Source: Lishizhenia tianjinensis
Lineage (GTDB): Bacteria; Bacteroidota; Bacteroidia; Flavobacteriales_D; Crocinitomicaceae
Assembly: GCF_900116425.1 (NCBI RefSeq)
Contig: NZ_FPAS01000001.1
Coordinates: 372,001 to 436,000 of the forward strand
DNA length: 64,000 nt
Direction: 5' to 3'
Shown: positions 1 through 64,000 of the stretch, one piece after another
Numbering within the stretch: position 1 is the first letter of the stretch
How the letters are laid out: each line of letters opens with the position of its first letter
Translations under genes and position numbers: made by a program
Notes under the pieces: model-generated
Told to the model about the DNA's origin: nothing
What the model saw: the letters and a program-made list of their open reading frames with translations, nothing else
Database searches by the model: none

Positions 1-96
1 CATGTTTTTATTTTTCCAGTAGTATTTTTTTTAAGATTGTTTTTTATCAATATCTGTCAGTTATAAATTCCTTTAAATACACACGATAACCCTATT

Positions 97-1314
97 TCAT
101 TTATTGTTCTTGTTGGTGACATTTTCAAATATCAAGGTACGAATCGGTTTTTTGTTCAAAGAATAATGTGTTTCATTTATTTCCTTGAGGGGGGATTTGG
201 ATTTTACTACTGTGTATTTAATATACGGTGTAAAAACTCTTCCTCTGTAATGATCAATGATAAAATTCTGGTTTCTATCTAAGGTGATGATAAGTAAATT
301 TTTATCCGGTCGTCCAATTCCGGGTGTTAAGTAGCTTCTAAGCTCTATTTTGTTTGATACATATTTTTGGAAACCATTTTCTTCATGTATCCATAGTTGA
401 TAGGATTCGCCTTCTTTAACAACGAAACATCCATTAAAGAAAGGAATTGCATAAACAGAATCAATTTCTGAAGCAATTAATGTGTGGGAGGGTGGTAAAA
501 GATTCTCAGAGTTACTGGATTGGTAAACATTCCAACCCTGATCGAGCTTAAAGGCATAGGTGAATTTACTCAGCTTTTTAGTTTCCTCAATGCGCTTTGA
601 ACAAAGGTGAGCATCTCGAAGTTGAAATTCATACCCATACTTCTCAACCTTCAGCGTGTCTGAATAACATACGGTCAGTATCCCCGCTTCGAATTGATAG
701 GTAGTAAATGTGGTAAGCGTTTCGTAAGAATCATAGATAATCTGTTCGGTTCTGTTATAACCAATAACGATGTCTTCAATAACTTGTAAAAATTGGTGCG
801 AATTTAAAAGTAGATTTTTGTTCGTACTTATATCTATTATACACGACCTGCTTTCTCCTGGGGATTCTCCGGGATAGAGAATATAACCCTCCGAAGAAAA
901 GGAGTCGAGGAATGGGGCGCTGGTATAACGAATGGGGAAGTTGGAACAATTTTCGGATGGATGGAAGTCGTTGAAAATAAAATGTGAAGCACCGAGATAT
1001 ATTAAAGAGATCATTCGATTGGAATTACAATATCTCTGGTACCTGTAATAGTCTGCTGGTGACAGATCGTAATTCAAACATTTTTCTTCTAGGAAGATAA
1101 GGGAATCGGATTCATTAATATTGATATTAAACGTTTGACTCAAGGGGTAGCTACCAAGGAGTTTGTCCTTACAATAAAAATGTATAGAATCGCTGATTTT
1201 AAAGCGAAGATGATTGACTCCCAGTGAAATAGTTTTGGATTCTGGTTGTCCAAAACTGCAAAAGGGAGACAGTACTAATAGTGCTAGAATAAATGCTTTA
1301 AAGGTAGGGTTCAT
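97..1314 (-). CDS. Secreted protein of unknown function
   Basis: I do not recognise the family. The reading frame opens at 1338, but the start at 1314 is preferred because it places a typical signal peptide (MNPTFKAFILALLVLSPF, cut near CSFGQ) at the very N-terminus. The mature part of about 380 residues is rich in Tyr, Ser, Asn and aromatic residues with no catalytic motif that I can see, and no C-terminal sorting domain. It lies 46 bp downstream of the zinc-ribbon gene on the same strand and may be co-transcribed with it. It is likely an extracytoplasmic protein; nothing more can be said. Confidence 0.6.
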   Translation of the reverse strand: MNPTFKAFILALLVLSPFCSFGQPESKTISLGVNHLRFKISDSIHFYCKDKLLGSYPLSQTFNININESDSLIFLEEKCLNYDLSPADYYRYQRYCNSNRMISLIYLGASHFIFNDFHPSENCSNFPIRYTSAPFLDSFSSEGYILYPGESPGESRSCIIDISTNKNLLLNSHQFLQVIEDIVIGYNRTEQIIYDSYETLTTFTTYQFEAGILTVCYSDTLKVEKYGYEFQLRDAHLCSKRIEETKKLSKFTYAFKLDQGWNVYQSSNSENLLPPSHTLIASEIDSVYAIPFFNGCFVVKEGESYQLWIHEENGFQKYVSNKIELRSYLTPGIGRPDKNLLIITLDRNQNFIIDHYRGRVFTPYIKYTVVKSKSPLKEINETHYSLNKKPIRTLIFENVTNKNNK

Positions 1315-1360
1315 GTAGCCTAATTTTTTTTGATCCATTGGATTAGGAATTTATTTGGGG

Positions 1361-1996
1361 TTATCGTACAGGAAGGACATGGTTTTGTCCAGCTTGGAAT
1401 TCTCGTTTGAGCTTGGATAATTTCTTTACAATGATTTTACGATTTTTACCGGACTTTACCCAATGCGGTAAATTCCTTATCATGGAATATTTATGTCTTC
1501 CATTATCTTCTCGTAGCGTTGCATTTACGTATTCCATTAAATAATCCAAATGATCGATATTATACACCCAAAGTACATTTTCTTTTATACTGGTTTGTAG
1601 CCACAAATCAAAACCAAAAAAGGGGTCTGTGGGTTTGTCCTCTCTATAGCGATACCATTTAAGGTTATATTCTTGCGTTGATTTACACACCTCACAAGTG
1701 ATTTCTGACTTGATGTAGGGTTCTTTTGTAGGTTCTGTTGCGTAGGATATTCCACTCCCACAATGTCCACACACATTTTTAAGGAACCCTTGAAGATATC
1801 CTGACCAATGATTCTCATCGATTTCGTGAAAACCGCAGTAGGCACAGTTACAGGCGGATTGATGCCCCCGAGGAAAGGGGATCTTGTATTGTGGTAATTT
1901 GGTTTTAGCCAAAGCGGCTTTAAAACATTTAGGACATTTTACCCAAATTTCTTCGCTAAAGTATACTGTTGGATATGCTGGTTTGTTAAATCTCAT
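1361..1996 (-). CDS. Zinc-ribbon protein with four CxxC pairs
   Basis: The 211-residue protein carries four CxxC knuckles at about residues 21/24, 51/54, 76/79 and 101/104, which would make two zinc ribbons or one elongated metal-binding module. The remainder (about 110-211) is basic and rich in aromatic residues, ending with a Lys/Arg-rich stretch, so nucleic-acid or protein binding is possible. There is no signal peptide, so it should be cytoplasmic. It is divergent from the lipoprotein gene at 2152. The exact family is not recognised; the metal binding is inferred from Cys spacing only. Confidence 0.6.
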   Translation of the reverse strand: MRFNKPAYPTVYFSEEIWVKCPKCFKAALAKTKLPQYKIPFPRGHQSACNCAYCGFHEIDENHWSGYLQGFLKNVCGHCGSGISYATEPTKEPYIKSEITCEVCKSTQEYNLKWYRYREDKPTDPFFGFDLWLQTSIKENVLWVYNIDHLDYLMEYVNATLREDNGRHKYSMIRNLPHWVKSGKNRKIIVKKLSKLKREFQAGQNHVLPVR

Positions 1997-2151
1997 TTAT
2001 TTATGTAGGTGATGATTTTGTGTGTTTTATAAGTATGCTTCTCGAACAAAAATAAAATCCTTTGGGTGTTTCGCTCTTCCTTTGAAAGGATTTCTTAATT
2101 TTAAATATATTTTAACCACTTTTTACGTTTTAGACGTATATCAAATCAATT

Positions 2152-2865
2152 ATGAAAGGAATATTAGCATTATTTATTGTGGCATTAACATCTTCGCTTA
2201 TACTTGGATGTAAAAAAGATACTGTAGATACGAAGGATGAAAACGATAATTTATTTGTTGCGAACGTTCATGTGTATGACTCCTTAACGGGAGATGCTGT
2301 AAAAGCCAAGGTAGATTTCATCTGGGTTGCACCAGGTGGAGGAGGATGGTTAAGTCATGAAGTTCTTCATACAGTAGAAACAAATGCTCAGGGTATAGCT
2401 CAACTAGAAAGCGTAGTTCCCGACCAATACATAGGATTAGGAGGTGATTTTGTATTGAGAATACAGCGTTCTGGTTATTTTAACGTTTATGGACAACCTA
2501 ATGATGATAGATTTGGTAAGGTATTACCGGTTTCCATTGATAGTGAAGTAAATATTGATTTAGCCTTGAATCCTTTTTATTCTATCATTCTCTCTGCAGA
2601 AAATGTAAATTGTAGTGCGGCTACAGATAGTGTTTGGATAGAAGCAGTAGGAACAACATATGAGTATGAAGCTTACGGTTGTGCCGATACCACTTATCCA
2701 GGGATTTTCCATGCAGGAGATATGGAGAATATCACATGTGTTTATGATACGAATTATGCCGTTTTTCAAATAACTACGAAAAAATCAGGCGTAGTAAATA
2801 CCTATACTGAATCGCACGGTCTTACTTTAGGAAATACTCCAGATCAGATCCATATATCGTATTAA
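2152..2865 (+). CDS. Lipoprotein with a carboxypeptidase-regulatory-like fold
   Basis: The N-terminus is a lipoprotein signal with a lipobox ending LILGC (Cys20), followed by the charged linker KKDTVDTKDEND. The following region (residues ~35-135) reads like the beta-sandwich found in carboxypeptidase-regulatory-like domains: 'VANVHVYDSLTGDAVKAKV' and a 'TNAQGIAQLESV' turn. The C-terminal half has several Cys residues (near residues 155, 178 and 197) that may form disulfides. It should be anchored in a membrane leaflet facing the periplasm or surface. Its function is unknown. It is convergent with the gene at 2876. Confidence 0.6.
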   Translation: MKGILALFIVALTSSLILGCKKDTVDTKDENDNLFVANVHVYDSLTGDAVKAKVDFIWVAPGGGGWLSHEVLHTVETNAQGIAQLESVVPDQYIGLGGDFVLRIQRSGYFNVYGQPNDDRFGKVLPVSIDSEVNIDLALNPFYSIILSAENVNCSAATDSVWIEAVGTTYEYEAYGCADTTYPGIFHAGDMENITCVYDTNYAVFQITTKKSGVVNTYTESHGLTLGNTPDQIHISY

Positions 2866-2875
2866 AATAAGCTCG

Positions 2876-3586
2876 TTAGAGCTTTCTGACTTTTAGATGA
2901 TTCAATACAGCTTTCTTAAATTCTTCAAAATTCTCATAATTATTGGGTGAGTCCTTTACTTGGTCATACAAGAAGGATTCATCCTTTTGAGGATAAATAA
3001 TGATGGTTTCCCCAAAACGTAAATCAAAGAGTTTCATGTTTACAAGTAAGGTAGAATATCCATCTGTACTAGCGGTAAATACCCAATCTAAACTATTCTT
3101 TTCTACCTCGAAGGTACCTTGTGCAGTTAAATAAGGATAGTTTCTAGATTCTACCAAGGTGTTTTCCTGAGTATTTTTGTCATTGGTTAAGACAATTAAG
3201 CTTAGTTTATATATAATTTTCTCACTCTCCGGATTTTCGTGTTCTCCTAGGCTTACACCCTTGAAAATAAGGGTGTCCAATTCAATCATAAATGGAGTAG
3301 AGGCAACTGCATAGTCATATTCTGCTACGGGAAAAGGAGATTTATTTAACGGAAAGCTTTGAAAGATTTCTTTGAATTTTTGATAATTCTCCAAGTCTTG
3401 ATGATAGAGCTCCATGTCCCATTGTGCACTATCTAAGTTTTGAGAAGCTCTGTGCTTTAAGGAGTCAAAATTCCAATTTTCCTGTTGAGTAGTTTGCTCC
3501 AAAGCATCTTTCTTTTTTGTTTCACGACAAGGGGGAAGGAGTACTCCTAGAAGTAGTAACATAAGTATGTTTTTTGTCCTTTGCAT
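2876..3586 (-). CDS. Putative lipoprotein, unknown function
   Basis: The 236-residue protein begins with a hydrophobic leader that ends LLPPC (Cys20). The Pro before Cys is atypical for a lipobox, so lipidation is less certain than secretion. The mature part is acidic at its start and then beta-rich with no motif I recognise. It is 10 bp from the end of the convergent lipoprotein gene and 64 bp downstream of the membrane-protein gene at 3651, with which it may be transcribed. Confidence 0.55.
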   Translation of the reverse strand: MQRTKNILMLLLLGVLLPPCRETKKKDALEQTTQQENWNFDSLKHRASQNLDSAQWDMELYHQDLENYQKFKEIFQSFPLNKSPFPVAEYDYAVASTPFMIELDTLIFKGVSLGEHENPESEKIIYKLSLIVLTNDKNTQENTLVESRNYPYLTAQGTFEVEKNSLDWVFTASTDGYSTLLVNMKLFDLRFGETIIIYPQKDESFLYDQVKDSPNNYENFEEFKKAVLNHLKVRKL

Positions 3587-3650
3587 AGCTTGCGAATTAA
3601 TGAGAAGGCGGGCATCCCTCCTTTGCCTTTAAATTAGTTTTATTCCTCTT

Positions 3651-4253
3651 CTAAAGTTCTTTAGACGCTTGAAGTTGTTCTCTTTTCTCGATAAAAACCC
3701 TAACAATAATATAGAGTAGTGCAAGTATCATGAGTAGAATTCCTATACGATGAAGATAGGCCTCATCAATTCCAGGTTTATATCGGGCGTAAAATGATAT
3801 TGCAATGAAATAGGTGACATTGAAAAAATGAAGCAGTAATAAATAGTATAAGGTTTTAGTTAATCGTTTGAATTTAAAAACAAGAAAGGGCAGTAGAAGT
3901 AGGGAAATGAAGGTTAAGAATCCATGGAGGTTTTCGTAAACATTTAATTCCATTTCTTGCCTTTCGAAATTTTTATATACAAAGAAAAAATGGATCAAAT
4001 GATTGACAGCAAAAAGGGTAATGAAAAGCTTAAACAATTTTAATTTAAACTTCTCTCTGTATATAGTTTGCAGTCCATAATGTCCCATTAACAACAAGAG
4101 GATTAGATTAATTGCTGCTGCCGTTCTTCCTGAATTTCTGGCGCATTCTGCATAAACGCTTTCTGCCGTTTCGGTGGATAGTGCCGTGAAATATATGCCA
4201 AGGTTCAAAAGAATGATTAGGGATATAAAAAGAGGTGGTTTAAGGTTCGTCAT
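3651..4253 (-). CDS. Six-helix integral membrane protein, unknown function
   Basis: The 200-residue protein shows about six hydrophobic segments (roughly residues 8-27, 44-62, 73-93, 110-128, 134-155, 167-186) with short loops. The single conserved-looking feature is a Cys/Arg-containing loop after helix 1 (SVYAECARNSGRTAA), which resembles the substrate-side loop of small DUF4149/COPII-like membrane families, but I cannot assign it. It is inner-membrane by inference and stands upstream of the lipoprotein gene at 2876. Confidence 0.55.
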   Translation of the reverse strand: MTNLKPPLFISLIILLNLGIYFTALSTETAESVYAECARNSGRTAAAINLILLLLMGHYGLQTIYREKFKLKLFKLFITLFAVNHLIHFFFVYKNFERQEMELNVYENLHGFLTFISLLLLPFLVFKFKRLTKTLYYLLLLHFFNVTYFIAISFYARYKPGIDEAYLHRIGILLMILALLYIIVRVFIEKREQLQASKEL

Positions 4254-4523
4254 TAGTGTGGGTTTTGAAATGATAACGAAAGGATAGAAATAATATTTTA
4301 GTTTGAGTTTGTGAGATTTACATGTTGCTTTGTGAATGAAGGGTTGAGTTTTGCAATTAGACTTTGTTGGGCTTGGTTTTAAACCATTTCACTTCTCTCA
4401 TCCACTCCTAAATAAACCATTTACGGACACATTTTATGTTCGTATACTTGTTCAGTTTGTGGCTATGAAAGGATGCTATATACGTCCATAATCCCTCGTT
4501 TAATTGTTTCTAACAGAATTTTA
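4254..4523. other. Non-coding gap upstream of 3651 and downstream of 4524
   Basis: This 270 bp stretch holds no convincing ORF. It should contain the promoter for the membrane-protein gene that starts at 4253. I see no strong hairpin terminator for the serine hydrolase gene, whose stop is at 4524. A lone GTTGGGC heptamer occurs near 4367 but has no palindromic partner. Confidence 0.4.
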
Positions 4524-6173
4524 CTATTCGATTGTTTTATTAAAAAGTATGTCTTTTACTGTACCCTCAGCAGCAACCTTAAAGGAAACCACAGTTCCTT
4601 GATTATCTCGAATAAAGAAATATTTAGTTCTTCGGTTGGATCCAAACGTATCCTTTACCCCTTCTGTAATTACAATATTTTCATTGTTGGGATAGCTAAG
4701 GATTAAATTATCATTTTCTAATCGAATAGAATAAGTTACATGAAGTTCTTCAGAGTAGTAATTACCAACATAATCCTCTAAATTTTGATTAGGGTTTAAT
4801 GCTAGGTCAACCTTTTCAAAATAAAAGATGGCGCCCCCAAAATCAACGTTTAAGTCAGACGCATCTGCTAGACCCTTTTTAAATGAATATTTGATGGAGG
4901 AATTGTTTGTTCTGCAAAAGGTGTTTTTACTATGAGAAACTAGGGGAGTTGGAGTATTACCCAGACTGCTCATTGCTTTTAAGGAGTCATTTTCCATAAA
5001 AATAGTCATTCTTAAATCGCTGTTCATTTCTTGATATACACCCACAAACTTCTTTAGCTCTATTGCGGAATGAGTGTAGTGGTTAACTGTGCTATCATTC
5101 GTACTGGTATCGGTAAAAAACAAATCTAGTATTTGGTATGAAATGTTCGTAGCGTTTATTTCTTCTGAATTTGTAAAAATTATAACTGCCAGATTTTTCT
5201 CTGGTATACAAATGAATTGAGAGCGCATACCTACATCTCGACCACTGTGGTTGAGTGTTTTAAAGTTCCTGTAATTATCAATGAACATACCTCGTGCGTG
5301 CTTCATGGGTGTTCCATTGTTTAAGGTGTCTAATTTTGTTATAAAATCACCTAAGTAGGACAACCTATTTGTTTCATCTAGGAAAATACGGGACCATTGA
5401 GCTAAATCTTGAACTGTACTTTCCATACCACCAGCACCTACGCAAAGGGTTAATGATTTGTGTTGTTGGTAGGCATCATCGACTTTATAATAGGGATATG
5501 CCTTGTTTTTTATCTCCTCGTCAAGCTTACTTCTATAAAATGAATTTTTCATTTCCATAGGTTCGAATAATTCTTGTTTCGCAAATGCATGAATTTTCAT
5601 TTCGGAAACCCTTTCTACAATTAATGCAAGAAGCACATAGTTCGTGTTGGAGTACAACATCTTTTCACCGGGCAAATTATTGACACCTTTTTGGTAAAAC
5701 ATGAGTTCTTGTATCATCTGATTTGTATAGCCTTGATGTTGATAGTCAAACCCTTTTAAATCAAGTAATACATTGTGGTTTCGAATTCCACTTGTATGAT
5801 TGAGTAGGTGTTTAATTCGTATGGTGTCTGCATAAATTGCAAGTTCAGGAATGTACTTTCGCACATCATCATCCAAGGATAATTTACCTTGGTTTTCTAG
5901 TATTCCAATACAGGCTGATGTAAATTGTTTCGTGACAGAAGCTAAATCAAAAATGGTAGTATCATTAAATGGTATGGCATCCGCAAGCTGCATATATCCA
6001 ATACTGTTGTGGTAAATCAGTTTGTTGTTTTTTACTACTCCTATGGTGAGTCCAGGTTGAGAAGCTGAACTAACATGTGAACGTAAAATTTTGTTGATCG
6101 ACTCCGTTGGATACTGTTGAGAATAGTTAATGAAATGGATGAGAAGAGAAAATAATAGGAGATAGCGTTTCAT
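4524..6173 (-). CDS. Serine hydrolase of the beta-lactamase (class C / PBP4-like) family
   Basis: A signal peptide starts at the ATG at 6173 (MKRYLLLFSLLIHF), so the five extra residues from 6188 are probably not used. The catalytic domain (about residues 25-365) shows the SxxK motif as SVTK (Ser79, Lys82), the YxN motif as YSN (Tyr174), and an HSG motif replacing KTG in 'LNHSGRDVG'. These are the hallmarks of the AmpC/EstB/D-Ala-D-Ala peptidase fold. The C-terminal 180 residues form one or two beta-rich domains like the lipocalin-like tails in many Bacteroidota members. The substrate is unknown; antibiotic resistance should not be assumed. It acts in the periplasm or outside the cell. Confidence 0.88.
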   Translation of the reverse strand: MKRYLLLFSLLIHFINYSQQYPTESINKILRSHVSSASQPGLTIGVVKNNKLIYHNSIGYMQLADAIPFNDTTIFDLASVTKQFTSACIGILENQGKLSLDDDVRKYIPELAIYADTIRIKHLLNHTSGIRNHNVLLDLKGFDYQHQGYTNQMIQELMFYQKGVNNLPGEKMLYSNTNYVLLALIVERVSEMKIHAFAKQELFEPMEMKNSFYRSKLDEEIKNKAYPYYKVDDAYQQHKSLTLCVGAGGMESTVQDLAQWSRIFLDETNRLSYLGDFITKLDTLNNGTPMKHARGMFIDNYRNFKTLNHSGRDVGMRSQFICIPEKNLAVIIFTNSEEINATNISYQILDLFFTDTSTNDSTVNHYTHSAIELKKFVGVYQEMNSDLRMTIFMENDSLKAMSSLGNTPTPLVSHSKNTFCRTNNSSIKYSFKKGLADASDLNVDFGGAIFYFEKVDLALNPNQNLEDYVGNYYSEELHVTYSIRLENDNLILSYPNNENIVITEGVKDTFGSNRRTKYFFIRDNQGTVVSFKVAAEGTVKDILFNKTIE

Positions 6174-6284
6174 CTTTATTTGGTTCAATGCAGTAATACC
6201 GATAAGTAACAGATTAATTAAGGCTTTCGGTTTGATGAAATTGGGTGTTCGTATGGTTTAGGTATTGTTTGGATCGGGTTTATT

Positions 6285-6565
6285 CTATTTCAAAGAGTCG
6301 ATAAAATTGCCTACCGTAGATTTAATAGCTACACAAATTTATCAAATCCAAAATATGTTGCCCAAAGCGATCTGGATTTGGTTTCTTTCCTAGTCCAACA
6401 ACTAATATATGTTGTGTTTCCGAGCCTTTTTATATGAAATGAAGCACCTTCATTGTGTTTATCATATTCAGAAGAATCTTTGAGTGATTTCAATGTTTTG
6501 GTAAATAATAAATCAATTAGCTTGTCCAAACTAATATCGCTATATGATCTCTTCTTTTGCTGGTC
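6285..6565 (-). pseudogene. Remnant of a DUF2971-like gene, truncated and frameshifted
   Basis: The open frame from 6565 to 6329 has no ATG and encodes a pattern typical of DUF2971 proteins: 'FHIKRLGNTTYISCWT' followed by 'SRSLWATYFGFDKFV'. It stops at 6329. In another frame directly behind it, 6332-6285 reads VAIKSTVGNFIDSLK and a stop, which is the expected continuation of the family (a 'VAIxST' strand). The two pieces join through a frameshift near 6330. The usual N-terminal third and C-terminal half (family length about 250-300 aa) are missing. I infer a decayed gene at the distal end of the cassette-like array. Confidence 0.55.
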
Positions 6566-6600
6566 TTAGAGGATTAATGTTCATATTGGGAATAATTAAG

Positions 6601-6733
6601 TACAATGGTTATTATAAGAATAGTTGCGAGTTTACGTGCGAGGATTTTCCGTAGGAAAATCAGACGTAGTAAACTTGCAACGACCATTGGTTAAGCCCAA
6701 AAGTGAGCAATTATTTTTATACATTGTTAGCCA
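6601..6733 (-). repeat. attC-like palindrome after the 6744 gene
   Basis: On the minus strand GGCTAAC lies 11 bp after the stop of the 6744 gene (6726-6732). Outer arms 6601-6627 and 6707-6733 are imperfectly complementary (caatg...aattgc against gcaactatt...ccattg). Inside there is a second stem, gttgcgagtttac (6623) with gtaaacttgcaac, and a terminal hairpin GATTTTCC/GGAAAATC (6643-6661). The plus-strand left end CAATGGTT matches those at 7151, 9161 and 10012. Confidence 0.5.
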
Positions 6734-6743
6734 CTGGTTTTTA

Positions 6744-7121
6744 TTATTCAATATAATCATTCACGTCATCTTCAGGAATCCATTCTTTCATTTCAGGTAA
6801 AACTCTTTTTTGCATAAAGTCAAAAAAATCCGAATGTTCAGATTCGATTATGTCCCAACCTTTCACATTCGTCCCGAATGAAGGATGAAAGACAATTAAA
6901 TTTTCCGTTACTTTTTCGTTTACAATTTCAAATCCTACATAAGTGTCCATATCTTGTCTTCTTCCAAAAGTCAGAACTTCACGGTTCTGTTCACATTCAA
7001 TTTTAAACCGTTCGTTAATCGATGTGTTCGGATTAATTTCGGATTCAAAACGCCACGGAATGAATTGAGTTAAATTTAGTTTAGCAAACCAATTATATGA
7101 GTTTGGTATTTCGTAATTCAT
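6744..7121 (-). CDS. SMI1/KNR4-like small protein (possible immunity type)
   Basis: The frame opens with a TTG at 7142, but the ATG at 7121 gives a sensible start (MNYEIPNSYNWFAKL), 27 bp from the array palindrome. The 125-residue protein has the pattern of a small SMI1/KNR4-like family: an early 'IPWRF', a central 'LTFGRRQDMDTYVGFEI' (compare FARRQDNDD in relatives), a 'VFHPSFG..GWD' strand and a C-terminal 'FFDFM' helix. SMI1/KNR4 folds are frequent in immunity proteins of polymorphic toxin systems. There is no toxin gene nearby. The family assignment is from pattern memory and is moderate. Confidence 0.5.
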   Translation of the reverse strand: MNYEIPNSYNWFAKLNLTQFIPWRFESEINPNTSINERFKIECEQNREVLTFGRRQDMDTYVGFEIVNEKVTENLIVFHPSFGTNVKGWDIIESEHSDFFDFMQKRVLPEMKEWIPEDDVNDYIE

Positions 7122-7148
7122 TTTTTTGATTCTGTTTTTCAATTTGTG

Positions 7149-7278
7149 ACTAACGGTTGCGCTCTGAACAGTTGGGGATATTATGCCCTAACTTTTCGGT
7201 TTGGCATCGACCCTTGTTTTATGTTTATACTTCCGTTTTATTACTTTCGGCCCAATTGCTTATAGTCGTTATTGGCAG
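7149..7278 (-). repeat. attC-like palindrome between 6744 and 7287 genes
   Basis: The arms are 7149-7176 (plus strand actaacggttgcgctctg, then aacagttggg) and 7250-7278 (gcccaattgcttatagtcg, then ttattggcag). They pair imperfectly through TAACG/CGTTA and CAGTTGGG/CCCAATTG. The minus-strand heptamer CAATAAC lies 12 bp after the stop at 7287. Confidence 0.5.
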
Positions 7279-7286
7279 TTGTATTT

Positions 7287-8015
7287 TTAATTTCCAGTTA
7301 ATCCTAATTCGTTTTTAAAGTCTTTTCTTTCAGTCAATTTTGTTGGGTTAACGCTCCAATTCTCAGCTATTTTCATTACAAGTTCCTCGTCCGCATAATC
7401 TAAATCTTCACGTTCCCAATATTCATCAGATTCTGCTTCTTTGGAAAGTGAGTTGAATAAGTTTAATCCATTTTCTGATTCGGTTATATCTCCGTAAACT
7501 TTAATGTTTTCGCCACTTTCTCCAATGTAAGAATAAATTCTCTTTGTTTCTCCATCTACAGATTTCATCCAATGATGATATTCAACTACTCGGTGAGTTC
7601 CAAAAGATTGAGCTTCTCCAAATTCAGAACTCAATTTATTTAAAGTTTTTTCAAGTTGATTGATGCTTTCAAGGTTTCCGTTGTTTACTAATTTCATTCC
7701 GACTGCCAAAGTCCATTGTCCAACTTGTGGTGTAATAAAAACACCATTATTATAGGCTGTTTCAATTCCACTTTTCCAGTTTGACGGTTGAATATTTTTA
7801 AGTTTTAAGATTTCGGAAATTCTTTGCTTATTGTTAGTTTTAACAGCAATCCAAACAGTTTTGTAGCCAAAGTCAATTGGACTATCTTTTTCAGTTTCAA
7901 TTTTTATTGTTTCTGGTTTAAATTCTGATGTTACGCCATTCTTTTTTGCGTACCAAACCAAAATCATAATTAAAGCTATTATTCCTGTTATTATTAATAT
8001 TTTCATTCGGTTCAT
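7287..8015 (-). CDS. Membrane-anchored protein of an uncharacterised widespread family
   Basis: Residues 5-23 form one N-terminal transmembrane helix (ILIITGIIALIMILVWYA), and the remaining ~215 residues should lie outside the cytoplasm. The core has 'FITPQVGQWTLAVGMKL' and 'FGTHRVVEYHHWMKSVDG' followed by 'RIYSYIGESGE'. I recall the same 'FGTHR...W...G...R.Y....GE' pattern in unnamed proteins of Actinobacteria and Bacteroidota, so it is a real family without known function. It sits in the cassette-like array with palindromes on both sides. Confidence 0.6.
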   Translation of the reverse strand: MNRMKILIITGIIALIMILVWYAKKNGVTSEFKPETIKIETEKDSPIDFGYKTVWIAVKTNNKQRISEILKLKNIQPSNWKSGIETAYNNGVFITPQVGQWTLAVGMKLVNNGNLESINQLEKTLNKLSSEFGEAQSFGTHRVVEYHHWMKSVDGETKRIYSYIGESGENIKVYGDITESENGLNLFNSLSKEAESDEYWEREDLDYADEELVMKIAENWSVNPTKLTERKDFKNELGLTGN

Positions 8016-8033
8016 TTTATTTTACCGCCCACC

Positions 8034-8066
8034 TTTTAACTATACTGCGTTTCAATGCAGTTTAGG
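8034..8066 (-). repeat. Short attC-like hairpin overlapping the stop of the 8062 gene
   Basis: The spacer is only 46 bp. ACTGC (8044-8048) pairs with GCAGT around an 8-base loop, flanked by AAC (8038-8040) and GTTTAGG (8060-8066). On the minus strand the heptamer CCTAAAC overlaps the TAA stop codon. It is the smallest and least certain of the series. Confidence 0.3.
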
Positions 8067-8412
8067 TTTTGTTCGCGGCTGTTATTTTTATTTCAACCAG
8101 ATTAAAACTTTCGTCTATAGCAACTGACTTACTAATCCTAATATTTTTAATTCGTTCCAAGTAATTCGTCAATAATTTCTTAGTTCCTCGATGTCTTAAA
8201 ATACTTATTTTCTTTAAAGCCGTGACTTTTTCAAAAACAACGTTTGCGTCCAAATCAACACCCGTGTAACAGATCAAACCGTAATCGTATTCTCTCCCGG
8301 AATCAATTCCAATTAATCGACTTGTTTTAGTAAAGATGTCAGGTATAAGGAATTCATTCTTATCTCTTTGTCCTTTTGCTGATTTGTCACTGTGAACGAA
8401 TTTCTTTGTCAT
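8062..8412 (-). CDS. Small protein of unknown function (array cargo)
   Basis: The 116-residue basic protein has no signal peptide or membrane helix. It starts with a Lys-rich segment (MTKKFVHSDKSAKGQRDKN) and is then predicted mixed alpha/beta. I do not recognise the family. It is a single-gene unit with an attC-like site on each side, which is the main support that it is a real gene despite its small size. Confidence 0.45.
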   Translation of the reverse strand: MTKKFVHSDKSAKGQRDKNEFLIPDIFTKTSRLIGIDSGREYDYGLICYTGVDLDANVVFEKVTALKKISILRHRGTKKLLTNYLERIKNIRISKSVAIDESFNLVEIKITAANKT

Positions 8413-8423
8413 GTTATTATTCC

Positions 8424-8490
8424 TTTCAACGTTTAGTATATGAACCGCAGCATACCGTAGGTTGTTATGATTTATATACAGTGTTAGGGG
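8424..8490 (-). repeat. attC-like palindrome between 8062 and 8501 genes
   Basis: On the minus strand CCCTAAC lies 11 bp after the stop at 8501 (plus GTTAGGG at 8483-8489). The opposite end is TTTCAAC (8424-8430). The arms aac-gttt-agtatatg and tttatataca-gtgtt pair with the typical asymmetric bulge between the terminal AAC/GTT and the inner stem. Total length is about 67 bp, close to the shortest known attC sites. Confidence 0.55.
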
Positions 8491-8500
8491 CTTTTATTAT

Positions 8501-9142
8501 TTATCTTATTCCTTGCTTCTTAAAGAATTCATCAATTATTTTTCTAGATTTTTCAGATGAGCGTAACTGAATAATTTCACCGTCAGAATCAACCGTGAAA
8601 TGACCTTTGAATGCATCAGGCATATTGTTGTATTGTCTTTCTACTATCTCCAAAGTTTCCTTAAAAGAAGGGTAATTATATCTATCAACAAGATAAGGCA
8701 GAGCATTTTGTCCTTTTAAAAATTCATACTCCTGATAGTTATACGGAGTGCTTTGAGGCCGTTTTTTTAAAGTAGTATTGAACTTGGTCAATAATTTATC
8801 TATTTCGCTTTCAGATATAAATTGAGCAAGACCTCTAATAGCTAGAATCTTCATATCAAGGTATCGCTCTCTTTTATATGCATCTGCAAAGAATTTGACT
8901 AAGTGATCAAAGTCTTTTTGGCAAAGTAGCTTTAGGGATTGTTTTCTAAATTCAACAAGTTTTGTTGTCTGATATATCTTCTCAATAATTCGAGAGGTAT
9001 CTTCAGTTATACAATCCGAAGTTAACTCCATAAAAGCATTGTAGAACTCATAATTTCTATGGTTCATATTTTCCTGCTTAAGAATCTCGGGGAATTCTTT
9101 TATCACAGTTTCAGTATGTTTATTTCGTTTCTTCCAAATCAT
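8501..9142 (-). CDS. Alpha-helical (HEAT-like) protein of unknown function
   Basis: The 213-residue protein has no signal peptide. Residues ~20-130 read as successive amphipathic helix pairs (for example FRKQSLKLLCQKDFDHLVKF and DMKILAIRGLAQFISESEI), resembling HEAT-like solenoids. The C-terminal part has 'NMPDAFKGHFTVDSDGEIIQL', a short beta segment, then a Lys-rich helix. No catalytic motif is evident. As array cargo it may be a binding or immunity-type protein, but that is only an inference from its neighbours. Confidence 0.5.
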   Translation of the reverse strand: MIWKKRNKHTETVIKEFPEILKQENMNHRNYEFYNAFMELTSDCITEDTSRIIEKIYQTTKLVEFRKQSLKLLCQKDFDHLVKFFADAYKRERYLDMKILAIRGLAQFISESEIDKLLTKFNTTLKKRPQSTPYNYQEYEFLKGQNALPYLVDRYNYPSFKETLEIVERQYNNMPDAFKGHFTVDSDGEIIQLRSSEKSRKIIDEFFKKQGIR

Positions 9143-9157
9143 TATATCTAATCACTT

Positions 9158-9227
9158 CACTAATGGTTCCCAATAGTTTGGCTTTGCGAAGTATCCCGAA
9201 GGGGATAGCGTATAGGTTTTGTTAGCA
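9158..9227 (-). repeat. attC-like palindrome between 8501 and 9236 genes
   Basis: A perfect inner stem TATCCC-GAAG-GGGATA lies at 9192-9207. The outer plus-strand ends are TAATGGTT (9161-9168) and GTTAGCA (9221-9227). On the minus strand TGCTAAC lies 8 bp after the stop at 9236. The outer arms pair only weakly. Confidence 0.45.
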
Positions 9228-9235
9228 AAAGTTTA

Positions 9236-9985
9236 TTAAAGTTTATATCCAATCATCAGTAATTCCTCCTTTGCCCTATCTAAGTCAAAGTCTGCACTAA
9301 ATTCATGGTTTTGCTTGTCTCTAAAAATTGCTCCTGATATGTGTAAATATCTTTTGCCTTCTTCAGTTTCATTGATCCTGAAACCGTAGGGCAAAAACAT
9401 CTGTAATTCGCCTAATTGAGAATCAATATTCTCCAGGTTAGTCACAAGTTCGTTTTTGTAATAATTAGCAACAGAAGTATCATTTAGAAGTGTTTTTATT
9501 TCATGGAACTGTTTTGATTTTATTAATTCCACTACTTTTTCAACGGTCTGCATTCTACATGCGACTATGTCAAGCTGCTCAATTGGGTATTTGAAGGTCA
9601 TTTCATCACCATCATTGAGTTTTAAAACTGTATGAATTTCGTCATAGTTGTTTTTTTCGTCTTTCAAATTTTTGTAAAATAAGTAAGCAACATTCGAAGC
9701 TGGCATTTGTGGAATTTTAGAATATCTTTCAATTGCTTCACTTTGGCTCATTTCAAGTTCAAAATACTTTGATTTTCCTGAAGTCGTTGAGGCAGAAGCG
9801 CCAACTGCATATTTACATTGTCCTCCATAGAAGTCGAGTATTTCCTTAACTCCTTTGTCTTCATTGTCAGTAATGCTTAAAAAATTTGAAAGCAAGGTGG
9901 TCTTTTGTTCTCCTTCTCGTTTTTCCGCACAGCTCGTAATGAATGCAGTAAGTCCAAATAGTAGAATTGTTTGTTTCAATTTCAT
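9236..9985 (-). CDS. Lipoprotein of unknown function (array cargo)
   Basis: The 249-residue protein has a lipoprotein leader ending FITSC (Cys19). The mature part shows a 'FYGGQCKYAVGASAST' segment, then alternating strands and helices. The C-terminal region 'ISGAIFRDKQNHEFSADFD' looks like a beta-strand pair. I recognise no family. It is presumably anchored to the inner or outer membrane. It is flanked by attC-like sites at 9158 and 10010. Confidence 0.5.
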   Translation of the reverse strand: MKLKQTILLFGLTAFITSCAEKREGEQKTTLLSNFLSITDNEDKGVKEILDFYGGQCKYAVGASASTTSGKSKYFELEMSQSEAIERYSKIPQMPASNVAYLFYKNLKDEKNNYDEIHTVLKLNDGDEMTFKYPIEQLDIVACRMQTVEKVVELIKSKQFHEIKTLLNDTSVANYYKNELVTNLENIDSQLGELQMFLPYGFRINETEEGKRYLHISGAIFRDKQNHEFSADFDLDRAKEELLMIGYKL

Positions 9986-10009
9986 TCTTAGTTTTCTTTT
10001 TTAATGTGT

Positions 10010-10061
10010 GCCAACGGTTAATGTAAAAAGTCGTTTTAATGCTTTTTACATAGTGTTATGC
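10010..10061 (-). repeat. Compact attC-like palindrome between 9236 and 10072 genes
   Basis: This is the clearest small site. ATGTAAAAAG (10021-10030) pairs perfectly with CTTTTTACAT, and the outer ends CCAACGGTTA (10011-10020) and GTGTTATGC (10053-10061) pair as AAC/GTT with an asymmetric internal bulge. On the minus strand the heptamer GCATAAC lies 10 bp after the stop at 10072 and the closing heptamer is GTTGGCA. Size (52 bp) and asymmetry fit an attC. Confidence 0.6.
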
Positions 10062-10071
10062 TCTTTTTTCG

Positions 10072-10887
10072 TTATTTAAAATCTGATAAACTCAGACCAT
10101 TTTCAACTATCACTTTTTCATTAATGATTCTCCCAAAAGGAACAATACCTCTTTGGGTTAAATCTGTTTTTAGCTCATTAGCATATGAATGAGCAAATAC
10201 TTCTTTTTCAGAAGTTGGTAAACTATGGTAATAATCAGATCTCTTTTCCCATTCTTCGAACTCTTCCTCATCATGACCTGGTCGTTCAACTACTTCTAAA
10301 TAATGAACATAATGTCCAAACTCGTGAGGAATTGTTCTATAAAGTTGAGTTGACCTGATATTATCAATCTCATATTCTGCCTCATAAAATCTTTTACCCA
10401 TTTTTATTTTATGTCCGTCTTCCTTTAGGCGTTCTAATTCTTTTTGAGAACCAACACTTAGTTTTTTAGTCCATTTAAAGCTTCTGTCTAAATTAACAGC
10501 CTCAATTATAATAGCAGGCAAATAATCATCCTCAAATTCATAAGAGTAGATTAACCTGCCCCAAACAGATTTTAAATTTTCCTCTTTTCTTGTCGGTTGT
10601 CTTAAAATGATTAATTCTAATTCCCCATAATCTTTTTTAGGTATTTGACTAATTATTATTTCAATATCCGCAATGGTACAGGCGTGAAAAGAATTCTGAC
10701 GAGTTTTTTCTACAACAAATCTAAATTTATGTCCATTGATAATTTTCTCAACCGTTTTGTATTCTCCTAATCTCTCGTAAAAAGATTTCATCTCAACAGC
10801 AGGATAAGGAACAACTAATTTGTTGTCTTGACCATAGCCCTGTTTAGCTGTTCCAATATTTCTATTTCTGCGAGTCGGATTTATCAT
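10072..10887 (-). CDS. Zincin-like putative metallopeptidase (HEFGH)
   Basis: The 271-residue protein contains the zinc-peptidase signature HEFGH (His188, Glu189, His192) in 'IPHEFGHYVHYLEVV'. A downstream 'EKEVFAHSYANEL' (Glu229) could give the third, gluzincin-type ligand. The N-terminal half is beta-rich and not recognised. There is no signal peptide, so it would act in the cytoplasm or be delivered by another route. A toxin or ADP-independent processing role cannot be told apart. Catalysis is inferred from the motif only. It is cassette-like cargo. Confidence 0.6.
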   Translation of the reverse strand: MINPTRRNRNIGTAKQGYGQDNKLVVPYPAVEMKSFYERLGEYKTVEKIINGHKFRFVVEKTRQNSFHACTIADIEIIISQIPKKDYGELELIILRQPTRKEENLKSVWGRLIYSYEFEDDYLPAIIIEAVNLDRSFKWTKKLSVGSQKELERLKEDGHKIKMGKRFYEAEYEIDNIRSTQLYRTIPHEFGHYVHYLEVVERPGHDEEEFEEWEKRSDYYHSLPTSEKEVFAHSYANELKTDLTQRGIVPFGRIINEKVIVENGLSLSDFK

Positions 10888-10901
10888 CTCAGTTTAATTG
10901 A

Positions 10902-11089
10902 GCATAACGTCTCATATAAACCCACGTGGGCAATTTCTAAGTTAATAAACTGGCTGACTTCCACAGCTCTTTTTCTCTTTTGTTTTTAGCTTTTGTTCAA
11001 AAATTAAATTGAACAAGAGTGCTGTCAGTAGGAGAGAAGACCTCTCGTTTCCTCTTTATCCGCCCAATTGGGTTTATATAATGTTGGGC
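10902..11089 (-). repeat. Long attC-like site with matched terminal arms
   Basis: This is the strongest site for canonical ends. On the minus strand GCCCAAC (a perfect RYYYAAC) lies 6 bp after the stop at 11096 and the closing heptamer is GTTATGC (10902-10908). The arms atataaacccaattgggc and gcccacgtgggtttatat pair over about 18 bp. A ~125-nt insert, with its own inverted repeat (agctctttttctc... / ...gagagaaga), separates them, like the variable terminal structure of long attC sites. Confidence 0.65.
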
Positions 11090-11095
11090 AACGTG

Positions 11096-11512
11096 TTATA
11101 CCGTTTCGTCAATTATTAATTCAATATCAATTTTATTGTTTGCCGATTGTGAAAAACTAGTACTTACTTTAAAACCATTATCGTGACTTGATAAAATAAA
11201 GTAATTCTCTTTGTTTTGAATTAGTTTGCCAATTAACTGAAACCTCTGAACTAAATGTGAAACTTGTCCATTTTTATTTCTGATACACCATAGACCTGTA
11301 GGTTCAGAGTTTAAATTTTTTTTGATATCTATTCCAAATGATATTAAAATCTTGAAAATATTTAGAGGTTGATTTATGAAGTCATTGTGAAAATAGAAAC
11401 AGTCTTGACATTCACAATCATCAATAATTTTATTTTGCCTAGTGTAAAATTCACGAGTTGCATCTATATCAACTTCAATCTGATGATCTCCTATTTTGAA
11501 TGTATGATTCAT
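11096..11512 (-). CDS. Cys-containing small protein of unknown function
   Basis: The 138-residue protein has a 'CECQDCFYFHNDF' element (about residues 33-45), a pattern I associate with unnamed families in which 'D-x-x-x-T-x-x-F-Y' precedes a C-x-C-x-x-C cluster. A 'GLWCIRNKNGQVSHL' segment follows. There is no signal peptide. A metal site or structural Cys cluster is possible. The function is unknown; it is a single-gene unit in the array. Confidence 0.5.
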   Translation of the reverse strand: MNHTFKIGDHQIEVDIDATREFYTRQNKIIDDCECQDCFYFHNDFINQPLNIFKILISFGIDIKKNLNSEPTGLWCIRNKNGQVSHLVQRFQLIGKLIQNKENYFILSSHDNGFKVSTSFSQSANNKIDIELIIDETV

Positions 11513-11514
11513 TA

Positions 11515-11628
11515 TTATGTTGTCTGATGGTTTTCAGGTTTCCTGTTCCGGGTTCGAATTGTTTTCATGTCCATAGCAATTAAAGTTGGGTAGTAGTAAC
11601 AGCAATGTTTCTCCTATCTGCGTTATTC
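11515..11628 (-). repeat. Weak attC-like spacer between 11096 and 11640 genes
   Basis: On the minus strand GAATAAC lies 11 bp after the stop at 11640 (plus GTTATTC at 11622-11628). An inner pair GCAATTAAAGTTGGG / near-complement is partial. The left end (tgttgtctgatggtt) is poorly matched. Placement supports it more than pairing does. Confidence 0.3.
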
Positions 11629-11639
11629 TTACTAGTTCA

Positions 11640-12233
11640 TTAATCAATTCTTTCTAAAAAACCTTCTGAATTTAAGTACTTAATGCTCTCAGAAAAATTG
11701 GATTTAACTTCTATTGCAACTTCTTCATGATGTTGGTTGGTAAGTTTAATCTTGTTTTCACAAAGTGTCATTGAATAGGTAACTGTAATCTCTTTAACAA
11801 TTGTGTCTGTCATGAAAAAATCGACTGCTGAAGTGTCAATTTCATTTTGATAGTTGTATTGTCTGGATACACATTTAGTTCCATAATTCATGACCAAATA
11901 TCCATTTTCTATTTTATAATTTCCTTTTCTCAAGGTTTGGTCAGACATACAAAAGTCCAAGTAGTAGAAACTCATACCGGGTTCAAATATTAACTCACCT
12001 GAGCAGCAGTCACATTCAAAATAAAAAGCACAAGTATCTGTGAAATGTGTCTTACTTCCAATTTCAAATACTTTACCTTTTAAATCGTCAATTTCAATTT
12101 CATTTGTTTTCGTCTGGTTTTTTTCAGGTTGAGAAGTTGTCGTAATTTCTTTGACATCTTCTATTTCAGTCTTGGTTCCTTGTCCACATGAACTGGTTAT
12201 AATTGCTAATACAAATATTAAGTAGATTTTCAT
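11640..12233 (-). CDS. Cys-rich lipoprotein of unknown function
   Basis: The 197-residue protein has a lipobox ITSSC (Cys16) after a short leader. A Thr/Glu/Lys linker (about residues 18-48) precedes a beta-rich domain with many Cys residues, including 'CAFYFECDCCSGEL'. This could bind metal or form disulfides. I do not recognise the family. It is anchored outside the cytoplasm by inference. It is the third lipoprotein or membrane-anchored cargo of the array. Confidence 0.5.
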   Translation of the reverse strand: MKIYLIFVLAIITSSCGQGTKTEIEDVKEITTTSQPEKNQTKTNEIEIDDLKGKVFEIGSKTHFTDTCAFYFECDCCSGELIFEPGMSFYYLDFCMSDQTLRKGNYKIENGYLVMNYGTKCVSRQYNYQNEIDTSAVDFFMTDTIVKEITVTYSMTLCENKIKLTNQHHEEVAIEVKSNFSESIKYLNSEGFLERID

Positions 12234-12245
12234 TTTTTTTAATTA

Positions 12246-12383
12246 GCCATAATGGTGGTATTTTGTACCGTTAAATGATGGAGTTTACATTGAAGTTTAT
12301 GGCTGGCACTTTTATATTTTTTCTCTAAACTTCTTAGCGCTAAGATTTTTTATCTTTCGAGTAGTATTGTTTGTAAGTTAGAT
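12246..12383 (-). repeat. attC-like spacer with one canonical heptamer
   Basis: ATCTAAC on the minus strand (12377-12383) matches RYYYAAC perfectly and lies 20 bp after the stop at 12404. The other plus-strand end TAATGGTG (12250-12257) resembles the shared left end. The arms do not pair well; a small inner palindrome CTTAGCGCTAAG occurs at 12341-12352. Confidence 0.35.
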
Positions 12384-12403
12384 GAACTCATTCCAGTTAA
12401 ATT

Positions 12404-12814
12404 TCATTCAAAGCTCCAAATTTCACCTTCTATTGGCTTCCATTCAGATAATTTTTGTCCTAATCTATTAAGTGTATGAACATCTGTGTTAATAGGAAAT
12501 TCACAGCGATAATTCTCGTCAACTTCTCCTTTATTGTCCATAATTACCTTGATAACTGACCTTCCAGATCCGTCGATTAAATTAACTCCTATTTTTAAAT
12601 AATGAGCCCATCTTGAATTATCCTCGCCATAGACAAATTCTATTTCTTTTTTCCCTCTAAAAGGGAAATCCTTTAGTTCTTCTGCAAAAGTTTTAAATTC
12701 TTCATTTCCGCCTATATAAAAGTCTAAAGAGCATGAACAAAACTCTGCGATTAAAGAAACACGAATTTGCATGTCATACTCATCATCAACTCTCAAGGTT
12801 TTTATCTTAAACAT
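12404..12814 (-). CDS. WapI-like immunity-type protein
   Basis: The 136-residue cytoplasmic protein has the outline of the WapI immunity family: an N-terminal strand pair with 'CSCSLDFYIGG', a helix 'EFKTFAEELKDFPFRGKKEIEF', paired strands 'HYLKIGVNLIDGSGRSVIKVIM', and a closing helix 'DVHTLNRLGQKLSEWKP'. The neighbouring gene 12981 shows the same layout more clearly. Members of this family protect cells from contact-dependent toxins. No toxin is present nearby, so an orphan immunity role is only an inference. Confidence 0.5.
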   Translation of the reverse strand: MFKIKTLRVDDEYDMQIRVSLIAEFCSCSLDFYIGGNEEFKTFAEELKDFPFRGKKEIEFVYGEDNSRWAHYLKIGVNLIDGSGRSVIKVIMDNKGEVDENYRCEFPINTDVHTLNRLGQKLSEWKPIEGEIWSFE

Positions 12815-12825
12815 ACTTTTTTCTA

Positions 12826-12962
12826 ATTAACATTGTACGGAATAGTCTAATTTATGAACTGATATTGAATTTTCCTGTTGTAAGTCGAAATCATACGTAG
12901 CTTTGACACGCAAACCATGTTTGGGACCGTTTATATACCATAAATGATAAGCTTTGTTATGA
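12826..12962 (-). repeat. Weak attC-like spacer between 12404 and 12981 genes
   Basis: On the minus strand TCATAAC (12956-12962) lies 18 bp after the stop at 12981, and the closing end is GTTAATT (12826-12832). The arms pair poorly. It is kept in the series because of its placement. Confidence 0.3.
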
Positions 12963-12980
12963 GTAGACTTATTATTCATT

Positions 12981-13439
12981 CTATATTTTAATGTCGCCTG
13001 TTATAGGAAATTGTTGTGTAATTCTGTCAAGTTGATTTATAAGTTCTTTCAACTCTGTCTGGTCAATATTCATTGTGAAAGTCAATGTACTTTCATTTAT
13101 TCCCGGTTGGTCACAAGCTTTAACTTCAACTTCATAGTGTCCAATACCGTCGCCTTCAATTTTAAGTTCGAGGTAGCCTTCTAAGTCGTTAAAGTTCGCT
13201 GTTCCTTTGAGGTTGTCATAGAGTCGCGATAGCTCTTGCTTTAATTTCTCAAAGTCAAAGGTCATAAACTCTCCTAAATATTGACCTGAAAATTTACCAC
13301 CTTTAACAGTTACTTGAGTTTTTAACCAATTCTTGTCCCAATCAATGTCAGAGTCATATTTTATCAATTCAATCGATTCAAGTCGAACTAAATCTCCCGA
13401 ATCTGATAATTCCAAATAATTGTTTTGTTGTTCTGTCAT
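12981..13439 (-). CDS. WapI family immunity-type protein
   Basis: The 152-residue protein follows the WapI immunity pattern: 'DWDKNWLKTQVTVKGGKFSGQY', the helix 'FEKLKQELSRLYDNLKGTANF', 'LEGYLELKIEGDGIGHYEVEV', 'FTMNIDQTELKELINQLDRI' and the ending 'FPITG'. These blocks (the DQT before the last helix and the final P-x-x-G) are characteristic. It is expected to bind and neutralise a delivered toxin. It is the first gene of the array by transcription direction, so it may be nearest a promoter. Confidence in the family is fair. Confidence 0.6.
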   Translation of the reverse strand: MTEQQNNYLELSDSGDLVRLESIELIKYDSDIDWDKNWLKTQVTVKGGKFSGQYLGEFMTFDFEKLKQELSRLYDNLKGTANFNDLEGYLELKIEGDGIGHYEVEVKACDQPGINESTLTFTMNIDQTELKELINQLDRITQQFPITGDIKI

Positions 13440-14093
13440 AGCTGTGACGACTTTTAGTTGGCCAATAACAATGGCAAGATTACAATTGAATATTTTTCAA
13501 TCAACATGTACATTATCTTCTCAAATATTGGTTTTTAGAAAGAGATTTAAGTGATGTTCTAAAGTAATAAATTTTCTTTTTATTTAAAGCGCATCAATCA
13601 AAGGTTGAAGGCTATGAGGTTTTTAATTTGTGTGCTCGAAACCATCAAACACTCAAACCATCAAACATACCACGCCCTTTCGCTTCTTGAGATCTAGAAA
13701 TTTGGCTCTCTAAACCGGTATTTAATAATTTAAAGATTTAAGTATTTAAAAAATGGGATGGAAGGATTTATAAGAAATATTTATCAATAATTCTTTAAAT
13801 AAAGAGTCTCTCCTTTAGCCAATCCACGGAGACCAGAGGATTGCGGTATGAGAAGTCTCGAAGTCGACTTTTACTGAAAGCTTGCTAGCTAAAAAAAATA
13901 CCTTTTAACGTATTATCACCCTGCTTTTTAAATCTTTAAATATTAAGCCCGCGAATGCTTTAAATATTTAAATCTGTGAGGTTTTCAAATCCCTCAAATA
14001 GTGAGCCTGCGAACAATCAAATCATCAAATAATCAAATCATCTCATAAACCACGCCCTACCGTACTCTAAAAGTCTAAATGTCTCAAAAAAAA
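13440..14093. repeat. AT-rich non-coding region with simple-sequence 'word' repeats
   Basis: No credible ORF. It contains stretches made of similar short words: cctcaaatagtgagcctgcg, 'caaatcatcaaataatcaaa' (14010-14040), 'atcaaacactcaaaccatca' (13642-13662), and 'ttaaatatttaaat' runs. The motif ACCACGCCCT occurs twice (about 13669 and 14050), each after a cat-caaa run. This should also hold the promoter of the array's first gene. Confidence 0.5.
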
Positions 14094-14118
14094 ATCCCCT
14101 TTCGCTAGAAAGAGGATC
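14094..14118 (-). terminator. Rho-independent terminator of sucD
   Basis: On the minus strand the hairpin ATCCTCTTTC-TAGC-GAAAGGGGAT is followed by a run of nine T. It begins about 25 bp after the sucD stop. Confidence 0.75.
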
Positions 14119-14143
14119 TTTTATATCTAATTTTTGTTTTGTC

Positions 14144-15022
14144 TTAAGCAGTAACACCTAATACTTCAGCCATTTTCTGACCAATGTGTGCTGGAGAATC
14201 AACAACGTGGATACCACATTCTCTCATGATTCTTTTCTTCGCTTCAGCAGTGTCATCAGCTCCACCAACAATAGCACCTGCGTGACCCATTGTTCTTCCT
14301 TTAGGAGCAGTTTCTCCGGCGATGAATCCAACAACTGGCTTCGTTCCGTTTTCTTTGATCCACTTCGCAGCGTTCGCCTCTAAGTTACCACCGATCTCAC
14401 CGATCATAACGATACCTTCAGTTTCTGGGTCGTTCATCAATAACTCAACCGCTTCTTTAGTAGTTGTTCCAATAATTGGGTCACCACCAATACCGATAGC
14501 TGTAGTAATTCCTAAACCAGCTTTAGCAACTTGGTCAGCAGCTTCGTAAGTTAAAGTACCAGACTTAGAAACGATACCAACTTTACCCGTTTTGAAAACG
14601 AATCCTGGCATAATTCCAACTTTCGCTTCACCTGCAGTAATCACACCCGGACAGTTAGGTCCGATCAATGTACAATCCATTCCATTCAAGTATTCTTGAA
14701 CGTAAATCATGTCTTTTACTGGAATACCTTCAGTGATACAAACGATAACTTTGATACCCGCGTTAGCAGCTTCCATAATTGCGTCAGCAGCAAATGCAGG
14801 CGGTACAAAGATAATAGATACGTCAGCACCTGTTTCTTCAACAGCAGCAGCAACAGTATTAAATACTGGCTTGTCTAAGTGCGTTTGACCACCTTTACCT
14901 GGAGTTACCCCTCCAACAACGTTTGTTCCATACTCAATCATTTGTCCAGCATGGAAAGTTCCTTCACTTCCTGTGAATCCCTGTACGATTACTTTAGAAT
15001 CTTTATTTACTAATACGCTCAT
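14144..15022 (-). CDS. sucD: Succinate-CoA ligase (ADP/GDP-forming), alpha subunit
   Basis: The protein is the alpha subunit of succinyl-CoA synthetase, which makes succinate and ATP or GTP from succinyl-CoA in the TCA cycle with the beta subunit SucC. From the ATG at 15022 it is 292 residues, the normal length; the extra 13 residues from 15061 are not expected. The CoA-binding Rossmann part ([23 protein letters not shown]) and the ligase part with the phosphorylated His in 'GHAGAIVGG' (about His245) are intact. sucC is not adjacent. It stands alone between repeat-rich non-coding regions and has its own terminator. Confidence 0.97.
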
Positions 15023-15838
15023 GAATGCGAGTTTTTTGTCTGTTTTAATTTGCGCTTCCAAAAATAGCCGTTTATAGTATTAATCCAAAGTATTGAGGCG
15101 AGAAATTGTTATAAAAGTGATAAGTGAGGAGTGATAAGTGAAAAGTGAGAAGTGAGAAGTGATAAGTTAAAGGGAGTAGGTGGTAGGGTGAAGAAGGCAA
15201 TAGGCAGAAGGGATTAGGCAGTAGACAGTAGGTGAATTTTATTATTAGGTAGTCCTTTAGATAGATGTCCTTTTTGAATTTTGAACCTTAAATTTTGAAT
15301 TATAGCTGAGTGAGAAGATGATAAATGGGAAGATGTTGGAGCTATTTTTTTAGAGTGGACGATGATTAGGCTGTTCCCCATCCGCCAAAGGCTCCTTAGG
15401 GTCAGGCTAACGCTGCTACTCCTCGTAGACAAACACTTTCTACATCCTCAGCCATAAAGCTTCCAAGGTCGCTCTATAGCCGTGGTGTATCAATGTGTTT
15501 CGCTCCATCGGGGTATACGCTCATATCCCTAACAGAGGACAGTTTGGAGTTTGAGTAGGGTGTAAGAGGTGTAAATTGATCGGAAGTCTCAATCTATGTA
15601 TGCTCATACGAGTATTTAAAAATTTAATGATTTAAGAATTTAAAAAATGGTAGATATATTTAAATCTTTAAACAAATGAGCGCAGCGAATAATTCAAATC
15701 CTTCAAATCCTTCAAATACTTCAAATCCTTCAAATCCTTCAAATCCTTCAAATCCTTCAAATCCTTCAAATTATCTAAAAGTCTAACCATCTAAAGGTCT
15801 AAAAGTCTAGCTATCTAGAAATCTAGCCGTCTAGAAAT
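15023..15838. repeat. Repeat-rich non-coding region upstream of sucD
   Basis: About 800 bp without a believable gene. From about 15118 to 15230 a G/A-rich strand repeats 'agtgataagtga'-type words then 'taggcagtagacagtagg'. Around 15361-15545 there is a GC-richer patch (ccgccaaaggctcc, gcatatccctaacag types). At 15694-15774 nine copies of a 9-bp unit occur (see separate entry), followed by 'gtctagaaatctag' words to 15841. The frame 15214-15432 is rejected as coding because it lies in this repeat and has no family features. Confidence 0.55.
15694..15774 (+). repeat. 9-bp tandem repeat, nine units of TCAAATCCT
   Basis: Nine adjacent units; units 1, 2 and 4-8 are TCAAATCCT, unit 3 is TCAAATACT and unit 9 is TCAAATTAT. 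The near identity suggests recent slippage expansion. Confidence 0.9.
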
Positions 15839-16051
15839 CTACATAAGTCTTTCATTCAATGTCCTTATCTTATCGTTATTCCGAATGATTTCCTGTTCGA
15901 TATAACTTTTATAAGCTACTCGAAGATGAGACTTGGAGGCGAACTTGAGCTGTTCGTCCAAATATTTCCCGTAAGAGAGTAATCCACTTTTTTGAAATTC
16001 TAGCATCTTGCTGCGAATTACCCATTTTTGCTGATCTGTCACGTTTTTCAT
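15839..16051 (-). CDS. Small helical protein, unknown function
   Basis: The 70-residue protein is basic and predicted to be two long helices (DQQKWVIRSKMLEFQKSG and SYIEQEIIRNNDKIRTLNER, the second with a coiled-coil look). It has an ATG start and normal codon use. I do not recognise it. The stop codon abuts the low-complexity repeat. It could be a regulatory small protein or a chance ORF. Confidence 0.4.
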   Translation of the reverse strand: MKNVTDQQKWVIRSKMLEFQKSGLLSYGKYLDEQLKFASKSHLRVAYKSYIEQEIIRNNDKIRTLNERLM

Positions 16052-16123
16052 TACCTATCCTGTTACGGGATAGTAAGTTAAGGAATAAAAATCAGAATTC
16101 TTTAAAGCCTTTGTAAATAAATT

Positions 16124-16522
16124 TTAATCAGCCGTTTTGACTTCTTTTTTAGTTTGAAAAATCATGGTTAATACAAATACGATAACCCCATAAATAATTC
16201 CAAAAAGCAGTCCGGTGAACATAATTAATGCCTTAGGCGAAACGGGTGCTGCGCTAAATTCTCTTGCGAAAACGGGATTGTTTGCCAAATAACTATCTAC
16301 TAATAAGGCTTGTACTCCCGCGTTTAAAATTCCGCAGATTAAACCGAAAAAAAGTACATGGGCAATGCGGTTAGAAGTAACCTTGGTTTTAAAACCATGT
16401 GCCGCTATAAATGCATAAATGAGCCAAAATACGGGCTCTGTAACTATGGAATTGGTAAAAACGGAAAGGAGTCCTACCAAGATACCAAATGATGCGTATG
16501 AGAGAATCAATTTCCAATTCAT
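16124..16522 (-). CDS. Four-helix integral membrane protein, unknown function
   Basis: The 132-residue protein has four hydrophobic segments (about residues 4-24, 30-44, 55-76, 100-125). It has Gly-rich packing motifs (FGILVGLL, GLLFGIIYGVI) and no charged catalytic residues. It resembles unnamed small membrane proteins common in Flavobacteriales. It is divergent from the gene at 16610. Confidence 0.55.
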   Translation of the reverse strand: MNWKLILSYASFGILVGLLSVFTNSIVTEPVFWLIYAFIAAHGFKTKVTSNRIAHVLFFGLICGILNAGVQALLVDSYLANNPVFAREFSAAPVSPKALIMFTGLLFGIIYGVIVFVLTMIFQTKKEVKTAD

Positions 16523-16609
16523 GACCTGTGTTTTTTGATTGTATATACAAGTTACGGATATTCTTCGAGGAAGTAAAAAAATGTTAGATTCGCATTAAAA
16601 TCTCTTTAC

Positions 16610-17296
16610 ATGAGCACCTTCACCAAACGTTATTTCGACCCAAAAGATGAGCACAAACATTTGACCCTTGTTTGGGAACAGGGCTATAGAAATATTCATA
16701 TTTATTATTTCAAGAAACTCATTCAAGTCATAGAAGATCCTGTAGAATTAAAACGAGGAACGTGGTTTGACTCAGAAGATGTAGGAAAAGTATCGCTGGC
16801 TTTTACTCAAGATAGGCCTATGAAGATAGAACTGAAAGTAAATGGTAAAAAATATAGAACAGTAAATAAGTTGAAGCGAGAGCTGCCCAACTTTGTCTTG
16901 CTGCGTGCTCTTTTTATCATGTTTGCTACTACAAGAGCGATAGGTATAATGAGTGTGGTCAACTCCATTAATCTCTGGACGTTTTGGGAAATACTTGTCT
17001 ATAATGGAATTTTCTTTACAGGCTATTTGTTAAGTGCAATTCTCATCAAAAGTTACCCAAAAGTCTTTTATGTAGGAACCTCACTTTACGCCTTCATGGT
17101 TTTACTTCACATCCTTTCTTGGGTAAACGTTTACCCCTTAGGAATACGTTTAGATTATGATGTGTTTACTTCTATTTTCTTCTTTATCATTCAAGCCATG
17201 GTGTTGAGTTATTTTATCAGAGAATTAAAAGCAATTCGAAAATACATAGCGCCAAAGAAACCCCAACAAGAAGATGTTTTGATCGATGACATTTAA
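16610..17296 (+). CDS. Membrane protein with a soluble N-terminal domain
   Basis: Residues 1-95 are soluble and beta-rich ('KHLTLVWEQGYRNIHIYYFKK', 'RPMKIELKVNGKKYRTVNK'), and residues 97-205 have four transmembrane segments. A Lys-rich tail ends the protein. No family is recognised. The 228-residue gene is followed by a strong terminator at 17305, so it is a single-gene transcript. Confidence 0.55.
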   Translation: MSTFTKRYFDPKDEHKHLTLVWEQGYRNIHIYYFKKLIQVIEDPVELKRGTWFDSEDVGKVSLAFTQDRPMKIELKVNGKKYRTVNKLKRELPNFVLLRALFIMFATTRAIGIMSVVNSINLWTFWEILVYNGIFFTGYLLSAILIKSYPKVFYVGTSLYAFMVLLHILSWVNVYPLGIRLDYDVFTSIFFFIIQAMVLSYFIRELKAIRKYIAPKKPQQEDVLIDDI

Positions 17297-17304
17297 TTAA
17301 CATA

Positions 17305-17341
17305 AAAAGGAGCTATTCAACAAAGTACAGCTCCTTTTTTT
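17305..17341 (+). terminator. Terminator of the 16610 gene
   Basis: AAAAGGAGCT (17305) pairs perfectly with AGCTCCTTTT, loop of 14 bases, followed by a T run. Confidence 0.85.
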
Positions 17342-17402
17342 AGATCCTAAAACAAGTAATAGTCTCGGTTTTTAGTACTATATTCCATTTGATGCTTCAT
17401 TC

Positions 17403-17459
17403 TAACCTCTTAATTCCGCATTCATAACTCTTAATTCTGCATTCTTAACTCTTAATTAA
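17403..17459 (+). repeat. 21-bp tandem repeat, 2.7 units
   Basis: Units taacctcttaattccgcatt(ca), taactcttaattctgcatt(ct) and taactcttaattaaa lie in direct succession just after the dioxygenase gene stop. Confidence 0.75.
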
Positions 17460-17463
17460 AATA

Positions 17464-18366
17464 CTATCCTTTCTCCGAAACAATAAAACTTCGTTCACTA
17501 AAGGCTGGAATACTTGGTTCTCCTTCGTAGAAGTATTCTATACTGTCTTTGGATGTGGTGAGTCCTAAAGTGTACAAAATAGGTACAAAGTGATCGGGAG
17601 TTGGAGCGGCTAATTTTCCAAGTTTATGACTACTTTGATATTTGATCAAATTCTCAAAGTTACGTTGGTCAATTTGTTGCTTGAGCCAATAATCGTATTC
17701 AGCTTCCCAACAGTAGGGCGACATGTCGTTTTTTTGCATTTTACTCATGGCCAATTGAAGGTTGTGAATCAAAGATCCACTTCCTATAATTAACACCCCT
17801 TTTTGACGAAGCGTAGCCAATTGTTTTCCTAATTCATAGTGATAAGAAGGGTCTGCATAATAATCCAAACTCATTTGAAAAACAGGGACATCTCCTTCAG
17901 GGAAAAGGTGCATTAACATGGGCCAAGCTCCGTGGTCAAGCCCCCAATCGTCTGTTGTTTTAACCTCAGGTATGAGTTCATGTATCTCTTGAGCTATTTC
18001 TGGTGCTCCAAATGCTTTGTATTTTGGATCGTAATAATGTTCTGGAAAACCGTAGTAATCGTAAATCTGTTCTTGTTCTAAAGAAGAGTTTACAAAGGTA
18101 CCGCGTGTACACCAATGGGCAGAAACGACCAATGCAGCTTTCACATCGTAATTCGCCTTTAGATCTTTTCCTAAATTAAAAAGGGTGTTCCAAAACGGAC
18201 GTTCTTCCTTACTTAAAGGAATATCCATAGGGTTGCCATGAGAGGTAAATAAAACGGGCATCTTTTTACTTTGCAAGGGAAGTTTCTCCGCAAATCGATT
18301 TAAACATCCTAAATTACTCATCACCGATAATGCTAAAGTTGATTTTATAAAGTCGTTTCTTTTCAT
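17464..18366 (-). CDS. ygiD: Class III extradiol dioxygenase (4,5-DOPA dioxygenase / YgiD type)
   Basis: The 300-residue protein is of the LigB/YgiD superfamily, which cleaves catechol rings using Fe(II) or Zn(II) and extends the ring with O2. Expected metal-site motifs are present: 'SHGNPM' (His near residue 43), 'SAHWCTRG' (His near 102), 'DHGAWPML' and a late His in 'GSGSLIHNL'. The N-terminus 'MKRNDFIKSTLALSVMSNLGCL' looks like a Tat-like or lipoprotein-type leader, unusual for E. coli YgiD. It is 13 bp downstream of the SDR gene and probably in its operon under the HxlR regulator. Confidence 0.85.
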   Translation of the reverse strand: MKRNDFIKSTLALSVMSNLGCLNRFAEKLPLQSKKMPVLFTSHGNPMDIPLSKEERPFWNTLFNLGKDLKANYDVKAALVVSAHWCTRGTFVNSSLEQEQIYDYYGFPEHYYDPKYKAFGAPEIAQEIHELIPEVKTTDDWGLDHGAWPMLMHLFPEGDVPVFQMSLDYYADPSYHYELGKQLATLRQKGVLIIGSGSLIHNLQLAMSKMQKNDMSPYCWEAEYDYWLKQQIDQRNFENLIKYQSSHKLGKLAAPTPDHFVPILYTLGLTTSKDSIEYFYEGEPSIPAFSERSFIVSEKG

Positions 18367-18379
18367 GGTGTGTTATAAA

Positions 18380-19252
18380 TTATTTTCCGTAAACAGTATT
18401 TACGAATTCTTCCAGGGTCGTTGCTTTTCTACCCAATAAATCATTGATAGTCGTTGAACTTACTGCCAATTCTCCATCTGCTTGTGCCTTGGCAAATCCA
18501 GCAAACATGTGTACGTAACCTTCAGGAACATTTAATCCTAAAAGGGTAGAGGTGTATTCTTCAACACTTGGAGAAGTGTAGTTAATTTGTGTTCCCGTTA
18601 CTTTAGAAATAGCATCTGCAACATCTTGGTAGCTGTAATTTTCTTCGTTAGAGAATTCTAATACCTGAGTTTCTTGCGGTTCATTTACTAAAATTTGAGC
18701 AGTCGCTTCTGCCATGTCCTCTCGTAAAACAAAACCGGCTTTTCCATTTTCAGCAGGAAGATAGATGTTTTTCTGATCCAAAACTTGCTCACCAATAAAT
18801 ACAGGAACAAAATCCATGTATAAGTTGTTGCGCAATATCGTATGAGAAATACCTGATTCTTTTAAAAGTTCTTCAGTACGCAAATGTGCTTCAGCAACAA
18901 AGGCAATAGGTGAAGAAGATGTATTGTTCTGGCGTTCAAAACTGGTGTAAACGATATGCCCAACACCTGCTGCTTTGGCTGCTTCCATTACATTCTCATG
19001 TTGGGGTAAACGTTTTTCAACATCGCTGGCAGAAATGAATAGTAATTGATCTATGCCTTGGAATGCCGTTTTCAAACTTTCTACATTGTCGTAATCTCCT
19101 ATGCGTAGTTCTACACCTTTATCTTTCAAATCTTGAGCTTTTGCTTCATCTCTCACTAAAGCTACAATTTGATTAGCAGCTACGCCTTTGTTCAATAAAT
19201 GTTTAATGGTTAAACCACCGTAATTTCCTGTTGCTCCTGTTATTAGTATCAT
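18380..19252 (-). CDS. NmrA-like SDR oxidoreductase (quinone-oxidoreductase type)
   Basis: The 290-residue protein begins with the nucleotide-binding signature 'ILITGATGNYGGLTIKHLL' and lacks the Tyr-x-x-x-Lys of classical SDRs, as in the NmrA/QorB-type NAD(P)H-binding group. 'VYTSFERQN' and 'SGISHTILRNNLYMD' are further family marks. It likely reduces or senses quinones using NAD(P)H in the cytoplasm. A HxlR regulator is transcribed divergently, which is the usual arrangement for this gene pair (electrophile/quinone response). Confidence 0.85.
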   Translation of the reverse strand: MILITGATGNYGGLTIKHLLNKGVAANQIVALVRDEAKAQDLKDKGVELRIGDYDNVESLKTAFQGIDQLLFISASDVEKRLPQHENVMEAAKAAGVGHIVYTSFERQNNTSSSPIAFVAEAHLRTEELLKESGISHTILRNNLYMDFVPVFIGEQVLDQKNIYLPAENGKAGFVLREDMAEATAQILVNEPQETQVLEFSNEENYSYQDVADAISKVTGTQINYTSPSVEEYTSTLLGLNVPEGYVHMFAGFAKAQADGELAVSSTTINDLLGRKATTLEEFVNTVYGK

Positions 19253-19325
19253 TTTTCTTTCTTTATGTTTGATGTAAAATTACTACCTTTGCTATATAAA
19301 AAGAAGTAAGTGTACTAAAAATAGT

Positions 19326-19343
19326 ACTATACTTTTGTATAGT
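19326..19343. promoter_or_regulatory. Operator palindrome of the HxlR regulator
   Basis: ACTATAC-TTTT-GTATAGT is a perfect inverted repeat with 7-bp arms. It overlaps a TACTTTTG (19330-19337), a match to the Bacteroidota -7 element, directly before the HxlR start and between the two divergent genes. A further GTAC-n8-GTAC lies at about 19312-19328. Confidence 0.65.
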
Positions 19344-19352
19344 TTTAGAGTT

Positions 19353-19721
19353 ATGGAGGGTTTGAAAGATTTTAAAGAGATCAATAGTTGTCCGGTACGT
19401 TATGTATTGGCCGTAAATGATGCTTTGAACGCAATTAGTGGGAAATGGAAGATGCCTATCATTGCGTCTTTATCAAAAGGGAAAATGCGTTTTAAGGACA
19501 TGGAAAATAATATTGGTAAGATTACACCCCGTATGTTATCCAAAGAATTGAAAGATTTGGAAATGAATGGAATTGTGAACCGTATTGTCCACAACTCCAC
19601 TCCTGTATTGATAGAATATGAGCTTTCCGATTCCGGTAAGGATTTGACCGAAGTGTTGAATGCCATGATAAAATGGGGACTCAAACACAGAAAAGTGAAC
19701 CTAGAAGCAGTGATGTCTTAA
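19353..19721 (+). CDS. HxlR-family transcriptional regulator
   Basis: The 122-residue winged-helix protein has the typical N-terminal Cys before the fold ('EINSCPVRYVLAVNDALNAISGKWK'), the strongly diagnostic 'GKWKMPIIASLSKGKMRF', the recognition part 'ITPRMLSKELKDLEMNGIV' and wing 'VLIEYELSDSGKDL'. HxlR proteins respond to reactive electrophiles via that Cys and typically repress or activate neighbouring oxidoreductases. The ATG at 19353 is chosen over the TTG at 19335 because the latter lies within the operator. It is divergent from the SDR-dioxygenase pair. Confidence 0.92.
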   Translation: MEGLKDFKEINSCPVRYVLAVNDALNAISGKWKMPIIASLSKGKMRFKDMENNIGKITPRMLSKELKDLEMNGIVNRIVHNSTPVLIEYELSDSGKDLTEVLNAMIKWGLKHRKVNLEAVMS

Positions 19722-20193
19722 GGCTTCTGCCATATTCCAATTTTTCTTGCTTTGGCCATTTGTTCTCGAGCAGCAAATTGACTTGCGTATTTTGTATTGG
19801 GTGGAATACGCATTTTTTGTGCATAGCCCTTTGCAATTAAAAGTTCATTTACAAATAGCGTATCAAAAACATAAACGTAGGCCAAAGTTCTACCATATTT
19901 ATCCTTGTGTTCTACATCAAATTCCAAGCGTATTTCTTTTTGATAAATAAGATCAGCTAAAAATTTCTTGGCTTCTTCGGCGTAAAATTCTTTTTCTTGA
20001 TTCCTTCCTTTAAGTTCGGGCGTATTTAGGCCTATCAAGCGAATTTTTTCACCGTTTAATTTTCATCAACTGCCCAAAAAGTATCACCATCTATGATGCG
20101 TGTAACCTTGTATTTTGCATTATTTTTTGTTGGTGTAGAACAACTTGTTACTCCAAGTGTTATTAGTATAAGGGTAACATATAAAAGTTTCAT
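19718..20193 (-). pseudogene. Thermonuclease-type lipoprotein, frameshifted near its start
   Basis: Two frames together make one Staphylococcal-nuclease-like protein. Frame one starts at the ATG at 20193: signal and lipobox 'LITLGVTSC', then 'YKVTRIIDGDTFWAVDEN' and a stop at about 20058. Frame two resumes with 'NGEKIRLIGLNTPE' and runs to 19718 with 'DKYGRTLAYVYV', 'GYAQKM' and 'FAAREQMAKARKIGIW'. A one-base slip near 20054-20060 explains the break. The catalytic Asp in the usual 'DTPE' is Asn here, while the Glu and the Arg of 'YGRTLA' are kept. This could be a genuine mutation or a base-call error; the second half alone would be a non-functional start. Confidence 0.7.
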
Positions 20194-20223
20194 AGCTTGC
20201 ATTATTCTTTAAATATAAGGGTT

Positions 20224-20254
20224 AAAGACGCTCCTCGTCAGAGCGTCTTTTTTT
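20224..20254. terminator. Hairpin between the nuclease and outer-membrane gene
   Basis: AAAGACGCTC-CTCGTCA-GAGCGTCTTT is perfect. The T run is stronger on the plus strand (seven T), yet both neighbours are on the minus strand, where only three T follow. It may end transcription of the 20258 gene weakly. Confidence 0.5.
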
Positions 20255-20257
20255 ATG

Positions 20258-21085
20258 TTAATGTTTGGGTTCCCAGATCAGTCTTAGAAAGGTACTAAAC
20301 CGTTCATGTTCTTTGTTGAGCGGAATACCCGCCACTATACCCAGCATCATCTGATCGTTGATGCCCAAACGCATTTGAGGGCGCAATACATAGGTGCTGT
20401 GGTGGCGCGCAAAGTTTTTGTTAATTTCCATACCTATAAAATTACGTGTACCATCTATCATGTAATGTACATTGGTATTGATAGCGTAGGAACTATGCCA
20501 GGTATGACCAAGTGTACCATAGCTAATATGTGGCCCGGTGTAGATTAATGTATGAAAATTTTGTCCCCAGCGTTTGGCCATGACCAAAAATGGATTGAAA
20601 ACATTCCCTTCTGGTGTAGTTAGAATTTGAGGGGTGAGTAAGAGTTCATTTATGTAACCTACAGCCATGGATGTGGCGTGTTTCTCATTGACCAGAAAAG
20701 ACCATTGCGCGGCTAGCTTTAAACTGTTTAAACCACTTCTAGCGTTGGCATTCACAGAACTATGTCCGGCCTCAAAGGAGAAGGGGAGTTCAACTTCTAA
20801 ACCTAACCTGTCCATCGGCGCCCATTCGTATTCTATCAAAGCTTCGTACTCGTCGAAGTTATCTTTGTCAGTAAGCCCAAAGCCCAGGTTCCATTCCTTT
20901 TCTCCTTTTCGGGCCCCAAGGTCGCGAATGAGGTCTATGTACAGCGGTTCGGCATGTAAAACTTTATCTTTCGGGTATTTATTTTCAATTTCTTCTATGT
21001 ATAAACTATCGCGTTGGTCTTTGTCTAATTGACTCCATGATAGGGTGCTACTTGCGCAAACAAGCAGGTAAATAATTTTTTTCAT
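20258..21085 (-). CDS. Conserved outer-membrane-type protein
   Basis: The 275-residue protein has a signal peptide (MKKIIYLLVCASSTLSWSQ) and a beta-rich remainder with alternating hydrophobics and aromatic belts, as in an outer-membrane barrel. The block 'HAEPLYIDLIRDLGARKGEKEWNLG' is one that I recognise from unnamed Bacteroidota proteins. The rest describes 'VELPFSFE', 'RNFIGMEINKNF' and 'IPLNKEHERFSTFLRLIWE'. Function unknown. The upstream gene 21138 is a common partner in these genomes. Confidence 0.7.
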   Translation of the reverse strand: MKKIIYLLVCASSTLSWSQLDKDQRDSLYIEEIENKYPKDKVLHAEPLYIDLIRDLGARKGEKEWNLGFGLTDKDNFDEYEALIEYEWAPMDRLGLEVELPFSFEAGHSSVNANARSGLNSLKLAAQWSFLVNEKHATSMAVGYINELLLTPQILTTPEGNVFNPFLVMAKRWGQNFHTLIYTGPHISYGTLGHTWHSSYAINTNVHYMIDGTRNFIGMEINKNFARHHSTYVLRPQMRLGINDQMMLGIVAGIPLNKEHERFSTFLRLIWEPKH

Positions 21086-21137
21086 TGTATAATAATTTGA
21101 TAAGTAAAAAGCCCCAAAACAGGGTATTTCGTAAGTA

Positions 21138-21587
21138 TCAAATTACTTGGGGAGGGGGAGTGAATTTTTGAGGATGTCCATCCTTAGTTTTCAAAAGATA
21201 AAGGGCAAAAACATTTTGCTTTTCTTCGTCATCTACATGGGCATGAAAGCTTGTAAAGGAGGAAGGGTAAAAATCTAATTTTGTGGATTTTTCTAAACTG
21301 GGCTGCTGGTTTTCACCATCTTGATCATCGTATTCAGCGAAAGCATTTTCAAAGCCAAGTATTTTTTCAACAAAAATTTCAAGTAAACTTTCTTGATCGT
21401 TTATGGATGTATCCTCATGGACGCGAAAAGCATTCGGATCTTTACTATCTACTGAGATGTTGATCATGTAGAGTAGTGTAAAAACCCAAAAGAATTTAAA
21501 AAAGGTGCTATGTTTTATTTTCGTTATCACTTGATTTTCGCAGGCAACAAATATAAGGGAGAGGGAGGGAAAAAAGTTGTCATACAA
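21138..21587 (-). CDS. Single-helix membrane protein, partner of 20258
   Basis: The 149-residue protein has one hydrophobic helix (about residues 28-48) after a short N-terminus, then an acidic segment 'SVDSKDPNAFRVHEDTSINDQESLLEIFVEKILGFENAF' and a Ser/His tail. I recognise the 'EDxSxNDxES..E..EKILG' pattern as a conserved Bacteroidota family that precedes the 'HAEPLYIDLIRDLGARKG' gene. The gene lies 52 bp upstream of that gene on the same strand. Start choice is uncertain; a downstream ATG is also possible. Confidence 0.5.
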   Translation of the reverse strand: MYDNFFPSLSLIFVACENQVITKIKHSTFFKFFWVFTLLYMINISVDSKDPNAFRVHEDTSINDQESLLEIFVEKILGFENAFAEYDDQDGENQQPSLEKSTKLDFYPSSFTSFHAHVDDEEKQNVFALYLLKTKDGHPQKFTPPPQVI

Positions 21588-21624
21588 TCAACCAAAAAGA
21601 ACTTAGAATCAAAGGAAAAGAAAA

Positions 21625-21646
21625 AGGCACGTTTTTACGCGTGCCT
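21625..21646 (-). terminator. Hairpin with T run on the minus strand
   Basis: AGGCACG...CGTGCCT pair around an 8-base loop, followed on the minus strand by TTTTTCTTTT. No protein gene ends just upstream. Confidence 0.6.
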
Positions 21647-21836
21647 GAATTAGGAGTTGATGTATTAAATAGTGCTGACATTTTTAATACTGTGCTCCAC
21701 GAATTAAATTAAGCTTAGGTTTTGAGTAGATAGAAGACTCAATACCCTGGTGGAATTAATGGTGAAATTGGGAGATAACCATTGAAAACCGGCTTAATCT
21801 TGGTTCGAATTTTCAAATAACGCTGGTTGTAAAAAA

Positions 21837-21866
21837 GCCTGTTCTAGCTCGAGAACCAGAACAGGC
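21837..21866 (-). terminator. Hairpin with T run on the minus strand
   Basis: GCCTGTTCT...AGAACAGGC, perfect 9-bp stem, 12-base loop, six T follow on the minus strand. It would terminate a short transcript coming from the tetR divergent region. Confidence 0.7.
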
Positions 21867-21917
21867 AATTAATTTACCTTAGAAAAGAAACGATTTCATT
21901 CTTTCTTTGGAAAGCGG

Positions 21918-21995
21918 TTAAGTAATACATTTATATATGCTTATCAACTCGCTTTTTAGTTTTATTTCCTTCAGTAAAAATAATGATTTTTTCAT
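21918..21995 (-). CDS. Possible 25-residue peptide divergent from tetR
   Basis: The frame reads MKKSLFLLKEIKLKSELISI and five more residues, starting right beside the TetR operator and followed 50 bp later by a terminator. No ribosome binding site is evident, which is normal for Bacteroidota. It is either a small hydrophobic peptide or a leader of a regulatory RNA. Support is positional only. Confidence 0.25.
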   Translation of the reverse strand: MKKSLFLLKEIKLKSELISIYKCIT

Positions 21996-22018
21996 AAGTG
22001 TTACAATATGTATCACTT
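21996..22018. promoter_or_regulatory. TetR operator palindrome
   Basis: AAGTGTTAC-AATAT-GTATCACTT has 9-bp arms with one mismatch and sits between tetR (start 22039) and the small divergent ORF. It lies just upstream of TATTTTTG (22027-22034), which matches the TAnnTTTG -7 box. Such a layout is typical of autorepression. Confidence 0.65.
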
Positions 22019-22038
22019 AAACTTTATATTTTTGGTTT

Positions 22039-22611
22039 ATGAGGGAGTATTCCACAAAGAACACCAAGTCGTTTTCGGCGAAGAGGATAGATGCTTCGGC
22101 AAATAGATTGACCATAATTAAAACCGCAAGAAAGCTATTTAAAGAAAAGGGGCCAGACACCTCTTTGAGTGAAATTGCAAAAGCTGCCAAGGTGAGTAGA
22201 GCAACGCTTTATAGAAATTTTCAAGACAAATCTGATTTGGTTTTTGCCCTCATGCTTCACAACATGGAAGAGCTAAATGCTTTTGCTCAGGGTATGGAAC
22301 AGGACGAGCATGAGTTTTTTATTCTCATCAAAAAGACAGCAGAATTACAACTTCATTATCAAGGTTTGATCCCTTATTTGCCAGAGTCTACAGATGACTT
22401 AAATAATAGTATAATCAACCTCATGAAGGGACCGGTAAAACGCGCCAAAGAAAGAGGTATACTCATGGAGAATTTTGATCCGCTAACCGACTCGGCATTA
22501 ATTGTAACCATGCTGGGAAGTGCCACCCTACAAGCCTTAGAAGTAAACCTTGAAGGGATGATGAATAGGGCTGTAGAAATAGTATTTAAGGGAATTTCAC
22601 CCAAAAGTTAA
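22039..22611 (+). CDS. TetR/AcrR-family regulator
   Basis: The 190-residue protein has the TetR helix-turn-helix: 'IIKTARKLFKEKGPDTSLSEIAKAAKVSRATLYRNFQDKSDLV' (about residues 28-70), then a helical ligand/dimer domain. The -7 box at 22027-22034 implies transcription starts almost at the ATG, so the mRNA may be leaderless. The overlapping palindrome suggests autorepression. The neighbouring target genes are not obvious; the small divergent ORF and terminator may be regulated. Confidence 0.9.
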   Translation: MREYSTKNTKSFSAKRIDASANRLTIIKTARKLFKEKGPDTSLSEIAKAAKVSRATLYRNFQDKSDLVFALMLHNMEELNAFAQGMEQDEHEFFILIKKTAELQLHYQGLIPYLPESTDDLNNSIINLMKGPVKRAKERGILMENFDPLTDSALIVTMLGSATLQALEVNLEGMMNRAVEIVFKGISPKS

Positions 22612-22832
22612 GCTTTAGTTCTAGGGTGCTTGCGACTGGGGATTTTATTGATGATTTTAGCCCAGAAAGGAATTAGAAAATAAATCATAGAAGGCACAAG
22701 AACTCCTGTTAAAATAAGCGTTCTAATGTATATGGGAAGATGCTTTATATCATTCCCTATTAAATAGGTTAAAAGTGTAATTGCTGGATAAATAGCTACC
22801 CAAACAATGAGGGTATTTCTTCTTTTCGACAT
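22608..22832 (-). CDS. Two-helix small membrane protein
   Basis: The 74-residue protein has two hydrophobic segments (about residues 7-25 and 35-55) with basic ends (MSKRRN and SRKHPRTKA). The stop overlaps the tetR end by four bases in convergent orientation. Family unknown; resembles small DUF-type membrane proteins. Composition supports a real gene. Confidence 0.5.
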   Translation of the reverse strand: MSKRRNTLIVWVAIYPAITLLTYLIGNDIKHLPIYIRTLILTGVLVPSMIYFLIPFWAKIINKIPSRKHPRTKA

Positions 22833-22962
22833 GTCGATACTTTTTGCAAAAGTACCAGTTTTAAAAGGACAAAGTAAAAGTATACGCGAGTTTTGGAGGA
22901 TATTAAACTTAAATATCTTTTAGATGACCAAAGCTAATCCACAGCCAATAAATCTACTGCGG

Positions 22963-23667
22963 TTATTTCACTTTCTTGTAATTGCTGAACCTACAGATTT
23001 CTTTAACTTGAACTTTATTCCCCAATAAACTAATAGATAACTCTGCAACTTCCTTATCTACAAAGTATTTCTTTTTAGCGGTATTAAAAGAGTAGTAAAT
23101 ATTTACCTCTAAATCTTTAACCTGAAATATGTGGAAACGCACTGGTTCTTCATTGATGAATTGTGCACGTTCTAGTTTTTTGGTTTTCTTATTAAAGTAA
23201 GCATAACCTATACATTTACCTAAGAAACTAAAAAGCTCTGGTAAACCATTGGGTTCGAAACGGAAACTAACTTTTAAATAGTTTAGATCTTCGGCTACTA
23301 TATGCCATGAGGTATCAGCAATTTTACCGCTTGCTCCATACTTGTCTTGATTATGGTTCTTATTAAAAGCTGCCCTTTCTTTTTCTGTAGGAATTCGATG
23401 GTCAACACTGTCCAAATGCCACCTTTCGCCCAGTTTTAAGGCTGGATTATAATTCGCCTTTTTAATTTTCTGTTCGTCTTTGATGTAAGTAGTCGTATGA
23501 GTATTGTACGAATATTTAGCGAGGGTATCTATCAGATGCTCTGTTAGCGTAGTTTCATTGAAATTATAGGCTTTTAGTCGTTCCAAGACCTTAGATTTCT
23601 CATCGGAAGCCATTGAACAAAAGGCATTATTTAGCAAAAGAGTGAGGATAAAAATATACTTATACAT
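22963..23667 (-). CDS. Secreted protein of unknown function
   Basis: The start at 23667 gives a signal peptide 'MYKYIFILTLLLNNAFCSMA' and avoids the 18 extra residues from 23721. The mature part (about 210 residues) has charged helices and an even beta content ('SWHIVAEDLNYLKVSFRF', 'VRFHIFQVKDLEVNIYYSF') and I do not recognise a family. It is alone, between tetR and aquaporin genes. Confidence 0.55.
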   Translation of the reverse strand: MYKYIFILTLLLNNAFCSMASDEKSKVLERLKAYNFNETTLTEHLIDTLAKYSYNTHTTTYIKDEQKIKKANYNPALKLGERWHLDSVDHRIPTEKERAAFNKNHNQDKYGASGKIADTSWHIVAEDLNYLKVSFRFEPNGLPELFSFLGKCIGYAYFNKKTKKLERAQFINEEPVRFHIFQVKDLEVNIYYSFNTAKKKYFVDKEVAELSISLLGNKVQVKEICRFSNYKKVK

Positions 23668-23798
23668 GTGCGTGTGTTTCTGGGTAAGCTTGCTTACCAT
23701 CAGAAAAGTAATAAAACTCACTAAATTTTTAGCCAGAAAAGTTGAAAATAGCTCGTCTGTGGGATAGATTTTAATTTTTCTTCCCCAAAGAAAGATAT

Positions 23799-24491
23799 TT
23801 ACTCGGGTACCTCTATGGTAAATATTTTATAGATTAATCCAGCTATTGCTGCCCCAATTAAGGGTGCAACCCAAAATAACCAAAGCTGTTCCATGGCCGC
23901 GGTTTCACTAAATATTGCTTGACTCGTACTTCTTGCAGGGTTTATAGAAGTGTTGGTTACTGGTATGCTAATGAGGTGAATTAGTGTAATCCCTAAACCG
24001 ATGGAGATACCAGAGATACCCTTGGGAGCTTTGTCGCAAGTTGCCCCTAATACGATGAAAATAAGCATGAAGGTCATGACCAGTTCCATCAAAAAGGCGG
24101 AGGGTAATTCAAATTTTCCAGGAGAGAGTTCTCCATATCCATTGGAAGCAAAAGAGCCAATTATCGCATCGGGTTTACCCATTAGGATGACGTATAAAAA
24201 GCTTGCTCCACTTAAGGCACCTAAGAGTTGTGCTACAAAGTAATAGGGAAGGTTTTTTCCTTCAAATTTACCCGCTACCCAAAGTCCTAAAGAAATGGCT
24301 GGGTTTAAATGACTTCCAGAAATTGGACCTATGGAATAAATCATGGTAAGTACAGAAAGGCCAAAGGCAAGTGAAACGCCCAACATGCCTATACCCAATT
24401 CTGGGAAGTTGGCAGATAATACGGCACTTCCACAGCCACCGAAAACTAACCACATCGTACCAAAGTACTCTGCTAGAAATTTTTGCGTCAT
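23799..24491 (-). CDS. aqpZ: Aquaporin Z-type water channel
   Basis: The 230-residue protein of the MIP family has six transmembrane helices and the two NPA pore motifs ('[10 protein letters not shown]' and 'NTSINPARS'). The Arg after the second NPA (selectivity filter) and the AqpZ-like '[12 protein letters not shown]' N-terminus are present. It is an inner-membrane water channel. A TAATTTTG match to the -7 element on the minus strand (24516-24523) lies 25 bp before the start. Confidence 0.95.
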
Positions 24492-24796
24492 AAAAGTTTA
24501 GTTGTAATGTGCCGCCAAAATTACTTTTTTAATTGAACTAAATGCCTTCAAAATAAGCATTGTGGGTACTAGGGATTGTGCAAAAGTTTTGTAGCTAGTT
24601 ATTTTACAAGGGATGCAGGGAAATATTTTTTTAATAAAAAAATGTGTTCAAAGTGAAATTTTCAGAATACATGTTGTTAAATGCGTTTTTTTTAGCTGCG
24701 CAATTCAACTGTTTCTTTGGGCTTATTATACAGTTATGCTCGACTGAACAGACAGGATGTATAATTAAAAGGCGCCTAAATTCAACGTGACTCGTA
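24492..24796. other. Intergenic region upstream of aqpZ
   Basis: About 300 bp of AT-rich DNA. Apart from the aqpZ promoter candidate near 24520 I see no gene, no strong hairpin and no repeat. Confidence 0.4.
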
Positions 24797-25393
24797 CTAG
24801 TGTTCTTGTTCTATTTTAAAGTATGCGTCGTTTACTTGTTGTTGAAGCTCAAGGTTGGTTGGGTCATTGTAAAGCTGCTTTCTGAGTTCTACGTATTCTG
24901 GATATTCACCGTATTTTATTTCTAAAAAGGTGTTGTTGGATATGAAGTAGAAAATAATTCCTAGAAGACCAAATATTCCTATTCTCAGCGTATTGAATTT
25001 GAAAAAAACAGGGTTGTTCTTACGAAAAAATAGAACAACAGCGAGTAATAAAATAAGGCCACTTCCGAGTCCAAATTGAAGCATAAATTCTGCACCTGGC
25101 CATTGAAGCGCTTTAAAAAGTATACCGATTACAAGTGTACTAAGTGAGAGTCCAATACCTATGGCAAAAGCTATTTCTTTCCCCTTGAATTCTTCGTAAG
25201 CTGCTTTTTTGAATATTGATCTGAAGCGAACTCCATTGAGTACGGCAAAACCTAAGTAAAAGTAAATACAAGATAAAAGCATAGCCACCAATACAAAAAG
25301 TAGCGTTGTACCTGCAATTAGAAAGAATTGGAGTCCGAGTGTTAAGACAAATAGTAGGATAAGTATTTTTTCTAGTGTTCTCATTTGATTCAA
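24797..25393 (-). CDS. Integral membrane protein with GldL-like motif
   Basis: The 198-residue protein has about six transmembrane segments (about residues 9-25, 28-45, 71-90, 103-125, 133-150). The loop 'FKALQWPGAEFMLQFGLGS' has the WPGA motif I know from small Bacteroidota membrane proteins related to GldL (gliding motility), but GldL itself is followed by GldM and the partner genes are absent. The C-terminal tail is soluble and acidic. No family name is claimed. Confidence 0.5.
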   Translation of the reverse strand: MNQMRTLEKILILLFVLTLGLQFFLIAGTTLLFVLVAMLLSCIYFYLGFAVLNGVRFRSIFKKAAYEEFKGKEIAFAIGIGLSLSTLVIGILFKALQWPGAEFMLQFGLGSGLILLLAVVLFFRKNNPVFFKFNTLRIGIFGLLGIIFYFISNNTFLEIKYGEYPEYVELRKQLYNDPTNLELQQQVNDAYFKIEQEH

Positions 25394-25477
25394 ATAGTTA
25401 AGAATACGAATATAATAGAACTACTTTAATTTCATCGCTGCTATTACGAGTTTGATTCAGAAATAATTAAAGTCAAA

Positions 25478-25625
25478 CAGGGATAGCACTGGCAGCGCCC
25501 GACAGCGTTTGTGTATTGAGCCTGTGCAGGCATGTGCGACCTTAGGAGCGAAGGCCGGTACTTAGGCGAAAACACCAACGCCGAGGGACTAAAAGGAATA
25601 GCCCGGCCGTTTGCCTAAAGGTTGA
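25478..25625. repeat. GC-rich structured intergenic element
   Basis: About 150 bp with markedly higher GC than its neighbours, e.g. 'cagcgcccgacagcg', 'aggagcgaaggccgg', 'agcccggccg'. Inverted matches such as ACTTAGGCGAAAAC with GTTTGCCTAA and GGCCGG with CCGGCC could fold. I recall similar blocks recurring in Flavobacteriales intergenic regions; nothing here codes for protein. Confidence 0.45.
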
Positions 25626-25642
25626 TATTCTTCACCAATTTG

Positions 25643-26065
25643 CTAAGGATTTTCTAGGATAAGGACATTAATTATGAAAATGATTCCTCCTAAAAACAAT
25701 ATACCCAGAAAGCTCAACATCAGTACGTTGTTAAAAGATCTTATTTCATTGAGTTTCCTTTGGCATTCTTCCGAAAACTTAGAGATGATATCGTAGTAAC
25801 TAAATAGCTCTAGCGAGAACATGTAGGGCTTATTTCTTCTTGTCGAAATGGGTAGTTTGTGTTCTTTAACTTGTTCTGGATACGCTTGTGTGAGTAAGGT
25901 TAAAAAGGCGTTGACCTTTCGATAAAAAAGTAAGGAAGTTGGAATATTTCCTAAGAACACCCAGATGAGAATGGTGTAAAAACCGAGGGATACAAAATTA
26001 AAAAAGAGGCTAACACATCCCACGAAAAGGGCGGTTAAATAAAGCAAGTAGAGACCTTTGATCAT
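25643..26065 (-). CDS. Integral membrane protein, unknown function
   Basis: The 140-residue protein has three to four hydrophobic segments (about residues 4-24, 27-46, and 113-135) with a basic/charged middle. It follows the YcxB-type gene by 7 bp on the same strand, so the pair is probably cotranscribed with the aminotransferase gene. Unknown family. Confidence 0.5.
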   Translation of the reverse strand: MIKGLYLLYLTALFVGCVSLFFNFVSLGFYTILIWVFLGNIPTSLLFYRKVNAFLTLLTQAYPEQVKEHKLPISTRRNKPYMFSLELFSYYDIISKFSEECQRKLNEIRSFNNVLMLSFLGILFLGGIIFIINVLILENP

Positions 26066-26072
26066 GCTCGAA

Positions 26073-26525
26073 TTAATTGACCATCTTCCTTAAAAACTCC
26101 AATTCTTGCTCGCTTAAACCAGCTTTAGAAATGATGTAAAAGACTTGCTTACTTTGTTGCAAACCGAAAGAATGTTTGAACTCATGGACCTTCTTCAGGG
26201 GTAATTCTAAGGTAGATTTCCCAGAGTTTCCACTAATGATTAATTCATTTTTCTTAAAAGTATAGCTTACCGGATGTTGTAAATCTGTGTTTTGGGTGTA
26301 GGCTCTTTTGTAGGTGAAATTGATGAAGACAGCAAAAACGACGATGAACAATAGAGGCGATACTATTTCTTGGTAGTTACCCGTGTAAAAGGCAGATATA
26401 ATAGGGAAGATGATCATTCCGACGAGAAATAAGGCGGTGAAAATGCGCACACCTATTTTACTCCATAGTATGCTCATGCTGGCGTTTCTAAATTCTTTTT
26501 GTGTAAGTGTTTGTGTTATGGTCAT
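26073..26525 (-). CDS. YcxB-like membrane protein
   Basis: The 150-residue protein has two transmembrane segments in its first half (about residues 25-45 and 53-72) and a soluble C-terminus 'VSYTFKKNELIISG..GKSTLELPLKKVHEFKHSF..QVFYIISK'. This 'strand - polar turn - strand - YIISK' order is the YcxB-like C-terminal domain. Function is unknown. It lies 4 bp after the aminotransferase gene. Confidence 0.6.
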   Translation of the reverse strand: MTITQTLTQKEFRNASMSILWSKIGVRIFTALFLVGMIIFPIISAFYTGNYQEIVSPLLFIVVFAVFINFTYKRAYTQNTDLQHPVSYTFKKNELIISGNSGKSTLELPLKKVHEFKHSFGLQQSKQVFYIISKAGLSEQELEFLRKMVN

Positions 26526-26529
26526 CTGT

Positions 26530-27726
26530 TTATTTTTCTCTGGTTTCTTCTATGGCTTGGAGGATAATTTCTCCGGCTTTTTTCATTTCTTCTCGGGTAA
26601 TGTTAATGGGTGGACTCAACCTAAACGAGTAGGGGTGAGAAAGGAACCAGAAAGAAATTAAACCGAGTTCCAAACATCTATTCACCACCTTTTCTACGCG
26701 CTCAAAAGATTCCATATCAAAGGCGAACATCATACCTACACGACGGATTTCTTTGATTTCAGGATCGTACTGAAGCATGTCGACCAACAATTGACCATTG
26801 GCTTCTACTTGCGTGTAATCTATTTCAGTTGTCAATACCTCTAGCGTGGCTGCTGCCGCTGCGGCAACTACGGGGTGTCCACCAAAAGTGGTAATGTGCC
26901 CTAACATGGGATCGTGGGTCAGCTCCTTCATTTTTTCTTGACTGGATACAAAAGCACCTATGGGCATTCCACCACCAAGGGCTTTACCTAAGGTCAAGAT
27001 ATCAGGAACTACATTCTCATACATTTCAAAAGCAAAATTTTGTCCTGTTCTTCCTATACCGCATTGTACTTCGTCGAAAATAAGCTGTGCACCCGTTTGG
27101 GTACATTTGTCTCTAAGTGCGCGCATGAAATCAGGTTGAGCTTTTCGCACCCCCGCATCTCCTTGAACGGTTTCCATGATTACCGCTGCTGTTTGATCGG
27201 TAATGGCTTCTAGTTCTTCAATGCTATTGAAAGTGATAAATTTTATACCTGGCAAGAGCGGTCTAAACTTCTCTTTTTTGGTTTCGTTGGCAGAAACACT
27301 TAGCGCACCATGCGTACCTCCATGATACGCTCCTTTGAAAGCGATAATTTGGGATCTTCCCGTAACGCGTTTGGCAAGTTTTAGGGCTGCTTCGTTAGCT
27401 TCTGCACCAGAATTTACGGAGTAAACACAATTGAGTTGTTCAGGTAAAATAGCTGTCAAACGTTCAGCCATTAACAAAGGAGCGTCTTGAATGAATTCAC
27501 CATAAACCATGACGTGAAGGTGCTTGTCTATTTGCTGTTTTAAGGCGTCTACAACTTTAGGGTGATTGTGCCCAATGTTGTTGACGGCAACACCGGCTAT
27601 CATATCCATGAAAGCTTTTCCTTGTTTGTCGTACATATAAATTCCCTTGGCGTAATCTATATCCAATAGATAGGGAAATGGGGTAGTTTGCCCTTGTAGC
27701 GATAGAAATTTCTCACGTCTGTCCAT
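26530..27726 (-). CDS. Class III aminotransferase (PLP)
   Basis: The 398-residue enzyme is a fold-type I aminotransferase of the ornithine/acetylornithine/4-aminobutyrate group. It has 'VNSGAEANEAALKLAKRVTGR', 'GAYHGGTHGALS', 'DEVQCGIGRTG' and the PLP-lysine block 'TLGKALGGGMPIGAF'. The exact donor is not clear from the sequence: ArgD, ornithine and GABA enzymes share these motifs. It is followed by two small membrane-protein genes in the same operon. It acts in the cytosol. Confidence 0.9.
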   Translation of the reverse strand: MDRREKFLSLQGQTTPFPYLLDIDYAKGIYMYDKQGKAFMDMIAGVAVNNIGHNHPKVVDALKQQIDKHLHVMVYGEFIQDAPLLMAERLTAILPEQLNCVYSVNSGAEANEAALKLAKRVTGRSQIIAFKGAYHGGTHGALSVSANETKKEKFRPLLPGIKFITFNSIEELEAITDQTAAVIMETVQGDAGVRKAQPDFMRALRDKCTQTGAQLIFDEVQCGIGRTGQNFAFEMYENVVPDILTLGKALGGGMPIGAFVSSQEKMKELTHDPMLGHITTFGGHPVVAAAAAATLEVLTTEIDYTQVEANGQLLVDMLQYDPEIKEIRRVGMMFAFDMESFERVEKVVNRCLELGLISFWFLSHPYSFRLSPPINITREEMKKAGEIILQAIEETREK

Positions 27727-27800
27727 GGCAGCGAATTTAGTGAATAATTGCCTGTTTAAGCGCGAGAATTACAGTGATAATTGTCTGTTTATAACACAAA

Positions 27801-27830
27801 AAAGGCAGCTAAGATTACTTAACTGCCTTT
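27801..27830 (-). terminator. Terminator of the six-gene transketolase operon
   Basis: AAAGGCAG and CTGCCTTT pair around a 14-base loop; seven T follow on the minus strand. It is the first terminator after the stop at 27865. Confidence 0.8.
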
Positions 27831-27864
27831 ACTTGTAAATTGTACTTATGTAAACTAAAAAGTC

Positions 27865-28320
27865 TTAGTATTTTTTTCTGGTCTTGAGTTCTGCCAACAG
27901 TTTTTTCCTGAACTCGTGCTCTAAGCAAGGAAGCTTTAAGGCTTTTTCGTAACCTATGGTTTCGCCTATTTTTAACATGAATTCGGCTTTGAGGTTTACT
28001 TCTTTCTTTTCCAAAACAATAATTTCTTGGATGAGTTTTTTGTATTCGGTTTCAGTAAGTGTATTGTCTTCTTTACATCTGTATTTCGATTTAATTGAAT
28101 GATGTAAGGCTTTAAGCTGCTTAGAATAATCATCGTAAATAGGCCAAAAAGCGATAGAGTCTTCTTTGCTTAATCTCAGTTCTTTCGAGAAATAAGTGCG
28201 CTTTAATTGCTCTATTTTTGCATGTTCAGCCTTACTTGGGCGTTTGTCTGGATGCGGACCTTGGGCAAAACTTGTTGTGTAGGCTATAATGCTTAAAAGT
28301 GTTATAAGTATGTATTTCAT
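27865..28320 (-). CDS. Small secreted protein, Spy/CpxP-like
   Basis: The 151-residue protein has a signal peptide ending TTSFAQ and a helical mature part. 'RTYFSKELRLSKEDSIAFWPIYDDYSKQLKALHHS' contains a repeated Leu/Glu helix pattern typical of periplasmic Spy/CpxP-type stress proteins. Sequence similarity is only general. It is the last gene of the sigma factor - anti-sigma operon, where such periplasmic proteins usually sit. Confidence 0.5.
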   Translation of the reverse strand: MKYILITLLSIIAYTTSFAQGPHPDKRPSKAEHAKIEQLKRTYFSKELRLSKEDSIAFWPIYDDYSKQLKALHHSIKSKYRCKEDNTLTETEYKKLIQEIIVLEKKEVNLKAEFMLKIGETIGYEKALKLPCLEHEFRKKLLAELKTRKKY

Positions 28321-28330
28321 TGTTTTCGTT

Positions 28331-28777
28331 TTAAAAATCCTCTAAGGTAAAATCATCATCATCCGATAAGTAATTGGAGATGTCATCTAAATCTAAGGCA
28401 TCTAATTGTTGGTCTATATTTTCTACAGCACTCGGCGTAGCGGAAGCTATATATCCTGCTTCAACAAAGAGTTCTTCATCGAAGTTTTGAATATTATCTT
28501 CTATGTAACCGTCTATTTCTTGGGTATTAATTTCTTTTATATCCGCAACGCTAGGGGTAGTAGTGATTTCCTTGTGTGTTAACGTGAAAAATAACAGAAG
28601 CACCGCAGCAACAGAGGCTACGCTGTAAAGTACCAGTTTTAAGCTGCTTTTGCGTTGACTTTCTCCTGGAGTAATGCTTTGGTTCAGCTCTTTTTGGAGT
28701 TGTTCAAAATAACCCGCTGGTATTCCTGGCTTTTCACTGGGTTTAAACTGATTGAATATGTTGTTTTCCTCTTTCAC
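28331..28777 (-). CDS. Putative anti-sigma factor, single-pass membrane protein
   Basis: The 148-residue protein has one transmembrane helix (about residues 46-63, 'LVLYSVASVAAVLLLFF') with a short cytoplasmic N-terminus 'NIFNQFKPSEKPGIPAGYFEQLQKEL' and an acidic extracytoplasmic tail rich in Asp/Glu. This topology and its place between the ECF sigma gene and a secreted protein gene fit an anti-sigma factor. No zinc-binding anti-sigma motif is seen. Confidence 0.65.
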   Translation of the reverse strand: MKEENNIFNQFKPSEKPGIPAGYFEQLQKELNQSITPGESQRKSSLKLVLYSVASVAAVLLLFFTLTHKEITTTPSVADIKEINTQEIDGYIEDNIQNFDEELFVEAGYIASATPSAVENIDQQLDALDLDDISNYLSDDDDFTLEDF

Positions 28778-28797
28778 TGTTCTTTAGACTATTAGAA

Positions 28798-29361
28798 TTA
28801 TAATAGGTTTAATGCGTTTTTTAAATTTTCTTCAATTTTTTTAACGGCATGGTGGTAGGAAGCTTTTAGTCCGCCTACACTGGTTCCAAGTTGCTTACTA
28901 ATTTCATTAAAACTAAGGTGTTCGAAATATTTTAATTGAAAGACTTGAGCCTGTTTTTCGGGCAGCGTATCTAGTGCTTCAAAAAGAAGATTTTCTATTT
29001 GTGTTGGGGTGAGTCCGCCCAAATCTCCGGAGCGGTTGATAAGCTCCAAGCTGGCGTCATCATATTCTTGCTTTACTTGCTTATTTCTTTTCTCCAGGAA
29101 AGTATAGGTTTCATTGCGTGCTATACTGTACATCCAAGTAGAAAGCGCACTTTTACCTTCGAATTTATCGAGGGCTTTGTAAACTTTAAGAAGGGTGTTT
29201 TGAAGTACGTCGTTGGTATCTTCGTGGTTTTTGGTTTGGCGGCGAATTTGCCAATACAATTGTTGGGCGTATTGGCTAACAAGGGCGTTAAAGGCCTTTT
29301 GTGAAAAAGCTCCTCCTTTACGATGTAATCTTAAAATTTCTTTATCGTCAAGGAGGAGCAT
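28798..29361 (-). CDS. ECF-type RNA polymerase sigma factor
   Basis: The 187-residue protein has the sigma-70 region 2 ('FNALVSQYAQQLYWQIRRQT..HEDTNDVLQNTLLKVYKALDKFEGKSALSTWMYSIARNETYTFL') and region 4 ('LDTLPEKQAQVFQLKYFEHLSFNEISKQLGTSVGGLKASYHHAVKKI'). It directs RNA polymerase to an envelope or stress regulon. It lies 9 bp behind tktC, so transcription from upstream also makes it, an unusual link to carbon metabolism. Confidence 0.92.
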   Translation of the reverse strand: MLLLDDKEILRLHRKGGAFSQKAFNALVSQYAQQLYWQIRRQTKNHEDTNDVLQNTLLKVYKALDKFEGKSALSTWMYSIARNETYTFLEKRNKQVKQEYDDASLELINRSGDLGGLTPTQIENLLFEALDTLPEKQAQVFQLKYFEHLSFNEISKQLGTSVGGLKASYHHAVKKIEENLKNALNLL

Positions 29362-29370
29362 ATATTTTTG

Positions 29371-30324
29371 TTACTTACGTTTAATTACTTTCTCGCAAGC
29401 TTGAACAACGTTAACTGTGTCTATTCCGTATTTGGTCATTAACTCATCTGGTTTACCACTTTGTCCAAACTGATCGTTAACACCAACGTACTCTTGAGGA
29501 GTAGGAGTGTTTTGTGCCAATACCTGGGCAACAGAGTCACCTAAACCACCGTTAATCATGTGTTCTTCTGCAGTAACAACACATTTTGTTTTGCTTACAG
29601 AGTCTAAGACTGCCTTTGCATCAAAAGGTTTAATGGTGTGCATATTTATTACTTCTGCACTAATTCCTTTAGCTTCTAATTGCTCCGCAGCTTCGATAGC
29701 TTTCCATACTAAGTGACCACATGCAACGATAGTTACATCAGTTCCTTCGATTAAAACATCTGCCTTACCAATTTCAAATTTAGCATCCTCAGGAGTGAAA
29801 ATTGGAACTGATGGTCTACCAAATCTTAAGTATGCTGGTCCTTCGTGATCTGCCAATGCAATAGTAGCTTGCTTTGTTTGGTTGTAGTCACAAGGAACAA
29901 CAACGGTCATGTTTGGCAACATTTTCATCATTCCTATGTCTTCCAAAATTTGGTGAGTTGCACCATCTTCTCCCAAAGTTAAACCTGCATGAGATGCTGC
30001 AATCTTAACATTCTTGTTAGAGTAAGCAATCGATTGACGGATTTGGTCGTAAACTCTACCTGTAGAGAAGTTTGCGAAAGTTCCTGTGTAAGGAATTTTA
30101 CCACCGATAGTCATACCAGCTGCCATACCCATCATGTTTGCTTCAGCAATTCCAACTTGGAAAAATCTTTCTGGGAATTCTTCTTTAAATGCATCCATTT
30201 TTAAAGAACCTGTTAAGTCAGCACATAAACCAACAACATTTGGGTTCTTTTTACCTAATTCGTGAAGTCCAGCTCCAAATCCAGAGCGCGTGTCTTTCTT
30301 GCCAAGTACTTCTATTTTTTTCAT
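29371..30324 (-). CDS. Transketolase, C-terminal (pyrimidine-binding) subunit
   Basis: The 317-residue protein is the second half of a split transketolase. It contains '[15 protein letters not shown]', '[13 protein letters not shown]', '[16 protein letters not shown]' and a C-terminal domain typical of transketolase family proteins. With the 31690 gene product it forms the ThDP enzyme of the pentose phosphate pathway. The second ATG (30324) is favoured because '[10 protein letters not shown]' is the usual start, but the ATG at 30336 touches the VWA stop. Confidence 0.9.
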
Positions 30325-30336
30325 TTTTAATTCCAT

Positions 30337-31689
30337 TTAAAGATTTATTGAAATTGTTCTATTTGATGTTATTCTAAATTCTTGATTTTTGGTGTATTCG
30401 GTTTCTTTGGCATTTATATCTCTATAAACGATTCTGTAGTTTCCAGGTTGCAAAATAAATTCTTGTTGTTTGGTATTTGCATTGATATCAATTACCCATT
30501 CCCATTCACCATTTCTGAATACGAAAAGTTGTCCTGTATTGTAATTGTAAGCCCTGAATTTTGCTTGCCCAGGAGCTGGAATGGTAAGTGTTGTTGTTTT
30601 ACTTTGAGAAATTGTCGCATCTAGAGTAATACGCGGCAAAGTGTAAATTTCCACCTTGTAATCACCGACTAAATATTTCTGCTTTTGTTCTAATTCTTGA
30701 TGATTCAAAGTAACTTCTTTACCGTCTTGTACCACCCTGTAAGGGAAATAATAGTTGGTTGTTTTGTTACTAATTTTAATATCTAAATAGCCTTGCGGAC
30801 AATCTACCTCTATGATGTTGTGCTGGTATTTTTTGATGTTAATGTTCTTCTTCTCAACACGGGGCAGGGTATTAACTACAAGGTCGTATTTTTTGTTCGG
30901 GTCTATAACTATAGTATCCGGAAGGTTGTTCTCATTTAAAGTGTGCATGTAACTATACACCAATTTTTTAGTACCTGCTTCATAAAAGAAGAGGGTAGAG
31001 TTGGTCTCTAACGGGCGACCATCCAAGCGGTTTAAATTTACTTGCACTGTAGTATTCACCAGGGCTTTATCTACAACAGTTTTGAGTAATACTTCAAAAG
31101 ATTGTTTGTCATCGGCATTGGCAAATTGACCAACACAATCGAACTTTGAAAGGTAAGCAGTGTCTAAGCCTAGACCAATAATGAAAGGACTAATTTTAAT
31201 TCCTTTCGCCCTGAGTTTATCTGCGATAACACATGGTTCATCATCACATTCTTCTACACCATCTGTTATAAGAATAATAATGTTTCGACTTTTATTGTCT
31301 GGAAAATCTCCGGCTGCTGCCTCTAGAGATCTTGCGATAGGTGTGGTACCTTTCGCTTCTAATGTCTTGATTTTTCCTTTTATTAAGGATTCATTTCCTG
31401 AGTAAAAAGGCACCTCTAATTTAGTGTCGGCGCAATCTTGGTAGGTTGCTGTAATTGGTGTTTGATGACCGTAAACGCGGAGTGCTAATTCTAGGTTTTC
31501 TACACCGGTTAAGCTATCAACAGTTTTAGAGAGTATGTCTTTGGCCAAATCAATTTTGGCTTCATAACCCCATTTACCATTCATAGAGTTGGACGCGTCC
31601 AAAATGAAAAGGATGCGCGTCAAATCTTGTTGGGCGAATGTAAAAACACTCACCCAACAAAATAATAATATGCTTAAAAAGCGTTTCAA
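30337..31689 (-). CDS. Secreted VWA-domain protein
   Basis: The 450-residue protein has a signal peptide (MKRFLSILLFCWVSVFTFAQ) and a von Willebrand A domain with MIDAS motif DASNS (residues 31-35), 'ITDGVEECDDEP' and 'AKGTTPIARSLEAAAGDFP'. The C-terminal half is built of beta-rich segments that resemble carboxypeptidase-regulatory-like repeats. The start is TTG: it directly follows the TAA of the tktN gene, and its stop touches the start of tktC. It has no obvious link to transketolase chemistry. Confidence 0.85.
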   Translation of the reverse strand: MKRFLSILLFCWVSVFTFAQQDLTRILFILDASNSMNGKWGYEAKIDLAKDILSKTVDSLTGVENLELALRVYGHQTPITATYQDCADTKLEVPFYSGNESLIKGKIKTLEAKGTTPIARSLEAAAGDFPDNKSRNIIILITDGVEECDDEPCVIADKLRAKGIKISPFIIGLGLDTAYLSKFDCVGQFANADDKQSFEVLLKTVVDKALVNTTVQVNLNRLDGRPLETNSTLFFYEAGTKKLVYSYMHTLNENNLPDTIVIDPNKKYDLVVNTLPRVEKKNINIKKYQHNIIEVDCPQGYLDIKISNKTTNYYFPYRVVQDGKEVTLNHQELEQKQKYLVGDYKVEIYTLPRITLDATISQSKTTTLTIPAPGQAKFRAYNYNTGQLFVFRNGEWEWVIDINANTKQQEFILQPGNYRIVYRDINAKETEYTKNQEFRITSNRTISINL

Positions 31690-32532
31690 TTAATAGTCTC
31701 CTAAAGTTTCTTTTAACTGAGATAAAGCTGAAGCTAATTGCTCATCATTCGGAGCAGAACCGTGCCATTTGTGTGTTCCCATCATGTAGTCAACACCTTG
31801 ACCCATTTCTGTTTTCATGATGATAACGATAGGCTTACCTTGTCCTGTCATTGATTTAGCTTTATCCAAAGTTGCGATGATATCTGCCATGTTATGACCA
31901 TCCATCTCTAATACTTCCCAACCAAAAGCTTGCCATTTCATGCTTAAATTTCCTAAAGAAAGTACATCGTCACAATCTCCATCAATTTGTCTACCGTTGT
32001 AATCTATAGTAGCAATGATGTTATCTACTTTGTTGGCTGCAGCGTACATTGCCGCTTCCCAAATTTGTCCTTCTTGTAATTCACCGTCACCGTGTAAGGT
32101 GTAAACTAAAGCTTTATCGCCGTTTAGTTTTTTTGTTTCTGCTGTTCCTAAAGCGCAAGATAAACCTTGACCTAAAGATCCAGAAGCCATACGAATTCCC
32201 GGTAAATTTTTATCTGTACTTGGGTGACCTTGTAAAGGAGATCCCAATTTTCTAAATCCAGCTAAATCCGCCACATTAAAGTATCCGCTTCTCGCTAAAA
32301 CACTGTACCATACTGGAGAAATGTGTCCGTTAGAAAGGAAGAAAATATCTTCGTTTAAACCGTCCATTGTAAAGTTCTCTGGATTGTGAGTCATGGTATG
32401 TTGATACAAAACTGTTAAGAAGTCAGCACAACCTAAAGAACCTCCAGGGTGTCCAGAACTAACAGCTGCTACCATTCTTACGATATCTCTTCTTACTTGC
32501 GAAGCGAATTCTTCTAATTTCAATGTGTCCAT
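31690..32532 (-). CDS. Transketolase, N-terminal (ThDP pyrophosphate-binding) subunit
   Basis: The 280-residue protein is the first half of transketolase with the ThDP motif 'GDGELQEGQIWEAAMYAAANKVDNIIATID' (GDG to N). It has 'SSGHPGGSLGCAD', 'ASGSLGQGLS' and 'MGTHKWHGSAPNDEQL'. Split transketolases are common in Flavobacteriales, but the halves are normally adjacent; here a VWA gene intervenes. It is the first gene of the operon. Confidence 0.92.
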   Translation of the reverse strand: MDTLKLEEFASQVRRDIVRMVAAVSSGHPGGSLGCADFLTVLYQHTMTHNPENFTMDGLNEDIFFLSNGHISPVWYSVLARSGYFNVADLAGFRKLGSPLQGHPSTDKNLPGIRMASGSLGQGLSCALGTAETKKLNGDKALVYTLHGDGELQEGQIWEAAMYAAANKVDNIIATIDYNGRQIDGDCDDVLSLGNLSMKWQAFGWEVLEMDGHNMADIIATLDKAKSMTGQGKPIVIIMKTEMGQGVDYMMGTHKWHGSAPNDEQLASALSQLKETLGDY

Positions 32533-32786
32533 ATTTACGGATGCTTTTACTCTATTATTTGGTGCTGCAAATCTAAGTTTTTCTCTTTTAAGATGACGAA
32601 TAAATTCATTTAAAATTCAAAGTTCAAAATTCAAAACACATCTCCTATTTTGAATTTTAATTTTTACATTTTGATTTATCTGGCGGTTATTAACATATAA
32701 ATAAGGAAAGAAATACTAAGGGTTTTAGGGCCTAAAGTAGTTTGTTTAACATCTATCTATTAAATTAGCCACAAAAATTAAAGAGT
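32533..32786. other. Divergent intergenic region between tktN and the MlaD-type gene
   Basis: About 250 bp with an inverted repeat 'ttaaaattcaaa...ttttgaattttaa' (about 32608-32660) whose words resemble those at 15275-15300. It should hold the promoters of both operons. I see nothing else. Confidence 0.4.
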
Positions 32787-33827
32787 TTGAAAGTAACAAA
32801 GGAATTCAAAACGGGATTAGTAGTGGTCTTATCCATCTTACTGCTCATTTTTGGAGTGAACTACCTCAAGGGAAATAGTTTCTTTGGAGGAGATGATTTT
32901 TACTACGCATATTTCCCAACTTCAGGAGGGTTAACTCCTTCTGCTTCTGTAACTTTAAATGGTGTTGAAGTAGGTAAGGTATTGGATGTTGATTTAGTAC
33001 GCCCAAACCAATTTATAGATAAGAACAAGCGTGTTTTGGTGAAATTCAGCATACAAGACAACGAATTAAAACCGGCGCTAGGTAGCAAGGTGGAAATAGT
33101 TCCAGGTTTGTTGAGTGTTGCCATGAACTTAGATCAGCACTACATAGCAGATGGTGGATTCCACAAAGTAGGAGATACTTTAGTCGGAACCGTGTCGCAA
33201 GAAATCACAGAACAATTGCAAACAGAATTGTTACCAGTGAAGCAAAAATTAGAAAACTTAATGGAGTCTGTAGACAATATCGTAGTTTCTATTAATGCAT
33301 TCTGGGATACTTCTGCAGCTTATTCCTTAGACGCGAGTTTAGGTGAGGTGAAAAGAGCCATCAATACTTTTGGTAGGGTAGCGGAGAACCTAGATGGAAT
33401 GATAGACGATGAGCGTGCGAAATTGGATAGAATTTTTACAAATGTGGAAGTTTTAACAGATAGCTTAAATGAAACCATTCACCAAGTAAACTACATAACT
33501 AAAAATGTAGGTACCATTACAGATTCTTTAAAGAAGGCAGATATCAATGGAACTATAGATATGGCAAATTTAGCCTTGGCTGAGTTTAATACGGTATTAA
33601 CAAGAGTGAATTCAGGTGAAGGAACCTTAGGTAAATTATTGGAAGACGAAGAGCTTTACCATAAAATTACAGATGCCAGTGATAATTTAAGTATCTTGTT
33701 GGAAGATCTTAGACATCACCCAGAGCGTTACATCAGCGTAAGTGTTTTTGGTGCCAGAACAAAAGGTGCTCCACTTACAAAGGATGAAGAAAGAAAATTG
33801 AAAAAAATTCTAGACTCTATTAATTAA
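32787..33827 (+). CDS. MlaD/MCE-domain protein
   Basis: The 346-residue protein has one N-terminal membrane helix (about residues 10-28), then an MCE domain (about 38-115: 'YYAYFPTSGGLTPSASVTLNGVEVGKVLDVDL') and a long helical tail with tetherin-like periodicity. It should sit in the inner membrane and project into the periplasm, binding lipid for transport to or from the outer membrane. The MlaE/F partners are not nearby. The start is TTG. It is followed 19 bp later by an iron-sulfur gene, and the two may be an operon. Confidence 0.85.
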   Translation: MKVTKEFKTGLVVVLSILLLIFGVNYLKGNSFFGGDDFYYAYFPTSGGLTPSASVTLNGVEVGKVLDVDLVRPNQFIDKNKRVLVKFSIQDNELKPALGSKVEIVPGLLSVAMNLDQHYIADGGFHKVGDTLVGTVSQEITEQLQTELLPVKQKLENLMESVDNIVVSINAFWDTSAAYSLDASLGEVKRAINTFGRVAENLDGMIDDERAKLDRIFTNVEVLTDSLNETIHQVNYITKNVGTITDSLKKADINGTIDMANLALAEFNTVLTRVNSGEGTLGKLLEDEELYHKITDASDNLSILLEDLRHHPERYISVSVFGARTKGAPLTKDEERKLKKILDSIN

Positions 33828-33846
33828 ACTTGTAAACTCGAAATCT

Positions 33847-35181
33847 ATGATAGCTATTATTTTATTTGCTTTATTGTTGATCGCAGGTGGTGGTTACTTC
33901 GCGATGAACGTGAACAAAATAAGGCAGAACATTCTGTTGGGTAGAGACATCGACAGATCTGATAACAAAAAGGAAAGATGGAAGACCATGTTGTTGGTGG
34001 CTTTCGGACAAAAGAAAATGTTCCAGCGTCCTATACCGGCAATTTTACACTTCTGTTTGTATGCCGCTTTTGTCATCACACAAATTGAATTAATTGAAAT
34101 TATTGTTGACGGTTTAAGTGGTCAACACAGAATATTTAGAGATGGATTGGGTGGATTCTACACCTTTATGGTCTCTTTTATAGAAGTACTATCTGTTTTA
34201 GCTTTTGTAGCTACTTTCATTTTCTTATTGAGAAGAAACGTATTGAAGATTCCGCGTTTCAACATGAAAGAAATGGCAGGTTGGGCAAAAATGGATGGTA
34301 ACATCATTTTGTTTGCTGAACTTTTATTGGTGTGTTTCATCTTTATGATGAACGGAGCTGATGAAGCTCTGTATAACCAAGGAGCTTCTCACTACAATAC
34401 GGGTGAGTCTGGTTCTTTCGGATTAACTATTTCTCAGTTCATCGGACCTGCTCTTTTTGGGGGTATGGATGCACACACACTTCACATTATTGAGCGTATC
34501 GGATGGTGGGGACACATCATTATGGTTTTTGGTTTCTTAAACTACTTGCCCTTCTCTAAGCACTTCCACATCTTGTTAGCTTTCCCTAATACTTACTACT
34601 CTAACTTAGAGAAGAAAGGGAAGTTCAATAACATGGAAGCAGTGAAAAAAGAGGTGGAGTTAATGATGGATCCAACCGCTGATCCATTTGCAGCACCAGC
34701 TCCTGCTGAAGGAGAAGTACAGCGTTTTGGAGCCAAAGATGTTACAGACCTTACTTGGAAGAACTTATTGGATGCTTACACATGTACAGAGTGTGGTAGA
34801 TGTACGTCATCTTGTCCGGCTAACCAAACAGGTAAATTATTGTCTCCTCGTAAAATTATGATGGATACACGTGACCGTTTGGAGGAAGTTGGAAATAACA
34901 TCCGTAAGCATGGAAAAGATCACGACGATGGTAAATCTTTATTAAGAGATTATATTTCTGAAGAGGAACTTTGGGCATGTACTTCTTGTAACGCTTGTGT
35001 TCAAGAATGTCCTGTAAACATAGATCCTTTATCTATCATTGTTGATTTACGTCGTTTCTTGGTGATGGAAGAGTCGAAAGCTCCTTCTGAATTAACAACG
35101 ATGTTTACAAACATAGAGAATAACGGTGCGCCATGGCAATTTAGTCAAGCCGACCGATTAAACTGGAGAGATGAGCAGTAA
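33847..35181 (+). CDS. Membrane iron-sulfur protein, HdrC-like
   Basis: The 444-residue protein has an N-terminal membrane region with about five or six helices (about residues 1-235, nitrate-reductase-gamma-like) and a C-terminal ferredoxin domain with two [4Fe-4S] motifs, 'CTECGRCTSSCPANQ' and 'CTSCNACVQECPVNI'. With the CCG-domain protein encoded at 35598 it resembles the HdrC/HdrB-type pair that carries electrons between a quinone pool and a soluble partner. The physiological partner is unknown. It overlaps the HAD gene by 11 bp. Confidence 0.85.
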   Translation: MIAIILFALLLIAGGGYFAMNVNKIRQNILLGRDIDRSDNKKERWKTMLLVAFGQKKMFQRPIPAILHFCLYAAFVITQIELIEIIVDGLSGQHRIFRDGLGGFYTFMVSFIEVLSVLAFVATFIFLLRRNVLKIPRFNMKEMAGWAKMDGNIILFAELLLVCFIFMMNGADEALYNQGASHYNTGESGSFGLTISQFIGPALFGGMDAHTLHIIERIGWWGHIIMVFGFLNYLPFSKHFHILLAFPNTYYSNLEKKGKFNNMEAVKKEVELMMDPTADPFAAPAPAEGEVQRFGAKDVTDLTWKNLLDAYTCTECGRCTSSCPANQTGKLLSPRKIMMDTRDRLEEVGNNIRKHGKDHDDGKSLLRDYISEEELWACTSCNACVQECPVNIDPLSIIVDLRRFLVMEESKAPSELTTMFTNIENNGAPWQFSQADRLNWRDEQ

Positions 35182-35593
35182 AAAGCTTATAAATAAGGTA
35201 GTGGACGGAAAACATATCAGTCCTGTTTTACCCGAAGAGGTAAAAAACTACCTTATAGATATAGATGGAACTGTATGTGATGATATTCCAAACGAGGAAC
35301 CAGAGCGTATGGCCACAGCCAATGTATATCCAGACGCATTGGAAACTTTAAATAAATGGTATGATCAAGGTCATATCATTACATTTTTCACTTCGCGTTT
35401 AGAAGAACATCGTGAAGTAACTGAAACTTGGTTGAAAGAACATGGTTTTAAATACCATGGAATTATGTTTGGAAAACCAAGAGGAGGAAATTACCATTGG
35501 GTAGACAACCACATTGTACGTGCAACACGTTTCGAAGGGAAGTTTACGGATTTGGTAGATAAAACAACAAAAATTCAAGTATTTAAGTCATAA
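35171..35593 (+). CDS. HAD-superfamily phosphatase-like protein
   Basis: The 140-residue protein has the first HAD motif 'YLIDIDGTVCDDIPNEE' (DxDGT) with the two catalytic Asp residues, the second motif 'TFFTSR', and 'GKPRGGNYHWVDNH' as motif III/IV area. The cap is small. Substrate unknown. It is inserted between the two iron-sulfur genes and overlaps the first by 11 bp, so it is translationally coupled. Confidence 0.75.
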   Translation: MSSKKLINKVVDGKHISPVLPEEVKNYLIDIDGTVCDDIPNEEPERMATANVYPDALETLNKWYDQGHIITFFTSRLEEHREVTETWLKEHGFKYHGIMFGKPRGGNYHWVDNHIVRATRFEGKFTDLVDKTTKIQVFKS

Positions 35594-35597
35594 TATT

Positions 35598-36389
35598 ATG
35601 AGTGGATTGAAAGTGCCAACGATGGCAGAAATGCTAGCTACAGGAGAAACGCCAGACGTATTGTTTTGGGTAGGTTGTTCGGGTAGTTTTGATGACAGAG
35701 CAAAAAAGATCACGAAAGCGATCGTTAAAATATTGAACCATTGTGATGTTAAATTTGCAGTGTTAGGAGCGGAAGAAGGTTGTACAGGAGATCCTGCAAA
35801 AAGAGCCGGAAACGAGTTCTTGTTCCAAATGCAAGCCATGATGAACATACAGGTTTTAAATGGTTATGAGGTAAAGAAAATAGTTACGGGATGTCCACAC
35901 TGTTTCAATACCTTGAAAAATGAATATCCAGAGTTGGGAGGCGATTACGAAGTGATTCACCACACACAATTGATCCAAGGGTTAATAAACGACGGTAAAT
36001 TGGCTATTAAGGGAGGCGAGACTTTCAAAGGAAAGAAAATTACCTTCCACGATCCTTGTTACTTAGGTAGAGCAAATGATGTGTACGAAGCACCAAGAGA
36101 GTTATTGCAAAAGTTAGATGCCGAATTGGTAGAAATGAAGCGTTGTAAAACAAACGGACTTTGTTGTGGAGCTGGTGGAGCACAGATGTTTAAAGAAGCT
36201 GAAAAAGGTAACAAAGAAGTAAACATTGAGCGTACAGAGGATGCGTTAGAAGTGAAGCCAAACGTAATTGCTACAGGTTGTCCTTTCTGTAATACGATGA
36301 TGACAGATGGAGTTAAAAACTTCGAAAAAGAAGGAGAAATTGAAGTATTGGATGTTGCCGAATTAATAGCAACAGCTGCTGATCTTTAA
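35598..36389 (+). CDS. CCG-domain iron-sulfur protein, HdrB-like
   Basis: The 263-residue protein has two Cys-rich CCG domains: 'GCPHCFNTLKNEYPE' and 'CCGAGGAQMF', then 'GCPFCNTMMTDG'. These form a non-cubane [4Fe-4S] site in heterodisulfide-reductase-B- and GlpC-type proteins. It is soluble. It is encoded 4 bp after the HAD gene and should partner the membrane protein at 33847. A terminator follows at 36409. Confidence 0.88.
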   Translation: MSGLKVPTMAEMLATGETPDVLFWVGCSGSFDDRAKKITKAIVKILNHCDVKFAVLGAEEGCTGDPAKRAGNEFLFQMQAMMNIQVLNGYEVKKIVTGCPHCFNTLKNEYPELGGDYEVIHHTQLIQGLINDGKLAIKGGETFKGKKITFHDPCYLGRANDVYEAPRELLQKLDAELVEMKRCKTNGLCCGAGGAQMFKEAEKGNKEVNIERTEDALEVKPNVIATGCPFCNTMMTDGVKNFEKEGEIEVLDVAELIATAADL

Positions 36390-36408
36390 GATTTTTTCAA
36401 ACATATTG

Positions 36409-36443
36409 AAAAGCCGTTTCATTCAATTGAAGCGGCTTTTTTT
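36409..36443 (+). terminator. Terminator of the HdrB-like operon
   Basis: AAAAGCCGTTTC pairs with GAAGCGGCTTTT (one bulge), followed by a T run, about 20 bp after the stop at 36389. Confidence 0.75.
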
Positions 36444-36492
36444 ATAGGTGGTTGATCTTATTAATTCGTATTTTAGAATCAAAATCTCAAGT

Positions 36493-36915
36493 ATGAAGCA
36501 AGTAATAGATGAATTGGGAGTGTATAAAAACAATTTAGATACCTACAGGATATTATACATTGTTTCGGCAGTACTGAATTTTTTAGGTGTTTTTGGTTTT
36601 GGCTTATATGCAGTGTTTGGTTTTATTTTTATCCAAGATTTTCAAAATACAGATCAGGATGTAGGGTGGATAATGTTATTGATTAGTGGGGTAGGTGCAT
36701 TTATTTGTGCGCTTTTAGGTGTTTTAAACCTGTACACTGCTTCTTGTTTAAGGCGTAGAAAAAACTATAACTTTATCTTTGTTATGGCAATAGTGGCTTG
36801 TTTAAGTGGGGTTTTACGACTTGTTCTAGGAATATTTACCTTAATAGAAATAACCAAACCAGAAGTAAAAGCCCTGTTTTATCCTGAAGAGAAAGAGGAA
36901 AGTATCGTGTATTAA
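36493..36915 (+). CDS. Three-helix membrane protein, unknown function
   Basis: From the ATG at 36493 (the upstream residues from 36448 lie near the terminator) the 140-residue protein has three to four hydrophobic segments (about 25-45, 60-80, 100-120). No motif is recognised. It is convergent with the small membrane protein at 36957. Confidence 0.5.
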   Translation: MKQVIDELGVYKNNLDTYRILYIVSAVLNFLGVFGFGLYAVFGFIFIQDFQNTDQDVGWIMLLISGVGAFICALLGVLNLYTASCLRRRKNYNFIFVMAIVACLSGVLRLVLGIFTLIEITKPEVKALFYPEEKEESIVY

Positions 36916-36956
36916 ATTTTAATACTTATTGGCTTCCAGGAAAGCCTGTTTTACTT

Positions 36957-37202
36957 TCAAAAAAAATGATCAGATTTTGGGTTTCTATCCTTAATTGTCC
37001 TAGTTTTTAGAATTTCTCTTTGTTTCCAAAAACCTCGAAGAATTAACGGACCAAGAAATGGGACACACCATATAAACCACAAATGAAGGGTTCTCCTTTT
37101 GGAAGAAAGGTACAAAGCTTTTGTAATTTTCCTTCTTACCCACAGCGTGAAACCTACATAGATAATTCCTAAGGAAAGGGTAAGAAAAGTGCCTATTTCC
37201 AT
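36957..37202 (-). CDS. Small membrane protein, unknown function
   Basis: The 81-residue protein has two hydrophobic stretches (about residues 4-20 and 40-60) with basic loops and resembles DUF-type small membrane proteins. Its start overlaps the oxyR stop by 10 bp, so it would be translationally coupled to oxyR. Confidence 0.45.
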   Translation of the reverse strand: MEIGTFLTLSLGIIYVGFTLWVRRKITKALYLSSKRRTLHLWFIWCVPFLGPLILRGFWKQREILKTRTIKDRNPKSDHFF

Positions 37203-38107
37203 GGGAGTATATTCAATTTTTTATCCGATGGTTGCGGGTAACCCTTTTTCAAGACATTGTAAATTTTCTGTATGTTAACGCGCTTGGTGTTTCTTGGTAG
37301 ATGGAACCCCACTATTGATCGTGCGGGTGCTGGATTCTCTGCGGTTAAAACTGTTTTTTGAAGTTTAGGTTGCATTTGTAAGTAATACTCTGGCAGTAGA
37401 GTGAATCCACCATGTAATTTGGCCATTTTGGTTAACAACTCTAAGTTTCCACCTTCATAATCCCACGAAGATTTCTCTTCTTGCTTTAAGGCACAGAAGT
37501 TAATCATCTGCGTACGCAAACAGTTTCCTTTACTCAAGAGCCACGGTTTCATGTTTTTTAAATCGTCTGCAAGAACCCCGTTCCCCTCGTATTGTGGTGC
37601 GTAGATTTTAATTTCTTCATTAAATAATATACAATCGTCAAAACGTTCACCGGGAACAGGACCGGCCATGATTCCTGCATCTACTTTTTTCTCACCCACA
37701 GCTTGTAATAGTTTTTCTGTAGGTAATTCAACAATTTTAAGATTCACATTCGGAAACTCCTTGTCCCAAACCTTGTATAAATAAGGAACCATGTAAATAG
37801 ACACCGTAGGTATAATTCCCAATTTGATTTCTTCTTGATATTTCCCCTCCTTTTGTTGTATGAAAATATCGAGTTTTTGAAACGACTCTTCTATGTCAAA
37901 CAAACGCGGCATCAATTCTTCGCCAAAAGAAGTTAAACAAATAGGATTGGTATCCCTGTTAAAAATGGGGTATCCTAAGGTTTGCTCTGCTTTTTTAATT
38001 TGCATAGATAAAGTGGGCTGGGTTACAAAACACTTATCAGCTGCCTTCTGAAAAGATTTCTCTTGATATACGTGTATGATATACTGAATCTGAGCGTGTG
38101 AAATCAT
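37193..38107 (-). CDS. oxyR: LysR-family peroxide regulator
   Basis: The 304-residue LysR regulator has an N-terminal HTH ('YIIHVYQEKSFQKAADKCFVTQPTLSMQIKKAEQTLG') and an effector domain containing the redox pair C196 and C205 in 'GNCLRTQMINFC', spaced exactly as in OxyR (Cys199/Cys208 of E. coli). H2O2 would form the disulfide and switch on transcription. The divergent dps and the nearby peroxiredoxin are classical OxyR targets, so the assignment rests on sequence and context. Confidence 0.93.
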   Translation of the reverse strand: MISHAQIQYIIHVYQEKSFQKAADKCFVTQPTLSMQIKKAEQTLGYPIFNRDTNPICLTSFGEELMPRLFDIEESFQKLDIFIQQKEGKYQEEIKLGIIPTVSIYMVPYLYKVWDKEFPNVNLKIVELPTEKLLQAVGEKKVDAGIMAGPVPGERFDDCILFNEEIKIYAPQYEGNGVLADDLKNMKPWLLSKGNCLRTQMINFCALKQEEKSSWDYEGGNLELLTKMAKLHGGFTLLPEYYLQMQPKLQKTVLTAENPAPARSIVGFHLPRNTKRVNIQKIYNVLKKGYPQPSDKKLNILPWK

Positions 38108-38108
38108 G

Positions 38109-38142
38109 TATAAATTAAATTTATGTAAATATAAAATTTATA
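38109..38142. promoter_or_regulatory. Candidate OxyR binding site between oxyR and dps
   Basis: TATAAAT (38109-38115) and ATTTATA (38136-38142) form a perfect inverted repeat spanning 34 bp, the length of an OxyR footprint. It lies 25 bp upstream of the dps -7 box TATATTTG (38168-38175), which has no TTTG at -33, so activation is plausible. Confidence 0.55.
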
Positions 38143-38167
38143 GATGAAAACTAAGACTTATCCCCCT

Positions 38168-38175
38168 TATATTTG
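38168..38175 (+). promoter_or_regulatory. dps promoter -7 element
   Basis: TATATTTG fits the Bacteroidota TAnnTTTG box, 27 bp before the dps ATG. A -33 TTTG is absent at the expected distance. Confidence 0.5.
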
Positions 38176-38202
38176 TAGTGAACCAAAACAAAAAGAACGA
38201 AG

Positions 38203-38649
38203 ATGAAAAAGTCAAAAAAATTAGTAAAACTCTTAAACACATTGTTAGCAACGTATCAAATTCACTACCAAAATTTGCGTGCTTTACACTGGAATATTAG
38301 AGGGAATGACTTCTTCGAAATCCACGCTAAATACGAAGAGTTATACTTAAGAACTCAAACAATTATAGACGATTTAGCAGAGCGTATTTTAACCTTAGAG
38401 GCACAACCCTTACATTCTTACCAAGCTTACTTAGATAAATCTGTAATTGCAGAAAATGAGCACATTTCTGAAGCGCGAGTAGGAATGAGCTACGTGGTAA
38501 AAGCACAAGAAGAATTGTTAGTGTTAGAAAGAGAGATATTAGCAGTTTCTGGTGAACTGGAAGACGAAGGTACAAACAGTTTGGCATCCGACTTAATCGG
38601 AGAAAAAGAGAAAACGAACTGGATGTTCAAGGCTTGGATTAACAAGTAA
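38203..38649 (+). CDS. dps: Dps-family ferritin-like DNA-protection protein
   Basis: The 148-residue protein has the Dps four-helix bundle and the inter-subunit ferroxidase block 'LHWNIRGNDFFEIHAKYEELYLRTQTIIDDLAERI' with His, Asp and Glu ligands. It oxidises Fe(II) with H2O2 and stores iron, protecting DNA. The divergent oxyR and the peroxiredoxin gene 115 bp downstream form a peroxide-stress locus. Lys-rich N-terminus 'MKKSKKLVKLL' may contact DNA. Confidence 0.93.
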   Translation: MKKSKKLVKLLNTLLATYQIHYQNLRALHWNIRGNDFFEIHAKYEELYLRTQTIIDDLAERILTLEAQPLHSYQAYLDKSVIAENEHISEARVGMSYVVKAQEELLVLEREILAVSGELEDEGTNSLASDLIGEKEKTNWMFKAWINK

Positions 38650-38699
38650 AACAGATTTGGTGAATTGTTAATTGCACAACCAAAGAATAAAGGTAAAGA

Positions 38700-38731
38700 T
38701 TTGATTATACTGCCGAAAAGCGGTAGTTTTG
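38700..38731 (+). promoter_or_regulatory. Peroxiredoxin promoter (TTTG-N20-TAGTTTTG)
   Basis: TTTG (38700-38703), 20-bp spacer, then TAGTTTTG (38724-38731) is a full match to the Bacteroidota sigma consensus. It ends 33 bp before the peroxiredoxin ATG and overlaps no coding region. Confidence 0.7.
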
Positions 38732-38764
38732 CACAGAATTTTAAGAACAAATAAATACAATATA

Positions 38765-39397
38765 ATGTCAGTATTAGTAGGAAAAAAAGCTCCTTCATTT
38801 AGCGCAGGAGCAGTTGTAAACGGAGGAGAAATTGTTGAGAACTTCTCTTTAGATCAGTACGTTGGAAAGAACCCAGTAGTATTGTTCTTTTACCCAAAAG
38901 ACTTCACTTTCGTATGTCCATCAGAATTACACGCTTTCCAAAACAAGTTAGCAGAATTCGAAGAAAGAGGATGTAAAGTTGTTGCTGTATCTACAGATAC
39001 AGAAGAGTCACACTGGGGATGGTTACAAGTTCCTAAAAACAAAGGTGGAATCGAAGGTATTAAATACCCTATCGTAGCAGATACTTCTAAGACTATCTCT
39101 GATGCATTTGGAGTATTGGCTGGTGAGTACGAATACGATATCGAAAAAGGATTAGTTGCTACAGGACCAATGATCGCTTACAGAGGATTGTTCTTGATCG
39201 ACAAAGAAGGAGTTGTACAACACCAAATCGTAAACAACTTCCCATTAGGAAGAAACGTTGACGAAGCTTTGCGTATGGTTGATGCTTTACAGTTCTTCGA
39301 AGAAAACGGTGAAGTTTGTCCAGCAAACTGGCAAAAAGGTGAATCAGGAATGAAAGCTGATTTCGAAGGTGTTGCAGAATACTTAAGCGCAAACTAG
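38765..39397 (+). CDS. 2-Cys peroxiredoxin (AhpC/Prx1 type)
   Basis: The 210-residue enzyme reduces H2O2 and organic peroxides. The peroxidatic Cys51 lies in 'DFTFVCPSELHAF' and the resolving Cys185 in 'GEVCPANW', as in typical AhpC. The ATG at 38765 follows an upstream frame whose start at 38729 lies in the promoter. No AhpF or thioredoxin reductase gene is adjacent. It is one of the most strongly codon-biased genes in the window, consistent with high expression. Confidence 0.95.
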   Translation: MSVLVGKKAPSFSAGAVVNGGEIVENFSLDQYVGKNPVVLFFYPKDFTFVCPSELHAFQNKLAEFEERGCKVVAVSTDTEESHWGWLQVPKNKGGIEGIKYPIVADTSKTISDAFGVLAGEYEYDIEKGLVATGPMIAYRGLFLIDKEGVVQHQIVNNFPLGRNVDEALRMVDALQFFEENGEVCPANWQKGESGMKADFEGVAEYLSAN

Positions 39398-39424
39398 TAG
39401 AACATACAAGTTTTAAGATAAAAG

Positions 39425-39457
39425 AAAGAGTGGTTGTTTGTTCAGCCACTCTTTTTT
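39425..39457 (+). terminator. Terminator of the peroxiredoxin gene
   Basis: AAAGAGTGG pairs with CCACTCTTT around a 12-base loop, followed by a T run, 28 bp after the stop. Confidence 0.85.
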
Positions 39458-39501
39458 ATGTGCACTTATTTTTCATACAGAATCCTTTTATCTTTGAAGC
39501 T

Positions 39502-39879
39502 ATGATGCAGAATGTTAAAACTAGAAAAGTAATACACTATGTATTTTTAGTGTTGAGTTTGATAGCAGCCGTTTATTTGGTGGGATATTACCAGGCGGCA
39601 GAAAGTATGGCAGATTTAAGAGCCTTGCCCAATAGTGTATTGATAGCCGTAGCTATTTTTATAGTTTTGCAATTATTAAAGCGCTTTTTGTTTAAGCGTA
39701 TGTATTGGTTCGACTGGTTGTATTACTTCGGGTTAATCGCCATACTCATTCCTTTACTTCTTAAATACGAAGAAGGCGAGTGGTTGCATGATGTAACAGA
39801 TTTTGGTTCGCTTTTTCTCGTTCTTTCTCCTTTGATGGGTATAATTATGCTTCTTTTAAAAAAGGAAGATACTATTTAG
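39502..39879 (+). CDS. Small membrane protein, unknown function
   Basis: From the ATG at 39502 the 125-residue protein has four hydrophobic segments (about residues 11-30, 46-62, 72-90, 105-120). The upstream frame (from 39430) is within the terminator and not used. The stop region overlaps the convergent endopeptidase gene by 8 bp. Family unknown. Confidence 0.5.
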   Translation: MMQNVKTRKVIHYVFLVLSLIAAVYLVGYYQAAESMADLRALPNSVLIAVAIFIVLQLLKRFLFKRMYWFDWLYYFGLIAILIPLLLKYEEGEWLHDVTDFGSLFLVLSPLMGIIMLLLKKEDTI

Positions 39880-40657
39880 CCTTAAAATCGATGTGATAGT
39901 GATCATCGTGAAGGTTATTGATTTTTGGTGTGAGGTATTGCGCAAAGTAAATTCCTTTTTGCTTTAGTTTTTTACCATAGGTGGTTCGGAAGAGTTCGTC
40001 TTTGTATTCTGTGTAAATGAGTACCTTTTCTATAGCGTAATTTAGTTTCTCAGCCTCTAAAGCAAGCAGGTAAATATGATGGGTACTGGTTTCAAAATCT
40101 ATGCTTATTGTTGTGTCTTTGGTATATCTTCCGTTTTCGTCAAAATCTAAGAGATAGTGTAAAAATCCTAAAGTATCCAAATGATGATAGGGAACACCGT
40201 TTTTTAGTTTTGGAAACATAAAATCTACACTCATACCGTTTTGATGGGTGCGGTGTGGATCCATTTTCCCTCCCTTTTTATTACTGGCTTCCATAATGGA
40301 GAATATTCTTCCGGGATAGATAACATCCAAGTTGGCGTAGGTGTTTAGAACGATATCTCGTATATCTGAATGGGTAAAGGCCCTGTCTTTTAAGTAACTC
40401 GTAGAGTCGAAATAAAAGAAGTTTTTTCCTTTGGGAGGAAGAATTTTGGCATGATTTAAACTACCGTTTGCGGGTGTTCCTGTATAGGTTGAGGGTAGGG
40501 TGTCCAAACTATTGATTGAATAGTAATCTACCAAGCTAAAGGCACAGGTGTTGCAAGTGTCATTTTGTTTGTCTGTAAGGTATATTACTTCTGTTTCGGA
40601 GGTTTCTGTACACCCGAATATTAGAAGACCAAGAAGGATGGAAGGTAGTCGTTTCAT
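39872..40657 (-). CDS. Penicillin-insensitive murein endopeptidase (MepA-like lipoprotein)
   Basis: The 261-residue protein has a lipoprotein leader with lipobox FGC (Cys16). Peptidase M74 motifs are present: 'GGKMDPHRTHQNGMSVDFMFP' (first His/Asp zinc ligands) and 'HDDHYHIDF' (second cluster). It should hydrolyse peptide crosslinks of peptidoglycan in the periplasm. The middle region is longer and less conserved than E. coli MepA. It is convergent with the membrane protein gene before it. Confidence 0.8.
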   Translation of the reverse strand: MKRLPSILLGLLIFGCTETSETEVIYLTDKQNDTCNTCAFSLVDYYSINSLDTLPSTYTGTPANGSLNHAKILPPKGKNFFYFDSTSYLKDRAFTHSDIRDIVLNTYANLDVIYPGRIFSIMEASNKKGGKMDPHRTHQNGMSVDFMFPKLKNGVPYHHLDTLGFLHYLLDFDENGRYTKDTTISIDFETSTHHIYLLALEAEKLNYAIEKVLIYTEYKDELFRTTYGKKLKQKGIYFAQYLTPKINNLHDDHYHIDFKAK

Positions 40658-40723
40658 GTTGCAAAGAAAACAGAAAAATCAATTTAGATGCATCACCCAA
40701 TTAGGGTAAAATGTAATTTAGGT

Positions 40724-40760
40724 AAAAACCCCTACAGATATTGAAGTCTTTAGGGGTTTT
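40724..40760 (-). terminator. Terminator of the 40788 gene
   Basis: AAAACCCCTA and TAGGGGTTTT pair perfectly; on the minus strand TTTTT follows the stem. Confidence 0.8.
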
Positions 40761-40787
40761 CCTTGTTGTATTTTAAAATATAGTTGT

Positions 40788-41375
40788 TTAAACGGCAACT
40801 TCTGCTGTTTTCAACAGTTCAAGTACTTCTTGCTGTAAGTCTTGTCCTTTGTTTTTATTATACCATTGTTGGAGTATAATTTTTTGCTCCTCAAAGGGCG
40901 TATTGTTTTTCTTGAATCCCAAATAGAGTTCTTGTGCTTCTTTCGGTCTTGGTCCCCAAGTAAAAAGATCTTCTTCCTTAGCATTGCGCACTACAATTTT
41001 AGGAACACTTTTACCGCCATTGGTTAAGTAATCATCTATCATAAAGGGAGGAGTATCTCTCAATACAATTTTAAAATTGATGTTACTGTTTAATTCGGAC
41101 AACAAATAGAACAAGGGAAGGTTGTGGGCAGCATCTCCACACCAAGGTTCTGTTATGGCATACCAGGTTTGGGGTGCATCTATGCCTTTAACTTGGTGTA
41201 TCAAAGCTTCATTCAATTCTAGTTTCTTAAGCCATCTATCTTGCCTTGATCTATTTAATTTCACATAATTAAGATAGGCTTCTTTGTCGTAAGGTGCGGC
41301 TGTAATTGCTCCGCTTAAAATAGCATTAAATTGTTCTAAATATTCTTCCCAAGTAAGGATGTTTGATGTTGCCAT
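40788..41375 (-). CDS. Thioredoxin-fold protein with a single Cys
   Basis: The 195-residue protein has the thioredoxin-like motif 'WYAITEPWCGDAAHNLPLF' (WCGDA) with only one Cys, as in the monothiol Thioredoxin_9 group, and a later cis-Pro 'GKSVPKIVV'. A reducing or chaperone role is likely. It is not a classical disulfide reductase. It lies between a MepA-type gene and CorA, without clear functional coupling. Confidence 0.75.
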   Translation of the reverse strand: MATSNILTWEEYLEQFNAILSGAITAAPYDKEAYLNYVKLNRSRQDRWLKKLELNEALIHQVKGIDAPQTWYAITEPWCGDAAHNLPLFYLLSELNSNINFKIVLRDTPPFMIDDYLTNGGKSVPKIVVRNAKEEDLFTWGPRPKEAQELYLGFKKNNTPFEEQKIILQQWYNKNKGQDLQQEVLELLKTAEVAV

Positions 41376-41414
41376 AATATTGTTTTTCCTTTTGAACGTT
41401 TGAAAATTATTTCC

Positions 41415-42425
41415 TTACAACCATTTTTTTCGTTTGAAATAAATGAGCATGGCAATGGCTAAGATTATCATAACGGCCATGCAATAGAAATAGGCGTTTT
41501 TATAATGCAATTCTGGAATGTTGTCGAAGTTCATACCATAGATACCTGCAATGAAAGTTAAGGGAATAAATATGGCACCAACGATGGTCAATACCTTCAT
41601 GATTTCATTCATTTTTTGACCTTGAATGGCGTAGTAGATATTGCCCAAACCTTCTAAAATGGATTTATTACTCTCTATCTCATCCAGTAAACTCAAACAA
41701 TTATCGCGTAAATCGGAGAAGAAGTATTTGTTCTCTTCATCTATTTGAATGTTGTTGAGTTTTTCGAGTTGACCGAATAATTCTTTAAGTGGGAATACAA
41801 CCTGTCTTAATTCTATGAGTTGTCGTTTTTCAGCTTCTATTTCTTTGAACAGACTGTGATCATCTTCCTCAGCCATGCGTATATCATATTCTTCGATTTT
41901 TTGCTGAACGTCTTCAATTACCTCAAAATAGTTATCAATAATGGCTTCGAGGAGCTTATACAAAAGATAATCCGCACCGCGTTTACGAATTCGACCTTTG
42001 TCAAACTCTATACGCTCTCTTACATCTGTAAAGTGATCAGATTTTTTCTCTTGGAAGGAGATTAAATAATTCGATCCTAAAATAAAGCTAAGCTGCTCTT
42101 TTTTAAGTTCTAAACTTGTTGTGTTTGGCTCTAGAGAGCGCAGGGAAAAGAAAATGTAGCTATCAAATTCTTCTACCTTAGGGCGTTGTACAAAGGTGTA
42201 AATATCTTCTACAGAAAGTGGGTGCAAGCCCATTTCTGTGGCGAAATCTTCAATTTCTTCCTTGCAATCTATAGAATGAAAGTTGAGCCAATGTACACTG
42301 TGATCGTGTTTATAATTGTCTAACCAAACAGGAAAACATTCCTGCGCATTGCTTTTGATAAGGTTCACCTCCTCAGCATTGTAAGCGTAATACTGCGTAG
42401 GTATTTTCAATTTGTTGTCGTCCAT
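41415..42425 (-). CDS. corA: CorA-family magnesium/cobalt transporter
   Basis: The 336-residue protein has a cytoplasmic alpha/beta funnel and two C-terminal helices; the GMN signature is in 'YGMNFDNIPELHYKNAYF' after the first helix. 'PRVEEFDSYIFF' type region and the late Leu-rich second helix are typical. It imports Mg2+ (and Co2+/Ni2+) as a pentamer in the inner membrane. It ends with the basic 'KRKKWL'. Confidence 0.94.
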   Translation of the reverse strand: MDDNKLKIPTQYYAYNAEEVNLIKSNAQECFPVWLDNYKHDHSVHWLNFHSIDCKEEIEDFATEMGLHPLSVEDIYTFVQRPKVEEFDSYIFFSLRSLEPNTTSLELKKEQLSFILGSNYLISFQEKKSDHFTDVRERIEFDKGRIRKRGADYLLYKLLEAIIDNYFEVIEDVQQKIEEYDIRMAEEDDHSLFKEIEAEKRQLIELRQVVFPLKELFGQLEKLNNIQIDEENKYFFSDLRDNCLSLLDEIESNKSILEGLGNIYYAIQGQKMNEIMKVLTIVGAIFIPLTFIAGIYGMNFDNIPELHYKNAYFYCMAVMIILAIAMLIYFKRKKWL

Positions 42426-42455
42426 ACTACTAAAATAGTAGAATTGACGATATAC

Positions 42456-43064
42456 TTATGGGTCCTCTCTTAAAATTGGAATCTTTTCTCCGGCCTCTAT
42501 TCTAACGTGTACTTTGTTTTCTCTTGGGGTAACCGGACAAGAATATCTATAAGAATAAGCACAATAAGGGTTATACAACATGTTAAAATCAAGTACTATG
42601 CTATCTCCTTTTTCAGGTTTATTGATATCCAAATATCTACCCGTAGGATAACTCTCATCAGGTATGGTATAGTCATCAATAGGGAAGAAGAGGTAGTTTT
42701 CGTATTCTTCTTTTTCCAAAAGATTCATGTTTTGATATACAGGAACCTCTAACAAGGAGTCTCCAACGTAAAAGCTTAGGTATCCGTACCTTCTGTATTT
42801 AGGTCTTCTTGATGTACTGGTTTTCATCTTAATCACGTCCCCCACATCTTTTCTGAAACCGGCAGTGATTACCCAGTTGCTGTCAACCTCAAAGAAGTCT
42901 AAACGTACAAAGTGTGCTTTTTCATCTTCATTTAAAAATGAGGTGCTGTCTAACATGTGTTGGTTGCGTTCTATTCTAAGTTGTGTTATAGAATCAACGT
43001 AGCTGTTTTGTCCTATACTTATAAAAGTAAGGAGTAGCGCGTAAAAGGTAAATAGTGTTTTCAT
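42456..43064 (-). CDS. DUF1684-family protein
   Basis: From the ATG at 43064 (signal peptide 'MKTLFTFYALLLTFISIGQ') the 202-residue secreted protein has the DUF1684 pattern: 'GRYLDINKPEKGDSIVLDFNMLYNPYCAYSYRYSCPVTP', 'ENKVHVRIEAGEK' and 'YLFFPIDDYT'. Its biochemical function is unknown. It follows the YggS gene and may be co-transcribed with it. Confidence 0.8.
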   Translation of the reverse strand: MKTLFTFYALLLTFISIGQNSYVDSITQLRIERNQHMLDSTSFLNEDEKAHFVRLDFFEVDSNWVITAGFRKDVGDVIKMKTSTSRRPKYRRYGYLSFYVGDSLLEVPVYQNMNLLEKEEYENYLFFPIDDYTIPDESYPTGRYLDINKPEKGDSIVLDFNMLYNPYCAYSYRYSCPVTPRENKVHVRIEAGEKIPILREDP

Positions 43065-43065
43065 A

Positions 43066-43731
43066 TCAGTAGTTTCTAGTTCCAAAAATAGTACTTCCTA
43101 CACGTATCATCGTGCTGCCTTCTTCAACGGCAATTTTGTAGTCACCACTCATACCCATAGAGATTTCTTTAAAATCTGGGTTGAATTTAAAGTAGTGACT
43201 TTTGATGATTTGAAAGTAGTTATGTAAGGTTCTAAATTCGTCTGCTACTTGCGAAGTGTTTTCTGTATTGGTTGCCATACCCATTACCCCAACAACATTG
43301 ATGTTTTGCATTTCCACAAATTCATTGTCGTTTAAAAGTTCTTTGGCTTCTTCAAAAGAGAATCCAAATTTTGTGTCTTCTTGGGCGATATGAAATTGAA
43401 GTAGCACCTTGATGATTCTATCATTTTTAGCGGCCTGCTTATTGATTTCTTTTAACAGACGCATGCTGTCTACAGCATGTATTAAATCTACAAAAGGGGC
43501 AATGTATTTCACCTTGTTACGCTGTAGATGCCCGATTAAATGCCACTTAATATCATTGGGAAGAGCTTCGTGTTTTTCAACGAGTTCTTGCACTTTGTTT
43601 TCACCGAAAATACGTTGACCACCCTGGTAGGCAGTTTCTATATCAGCAACAGGTTTTGTTTTGGATACGGCAACAAGGGTAACCTCTTCACCAATTTCTT
43701 CCTTTATCCTATTTATCGTTTCAACTATCAT
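43066..43731 (-). CDS. yggS: PLP homeostasis protein, YggS/PLPBP family
   Basis: The 221-residue protein binds pyridoxal 5'-phosphate without enzyme activity and adjusts PLP supply. The fold-III PLP-binding lysine is in 'VAVSKTKPVADIETAY', followed by 'FGENKVQELVEK', 'WHLIGHLQRNKVK', 'VLLQFHIAQEDTKFGFS' and 'MGMSGDYKIAVEEGSTMIRVGSTIFG'. The start overlaps the end of the DUF1015 gene by 4 bp (ATGA). Confidence 0.95.
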   Translation of the reverse strand: MIVETINRIKEEIGEEVTLVAVSKTKPVADIETAYQGGQRIFGENKVQELVEKHEALPNDIKWHLIGHLQRNKVKYIAPFVDLIHAVDSMRLLKEINKQAAKNDRIIKVLLQFHIAQEDTKFGFSFEEAKELLNDNEFVEMQNINVVGVMGMATNTENTSQVADEFRTLHNYFQIIKSHYFKFNPDFKEISMGMSGDYKIAVEEGSTMIRVGSTIFGTRNY

Positions 43732-44975
43732 TCGTTAATCTTATAAATGGTTAAACCACTTCGCATTTTTGGCTCTACCCAAGTAGATTTTGGCGGCATG
43801 ATTTTATTTTCGTCGGCAACGGCCTTTACCTGATCTATCGTTACGGGGAACAATACAAATCCTACTTTATATTTCCCTTTGGCGATTTCTCTTTCTACAC
43901 CTAAATGACCTTCTTCACCCGAAATGAAATTGATGTCTTTGTTGGTTTTTAAATCCTTTATATCAAAGATAGGGGAGAGAATGTACTTTGTCAAAATTTG
44001 TGCATCAATTTGATCCACAACGTCATCCGATTTTAAGATGTTGGGTTTACATTTTAACTTGTACCAATTCCCATCCATACAACAGTGCATTTCGTGCATG
44101 TTTTCTGGTGAACAGGCTCCATCTAGTTTGCTAACTTCAAAGTTTTCCTCAAGGGCGGATAAGATTTCTTGCGGTGTATGACCATTCATAGTTTTCACCA
44201 AACGGTTAAATTCTAAAATGGTTAAACGCGTTTCGTCGATTAAGAAACCAAGGATGTAATTGTAGTTTTTGTCTCCCGTTGCATTAGGATTTCTTTCCTT
44301 TAATCGTTCACTTAAAAGCGCAGAACTTGCCGATCTATGGTGTCCATCAGCAATATAAGTTGCCTCTATACTTTGGTAAGCTTCAATTAATTTTTCCTTC
44401 AATACATCTTGTACTACCCACAATTCGTGCTTAACGGTATCTGCTGTACAAAATTCATATTCTGGTCGTGCCGAACAAATGATTTCTAATAAATCGTCTA
44501 TCAATTTGTCTTTGCGGTGAGAAATAAGAACAGGTTCTGCATTAAAACCAACGATGTCTAAATAGTTGGTAAACATCTCCTCGCGCTCCGTTAGGGTTGC
44601 TTCGTGTTTTTTAATGAGATCGTTGTTGTATTCTTCAACACTGGCACCGGCAATTACACCTGTGTAAACGTGTCCATTTTTAGTCTGTTGATAAACATAT
44701 AAAGCTTCCTCATCTTCTTGTTGTAGGATACCTTGTGCACAAAACTCTTCAAAAACGTTACGCACATTTTTAAATCTTTCGGGTGAATTGGGTTCTGTTC
44801 TCAACTCTTCCGAAATGTTGTGTTCTGGGTTAATGATGTGTATAAAGGTGTAAGGGTTATCCTCTAGTTTGGCTTCAAGAATGTTGGGTTTGTACGTGTA
44901 ATAAGGGCGTGAAGCTACTAAATGAGCTTTATCTCTTGTTGGTCGTACTGCTTTAAATGCTTTAAGTTTTGCCAT
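43728..44975 (-). CDS. DUF1015-family protein
   Basis: From the ATG at 44975 (415 residues) the protein starts 'MAKLKAFKAVRPTRDKAHLVASRPYYTYKP', the typical DUF1015 N-terminus, then 'ADGHHRSASSALL' and 'GEEGHLGVE'. DUF1015 proteins are often near serC/serA and thought to be linked to serine metabolism, but biochemical function is unproven. The gene follows a terminator at 45006, yet is on the serC-serA strand. Confidence 0.88.
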   Translation of the reverse strand: MAKLKAFKAVRPTRDKAHLVASRPYYTYKPNILEAKLEDNPYTFIHIINPEHNISEELRTEPNSPERFKNVRNVFEEFCAQGILQQEDEEALYVYQQTKNGHVYTGVIAGASVEEYNNDLIKKHEATLTEREEMFTNYLDIVGFNAEPVLISHRKDKLIDDLLEIICSARPEYEFCTADTVKHELWVVQDVLKEKLIEAYQSIEATYIADGHHRSASSALLSERLKERNPNATGDKNYNYILGFLIDETRLTILEFNRLVKTMNGHTPQEILSALEENFEVSKLDGACSPENMHEMHCCMDGNWYKLKCKPNILKSDDVVDQIDAQILTKYILSPIFDIKDLKTNKDINFISGEEGHLGVEREIAKGKYKVGFVLFPVTIDQVKAVADENKIMPPKSTWVEPKMRSGLTIYKINE

Positions 44976-45005
44976 AATATCAATTGAGTAAAAAGGGGAC
45001 ACAAA

Positions 45006-45031
45006 AAAGGTTGGACAGAAGCCCAACCTTT
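45006..45031 (-). terminator. Terminator after serA
   Basis: AAAGGTTGG and CCAACCTTT (8-base loop) followed by a T run on the minus strand. It separates serA from the DUF1015 gene. Confidence 0.8.
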
Positions 45032-45049
45032 AAAAGTATTTGTAAAAAA

Positions 45050-46018
45050 TTATTTAGAACCGAAGTTCGAAACAATGATATCTGCTAATTCTAAACCTAT
45101 ACGTGCTTGAGCTTCAACTGTAGCTGCACCAATGTGAGGCGTAGTAGCGATTTTGTCGTTTGTCAATAAATCTTGACGAGGGTTTGGTTCGTTTTCGAAT
45201 ACGTCTAAAGCAACGTTTGCTACTTTACCAGATTCTATAGCTGCCAATAAAGCATCTTCATCAATAACACCACCTCTGGCAGCATTAACGATGCGAACAC
45301 CATCCTTCATTTTATCAAATTCAGAAGCTCCTAGAACTGCTGATCCGTCTTTTTGTTTTGGAACGTGTAAAGAGATGAAATCAGAAGCAGCCAACATTGC
45401 AGAAATGTCTGTAGTTGTTTTAACCTCTGCTTCAATTCTACCCACACCTTCTATCGTTAAAGGGATGCTTACGCTTTCTTCTTCTCTAGAAACAGCAATT
45501 ACTTTCATTCCACATCCTAAGGCATAAGATGCTAAAGATTGACCGATTCTACCGAATCCGATAATACCTAAAGTTTTCCCTCTTAACTCAACTCCTTTAC
45601 CGTATTTTTTCTTCAATACTTTAAAGTCATTTGCACCATTCGCTGGCATGTTTTTAAAAGAATCGTGTAAAGAACGAGAGATAGAGAATAAGTGTCCCAT
45701 TACCAACTCAGCTACAGATTGAGAAGAAGCTGCAGGTGTATTAGAAACAATAATTCCTTTGTTACGCGCGTACTCAACATCTATGTTGTCCATACCTACA
45801 CCACCTCTTCCGATGAATTTAAGGTTAGGACAAGCATCGATTAAGTTTTCTCTCACTACAGTAGCAGATCTAACGATCAAAGCCTCGTAGTTTTCGTTGT
45901 TGATAACCTCGATTAATTTGTCTTGTTCTATCGTTTCTGTGCTAACTGTATGTCCAGCTTTTTCCAAAGCTTCTTTACCTTCTGCTGATATACCGTCGTT
46001 TGCTAATATTTTCATCAT
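45050..46018 (-). CDS. serA: D-3-phosphoglycerate dehydrogenase (SerA-like)
   Basis: The 322-residue protein is a D-2-hydroxyacid dehydrogenase of the short SerA type. It has the Rossmann 'LGIIGFGRIGQSLASYALGCGMKVIAV', the catalytic 'NAARGGVIDEDALL', 'ALDVFENEPNPR' and 'PHIGAATVEAQARIG'. It lacks the ACT domain of longer SerA forms. It catalyses the first committed serine step. It lies 27 bp downstream of serC. Confidence 0.93.
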   Translation of the reverse strand: MMKILANDGISAEGKEALEKAGHTVSTETIEQDKLIEVINNENYEALIVRSATVVRENLIDACPNLKFIGRGGVGMDNIDVEYARNKGIIVSNTPAASSQSVAELVMGHLFSISRSLHDSFKNMPANGANDFKVLKKKYGKGVELRGKTLGIIGFGRIGQSLASYALGCGMKVIAVSREEESVSIPLTIEGVGRIEAEVKTTTDISAMLAASDFISLHVPKQKDGSAVLGASEFDKMKDGVRIVNAARGGVIDEDALLAAIESGKVANVALDVFENEPNPRQDLLTNDKIATTPHIGAATVEAQARIGLELADIIVSNFGSK

Positions 46019-46044
46019 TGTATTTTCTTTTGGAATTAAGCGTA

Positions 46045-47103
46045 TTATTTATTGAAGTTGTTCATTACATCAACAAGTACTTCAACACTGCTTAATGGCA
46101 ATGCATTGTACATAGATGCTCTAAATCCACCAACTGATCTGTGACCTTTCAATCCAACAATACCTGCTGCATTCCAAGCTGCGTTGAACTTATCTGTTAA
46201 GCTTTCGTCAGTTAAACGGAAAGTAACGTTCATTTCAGATCTATCTTCTACCGCTGTAGTTCCTTCGAACAATGGGTTTTCGTCTATTGTTTTGTAAATC
46301 AATTCAGCTTTTGCTTGGTTTTCTTTAGCAATTGCTTGAACTCCTCCATTTTCTAACATGTGTTGCAAGTTTAAGTTAGCAACAAATACAGAATATACTG
46401 GAGGTGTATTGAACATAGAATCTTTTTTCGCGTGGATCGCTAAGTCTAAGTAACTTGGGATGTGCTCAGCTGTAGATTTACCTAAAATTTCATCTTTAAC
46501 GATGTATAAAGTAGCTCCTGCTGGACCTAAGTTTTTCTGCGCTCCTGCGTAAATAATATCAAAATCTGCAACGTTGATTTCTTTAGAGAAGATGTCAGAA
46601 GACATATCACACACTAAAGGAACGTTTGTTTTTGGGAAGTCTTTGAATTGCGTACCAGCAATGGTGTTGTTAGAAGTAAAGTGTAAGAAATCTATATCTT
46701 CTGGAATTTCGAATCCTTTAGGGATGTAAGAGAAACCTTTGTCTTGAGAAGATGCAATTTCTACAACATCTAAACCAATTCCTTTTGCTTCTTTAATTGC
46801 GTTTGTAGCCCAAGTACCAGTGTTGATGTAACCAGCTCTTTTGTGTTTCCCCATCATGTTGTAAGCCGTGATCAAGAAACCTAAACTCGCTCCACCTTGT
46901 AAGAACAATACAGTGTATCCAGCCGGAACGTTTAATGCTTTCTTAACATTCTCTCTAGCTTCTTCCATTACTGCAACGAAGTCAGCGCTACGGTGAGAAA
47001 CTTCTAAAATTGATAGTCCATTAAAATCGATAACTGCTGCTGCAGCTTTTTTAAAAACTTCTTGTGGTAAGATACAAGGACCAGCTCCAAAATTGTGTTT
47101 CAT
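46045..47103 (-). CDS. serC: Phosphoserine aminotransferase
   Basis: The 352-residue class V aminotransferase has 'FGAGPCILPQEVF', 'EVSHRS', and the PLP lysine in 'IYAGAQKNLGPAGATLYIVKD', all characteristic of SerC. It converts 3-phosphohydroxypyruvate to phosphoserine with glutamate. It precedes serA in one operon. The third enzyme, serB, is not in the window. A consensus DnaA box lies upstream at 47197-47205 (see findings). Confidence 0.96.
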   Translation of the reverse strand: MKHNFGAGPCILPQEVFKKAAAAVIDFNGLSILEVSHRSADFVAVMEEARENVKKALNVPAGYTVLFLQGGASLGFLITAYNMMGKHKRAGYINTGTWATNAIKEAKGIGLDVVEIASSQDKGFSYIPKGFEIPEDIDFLHFTSNNTIAGTQFKDFPKTNVPLVCDMSSDIFSKEINVADFDIIYAGAQKNLGPAGATLYIVKDEILGKSTAEHIPSYLDLAIHAKKDSMFNTPPVYSVFVANLNLQHMLENGGVQAIAKENQAKAELIYKTIDENPLFEGTTAVEDRSEMNVTFRLTDESLTDKFNAAWNAAGIVGLKGHRSVGGFRASMYNALPLSSVEVLVDVMNNFNK

Positions 47104-47290
47104 TTTTGATATTTTTTGATATGTTCAATTGTGCGGTGTAAATACTTTGTAATCAATGTGTAAGTATAGTTTATTACAAGTGTGTATTACAGTGATTTAT
47201 CCACAGCACAAAATTGTAAAATTATTTATGAAATTCACCACAATTTAAGGAGATAAAATGAATTAAAATGAAAAGATTTTAACACAATAA
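47104..47290. promoter_or_regulatory. serC upstream region with a perfect DnaA box
   Basis: About 190 bp between serC and the THX gene, both on the minus strand. TTATCCACA occurs at 47197-47205. No clear TAnnTTTG box is visible, and no riboswitch-like fold is recognised. A terminator for THX is at 47291-47327. Confidence 0.4.
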
Positions 47291-47327
47291 AAAAAAGTCC
47301 CCAATCTTAATAGAATGGAGACTTTTT
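47291..47327 (-). terminator. Terminator of the THX-histone fusion gene
   Basis: AAAAAGTC and GACTTTTT pair with CC/GG in the interior and a 14-base loop; a T run follows on the minus strand. Confidence 0.7.
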
Positions 47328-47345
47328 GTTCATCTTATGTTTATA

Positions 47346-47654
47346 CTATTCTTCTTCGTCTTTCTTTTTAGCGGTAGACTTCTTTGCTGTGGAAGTCTTT
47401 TTAGCTGCTGTAGTTTTCTTTGCAGTTGTACTTGTTGATTTGGCCGCTGTGGTTTTTTTAGCCGTGGTAGTTTTTTTAGCTGCCGTTGTTGTACTTGCTT
47501 TTTTTGCAGGTGCCTTCTTTTTCACCGGTTCAGCTTTCGTTGCTTTTTCAGCGCTTGGTTTTGCATTGGGCATCGCTTTTTTCTTCGGACGAGTAATTCC
47601 GTAGCTGCCTCTAAATCGTTTACCTTTTGCTGTTTTCACATCTCCTTTTCCCAT
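47346..47654 (-). CDS. THX-type ribosomal protein with a histone H1-like tail
   Basis: Residues 1-26 ('MGKGDVKTAKGKRFRGSYG' and what follows) match the small ribosomal THX protein (compare MGKGDKKT/S..RGSYG). Residues 30-102 are an Ala/Lys/Thr tail with repeats like KKTTTAKKTTAAK, typical of histone-H1-like proteins. Normal THX proteins end near residue 26-40. A role in ribosome or nucleoid packing is inferred. The complementary strand carries a frame of length 92 aa, which is a repeat-derived artefact. Confidence 0.75.
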   Translation of the reverse strand: MGKGDVKTAKGKRFRGSYGITRPKKKAMPNAKPSAEKATKAEPVKKKAPAKKASTTTAAKKTTTAKKTTAAKSTSTTAKKTTAAKKTSTAKKSTAKKKDEEE

Positions 47655-47751
47655 GTGCTTTTTTGTTTATAGTTTGCTCTAATGTAAGTATTTAAAACTT
47701 AATTATCAAGCACTTGAAGGGCAGAGGAGAAGAAGTTGTGTATAGCGCGAC

Positions 47752-48426
47752 TTATAGACGTTTTATGATTTCTCTTTCCATTTCATCTGCATTGCGCAGT
47801 ATTTGCTTACACCAAGAAATTTTTAGTTCAACGATTTCTTCAGGAGATAACTTCCAATCAACTTCGGAGTTTTCTAATCGATTTCTAAGGGTGTGCATCA
47901 CCAATGCTGCTGAAACTGACACGTTGAAACTTTCGGTGAATCCATACATAGGAATATGCACGTATTCATCGGCCATTTCCATGGCTGTATCCGAAAGTCC
48001 AGTCCACTCCGTCCCAAACATGATGGCGGTTTTGGGAGTGATGTCTAAATCGTGTATGGTTACACTTTTTTTATGTGGACTTGTAGCTACAATTTTATAG
48101 CCTTGACTTCTTAAATGATTGATACAATCTTTGGTTGCATTCTCTTTCGAAGTGTACTGTTTTAAGTCTATCCATTGTGTTGCACCTTTCGCAATTTCTG
48201 GATCAACTTTATATTTGAATTCGTTTTCTATGATGTGTAAATCTTGAAAACCAAATAAATCGCAACTTCTTACAACCGCAGAGGCATTGTGTTGTTGGTA
48301 CATATTTTCAACAACTATGGCCATGTGGCGTGTTCTCAATTGAGAGAGACGGTCAAACATTTCTTGTTTGTTCTCTGTAATGATATCGTAAAAGGCGGCG
48401 AGTACTTGTTCTCTTTGATTATCCAT
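47752..48426 (-). CDS. trmH: SpoU-family tRNA (Gm18)-2'-O-methyltransferase
   Basis: The 224-residue protein has the SPOUT motifs: 'NASAVVRSCDLFGFQDLHIIE' (motif 1), 'IMFGTEWTGLSDTAMEMADEYVHIPMYGFTESFNVSVSAALVMHTL' (motifs 2 and 3, forming the trefoil knot). TrmH methylates G18 in the D-loop of tRNA. It is divergent with nothing; the HU gene terminator lies 19 bp upstream. Family within SpoU (TrmH vs RlmB) is less certain. Confidence 0.85.
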   Translation of the reverse strand: MDNQREQVLAAFYDIITENKQEMFDRLSQLRTRHMAIVVENMYQQHNASAVVRSCDLFGFQDLHIIENEFKYKVDPEIAKGATQWIDLKQYTSKENATKDCINHLRSQGYKIVATSPHKKSVTIHDLDITPKTAIMFGTEWTGLSDTAMEMADEYVHIPMYGFTESFNVSVSAALVMHTLRNRLENSEVDWKLSPEEIVELKISWCKQILRNADEMEREIIKRL

Positions 48427-48444
48427 ATTTATAGCAATAAAAAA

Positions 48445-48462
48445 AGGGAGCCGAGGCTCCCT
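48445..48462 (-). terminator. Terminator of the HU gene
   Basis: AGGGAGCC-GA-GGCTCCCT has a very short loop with 8-bp perfect arms; a T run follows on the minus strand. Confidence 0.8.
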
Positions 48463-48481
48463 TCATCTTTGATAAACCTTA

Positions 48482-48754
48482 TTAGTTTACTTTGTCTTGT
48501 AAATCAGCACCTGCTTTGAACTTAACAACGTTCTTAGCAGCGATTTGAATTTCTTTACCAGTTTGTGGGTTTCTTCCAGTTCTAGCAGCTCTCTCAGAGA
48601 TAGAGAAAGATCCAAATCCGATTAATGAGATTCTATCTCCTTTTTTCAACGCGTCAGTTGTAGCGTTGATAAATCCGTCTAATGCTTTTTTTGCATCAGC
48701 TTTTGATAATCCAGCATCTGAAGCCATCGCTTCAATTAATTCTGCTTTGTTCAT
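48482..48754 (-). CDS. hup: HU-family DNA-binding protein
   Basis: The 90-residue protein is a typical HU/IHF histone-like protein with 'MNKAELIEAMASDAGLSKADAKKALDGFI', the 'GFGSF' turn, and the DNA-binding arm 'ERAARTGRNPQTGKEIQI'. It bends and packs DNA. It has its own promoter (see next) and terminator, so is expressed alone at high level. Confidence 0.97.
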   Translation of the reverse strand: MNKAELIEAMASDAGLSKADAKKALDGFINATTDALKKGDRISLIGFGSFSISERAARTGRNPQTGKEIQIAAKNVVKFKAGADLQDKVN

Positions 48755-49069
48755 AGTTTTGGTTTTTGTTTGTTTTCAAAATTAACTGTAACAAATATAT
48801 ACGAATAAGCTTATTTAGCAAGGGTTTCAGAAAAAAAATAGTCGCTTCTGTTGATAATTCCGGCAAAATGTTGATAAGAATCCTTGTAAACCTTTGTATT
48901 CGAGGGTTTTGAAGGTGTTGTGCGAATAATAAAAAAAATACTGCGAATTTCAATTTTGTATAATAAACGCTTTAATCCCCCTATTTTACTGAGGTTTTTC
49001 CCTACAACGTATTACTTAGTAGAACCGGGCTTTGTCAAAAGTTTTGACGAGATACTCGTCAAGCTCTTC
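48755..49069. other. Intergenic region between HU and fmt
   Basis: About 315 bp with the HU promoter and the two TGTTGATAA elements 20 bp apart. A weak hairpin CGAGAT-ACTCGTC occurs at about 49047-49061 after the fmt stop. No coding gene. Confidence 0.4.
48792..48823 (-). promoter_or_regulatory. HU promoter
   Basis: On the minus strand CCTTG (48819-48823) is followed about 20 bp later by TATATTTG (48792-48799), matching the Bacteroidota pattern. Two copies of TGTTGATAA (48849, 48869) lie upstream. Confidence 0.6.
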
Positions 49070-50029
49070 TTACAAGGTAATTTCCCATTCTTCCGGACGG
49101 TAACCTTGCATAAATTGCTGCGCAGTTAAACGCTTTTTACCTTCCATTTGAATTTCATGAATTTCTAAGCTTCCTGTTCTTAGGGCTAAAATTAATTTTC
49201 CATCCAATTCTATAAGCGCTGGAACTTCGTTCGCTTTAGAAGAGTGTAGGGTCGTTTTAAAAACCTTGAATGTTTTATTATTGTCGGCCTTCGTATTGTG
49301 CATGGTAAACCAAGCTGTAGGGTAGGGCGACATTCCTCTCACAAAATTGTGTATCTGTTGTACATCCCAATCAAAATTAATAGCACAATCGGGTTTAAAT
49401 ATTTTCGGAGCAGGTTTCAATTCTTCCTCCGTTAATTGACTTTGATCAATTGCTTCGAACTCTCCACTTGATATTTTCAAAACACTTTGGAGGGTAAGTT
49501 TTGCTCCGAGGTGCATTAATCTGTCGTGTAATTCTCCCGCAGTTTCGTTTTCACCTATGGCAATGGCTTCTCTTTCGATAACCATACCAGTGTCTATTTC
49601 TTTTTCTATAAAGAAGGTTGTTACTCCAGTTTCTTTTTCGCCGTTAATCACAGCCCAGTTAATAGGCGCAGCACCTCTGTATTGTGGTAGTAAACTACCG
49701 TGAAGGTTTATGGTTCCTTTTGGCGGCATAGACCAAACTACTTCTGGCAACATTCTAAAGGCTACAACTACAAATAAATCGGCATTGATTGCTTTTAAGT
49801 TACCAATGAAATTTTCATCCTTAAGGTTGGTAGGTTGTAAACAAGGAATGTCGTGTTCCAAAGTATATTGCTTAACGGCACTTTGATTGATCTTTTGTCC
49901 ACGTCCAGCAGGTTTGTCTGGAGCAGTAATACAAGCTACTACATTAACCTCTGTGCTTTTATATAATGTATCTAATATAGTAACGGCGAACTCAGGAGTT
50001 CCCATAAAAACGATGTTCAACTTTTTCAT
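49070..50029 (-). CDS. fmt: Methionyl-tRNA formyltransferase
   Basis: From the ATG at 50029 (319 residues) the protein starts 'MKKLNIVFMGTPEFAV'. It has 'HGSLLPQYRGAAPINWAVINGEKETGVTTFFIEKEIDTG' (formyl donor site) and the C-terminal anticodon domain. It formylates initiator Met-tRNA. The start overlaps the MATE gene stop by one base (TAATG), so the genes are translationally coupled. Confidence 0.95.
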   Translation of the reverse strand: MKKLNIVFMGTPEFAVTILDTLYKSTEVNVVACITAPDKPAGRGQKINQSAVKQYTLEHDIPCLQPTNLKDENFIGNLKAINADLFVVVAFRMLPEVVWSMPPKGTINLHGSLLPQYRGAAPINWAVINGEKETGVTTFFIEKEIDTGMVIEREAIAIGENETAGELHDRLMHLGAKLTLQSVLKISSGEFEAIDQSQLTEEELKPAPKIFKPDCAINFDWDVQQIHNFVRGMSPYPTAWFTMHNTKADNNKTFKVFKTTLHSSKANEVPALIELDGKLILALRTGSLEIHEIQMEGKKRLTAQQFMQGYRPEEWEITL

Positions 50030-51357
50030 TAAATAACTTTTTGTTGCCAATTAAAAAATTTGAGATATCCTATGGAAAGTATACTTAAACTTCCAAAATA
50101 GATGTACTCTACAAACCACACATTGAATATGTCAAATTGCCAAACCTTCACAAAGAAGTAGGCGCATACAAGGTAAATGATAATACTAGTAATTTCAATG
50201 ATTAGGGTTACGCGTGTATTTCCCGACCCATTGATGGTTTGAAAAAAGGGCGTAAAACAGCCGAATATTAACATGGAACCAAAGACCATTCTGAGTATAC
50301 GAGCGCTTTCCTCTAAATATTCTTCTTTACTATTTACTATGCTTATAAGTTTTTCTGGATACAAAAGCGCCCCGTGAAATATAAGTAGCGTAAAGGCAAT
50401 TACGAGAAGAATGATGCGCTTTTGCACAAGTTTGATGCCCTCAAAATTTCTGCTTCCCATGTAATTAGATACATAGGTTTTGGTAGTGGCTGCGAATCCA
50501 AAAATGGGCACAAAAGCCAGCATGTAAATGTTTCTGATGTTCTGTGAAACGGTTAAATCATACAAGCCTCTTTGTTCTATCCAAGTGAAAAAGGCTGTCC
50601 ATGTTGCCAATGCTAAAAATCCTTGCAAAACCAAAGGAGTACCTATTTTCCACAATTCCTTAATGTTACTCCATTTTACTTTTAATTCAGAAAATACCTT
50701 ATAGGTTTTGTTTTCCTTCGATTTAAAAAGTACGGTGAGTAAGAAAAGACTGGCCAATACTTCGCCAATAACGCTTGCTAGGGCCGCGCCTTTTATTCCC
50801 ATGGCAGGTATGCTTCCTGCTCCAAAAACCAAGAGAAGATCAAGTCCTATATTAGAGATGGCCAGTATAATAGAGCCTAACATTATTATCCAGGTTTTAC
50901 CCAGTGATAAAAAGTAGGCATTTAAGGCAAGCATTAAAGCACCAAAGAAGAAACCAAAACTCCTTATGGAAAGGAAGTCGATTTGTTCGTAGGCGAGTGC
51001 TTGACTATTGGAATAGGATAGAAGGGCAGAGGGCATCAAGAATTGTAGGAAAAGGAAAAACAAGAGTCCTAAACCTAGATTACTTAAGATACTGGAAGGA
51101 ACAATGTACTTTACGGCATCAATTTTTTTATCCCCTATACGGTTAGAAATCAATATTTGCGAAGCATCTCCCAATCCGCTCATACCCATGAATAGGGTTA
51201 CATATACCAAACCGGCGTTACCCGAAGCGTCATAACTTAAAGTATCGAAATGGTTTAAAATTGCCGCGTCTGTTATCATTACAATAGACTGCACAAACAT
51301 TCCCAACATCATAGGAATGGCAATTTTTAAAATAGATATGTAACTCGGGTTTAGCAT
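50029..51357 (-). CDS. MATE-family efflux transporter
   Basis: The 442-residue protein has about 12 transmembrane helices. The N-terminal 'IAIPMMLGMFVQSIVMITDAAIL' and 'GMSGLGDASQILISNRIGDKK' are typical of MATE-like transporters in the DinF/multidrug group. Substrate unknown; it likely uses Na+ or H+. It overlaps the rRNA methyltransferase gene by one base and fmt by one base, forming a tight operon. Confidence 0.88.
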   Translation of the reverse strand: MLNPSYISILKIAIPMMLGMFVQSIVMITDAAILNHFDTLSYDASGNAGLVYVTLFMGMSGLGDASQILISNRIGDKKIDAVKYIVPSSILSNLGLGLLFFLFLQFLMPSALLSYSNSQALAYEQIDFLSIRSFGFFFGALMLALNAYFLSLGKTWIIMLGSIILAISNIGLDLLLVFGAGSIPAMGIKGAALASVIGEVLASLFLLTVLFKSKENKTYKVFSELKVKWSNIKELWKIGTPLVLQGFLALATWTAFFTWIEQRGLYDLTVSQNIRNIYMLAFVPIFGFAATTKTYVSNYMGSRNFEGIKLVQKRIILLVIAFTLLIFHGALLYPEKLISIVNSKEEYLEESARILRMVFGSMLIFGCFTPFFQTINGSGNTRVTLIIEITSIIIYLVCAYFFVKVWQFDIFNVWFVEYIYFGSLSILSIGYLKFFNWQQKVI

Positions 51358-52526
51358 TAGTCAACTTGAATCACCAATCCTTTTAAATATTCACCTTCTG
51401 GGTGGAAGGCATTGATAGGGTGATCTGAAGGTTGGTGCAATTGCTCCAATATTCTTACGTTTCTTCCACATTGAATGGCCGCAGCGATAACCGCTTTGTT
51501 AAATAAGAACTTATCTACCACTTGCGAACAGGAGAAGGTGAAAATAATTCCTCCCGGTTTAATTTGACGAATAGCATTTGCATTCAAACGCGTATAGGCC
51601 TTGATGGCCTTGTGACGTTTGTCCCTATGCTTGGCAAAAGCAGGAGGATCCAATACGATAACATCGTAATCTGTTTCAAGATTGTGTACGTATTTTACTG
51701 CGTCGGCTACTATGCTGTTATGACGTTCTCCTAAATTATTCAAGGCTACGTTTTCTTCTACTAAATCAATCGCTTTTTGAGATGAGTCTAAACTATCTAC
51801 TTGCGTAGCACCAGCTTCTAAGGCGTAGAGACTAAATCCTCCCGAGTAACAGAAGGTGTTCAATACTTTTTTGCCTTTACAGTAGTTGGCCAATAATTTT
51901 CTATTTACACGTTGGTCAATGAAGAATCCTGTTTTTTGTCCAGAAATCCAATTGATAGAAAAAGGAATACCATTCTCCTTAGCAATGTGTGGCACAGGGA
52001 CTTCACCGTATAAATATTCATTTTCCACATCTACACGATTTGGTAAGGTCTCTTTACATTTGGAATACACCGCTTTTAAATCATCTCCTAGAGCTACTTT
52101 TAAAGCTTCAACGATATTCGCCGCAGACAAGAACATTCCCACAGCATGAGCTTGGAATATGGCCACTCCGTTGTAGTAATCGATGATCAATCCGGGTAAA
52201 TTATCTCCTTCACCGTGCACCAACCTACAAATCTGGTTGTTTTCAGAAATCAATCCTTGCGTACGGCGCATTTCAACGGCATTGACAATACGCTGGTTCC
52301 AAAACTCTTGGTTGATTTCAACGTCGTCAAAACTCAATACACGAACCGCTATAGAACCCGGTTGAAAATGACCCACGGCCAAAAAGTTTTCATAGGGGTC
52401 TACACATCTTACCAATTCCCCATCTTCGAATTCAGAAGTATCGGTTAAAATAGCTCCTGAAAAAATCCAAGGGTGCTTTCTTTTAATGGCATCTAATTTC
52501 GATTTGCGTATGGCGATATTTTTCAT
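51357..52526 (-). CDS. RlmI-type rRNA methyltransferase
   Basis: The 389-residue protein has an N-terminal PUA-like domain ('KRKHPWIFSGAI', 'DGELVRCVDPYENFLAVGHF') and a class I SAM methyltransferase ('VLNTFCYSGGFSLYALEAGATQVDSLD', 'DVIVLDPPAFAKHRDKRHKAIKAYTRLN' and 'IFTFSCSQ'). E. coli RlmI methylates C1962 of 23S rRNA, and the motif order is the same. The exact target here is inferred. First gene of the methyltransferase - MATE - fmt operon. Confidence 0.88.
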   Translation of the reverse strand: MKNIAIRKSKLDAIKRKHPWIFSGAILTDTSEFEDGELVRCVDPYENFLAVGHFQPGSIAVRVLSFDDVEINQEFWNQRIVNAVEMRRTQGLISENNQICRLVHGEGDNLPGLIIDYYNGVAIFQAHAVGMFLSAANIVEALKVALGDDLKAVYSKCKETLPNRVDVENEYLYGEVPVPHIAKENGIPFSINWISGQKTGFFIDQRVNRKLLANYCKGKKVLNTFCYSGGFSLYALEAGATQVDSLDSSQKAIDLVEENVALNNLGERHNSIVADAVKYVHNLETDYDVIVLDPPAFAKHRDKRHKAIKAYTRLNANAIRQIKPGGIIFTFSCSQVVDKFLFNKAVIAAAIQCGRNVRILEQLHQPSDHPINAFHPEGEYLKGLVIQVD

Positions 52527-52750
52527 CTTTTCTTTCGTGTATGTATATTGAGGCGACTAAAATAGAAATTGCCGTGCATCTGGCGTTGCTTTGAGGTTAA
52601 ATCTTATCCAAAAAAGTTCGTTAATGAAGGAAAAGAGCAAATGATAGTAGTTCTTGAGCTGAAAATAAAGAGGAGAATGAAAGAAAGAAATTAACTTAGC
52701 ACGCACTTAGAGAAAATAATTAATTTAGAGATAAAATAGAACGCATCATT

Positions 52751-53185
52751 ATGAAGTTAAAGGCACATTTTTACTTGTTGAACATAGATTTTTCACCCGA
52801 ATATGCAGCAGCCCATCACAATGGAGAGGAGTCTGAAAACAACATAAAATACGAGTGGGAGGATGCTATGAGTTTAAAAAATGAAATTGTAGCATTAGAT
52901 GTTTTTGAAGGAGAATATCCCTTACAAGGTGAATTGCCCAATGGAGAAGCTTTTAATGAGGCTGTTCCTAACATGACCTTATTTGAAGCCTTGGGTGACG
53001 ATCAAAGTAAAACTTATTTTGCCGTTTCAACTTCTATTATCGATCACTACACCATAGAAGACGAAGAGGATAAGAAGGTTTTGAAGGTGTATTTAAAAGA
53101 TTATGAACCATTGGCAAATCCTATTCCAGGAGTGTACATTGCTTCACAAGATTACCCTACGAAATTGATTTTAGAATATGCTTAA
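52751..53185 (+). CDS. Acidic cytoplasmic protein, unknown function
   Basis: The 144-residue protein is acidic with no signal peptide and reads as alternating strands and helices (for example 'LKAHFYLLNIDFSP', 'DEEDKKVLKVYLKDYEPL'). I recognise no family. It overlaps the ABC ATPase gene by 8 bp and is translationally coupled to it, so it may be an accessory of the transporter. Confidence 0.55.
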   Translation: MKLKAHFYLLNIDFSPEYAAAHHNGEESENNIKYEWEDAMSLKNEIVALDVFEGEYPLQGELPNGEAFNEAVPNMTLFEALGDDQSKTYFAVSTSIIDHYTIEDEEDKKVLKVYLKDYEPLANPIPGVYIASQDYPTKLILEYA

Positions 53186-54104
53186 AGTTACCGATCTCTC
53201 GTTTAATTATCCGGATAATCCAGACACCTTTACTCAGCTGAATATGGAAGTGGCAGAAGGTGAAGTTGCCGCCGTTGTTGGTCCTTCTGGTTCTGGTAAA
53301 TCGACTTTTTTACAGTGTTTGGGTGGTTTGTTACAACCCAAGGAAGGGAAAATTAAAATAAACGGAGAAAAGGTACTTGGACTTTTTGAACAGTTAATAG
53401 CAGGACACGATGACATCGCTTTGGTAAACCAAGATTTTGCTTTAGATGATTATCATACAACAGAAGAGAACATACGCAACATCATCTTAAATCTTCCTAA
53501 AAAGGAAAGAGATGAATTTGTACAAGAATTATTGGATCTCTTGGATTTGAATTTGGTGGCTAAGCAACAAGCTATTACCCTTTCTGGAGGTGAACGCCAA
53601 CGTTTGTCATTAGCCAGAGCATTGGCCAAGGAACCCAAGTTATTGTTGTTAGATGAACCGTTTTCACATTTAGATATTCACTTGCGTCGTAAAGTAGGAC
53701 ACTACATTAAAAAGCTGTGTGAAATACGTAAAATGAGTGTGATTTTGGTAACCCACGAAGGAGAAGAAGCCTTAAGTTGGGCAGATACACTTTACTTTTT
53801 TTACAAGCACAAAATGAAGAAAAGAGGTGCACCTTTAGCGGTGTACAATGCGCCCAAAGATTATTTTGAGGCTTCATTTTTTGGAGAATGCAATGTGGTT
53901 GTTATCGATAAAAAGGAATATTTCTTTAGACCACACGCTTACGGCTTATCGAAAGATGATACCTATAAACATCAATTAGAAATTTCATATCAATACGCCG
54001 ATTTTAGAGGTGCTTATTTCGCTAATTTCTTTACATGTGGTGAGGAAGAGATTGTGTTGTATGCACCAAACAACTTAAAAGAACTAAACACCTGTTATGT
54101 CTAA
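53178..54104 (+). CDS. ABC transporter ATP-binding protein without adjacent permease
   Basis: The 308-residue ATPase has Walker A 'GPSGSGKST' (residues 35-43), the signature 'LSGGERQR' (135-142), Walker B 'LLLLDEP' and H-loop 'VTHEGEEAL'. Residues ~220-308 form an extra C-terminal region like the regulatory domain (TOBE-like) of spermidine/iron-type ATPases. No permease gene is adjacent; the downstream neighbour is a YihY-type membrane protein, overlapping by 8 bp. The substrate is unknown. Confidence 0.85.
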   Translation: MLKVTDLSFNYPDNPDTFTQLNMEVAEGEVAAVVGPSGSGKSTFLQCLGGLLQPKEGKIKINGEKVLGLFEQLIAGHDDIALVNQDFALDDYHTTEENIRNIILNLPKKERDEFVQELLDLLDLNLVAKQQAITLSGGERQRLSLARALAKEPKLLLLDEPFSHLDIHLRRKVGHYIKKLCEIRKMSVILVTHEGEEALSWADTLYFFYKHKMKKRGAPLAVYNAPKDYFEASFFGECNVVVIDKKEYFFRPHAYGLSKDDTYKHQLEISYQYADFRGAYFANFFTCGEEEIVLYAPNNLKELNTCYV

Positions 54105-54981
54105 AGACCAAGTAAGAAAACTCAGCTGGAAGGAAATTTTTAAATTGAGTAAAACCAGTTTGATGGAGTTTTTCAATGCGGACAATTTTATGCACGGTGC
54201 GGCGTTGGCCTACTATGCAATTTTCGCCTTGGTTCCCATAGTCTATTTGGCCATTACCATCTTTGGAAGTGTAGTGGGTGAGGAGGTGATTTTAGAAATC
54301 ATTCAAGATGTTTTACAACAAAATATTGGCATTACAGATGTGAGTGGTATTATGGCCTTCGTTGCTGAACTAAATATTTCTCAGGGTAATATCATATTGA
54401 AAGTTGTGGGGATCGTGGTTTTACTTTTCTCCTCAACGGCTTTATTAAATGCCCTTAAAAATTCCATCAATAACTTTTTTGGAATTACGCCTAAGAAGAA
54501 TAAGAATTTCGTGCTCGAAACCTTGATTTCTAGAGCCATTAGCATAGGTATTTTATCCTTGTTTGGGGTGTGTTTAATAGTGACTTATTTTACGCAAACC
54601 ATCATTTTTTCTTTAACTGATCAATTTATCGCTTCGGGAAGCGGCGTGCGTTCTACCTTTTACCTTATCGTAGAGCATGGCTCTTTAATAGCGGTGAATG
54701 TTATACTCTTTGCCTTTATTTTTAAGTACCTCCACGATGGTACAGTGAAATGGAAATTAGCTTGGGGAGGAAGTTTGTTTACCTCCATCTTGCTCTATCT
54801 CGGACACTTATTAATCAAGTTCTATTTGGTCAATTATTTCTTTGCGGCCAACGTCGGTTTTGCAGGTACTTTGATGGTTATCCTTACTTGGATGTTCTAT
54901 TCTTCACAAATTATTTTTTTAGGTGCCAAATTTACAGCGGTGTATGCGAAAATGGTGGGTAGACCTATTGTTGCCAAATAA
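54097..54981 (+). CDS. YihY/BrkB-family membrane protein
   Basis: The 294-residue protein has about six transmembrane helices and the family marks 'GAALAYYAIFALVPI' near the N-terminus, 'STALLNALKNSINNFFGI' and 'GTLMVILTWMFYSSQIIFLGAKFTAVYAK' near the C-terminus. Function of the family (once misnamed RNase BN) is unknown. It overlaps the ABC ATPase gene by 8 bp, so a shared role is possible. Confidence 0.88.
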   Translation: MSKDQVRKLSWKEIFKLSKTSLMEFFNADNFMHGAALAYYAIFALVPIVYLAITIFGSVVGEEVILEIIQDVLQQNIGITDVSGIMAFVAELNISQGNIILKVVGIVVLLFSSTALLNALKNSINNFFGITPKKNKNFVLETLISRAISIGILSLFGVCLIVTYFTQTIIFSLTDQFIASGSGVRSTFYLIVEHGSLIAVNVILFAFIFKYLHDGTVKWKLAWGGSLFTSILLYLGHLLIKFYLVNYFFAANVGFAGTLMVILTWMFYSSQIIFLGAKFTAVYAKMVGRPIVAK

Positions 54982-55064
54982 TTAAGCGTTTCTATGATGG
55001 GATTTTAATAGTTTATTTATATCTTTGATTGAAATTCAGTCATTTATTCGCTAATAAACTCATC

Positions 55065-55865
55065 ATGCATTTAGGTCAAAATCTTAAAATACTCCGTAAA
55101 CTCAAGAAACAATCCCAAGAAGATATTTCTAAAAAGCTTGGTTTAACGCGTTCTACTTACAGTGGTTACGAAAACGGTGTTGCTGAGCCAGGTATAGAAA
55201 CTTTGGTGAATATCTCGAAGTATTTCCACATTCCATTAGACGATTTGATTAAGAAGGATTTTTCAAAAATGAATGAATCTACCTTAAGTTCTGTCGAAAA
55301 AGGATTGTATGCGGATGTTTCGGGAAAAAACCTGAGAGTTTTAACTACGGTGTTGACCGAAGACAATGAAGAAATCATAGAAATGATACCCGAAAAGGCG
55401 AGAGCTGGATATACAACAGGTTATGCAGATCCTGATTATATTAAAGTTCTGCCAACCTTCTCTTTACCTTTCTTATCTAAAAACAGAAAGTACAGGTCTT
55501 TTCCTATTCAGGGAGATAGTATGCCGCCAGTTGGTCCGGGTTCTTTTGTAGTGGCTGAATTTATACAGAATTGGGCAACCATTAAATCAGGAACGCCTTG
55601 TATAGTGGTGACGAAAGAAGATGGAATCGTTTTTAAAATCGTTAACAACCATTTGGAGGAAAAGCAATCTTACCAATTGTGCTCTACAAACTTAAACTAC
55701 GATCCTTATTATGTTCACGTGAATCAAATTGTGGAAATGTGGAAGTTTGTAAATTACATCTCTCCAGAATTGCCAGATATTAAACTAGAGGAAGGAGAAT
55801 TGTTGGCCACCATGAAGCATTTACAAGCCGAAATTCACGAATTGAAAAATACATTGAAACGTTAG
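55065..55865 (+). CDS. LexA/C2-repressor-like regulator with HTH and S24 domains
   Basis: From the ATG at 55065 (266 residues) the protein has a Cro/CI HTH ('LGQNLKILRKLKKQSQEDISKKLGLTRSTYSGYENGVAEP'), a linker and a C-terminal S24-like domain 'SFPIQGDSMPPVGPGSFVVAEF' with Ser152 and Lys191 as the catalytic dyad. The N-terminal part up to about 115 lacks a clear Ala-Gly cleavage site ('ARAG' at about 112-115 could serve). It may be a stress or phage-type repressor. The terminator at 55938 ends the transcript. Confidence 0.82.
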   Translation: MHLGQNLKILRKLKKQSQEDISKKLGLTRSTYSGYENGVAEPGIETLVNISKYFHIPLDDLIKKDFSKMNESTLSSVEKGLYADVSGKNLRVLTTVLTEDNEEIIEMIPEKARAGYTTGYADPDYIKVLPTFSLPFLSKNRKYRSFPIQGDSMPPVGPGSFVVAEFIQNWATIKSGTPCIVVTKEDGIVFKIVNNHLEEKQSYQLCSTNLNYDPYYVHVNQIVEMWKFVNYISPELPDIKLEEGELLATMKHLQAEIHELKNTLKR

Positions 55866-55937
55866 AATAGTAACTCTCTCTTATTTTGACTTTTTCAGAA
55901 AAGACTTCCAGTAATTAGATAGGAAACTTTAAAGCAT

Positions 55938-55969
55938 AAAAAAGCCCTGAATTATTTCAGGGCTTTTTT
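55938..55969. terminator. Bidirectional terminator
   Basis: AAAAAAGCCCTGAA and TTCAGGGCTTTTTT pair perfectly around a 4-base loop. It can end both the plus-strand regulator and the minus-strand DUF3078 gene. Confidence 0.9.
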
Positions 55970-55981
55970 GTTGAATAAGTT

Positions 55982-56935
55982 CTATTTTTTCTCACGGTAA
56001 TTAGCCATGGTGTACGCTAAACCAACTCCTATCACCTGTTTGAATTGCGTTCGAGGTCCTGAGTTTCCTTTCGCATCTCTAATGGTAATATCATCGTCAT
56101 AGATTAAATTGGCTTGAACTGAAGCTGAAAACCATGAGTTAACCTTAAAGGTGATAATTGCTTCAGCGTTAACGTCAATATTCTGAGGATTGTTCATGTA
56201 GTTAGAGAAAAGTTCTAATCTTGATTTCAATTGTATATTCTCCATCAATTCTCTGTTGTACAAGATTCTGGCGTATGATCCGAGTTCAAACCTAAATTGT
56301 TCTCCAGGAGTTAAGAGTAATCCATTTACATCAAATAATCCTGGTTCTACGCCAAATGCACCTTGATTCGCCAATCTTTGGTCTCTAACGATGGTCATTT
56401 TAGACGAAACAGGCGATACAAATACGTTGAAATTATCATTCGGTGCATATTCTATCCCCAGTGATAAGTTTACATAACCAGGAGCTAAAAAAGTAGAAGA
56501 GTATAAAGAATCTTCTGGTGAAACAAAACCATTCAAAGTTTGTGTTTTAAAGCCTCCTAATACTGTAATGTACCATGGGTCTTTTAGTCCGTAGCCAAAA
56601 TTGGTTTGGAAATCAATAACATCATCTGTTTTTTGCAACATGTCTCCATCACCGTCATCTAAATATTGAATCCCCCCTAAAGCAAAATTCAAACGGTTGT
56701 CCCATTTAATCTTATCTTTTTTATAATTGGCTTGTAAGTTTGCAAATCCTAAACCCGAGAGGTTATTTCTACCTCCAGCAGCCCAATTTGTAAATGTAGA
56801 TTGCGTTAAGTTTAAACCAAACAAAGATTTTAATTTCCAGTCTGGATTTAGCGGTTTTTGTACAGTATCATTTTCTGCTCCAAAAGAGCTCAGCGCAAAT
56901 GAAATTACTGCTGTAAGTGTAAAAAGTTTATTCAT
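55982..56935 (-). CDS. DUF3078-family outer-membrane-type protein
   Basis: From the ATG at 56935 (317 residues, signal peptide MNKLFTLTAVISFALSSFG) the protein contains the DUF3078 blocks 'GLNLTQSTFTNWAAGGRNNLSGLGFANLQANYKKDKIKWDNRLNFALGG', 'DDVIDFQTNFGYGLKDPWYITVLGGFKTQ'. It is a predicted beta-barrel of the outer membrane, function unknown. Divergent from the thiolase gene. Confidence 0.85.
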   Translation of the reverse strand: MNKLFTLTAVISFALSSFGAENDTVQKPLNPDWKLKSLFGLNLTQSTFTNWAAGGRNNLSGLGFANLQANYKKDKIKWDNRLNFALGGIQYLDDGDGDMLQKTDDVIDFQTNFGYGLKDPWYITVLGGFKTQTLNGFVSPEDSLYSSTFLAPGYVNLSLGIEYAPNDNFNVFVSPVSSKMTIVRDQRLANQGAFGVEPGLFDVNGLLLTPGEQFRFELGSYARILYNRELMENIQLKSRLELFSNYMNNPQNIDVNAEAIITFKVNSWFSASVQANLIYDDDITIRDAKGNSGPRTQFKQVIGVGLAYTMANYREKK

Positions 56936-57111
56936 AATGTGTTGTTTAATGTTCCAAAAATGGCACTTTTTATCCAATATTTGGCGTGTTAAGCATAGTA
57001 TTTATCAAGAGCCTACGGTGTAAAAGTGCATCTTTGTCGATAAGTTCCATCGCTTTTCCATAAGGGTACCATTTAGTTTTATTATTTTCGCAAAAATCGA
57101 AATTAAAAAAC

Positions 57112-58290
57112 ATGAAAGAAGTATATATTGTTTCGGCGGTAAGAACGCCAATGGGAAGCTTCCTTGGAGCTTTATCTAGTGTTCCAGCAACACAATTAGG
57201 AGCAACAGCTATTAAAGGTGCTTTAGACAAAGGTGGTGTAGCCAAAGAATTGATTGATGAAGTATTTATGGGTAATGTTCTACAAGCGAACTTAGGTCAA
57301 GCACCTGCACGCCAAGCGGCAATGGGAGCTGGTTTAGCAGAAAACGTTCCATGTACTACAATTAACAAAGTATGTTCTTCTGGAATGAAAGCAGTTAGCC
57401 TTGCAGCTCAGAGTATTCTTGCGGGTGACAACCACATCGTTGTTGCTGGAGGTATGGAAAACATGAGTGCGGTTCCTCACTACGTTCAAGGTAGAGTAGG
57501 AACAAAATTAGGTGATATGAAAATGGTAGACGGTATGGTTAAAGATGGTTTAACTGACGTTTACAACAATACCCACATGGGGAACTGTGCTGAGAAATGT
57601 GCAGCTGAGCACAACTTCTCAAGAGAAGAGCAAGATGCTTTCGCTATCGCTTCTTACGAAAAAGCTGCAAAAGCTTGGTCAGAAGGTAAATTCGCAGATG
57701 AAATCGTTCCTGTAGAGGTTCCACAAAGAAGAGGTGACGCTATTATCGTTGCTGAAGATGAGGAATACAAGAATGTGAAAATGGATAAAATCGCGAGCTT
57801 GCGTCCAGCATTCCAAAAAGACGGAACAGTTACTGCAGCCAACGCTTCTACGTTAAATGACGGAGCTTCTTGTTTAATCTTAGCTTCTAAAGAGGCTGTT
57901 GAAAAGCACGGATTGAAGCCTATCGCGAAAATCGTTGCTTATGCAGATGCAGCTCAAGAGCCAGAATGGTTTACAACGGCTCCAGCTAAAGCATTGCCTA
58001 TCGCATTAGGAAAAGCAGGTTTAACTAACGATGATGTTGATTTCTGGGAATTAAACGAAGCTTTCTCTGTTGTAGGTTTAGCGAACACTAAAATCTTAGG
58101 AATTGATGCCAACAAAGTTGACGTGAACGGTGGTGCGGTTGCTTTAGGTCACCCACTAGGTTCTTCAGGATCTCGTATCTTGGTTACTTTGATCAATGTA
58201 TTGAAACAAAACAATGGTAAAATCGGTGCTGCTGGTATTTGTAATGGTGGTGGTGGTGCTTCTGCTATGGTGATAGAAAACATCGCGTAA
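57112..58290 (+). CDS. Acetyl-CoA C-acyltransferase (thiolase)
   Basis: The 392-residue enzyme has the acyl-enzyme Cys88 in 'NKVCSSGMKAVSLAAQSI', the second active site His347 in 'GHPLGSSGSRI' and Cys377 in 'CNGGGGASAMVIE'. It condenses or cleaves acetyl-CoA units (acetoacetyl-CoA thiolase or beta-oxidation step). No other fatty-acid genes are adjacent. Well-biased codons suggest high expression. Confidence 0.95.
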   Translation: MKEVYIVSAVRTPMGSFLGALSSVPATQLGATAIKGALDKGGVAKELIDEVFMGNVLQANLGQAPARQAAMGAGLAENVPCTTINKVCSSGMKAVSLAAQSILAGDNHIVVAGGMENMSAVPHYVQGRVGTKLGDMKMVDGMVKDGLTDVYNNTHMGNCAEKCAAEHNFSREEQDAFAIASYEKAAKAWSEGKFADEIVPVEVPQRRGDAIIVAEDEEYKNVKMDKIASLRPAFQKDGTVTAANASTLNDGASCLILASKEAVEKHGLKPIAKIVAYADAAQEPEWFTTAPAKALPIALGKAGLTNDDVDFWELNEAFSVVGLANTKILGIDANKVDVNGGAVALGHPLGSSGSRILVTLINVLKQNNGKIGAAGICNGGGGASAMVIENIA

Positions 58291-58316
58291 GCAGTAGTTT
58301 TATCTACAGAATATTA

Positions 58317-58530
58317 GGAAGGGAAGGAGCTTTAGGTTCTTTCCCTTTTTTTGGGCATGTAGTTTTCTCTTTTCCATAAACTCCAAAGCGTAAACTACCT
58401 CGTCATTCCTTGCAAGGCTTCCTCTTTTAACTACAAAAACTCGTCGCCTTCAAAGCTTGGCCGCTTTTCTTTCTCTTGTTTTTCTACATCAAAAACCTCC
58501 AGGCTTTCCTGTACTACAGCTCATGCGATG
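58317..58530 (+). repeat. Intergenic direct repeat, copy 1
   Basis: This ~214 bp stretch begins with the thiolase terminator hairpin (AAGGGAAGGAGC...GTTCTTTCCCTT, 58319-58352) and continues with 'ttttgggcat', 'taaact', 'aaggctt', 'cgcttttc' and 'ctccaggctttcc'. Copy 2 (59672-59887) keeps all these blocks in the same order. Not coding in either direction; the minus strand frames are broken. Confidence 0.85.
58319..58352 (+). terminator. Thiolase terminator
   Basis: AAGGGAAGGAGC pairs with GTTCTTTCCCTT with small bulges, followed by a T run; 29 bp after the stop. Confidence 0.85.
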
Positions 58531-58661
58531 GAGTAAATACAAAGTTGAGAGGAATGTTTTTCACATACTTCATTTAACCATACCCTGAGTTTTTTCTTAG
58601 TTCATCCCTCAAATTCTTGAGAATCATTATTAATTTTAACGCAACGTTATAAATCAATACT

Positions 58662-59648
58662 ATGAAACACTTAATACTTTCAGCAGCGCTGTTCAGCGCC
58701 GGTGTCTTATGCGCACAAACAACCCTTAGTTCTTCAGATGTAAGCCCGGTAATGGGAGAAGTCGTTGATATCGTTGGGGTAGACTATGTTAATCCTGGAT
58801 CAGCTGGTGCAAACCAAACGTGGGATTTTTCAAATATCACTACCACAAATGTTACCGCTCAAACAGAAGTTTTTGCATCGAATGCAAATTATCCTGGTGC
58901 TAACTTTAATTATGTTACTACAGCTGTAAATGGGGGACAGACAAGTGTAACTTCTAACTTTGTTGACCTCACGGCAAATAGCGTTTTGGTACACGGAATT
59001 GAAGTGACGGGTGCAGATATCGTTTATTCAGATCCTCAATTAGCTATGTTCTTTCCTATGACATTAAATGATGCGCAAACGGATGCTTTTACTGCAACCA
59101 TGACAGGGCAAGGAATGACCATAGATAGAACAGGAACTACTACAGTTACCATAGATGGAGAAGGTACCTTGATTTTACCGAATCAGACCTACCAAAATGC
59201 TTTGCGTGTTCACGTTACCTCTACAATAGAAGATGCATATATGGGCCAAGTATATGCCACAACAACCACGGAAGTTTATGCATGGTACGCAGCGGGAGTT
59301 CATGGTTATATCTTACAATTCTCATCGCTTACTTCTCAAGGTCAAACTGCGCAATCTGGAGCTATGTTCGTTGATCAAACAATAGGTACAGAAGAAGTAG
59401 AAGAGGATTTGACTTTAACTATTTCTCCAAACCCGTTTAACACAGAGGTGAAAATTGACAACCTAACAGAGTCTGTTGAGAAAATTGAAATCTACGATCT
59501 TTCTGGTAAAGTGGTTAAAACTGTAGTTACCGAAAATGTTACTTCAACCATTATCGCTACAGATGACCTTCAAAAAGGGATGTACATCTTAAAGGCCTTT
59601 GGTGAAGAAGGAGAGGTGTTAGATACACAAAAGGTGGTGAAACAATAA
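58662..59648 (+). CDS. Secreted protein with type IX sorting domain
   Basis: The 328-residue protein has a signal peptide (MKHLILSAALFSAGVLCAQ), a Thr/Ser-rich beta domain (about residues 20-250) and a C-terminal type A T9SS sorting domain 'LTISPNPFNTEVKIDNLTESVEKIEIYDLSGKVVKTV...GMYILKAFGEEGEVLDTQKVVKQ'. It should be exported and anchored or released at the cell surface. Function of the main domain is unknown. It is bracketed by two repeats. Confidence 0.88.
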   Translation: MKHLILSAALFSAGVLCAQTTLSSSDVSPVMGEVVDIVGVDYVNPGSAGANQTWDFSNITTTNVTAQTEVFASNANYPGANFNYVTTAVNGGQTSVTSNFVDLTANSVLVHGIEVTGADIVYSDPQLAMFFPMTLNDAQTDAFTATMTGQGMTIDRTGTTTVTIDGEGTLILPNQTYQNALRVHVTSTIEDAYMGQVYATTTTEVYAWYAAGVHGYILQFSSLTSQGQTAQSGAMFVDQTIGTEEVEEDLTLTISPNPFNTEVKIDNLTESVEKIEIYDLSGKVVKTVVTENVTSTIIATDDLQKGMYILKAFGEEGEVLDTQKVVKQ

Positions 59649-59671
59649 TACGAAGTAGTCCAAAAATATTC

Positions 59672-59705
59672 AAAGGGAAGGAGCTTATGGTCTTTCCCTT
59701 TTTTT
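59672..59705 (+). terminator. Terminator of the T9SS-exported protein
   Basis: AAAGGGAAGGAGC pairs with GGTCTTTCCCTTT with small bulges, followed by a T run; 23 bp after the stop. Confidence 0.8.
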
Positions 59706-59887
59706 GGGCATTCATTTTCCTTCCTTCCGTAAACTACAGTAAGTAAAATACCGCGTCATCCCCTTCAAGGCTTCGTTTTTCACTTAAAAAAGTTAGTCGC
59801 CTAAAAAGCTCAACCGCTTTTCCTTCTCCTGCTTTTCTACAGTAAAAAAACTCCAGGCTTTCCAGTACTACCGCTAATGCGAATGAA
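59672..59887 (+). repeat. Intergenic direct repeat, copy 2
   Basis: About 216 bp, starting with the terminator of the T9SS gene (AAAGGGAAGGAGC...TCTTTCCCTT) and ending 'ctccaggctttcc', then 'gctaatgcgaatg'. Roughly three quarters of positions look conserved against copy 1. The minus-strand frame 59734-59919 in it is not supported because copy 1 breaks it. Confidence 0.85.
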
Positions 59888-59923
59888 ATTCTTGCTTTTA
59901 TGACTTGTTTAATGGACATAAAA

Positions 59924-59947
59924 AAAGCCGCTCAATCGAGCAGCTTT
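59924..59947 (-). terminator. Ferredoxin gene terminator
   Basis: AAAGCCGCTC and GAGCAGCTTT pair with one mismatch; AAAAAA on the plus side gives a T run on the minus strand. Confidence 0.75.
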
Positions 59948-59966
59948 CTATTCTTGTATCTTTTCT

Positions 59967-60320
59967 TTATTCACCTAAGTGCATAAAGTCTTTCTTCGCT
60001 AACAATTCTTCTTCTGATTCTTCGAAGTCAGGATCGTCTACACAACAGTCAACCGGACAAACAGCAGCACACTGAGGCTCATCGTGGAAACCTACACACT
60101 CCGTACATTTGTCAGATACAATGTAGTATACATCCATATCTTTTGGTTCGTGGTCTTGATCGGCCTCCATTTCTTCTCCGTCAAGCGTTGTTATTATACC
60201 TGCTAAAGATGTTCCGTCTGCGTAATTCCATTCAGCTCCACCTTCATATATTGCATTATTCGGACATTCTGGCTCACATGCTCCGCAATTGATGCACTCA
60301 TCCGTAATCATTATTGCCAT
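59967..60320 (-). CDS. Ferredoxin with two [4Fe-4S] clusters
   Basis: From the ATG at 60320 (117 residues) the protein has 'CINCGACEPECPNNAIYEGG' and 'CTECVGFHDEPQCAAVCPVDCC'. The second cluster has an unusual long insertion and an extra Cys (as in 2[4Fe-4S] ferredoxins of the Chromatium type). It transfers electrons in the cytosol. It is divergent from the acyl-CoA reductase gene, the common neighbour in Flavobacteriales. Confidence 0.92.
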   Translation of the reverse strand: MAIMITDECINCGACEPECPNNAIYEGGAEWNYADGTSLAGIITTLDGEEMEADQDHEPKDMDVYYIVSDKCTECVGFHDEPQCAAVCPVDCCVDDPDFEESEEELLAKKDFMHLGE

Positions 60321-60352
60321 TCTCTTGTATTTTTTAAACGTTAAAACGTAAG

Positions 60353-60386
60353 TTTGCAAATATAAAACGAAGCAAGCTTATATTTG
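60353..60386 (+). promoter_or_regulatory. Promoter for acyl-CoA reductase
   Basis: TTTG at 60353-60356 and TATATTTG at 60379-60386 (spacer 22 bp, slightly long) match the Bacteroidota pattern, 48 bp before the ATG. Confidence 0.5.
60357..60364 (-). promoter_or_regulatory. -7 box for ferredoxin gene
   Basis: CAAATATA on the plus strand is TATATTTG on the minus strand, 37 bp upstream of the ferredoxin start. A -33 TTTG is not evident. Confidence 0.4.
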
Positions 60387-60433
60387 GTTCGTTTTTGAAA
60401 AATATTTGTAAAATATTCATTGTTAACAACAAT

Positions 60434-61480
60434 ATGACAATAGAGCAACGCATTAAAGCTTTTGTAGCCTTAGGTAAGGTTATGCAACATTTAGGAGAAG
60501 GGAAAGAGTGGGAAAGTACAGCATTAGGTGTTACCGCTGCTGAATATGAAAAATTACAACGCGTAATCAATACACAAATCCACCACAACGGTTGGTTTTC
60601 AAAAGATAATGTACAAACCAGTTTGAGAAACCTTGCTTCCATGTTGCAAGAAGATGCTTTGATAGAGTGGGTGAGTAAATATAAGTTTACAGCCACAGGT
60701 AAACGCATCGCTATTATCATGGCAGGTAACATTCCTATGGTAGGTTTTCACGACTTTTTATGCGTTTTACTTTCTGGAAATAAAGCCGTGTGTAAGTTGT
60801 CATCTGAAGATAAGCACTTGCTTCCTGCCTTTTGTGAAGTGTTGGCCAAATTTGATCCTCAATTTTTTGAGTACATAGAGTTTGTACAAGGAAACCTTAA
60901 AAATCCGGATGCTGTTATCGCAACTGGTTCTAATAATTCTGCACAATACTTCGAAAAATACTTTGGTGCATACCCAAATATCATACGTAAAGGAAGAACT
61001 TCTTTGGCTGTGTTAACTGGAGAGGAGACCAAAGAGGAGTTGGAAGCTTTGGGGAGTGATATCTTTACTCACTTTGGTTTAGGATGCCGAAATGTAACAC
61101 AGTTGTTAATGCCCAAGGACTTTGATTTAGATAGATTTTTTGGTGCAATTGTAGGCTATGGTGAAATCATCAATCATAATAAATATGCAAATAACTATGA
61201 TTACTACAGAGCCATTTATTTAATGAACCAAGATGACTTGTTAGAGAACGGGTTTTTATTAACTAAAGAAGACGACAAGTTATTCTCTCCTATAGGTGTG
61301 TTGTTTTACCATAGGTATGAAAATCAAGAAGAGGTGGAACAATATTTAAAAGATAGAGCCGAAGACATACAAGCGGTGGTCGGGAAAAACTATTTGCCTT
61401 TTGGTTCTGTTCAAACCCCTGGGTTAGAAGATTATGCTGATGGAGTGAACACCATGGAGTTCATTGCCACTTTAGCTTAA
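60434..61480 (+). CDS. Acyl-CoA reductase (LuxC-type)
   Basis: From the ATG at 60434 (348 residues) the protein has the LuxC-family features 'GKRIAIIMAGNIPMVGFHDFLCVLLSGNKAVCKLSS' and 'GLGCRNVTQLLMPKDFDLDRFFGAI' (Cys nucleophile region). It reduces acyl-CoA to aldehyde, perhaps with the divergent ferredoxin or NAD(P)H. Physiological substrate unknown. The upstream 13 residues are not used. Confidence 0.88.
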   Translation: MTIEQRIKAFVALGKVMQHLGEGKEWESTALGVTAAEYEKLQRVINTQIHHNGWFSKDNVQTSLRNLASMLQEDALIEWVSKYKFTATGKRIAIIMAGNIPMVGFHDFLCVLLSGNKAVCKLSSEDKHLLPAFCEVLAKFDPQFFEYIEFVQGNLKNPDAVIATGSNNSAQYFEKYFGAYPNIIRKGRTSLAVLTGEETKEELEALGSDIFTHFGLGCRNVTQLLMPKDFDLDRFFGAIVGYGEIINHNKYANNYDYYRAIYLMNQDDLLENGFLLTKEDDKLFSPIGVLFYHRYENQEEVEQYLKDRAEDIQAVVGKNYLPFGSVQTPGLEDYADGVNTMEFIATLA

Positions 61481-61535
61481 TGTAAACATGTCTTAAATAA
61501 ACACGCATCATACTTTCGCTTTTCTAAAGTACTGT

Positions 61536-61543
61536 TATTTTTG
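61536..61543 (+). promoter_or_regulatory. -7 box for the CBS-domain synthase gene
   Basis: TATTTTTG fits TAnnTTTG, 30 bp before the ATG at 61573. The -33 motif is weak (ACTTTCG at 61512-61518). Confidence 0.45.
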
Positions 61544-61572
61544 TGTGCGTATTTAGAATACAACAAATTGAT

Positions 61573-62934
61573 ATGAAGTATTACAACAATATATTAGAAA
61601 CCATAGGAAACACTCCTTTGGTGAAAATTAACAAATTAACTAAGGACGTTAAAGCTTTGGTATTGGCCAAAGTAGAAACTACAAACCCTGGAAACTCTGT
61701 AAAAGATAGAATGGCCGTGAAAATGGTTGAAGATGCAGAAGAAAGGGGTTGGATCAAACCAGGTGGAACCATCATCGAAGGTACTTCAGGAAACACAGGT
61801 ATGGGATTGGCGCTAGCAGCAATTGCAAAGGGCTACAAACTAATTTGTGTATTGGCAGATAAGCAGAGTAAGGAAAAGATGGACATCTTGCGTGCCGTAG
61901 GTGCAGAGGTGGTTGTTTGTCCTACTGCAGTTGAGCCAGAAGATCCACGTTCTTACTATTCTGTTTCTAAAAGATTGGCCGCTGAAACACCAAATTCTTG
62001 GTATGTGAACCAATACGATAACTTGGCCAATCGTCAGGCACACTACGAACAAACTGGACCAGAAATTTGGGAGCAAACAGAAGGTAAGATTACTCACTTT
62101 GTTGTAGGTGTAGGTACTGGAGGAACGATTTCAGGAGTAGGTAAATTCTTGAAAGAACAAAATCCAGACATTAAAATTTGGGGTATAGATACGTACGGTT
62201 CTGTATTTAAAAAATACCACGAAACAGGAATTTTTGATGAAAATGAAATCTATCCTTACATCACTGAAGGGATTGGTGAAGATATTTTACCGAAAAACGT
62301 AGATTTCGATATCATAGATAAATTTACAAAGGTTACGGATAAAGATGCTGCTATTTACACACGTAGATTGGCACGTGAAGAAGGAATTTTTGTTGGAAAC
62401 TCTGCAGGTGCGGCCATCAAAGGTTTGTTGCAGTTACAAGAGGAGTTGACAGAAGATGATGTTGTGGTTGTTTTATTCCACGATCATGGTTCGCGTTACG
62501 TAGGTAAAATGTTTAACGACGATTGGATGCGCGAAAGAGGTTTCTTGGAAGAGACAAAAAAGACAGCATTGGATTTAATTGAAAGTCATGCTAACTTACC
62601 TTTAGTTTCTTTAATGAGTGAAGAGTTAATTTCTCATGCTGTTTCTAAAATGCGTGATTTCAAGATCTCTCAAATTCCAGTAATGAAAGACGGAGAGTTT
62701 GTAGGTTTGGTAGATGATAAAACAATTTTTGAATTGTTAATCGACAACCCAAGCATCGTTGATGATCCTATTTCTTCAGTAATGAAAGATCCTTTACCTG
62801 TTGTAGAAGCTTCTGCAAACATTGATAAGATTTCAAAGTTAATCAACAGAGATACTCCAGCAGTATTGGTGAAATTAGACAACGGAAAATACAATATAAT
62901 TACTCGTTACGATATCATAGACGCGATAGCATAA
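61573..62934 (+). CDS. Cystathionine beta-synthase-type enzyme with CBS domains
   Basis: From the ATG at 61573 (453 residues) the protein has a PLP-fold II domain: 'IGNTPLVKINKL', Lys44 in 'NPGNSVKDRMA' and 'GTSGNTGMGLALAA'. The C-terminal 110 residues form two CBS motifs ('LMSEELISHAVSKMRDFKISQIPVMKDGEFVGLVDDKT'). Such proteins combine serine and homocysteine, or make cysteine with O-acetylserine; the CBS domains would sense a nucleotide or SAM. The gene is followed one base later by the gene at 62936. Confidence 0.9.
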   Translation: MKYYNNILETIGNTPLVKINKLTKDVKALVLAKVETTNPGNSVKDRMAVKMVEDAEERGWIKPGGTIIEGTSGNTGMGLALAAIAKGYKLICVLADKQSKEKMDILRAVGAEVVVCPTAVEPEDPRSYYSVSKRLAAETPNSWYVNQYDNLANRQAHYEQTGPEIWEQTEGKITHFVVGVGTGGTISGVGKFLKEQNPDIKIWGIDTYGSVFKKYHETGIFDENEIYPYITEGIGEDILPKNVDFDIIDKFTKVTDKDAAIYTRRLAREEGIFVGNSAGAAIKGLLQLQEELTEDDVVVVLFHDHGSRYVGKMFNDDWMRERGFLEETKKTALDLIESHANLPLVSLMSEELISHAVSKMRDFKISQIPVMKDGEFVGLVDDKTIFELLIDNPSIVDDPISSVMKDPLPVVEASANIDKISKLINRDTPAVLVKLDNGKYNIITRYDIIDAIA

Positions 62935-62935
62935 C

Positions 62936-63709
62936 ATGGAATTTATTGATCAAATGCATAGAACAATCCGCCTGGGCCAAGTGCCTGAGCGGATTGTTTC
63001 GTTAGTGCCCTCACAAACCGAATTGCTCTACGATTTAGGCCTAGGAGATAGAGTTGTGGGGATTACCAAATTCTGCATACATCCAGAGGAGTGGTTCAGA
63101 AATAAAACCCGCATTGGTGGTACTAAAAATGTAAACCTAGAAAAGGTAAAAGCCCTTCAACCTGATTTGATTATCGGGAATAAGGAGGAGAATGAAAAGT
63201 CAGATATTCTTTCGCTCGAAGAAATAGCTCCAGTTTGGATGTCGGATATCTTTAATTTGGAAGATAGTCTTTCCATGATTAATTCCTTCGGGGAAATGCT
63301 TGATGTGAAGCAGAAAGCGGAAGGATTATGTCAAGACATTACCAAAGAGTTTCAAAAGTTAAAACCGCTTCATCTCAACAAAAAGGTGTTGTATCTGATT
63401 TGGAAAGATCCTTATATGGGGGTTGGTCCCAATACCTTTGTCCATCATATTTTGGAAGACCATCTAGGTGCTATAAATATTTTGGAAGAGGAGAGGTATC
63501 CTGTTTTGGAACTTGCTAATTTAATGCCTCAACCAGAAATGATATTGTTGAGTTCAGAACCCTTTCCTTTTAAAGAAAAACACAGCTTAGAGCTTCAAAT
63601 GCTTTTTCCGAAGGCGGAAATATTGTTGGTAGATGGAGAGTATTTTTCTTGGTATGGTTCTCGACTCTTAGGAGCTCCTCAATACTTTCAGCAACTTTTT
63701 AGTGAATAA
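62936..63709 (+). CDS. BtuF-like helical-backbone metal/cobalamin receptor protein
   Basis: The 257-residue protein has the periplasmic-binding fold class III sequence 'RIVSLVPSQTELLYDLGLGDRVVGITKFCIHPEEWF' and 'VNLEKVKALQPDLIIGNKEENEK', typical of BtuF-type cobalamin-binding proteins. It has no signal peptide, so is cytoplasmic, as in many Bacteroidota homologues. Real ligand unknown. It starts 1 bp after the preceding stop, so it is coupled. Confidence 0.82.
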   Translation: MEFIDQMHRTIRLGQVPERIVSLVPSQTELLYDLGLGDRVVGITKFCIHPEEWFRNKTRIGGTKNVNLEKVKALQPDLIIGNKEENEKSDILSLEEIAPVWMSDIFNLEDSLSMINSFGEMLDVKQKAEGLCQDITKEFQKLKPLHLNKKVLYLIWKDPYMGVGPNTFVHHILEDHLGAINILEEERYPVLELANLMPQPEMILLSSEPFPFKEKHSLELQMLFPKAEILLVDGEYFSWYGSRLLGAPQYFQQLFSE

Positions 63710-63989
63710 AAGAGAGTAGGTACTTTACCAGTTGTACACTCGCTTCTTGTTGGTTTTTAAATCGAAGTTCTCCTTCAATTCTCAACTGATTATTTTCTAC
63801 CTCATGGGCACAGATTTCGAAATGCTCTACATTGTCCAGGAGAGTGCGAGAGTTTTTATACAAAGGGAAGTTGTTGAGTATGCCCAACATAAAGGGATCT
63901 GTATCCACCGTCAATAAATCTTTAATATCTCCTTTTAACTCAAACTCCTTGGGTTTAGGAGTGCTAATAATTTCAGGGTTTTCATCCAT
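63699..63989 (-). CDS. Small protein of unknown function near window edge
   Basis: The 96-residue protein begins at 63989 and overlaps the end of the 62936 gene by 11 bp in convergent orientation. It has mixed helices and strands ('FELKGDIKDLLTVDTDPFMLGILNNFPLYKN') and no motif. It may be longer if an earlier start lies beyond the window edge. Confidence 0.5.
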   Translation of the reverse strand: MDENPEIISTPKPKEFELKGDIKDLLTVDTDPFMLGILNNFPLYKNSRTLLDNVEHFEICAHEVENNQLRIEGELRFKNQQEASVQLVKYLLSFIH

Positions 63990-64000
63990 CCCTATATAGA

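Follow-up and report, generated by a model that had tools for sequence, protein, structure and literature searches.

The analysed window comprises 64,000 nucleotides of the genome of Lishizhenia tianjinensis (contig NZ_FPAS01000001.1, positions 372,001 to 436,000), and six of its genes stand head to tail on the minus strand between positions 32532 and 27865, as found from the table of open reading frames and the sequence. Read 5' to 3', tktN comes first, the gene of a VWA protein second and tktC third; an ECF sigma factor gene follows, and then come those of a PxGYF protein and of a helical protein that looks exported (Table 1).

Table 1. Predicted genes and signals of the locus, in the numbering of the window
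Feature	Position	Strand	Basis or remark
Predicted promoter, TAGATTTG	32568..32575	-	Fits the -7 box TAnnTTTG; 35 bases upstream of tktN
tktN, N-terminal (ThDP-binding) half of split transketolase	31690..32532	-	Pfam Transketolase_N 2.5e-49
VWA protein, TTG start	30337..31689	-	Pfam VWA 6.3e-9
tktC, C-terminal half of split transketolase	29371..30336	-	Transket_pyr 1.8e-43, Transketolase_C 6.9e-33
ECF sigma factor	28798..29361	-	Sigma70_r2 1.6e-14, Sigma70_r4_2 7e-13; TIGR02937 1.1e-29, above its cut-off
PxGYF protein, putative anti-sigma factor	28331..28777	-	N-terminal PAGYFEQL motif, one hydrophobic stretch (sequence reading)
All-helical protein, export-like N terminus	27865..28320	-	Predicted model; weak likeness to Spy/CpxP/CnrX
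Terminator-like hairpin, 13 pairs then TTTGTGTT	27801..27830	-	Precedes an aminotransferase gene

The gene junctions were found as the first-pass annotation had read them: the stop of tktN directly adjoins the TTG start of the VWA gene at 31689, the end of the latter at 30337 directly adjoins the first ATG of tktC at 30336, and the sigma factor gene starts at 29361, 9 bp past tktC. Four codons inside its first ATG, tktC has another ATG in frame. At 13 of the loci read, all from the own family, a TTG directly on the tktN stop is likewise the first possible VWA start. An unreal VWA reading frame was ruled out, since 25 relatives are 39 to 60% identical to its product, and a sequencing or annotation artefact was rejected because the triad tktN-VWA-tktC was also read at the relatives' loci L093, L098 and L071.

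In this genome, only tktN and tktC matched the full-length transketolase model (E up to 1e-20). With its ThDP and pyrimidine/C-terminal domains on two genes and no full-length enzyme, the pair appears to be a split transketolase, which it resembles in carrying Transketolase_N on one gene and Transket_pyr with Transketolase_C on the other; it differs in that the gene of an unrelated, apparently exported protein is situated between the halves.

The VWA protein is built of a hydrophobic N terminus, a VWA domain with a MIDAS (DxSxS...T...D) and a beta-rich C-terminal region. Among 137 relatives, each of the MIDAS residues and each of four Cys is missing from one protein at most, the hydrophobic N terminus was found in 112 of the 114 relatives that could be scored, and the protein is apparently exported. 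In its AlphaFold2 model (mean pLDDT 85, pTM 0.57), the part past the N-terminal helix and the VWA domain is beta only, and a fold search with this model gave nothing but generic VWA partners. The VWA fold and the MIDAS are shared with exported proteins such as pilus adhesins, inter-alpha-inhibitor and BatB; profile matches were obtained to mussel PTMP1 (4.2e-10) and BatB (2.4e-6) and a fold match to pilus adhesin SpaC (4.9e-13, with low TM-scores of about 0.35), but the protein is unlike known exported VWA proteins in having its own beta-rich C-terminal region. Bat (BatA/BatB) aerotolerance proteins combine a VWA domain with membrane-spanning helices and are encoded in the bat operon; the protein considered here was not assigned to them, its C-terminal region being beta only and its neighbours being tkt genes.

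Gene order was compared at loci with at least 1200 bases before and at least 1300 bases after the VWA match; those with shorter flanks were dropped, and two weak paralogues (L120 and L121) were excluded from the counts. Triads were counted as loci, not genomes (G007 and G069 are represented by two pieces each), with the window's own genome excluded. The sample of the class, which we take to be Bacteroidia in GTDB naming, included 60 loci from 56 genomes, 1–3 genomes per family being chosen blind to gene context; second VWA copies in four of these genomes are included, none of them in a triad. VWA relatives were present in 89 of 99 related genomes, and a VWA match was found in 200 of the 296 genomes sampled from the class, own family and order included; full-length relatives were not found in the samples searched outside the class.

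The triad was intact at 50 of 51 testable loci in the own family, at 23 of 25 in the rest of the order and at 40 of 56 in the rest of the class, being kept in 36 of the 47 families sampled outside the order. On the other side of tktN, the commonest gene was common to only 21 of 65 loci outside the own family. The first-pass annotation had allowed for a chance order, which is excluded by these counts together with the much less kept outer border, because the order is kept across loci while that border varies. It had also pointed to related genomes as the place to look, and there the VWA gene between the halves proved to be the rule across the family, the order and much of the class; adjacent halves with VWA elsewhere are not the rule, and the adjacent-half genomes found had no VWA match. 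Ten genomes of the family and order are VWA-less; both halves were found in 7 of them and were adjacent in 7/7, and in the 13 listed VWA-less genomes of the class with both halves these are adjacent in 8 and apart in 5. The VWA gene occurs without tkt neighbours in the families f60 and f68 and in the genomes G118 and G123. Since each is met without the other, neither VWA nor split transketolase requires its partner. In broken triads, VWA is placed beside tktN only (G013, G081, G119, G125, G142 and G337), beside tktC only (G137 and G348) or alone (G118 and G123). For VWA distances, the correlation is 0.72 with tktN distances and 0.62 with tktC distances (0 of 1000 permutations as high). An inner order that is kept while the outer border turns over is a sign of selection or of an operon that is hard to leave, and, in our opinion, the locus is very likely an old, vertically inherited operon with a selected order.

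The -7 box consensus of sigma-A type, TAnnTTTG, is given in PMC9723704. It was this motif that was counted, and the expected numbers were derived from dinucleotide-preserving shuffles. It was found upstream of tktN at 101 of 129 relatives' loci (21.6 expected), before VWA behind tktN at 6 of 132 (13.1 expected) and before tktC behind VWA at 13 of 127 (12.7 expected). The corresponding values are 6/9 vs 1.8 for tktC located elsewhere or behind an insertion, 4/12 vs 1.9 for VWA away from tktN and 1/4 vs 0.7 for relocated tktN. Before the sigma gene, the box exceeds expectation (14/56 vs 4.4), which makes additional promoters probable in some lineages. A sigma-70 consensus scan of the window gave 25 promoter-like sites vs 17.0 expected (sd 4.6), which is an uninformative count. 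The hairpin at 27801..27830 is the first minus-strand terminator-like site listed downstream of tktN, and it supports a shared transcript weakly, because 7 such sites in the window vs 5.1 expected (sd 2.4) are not above chance. With the box mainly before tktN and rare before VWA, one transcript is predicted. The first-pass claim of a transcript shared by these genes is supported by the abutting genes, the position of the box and the order over many families, the transcript itself being a prediction. Judging from these sequence features, co-transcription is very likely, and envelope-type genes and transketolase would share an old predicted transcript.

The sigma factor contains sigma-70 regions 2 and 4 only, as ECF sigma factors do. 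Sigma directly follows 49 of the 112 triads and is absent there from 63, the run VWA-tktC-sigma occurs in 24 families, and 12 genomes have 10 to 33 sigma-70-like matches each. Family f60 has a full-length transketolase, and VWA, sigma, the PxGYF gene and the sensor are together at 3/3 flanked loci; at the single f68 locus (G220), VWA is not followed by sigma, so that, where split transketolase is replaced, VWA and the sigma cassette are still together at 3 of 4 loci. The PxGYF protein gave no Pfam (E up to 0.01) or NCBIfam match and nothing convincing in family libraries. A loose P-x-G-[YF]-F pattern was found in 47 of 50 relatives' genes behind sigma (a raw count with no control set), the best 19-residue hydropathy means of these genes' products are 1.2 to 3.1, and the protein is perhaps an anti-sigma factor.

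The helical protein of the window had no Pfam match at E up to 0.01, its predicted model has a mean pLDDT of 88, and it is perhaps a sensor or periplasmic chaperone. In CnrYXH, a sigma factor is combined with a one-TM anti-sigma factor and a periplasmic helical sensor, and sensors of this type have His/Met metal ligands. The cassette resembles it in layout, as it encodes, besides its ECF sigma, a product with one hydrophobic stretch and an all-helical, sensor-like protein that looks exported; CnrX was the top, non-significant fold match of the latter (E 0.68). In contrast to CnrYXH, the cassette sits in a tkt operon, and His/Met metal ligands were not found in its sensor: in an alignment of 25 sequences, columns of Q, F and P are invariant and columns of L, L, E, W, E and F nearly so, none of either kind being His, Cys or Met. 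Glu residues may be metal ligands here. With Spy/CpxP/ZraP (LTXXQ) proteins the helical protein shares its helices and export-like N terminus, and ZraP chains were among non-significant fold matches; LTXXQ matches of E 0.0004 to 0.04 in 3 of 5 relatives are all under the Pfam cut-off, and the protein was not assigned to this family. The sigma, anti-sigma and sensor roles of the cassette proteins are probable.

The best explanation as a whole, to which we give a probability of about 45%, combines an old operon, an envelope VWA protein, a gated sigma cassette and a dosage tie. One sigma-A-type promoter before tktN would drive a transcript for both transketolase halves and the exported MIDAS-bearing VWA protein, which would continue into the cassette at under half of the loci. 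Outside the cytoplasm, the VWA protein may serve the envelope through binding or scaffolding that depends on divalent cations, the scaffold role being proposed tentatively, at slightly less than even odds. The cassette would act like CnrYXH or a Spy/CpxP-gated system, its sensor holding the anti-sigma on the sigma factor until the envelope is disturbed. The tie to transketolase would be one of dosage, not of protein-protein contact: envelope-care genes would be expressed in proportion to a housekeeping enzyme whose level is linked to growth. Such dosage coupling is a possible, rather doubtful reason for the arrangement.

A self-useful VWA gene could also have been inserted once between tktN and tktC of an ancestor with no functional tie, the order persisting because the halves need co-expression and moving VWA out takes two events. 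The occurrence of VWA and split tkt without each other, the adjacent halves of VWA-less genomes in the family and order (7/7 with both) and a sigma cassette at only 49/112 triads are all consistent with this accident, which has a real chance, although we hold it to be somewhat improbable: the triad is kept in 36/47 families of the class outside the order although halves can separate, they are apart in 5/13 listed VWA-less genomes of the class, and a separate tktC often has its own box (6/9). Conversely, an ECF sigma freed by envelope stress and tuned by VWA might alter tkt operon expression and thereby direct carbon, as pentose, erythrose- and sedoheptulose-phosphates, into precursors of the envelope or of aromatic compounds. 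The run found in 24 families and a VWA-sigma linkage that outlives tkt in f60 speak for such feedback, yet 63/112 triads are without sigma and the box conserved upstream of tktN belongs to the sigma-A type described in PMC9723704, the one type that the box search covered, so we consider it quite unlikely. That VWA helps transketolase itself to assemble or to be loaded with metal, and that the N-terminal segment of VWA is no true signal, would agree with the strict position between the halves and with broken triads keeping VWA more often with one tkt half than alone; it is very improbable in view of the hydrophobic N terminus in 112/114 scorable proteins, the four conserved Cys and the retention of VWA where split transketolase is gone.

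The first-pass annotation knew of no described system with this order, and the arrangement tktN-VWA-tktC was likewise not found in a literature search judged on titles and abstract openings. Surface or envelope sensing may, as was supposed there, be linked to carbon flow, although sigma is absent behind 63 of the 112 triads. A circuit conserved in much of the class, in which transketolase and an exported, divalent-cation-binding VWA protein are made in a fixed ratio, the state of the envelope is reported or maintained by VWA and the co-transcribed sigma cassette answers, is unlikely; if true, envelope trouble and carbon flow would be set jointly via the pentose phosphate pathway. The inner order, kept over dozens of families, places an apparently exported VWA protein amid core metabolism and a sigma cassette, and its recurrence in many Bacteroidota families, mostly with one shared promoter-like site, hints at a tie between the envelope and carbon metabolism. 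For one ECF sigma factor and for a protein that is conserved but has no name, the arrangement suggests roles that can be tested, and the locus lends itself to genetic experiments on whether the envelope and central carbon metabolism are set jointly in Bacteroidota.

Tight packing of the unit was claimed in the first-pass annotation and is borne out by the ORF list and the sequence: tktN runs directly into the gene for the apparently exported, MIDAS-bearing VWA protein, the VWA gene ends immediately before the first ATG of tktC, and 9 bp separate tktC from the ECF sigma factor gene. In their own genome, only these two halves of the split transketolase match the bacterial transketolase model (E up to 1e-20). 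The 148-aa and 151-aa genes had no match in family-library searches, Pfam included. No further minus-strand terminator-like site is listed between the hairpin behind the last gene and tktN, and such sites in the window (7 against 5.1 expected) are not in excess. A class-III aminotransferase gene lies directly behind the unit; its relatives often stand behind tktC or the helical exported protein gene and, because they have their own TAnnTTTG box at 33 of 60 loci, it is probably a separate, neighbouring unit.

Features of the tktN-VWA-tktC-sigma unit and its surroundings in the window
Feature	Position	Strand	Basis or remark
-7 box TAGATTTG	32568-32575		35 bases before tktN; fits TAnnTTTG
tktN	32532-31690	minus	ORF list and sequence; transketolase half confirmed by Pfam
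VWA gene	31689-30337	minus	ORF list and sequence; VWA confirmed by Pfam
tktC	30336-29371	minus	ORF list and sequence; transketolase half confirmed by Pfam
Sigma factor	29361-28798	minus	ORF list and sequence; sigma regions 2 and 4 by Pfam
148-aa gene (PxGYF)	28777-28331	minus	ORF list and sequence
151-aa gene (helical exported protein)	28320-27865	minus	ORF list and sequence
Terminator-like hairpin	27830-27801		13 pairs, T-rich tail; 3' of the last gene of the unit
Class-III aminotransferase gene	26530-27726		directly behind the unit

The order tktN-VWA-tktC (the triad) is kept over many families, with short gaps. Loci with enough flank were read with one profile HMM per gene, and the check on other Flavobacteriales proposed at first pass found the triad kept at 50/51 loci of the family, which is consistent with Crocinitomicaceae, and at 23/25 of the remaining loci of the order. 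Elsewhere in the class, where four second VWA copies, none in a triad, are counted among the loci, it was present at 40/56. For these three groups, tktN lies upstream of VWA at 54/54, 29/29 and 47/59 loci, and tktC downstream at 53/54, 26/28 and 43/57. Outside the order, 36 of 47 class families have the triad. The matched stretches lie close together, with median gaps of 14 and 10.5 bases for the family, 38.5 and 10 for the remainder of the order and 63 and 21 elsewhere in the class (maxima 1300 and 673). Outside the family, tktN is the gene before VWA at 71/86 loci from 44 families; on the other side of tktN, the commonest neighbour is common to only 21/65 loci. A member of that neighbour cluster (L038:13585-14679) is a YchF GTPase by Pfam.

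Matches to the VWA gene were found in 89/99 related genomes, and a profile of 26 proteins found it in 200/296 genomes of a class sample that takes in the window's own family and order. Of the 8 matches in the phylum sample (296 genomes, class members among them), 6 fall in the class and 2 outside it (E about 1e-37), the latter covering part of longer frames; no full-length relatives outside the class were found in the two samples. In a set of 137 VWA proteins that are nearly full-length, each MIDAS residue and each of four cysteines is conserved with at most one exception. At a threshold we set, 112 of the 114 scorable proteins have a hydrophobic N terminus, and four have a lipobox-like motif; the protein is putatively exported and may act in the envelope. 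In its predicted model (mean pLDDT 85, pTM 0.57) beta strands come after the VWA domain; pilus adhesins and generic VWA proteins are its fold matches, at low TM-score, and its seven sequence-profile matches include mussel PTMP1 and BatB. Over 106 triads mean pairwise identity is 0.47 for VWA, 0.68 for tktN and 0.74 for tktC. VWA distances show a correlation with tktN distances of 0.72 and with tktC distances of 0.62 (0/1000 permutations as high), as would be expected under shared descent.

Ten of the 99 relatives lack the VWA gene: seven have both halves, adjacent in 7/7, and in the other three neither half was found, as would be seen if the entire unit had been lost or fell into an assembly gap. 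Of 96 VWA-less class genomes, 20 listed ones were examined (G066 is common to both sets); both halves were found in 13 (adjacent in 8, apart in 5), tktN only in one and neither ortholog in six. Where VWA is present, tktC is not next to it in G013, G081, G119 (where no tktC ortholog was found), G125, G142 and G337, lies 1.7 kb away in G087, and tktN does not precede VWA in G137 and G348. VWA stands alone in G118 and G123, and G155 and G190 (family f60) and G220 (f68) are without split transketolase.

Several insertions and duplications were observed. An opposite-strand 518-aa gene, whose weak beta-helix match stays under the cut-off, separates VWA from tktC in G087 (L049:6233-7789), as does an opposite-strand ParE-like toxin and antitoxin pair in G152 (L193:5045-5567); tktN and VWA are parted in G162 by a YhcG/DUF1016 nuclease-like gene (L214:7433-8473). 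Two tandem VWA genes directly precede tktC in G156 (L270, f61), with no tktN within 5.4 kb upstream of them, and two further f61 genomes likewise have two VWA matches. Behind each of the second VWA copies of f51 (L260 in G235, L265 in G136) comes a 1046-aa gene; both belong to one cluster, and that at L260 is SecDF by Pfam.

The sigma factor follows tktC in 49/112 triads (family 20/50, rest of the order 13/24, elsewhere 16/38), and the VWA-tktC-sigma run is present in 24 families. With 10 to 33 sigma-70-like matches per genome (12 genomes), we estimate chance adjacency to tktC at about one per cent. At 47/50 loci the next gene carries, close to its N terminus, a pattern loosely of the type P-x-G-[YF]-F; it also has a hydrophobic stretch, with best means over 19 residues of 1.2 to 3.1, and the helical exported protein comes next at 45/50. 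Since the best fold matches of the latter, including CnrX and ZraP, are without significance and its relatives score under the LTXXQ cut-off, it is called a putative sensor, the PxGYF protein a putative anti-sigma factor, and the sigma factor would be their presumed partner.

In f60 and f68, a single full-length transketolase gene lies elsewhere in 5/5 genomes tested. VWA, sigma, PxGYF and sensor genes remain together at 3/3 flanked f60 loci (G155, G190, G313), the fourth (G248) being at a contig end; at the sole f68 locus, in G220, no sigma was found in 1.9 kb behind VWA. At L258, L262 and L264 (G155, G190, G220), VWA is directly behind a 338-349 aa gene (tsaD by Pfam at L258, the same cluster in the other two), alongside a large opposite-direction gene, at least 1269 aa long and truncated at the edge of the locus. 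Of the 14 genomes found with adjacent halves and no VWA, 9 were fetched as loci, and in 4 of these sigma follows tktC (L126, L128, L279, about 470 bases beyond tktC there, and L288). Among another 9 fetched loci, in which tktC is set apart or an insertion precedes it, 3 have sigma immediately after tktC (L276, L278, L280). Thus, sigma, VWA and tktC stay together pairwise, and none is required for the others.

For the primary sigma factor of Flavobacterium psychrophilum, TAnnTTTG is given as the -7 box (PMC9723704). This box was sought within 220 bases upstream, with expectations from dinucleotide-preserving shuffles; because the loci are related to one another, the counts are not independent. 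The box is found mainly before tktN, at 101/129 loci against 21.6 expected, and at 5/8 (1.0) in VWA-less genomes and 1/4 (0.7) for relocated tktN. Before VWA it occurs at 6/132 loci (13.1) behind tktN and 4/12 (1.9) elsewhere; before tktC, at 13/127 (12.7) behind VWA, 0/9 (0.6) directly behind tktN and 6/9 (1.8) elsewhere or behind an insertion. For sigma and sensor, the counts are 14/56 (4.4) and 2/51 (6.8). This distribution is good evidence for a predicted transcript starting before tktN and, in some lineages, for additional putative starts in front of sigma; the unit is predicted to form a single transcript.

Among the matches listed in the open-licence literature, judged by titles and abstract openings, the arrangement is apparently undescribed, which, given this scope, is weak evidence of novelty. 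The linkage suggested at first pass, from envelope sensing to carbon flow, is possible as a true feedback, but the kept box before tktN points to the primary sigma factor. The reading we favour is dosage coupling, which would tie the upkeep of the envelope to a housekeeping promoter linked to growth; that the kept order is a frozen accident is almost equally likely.
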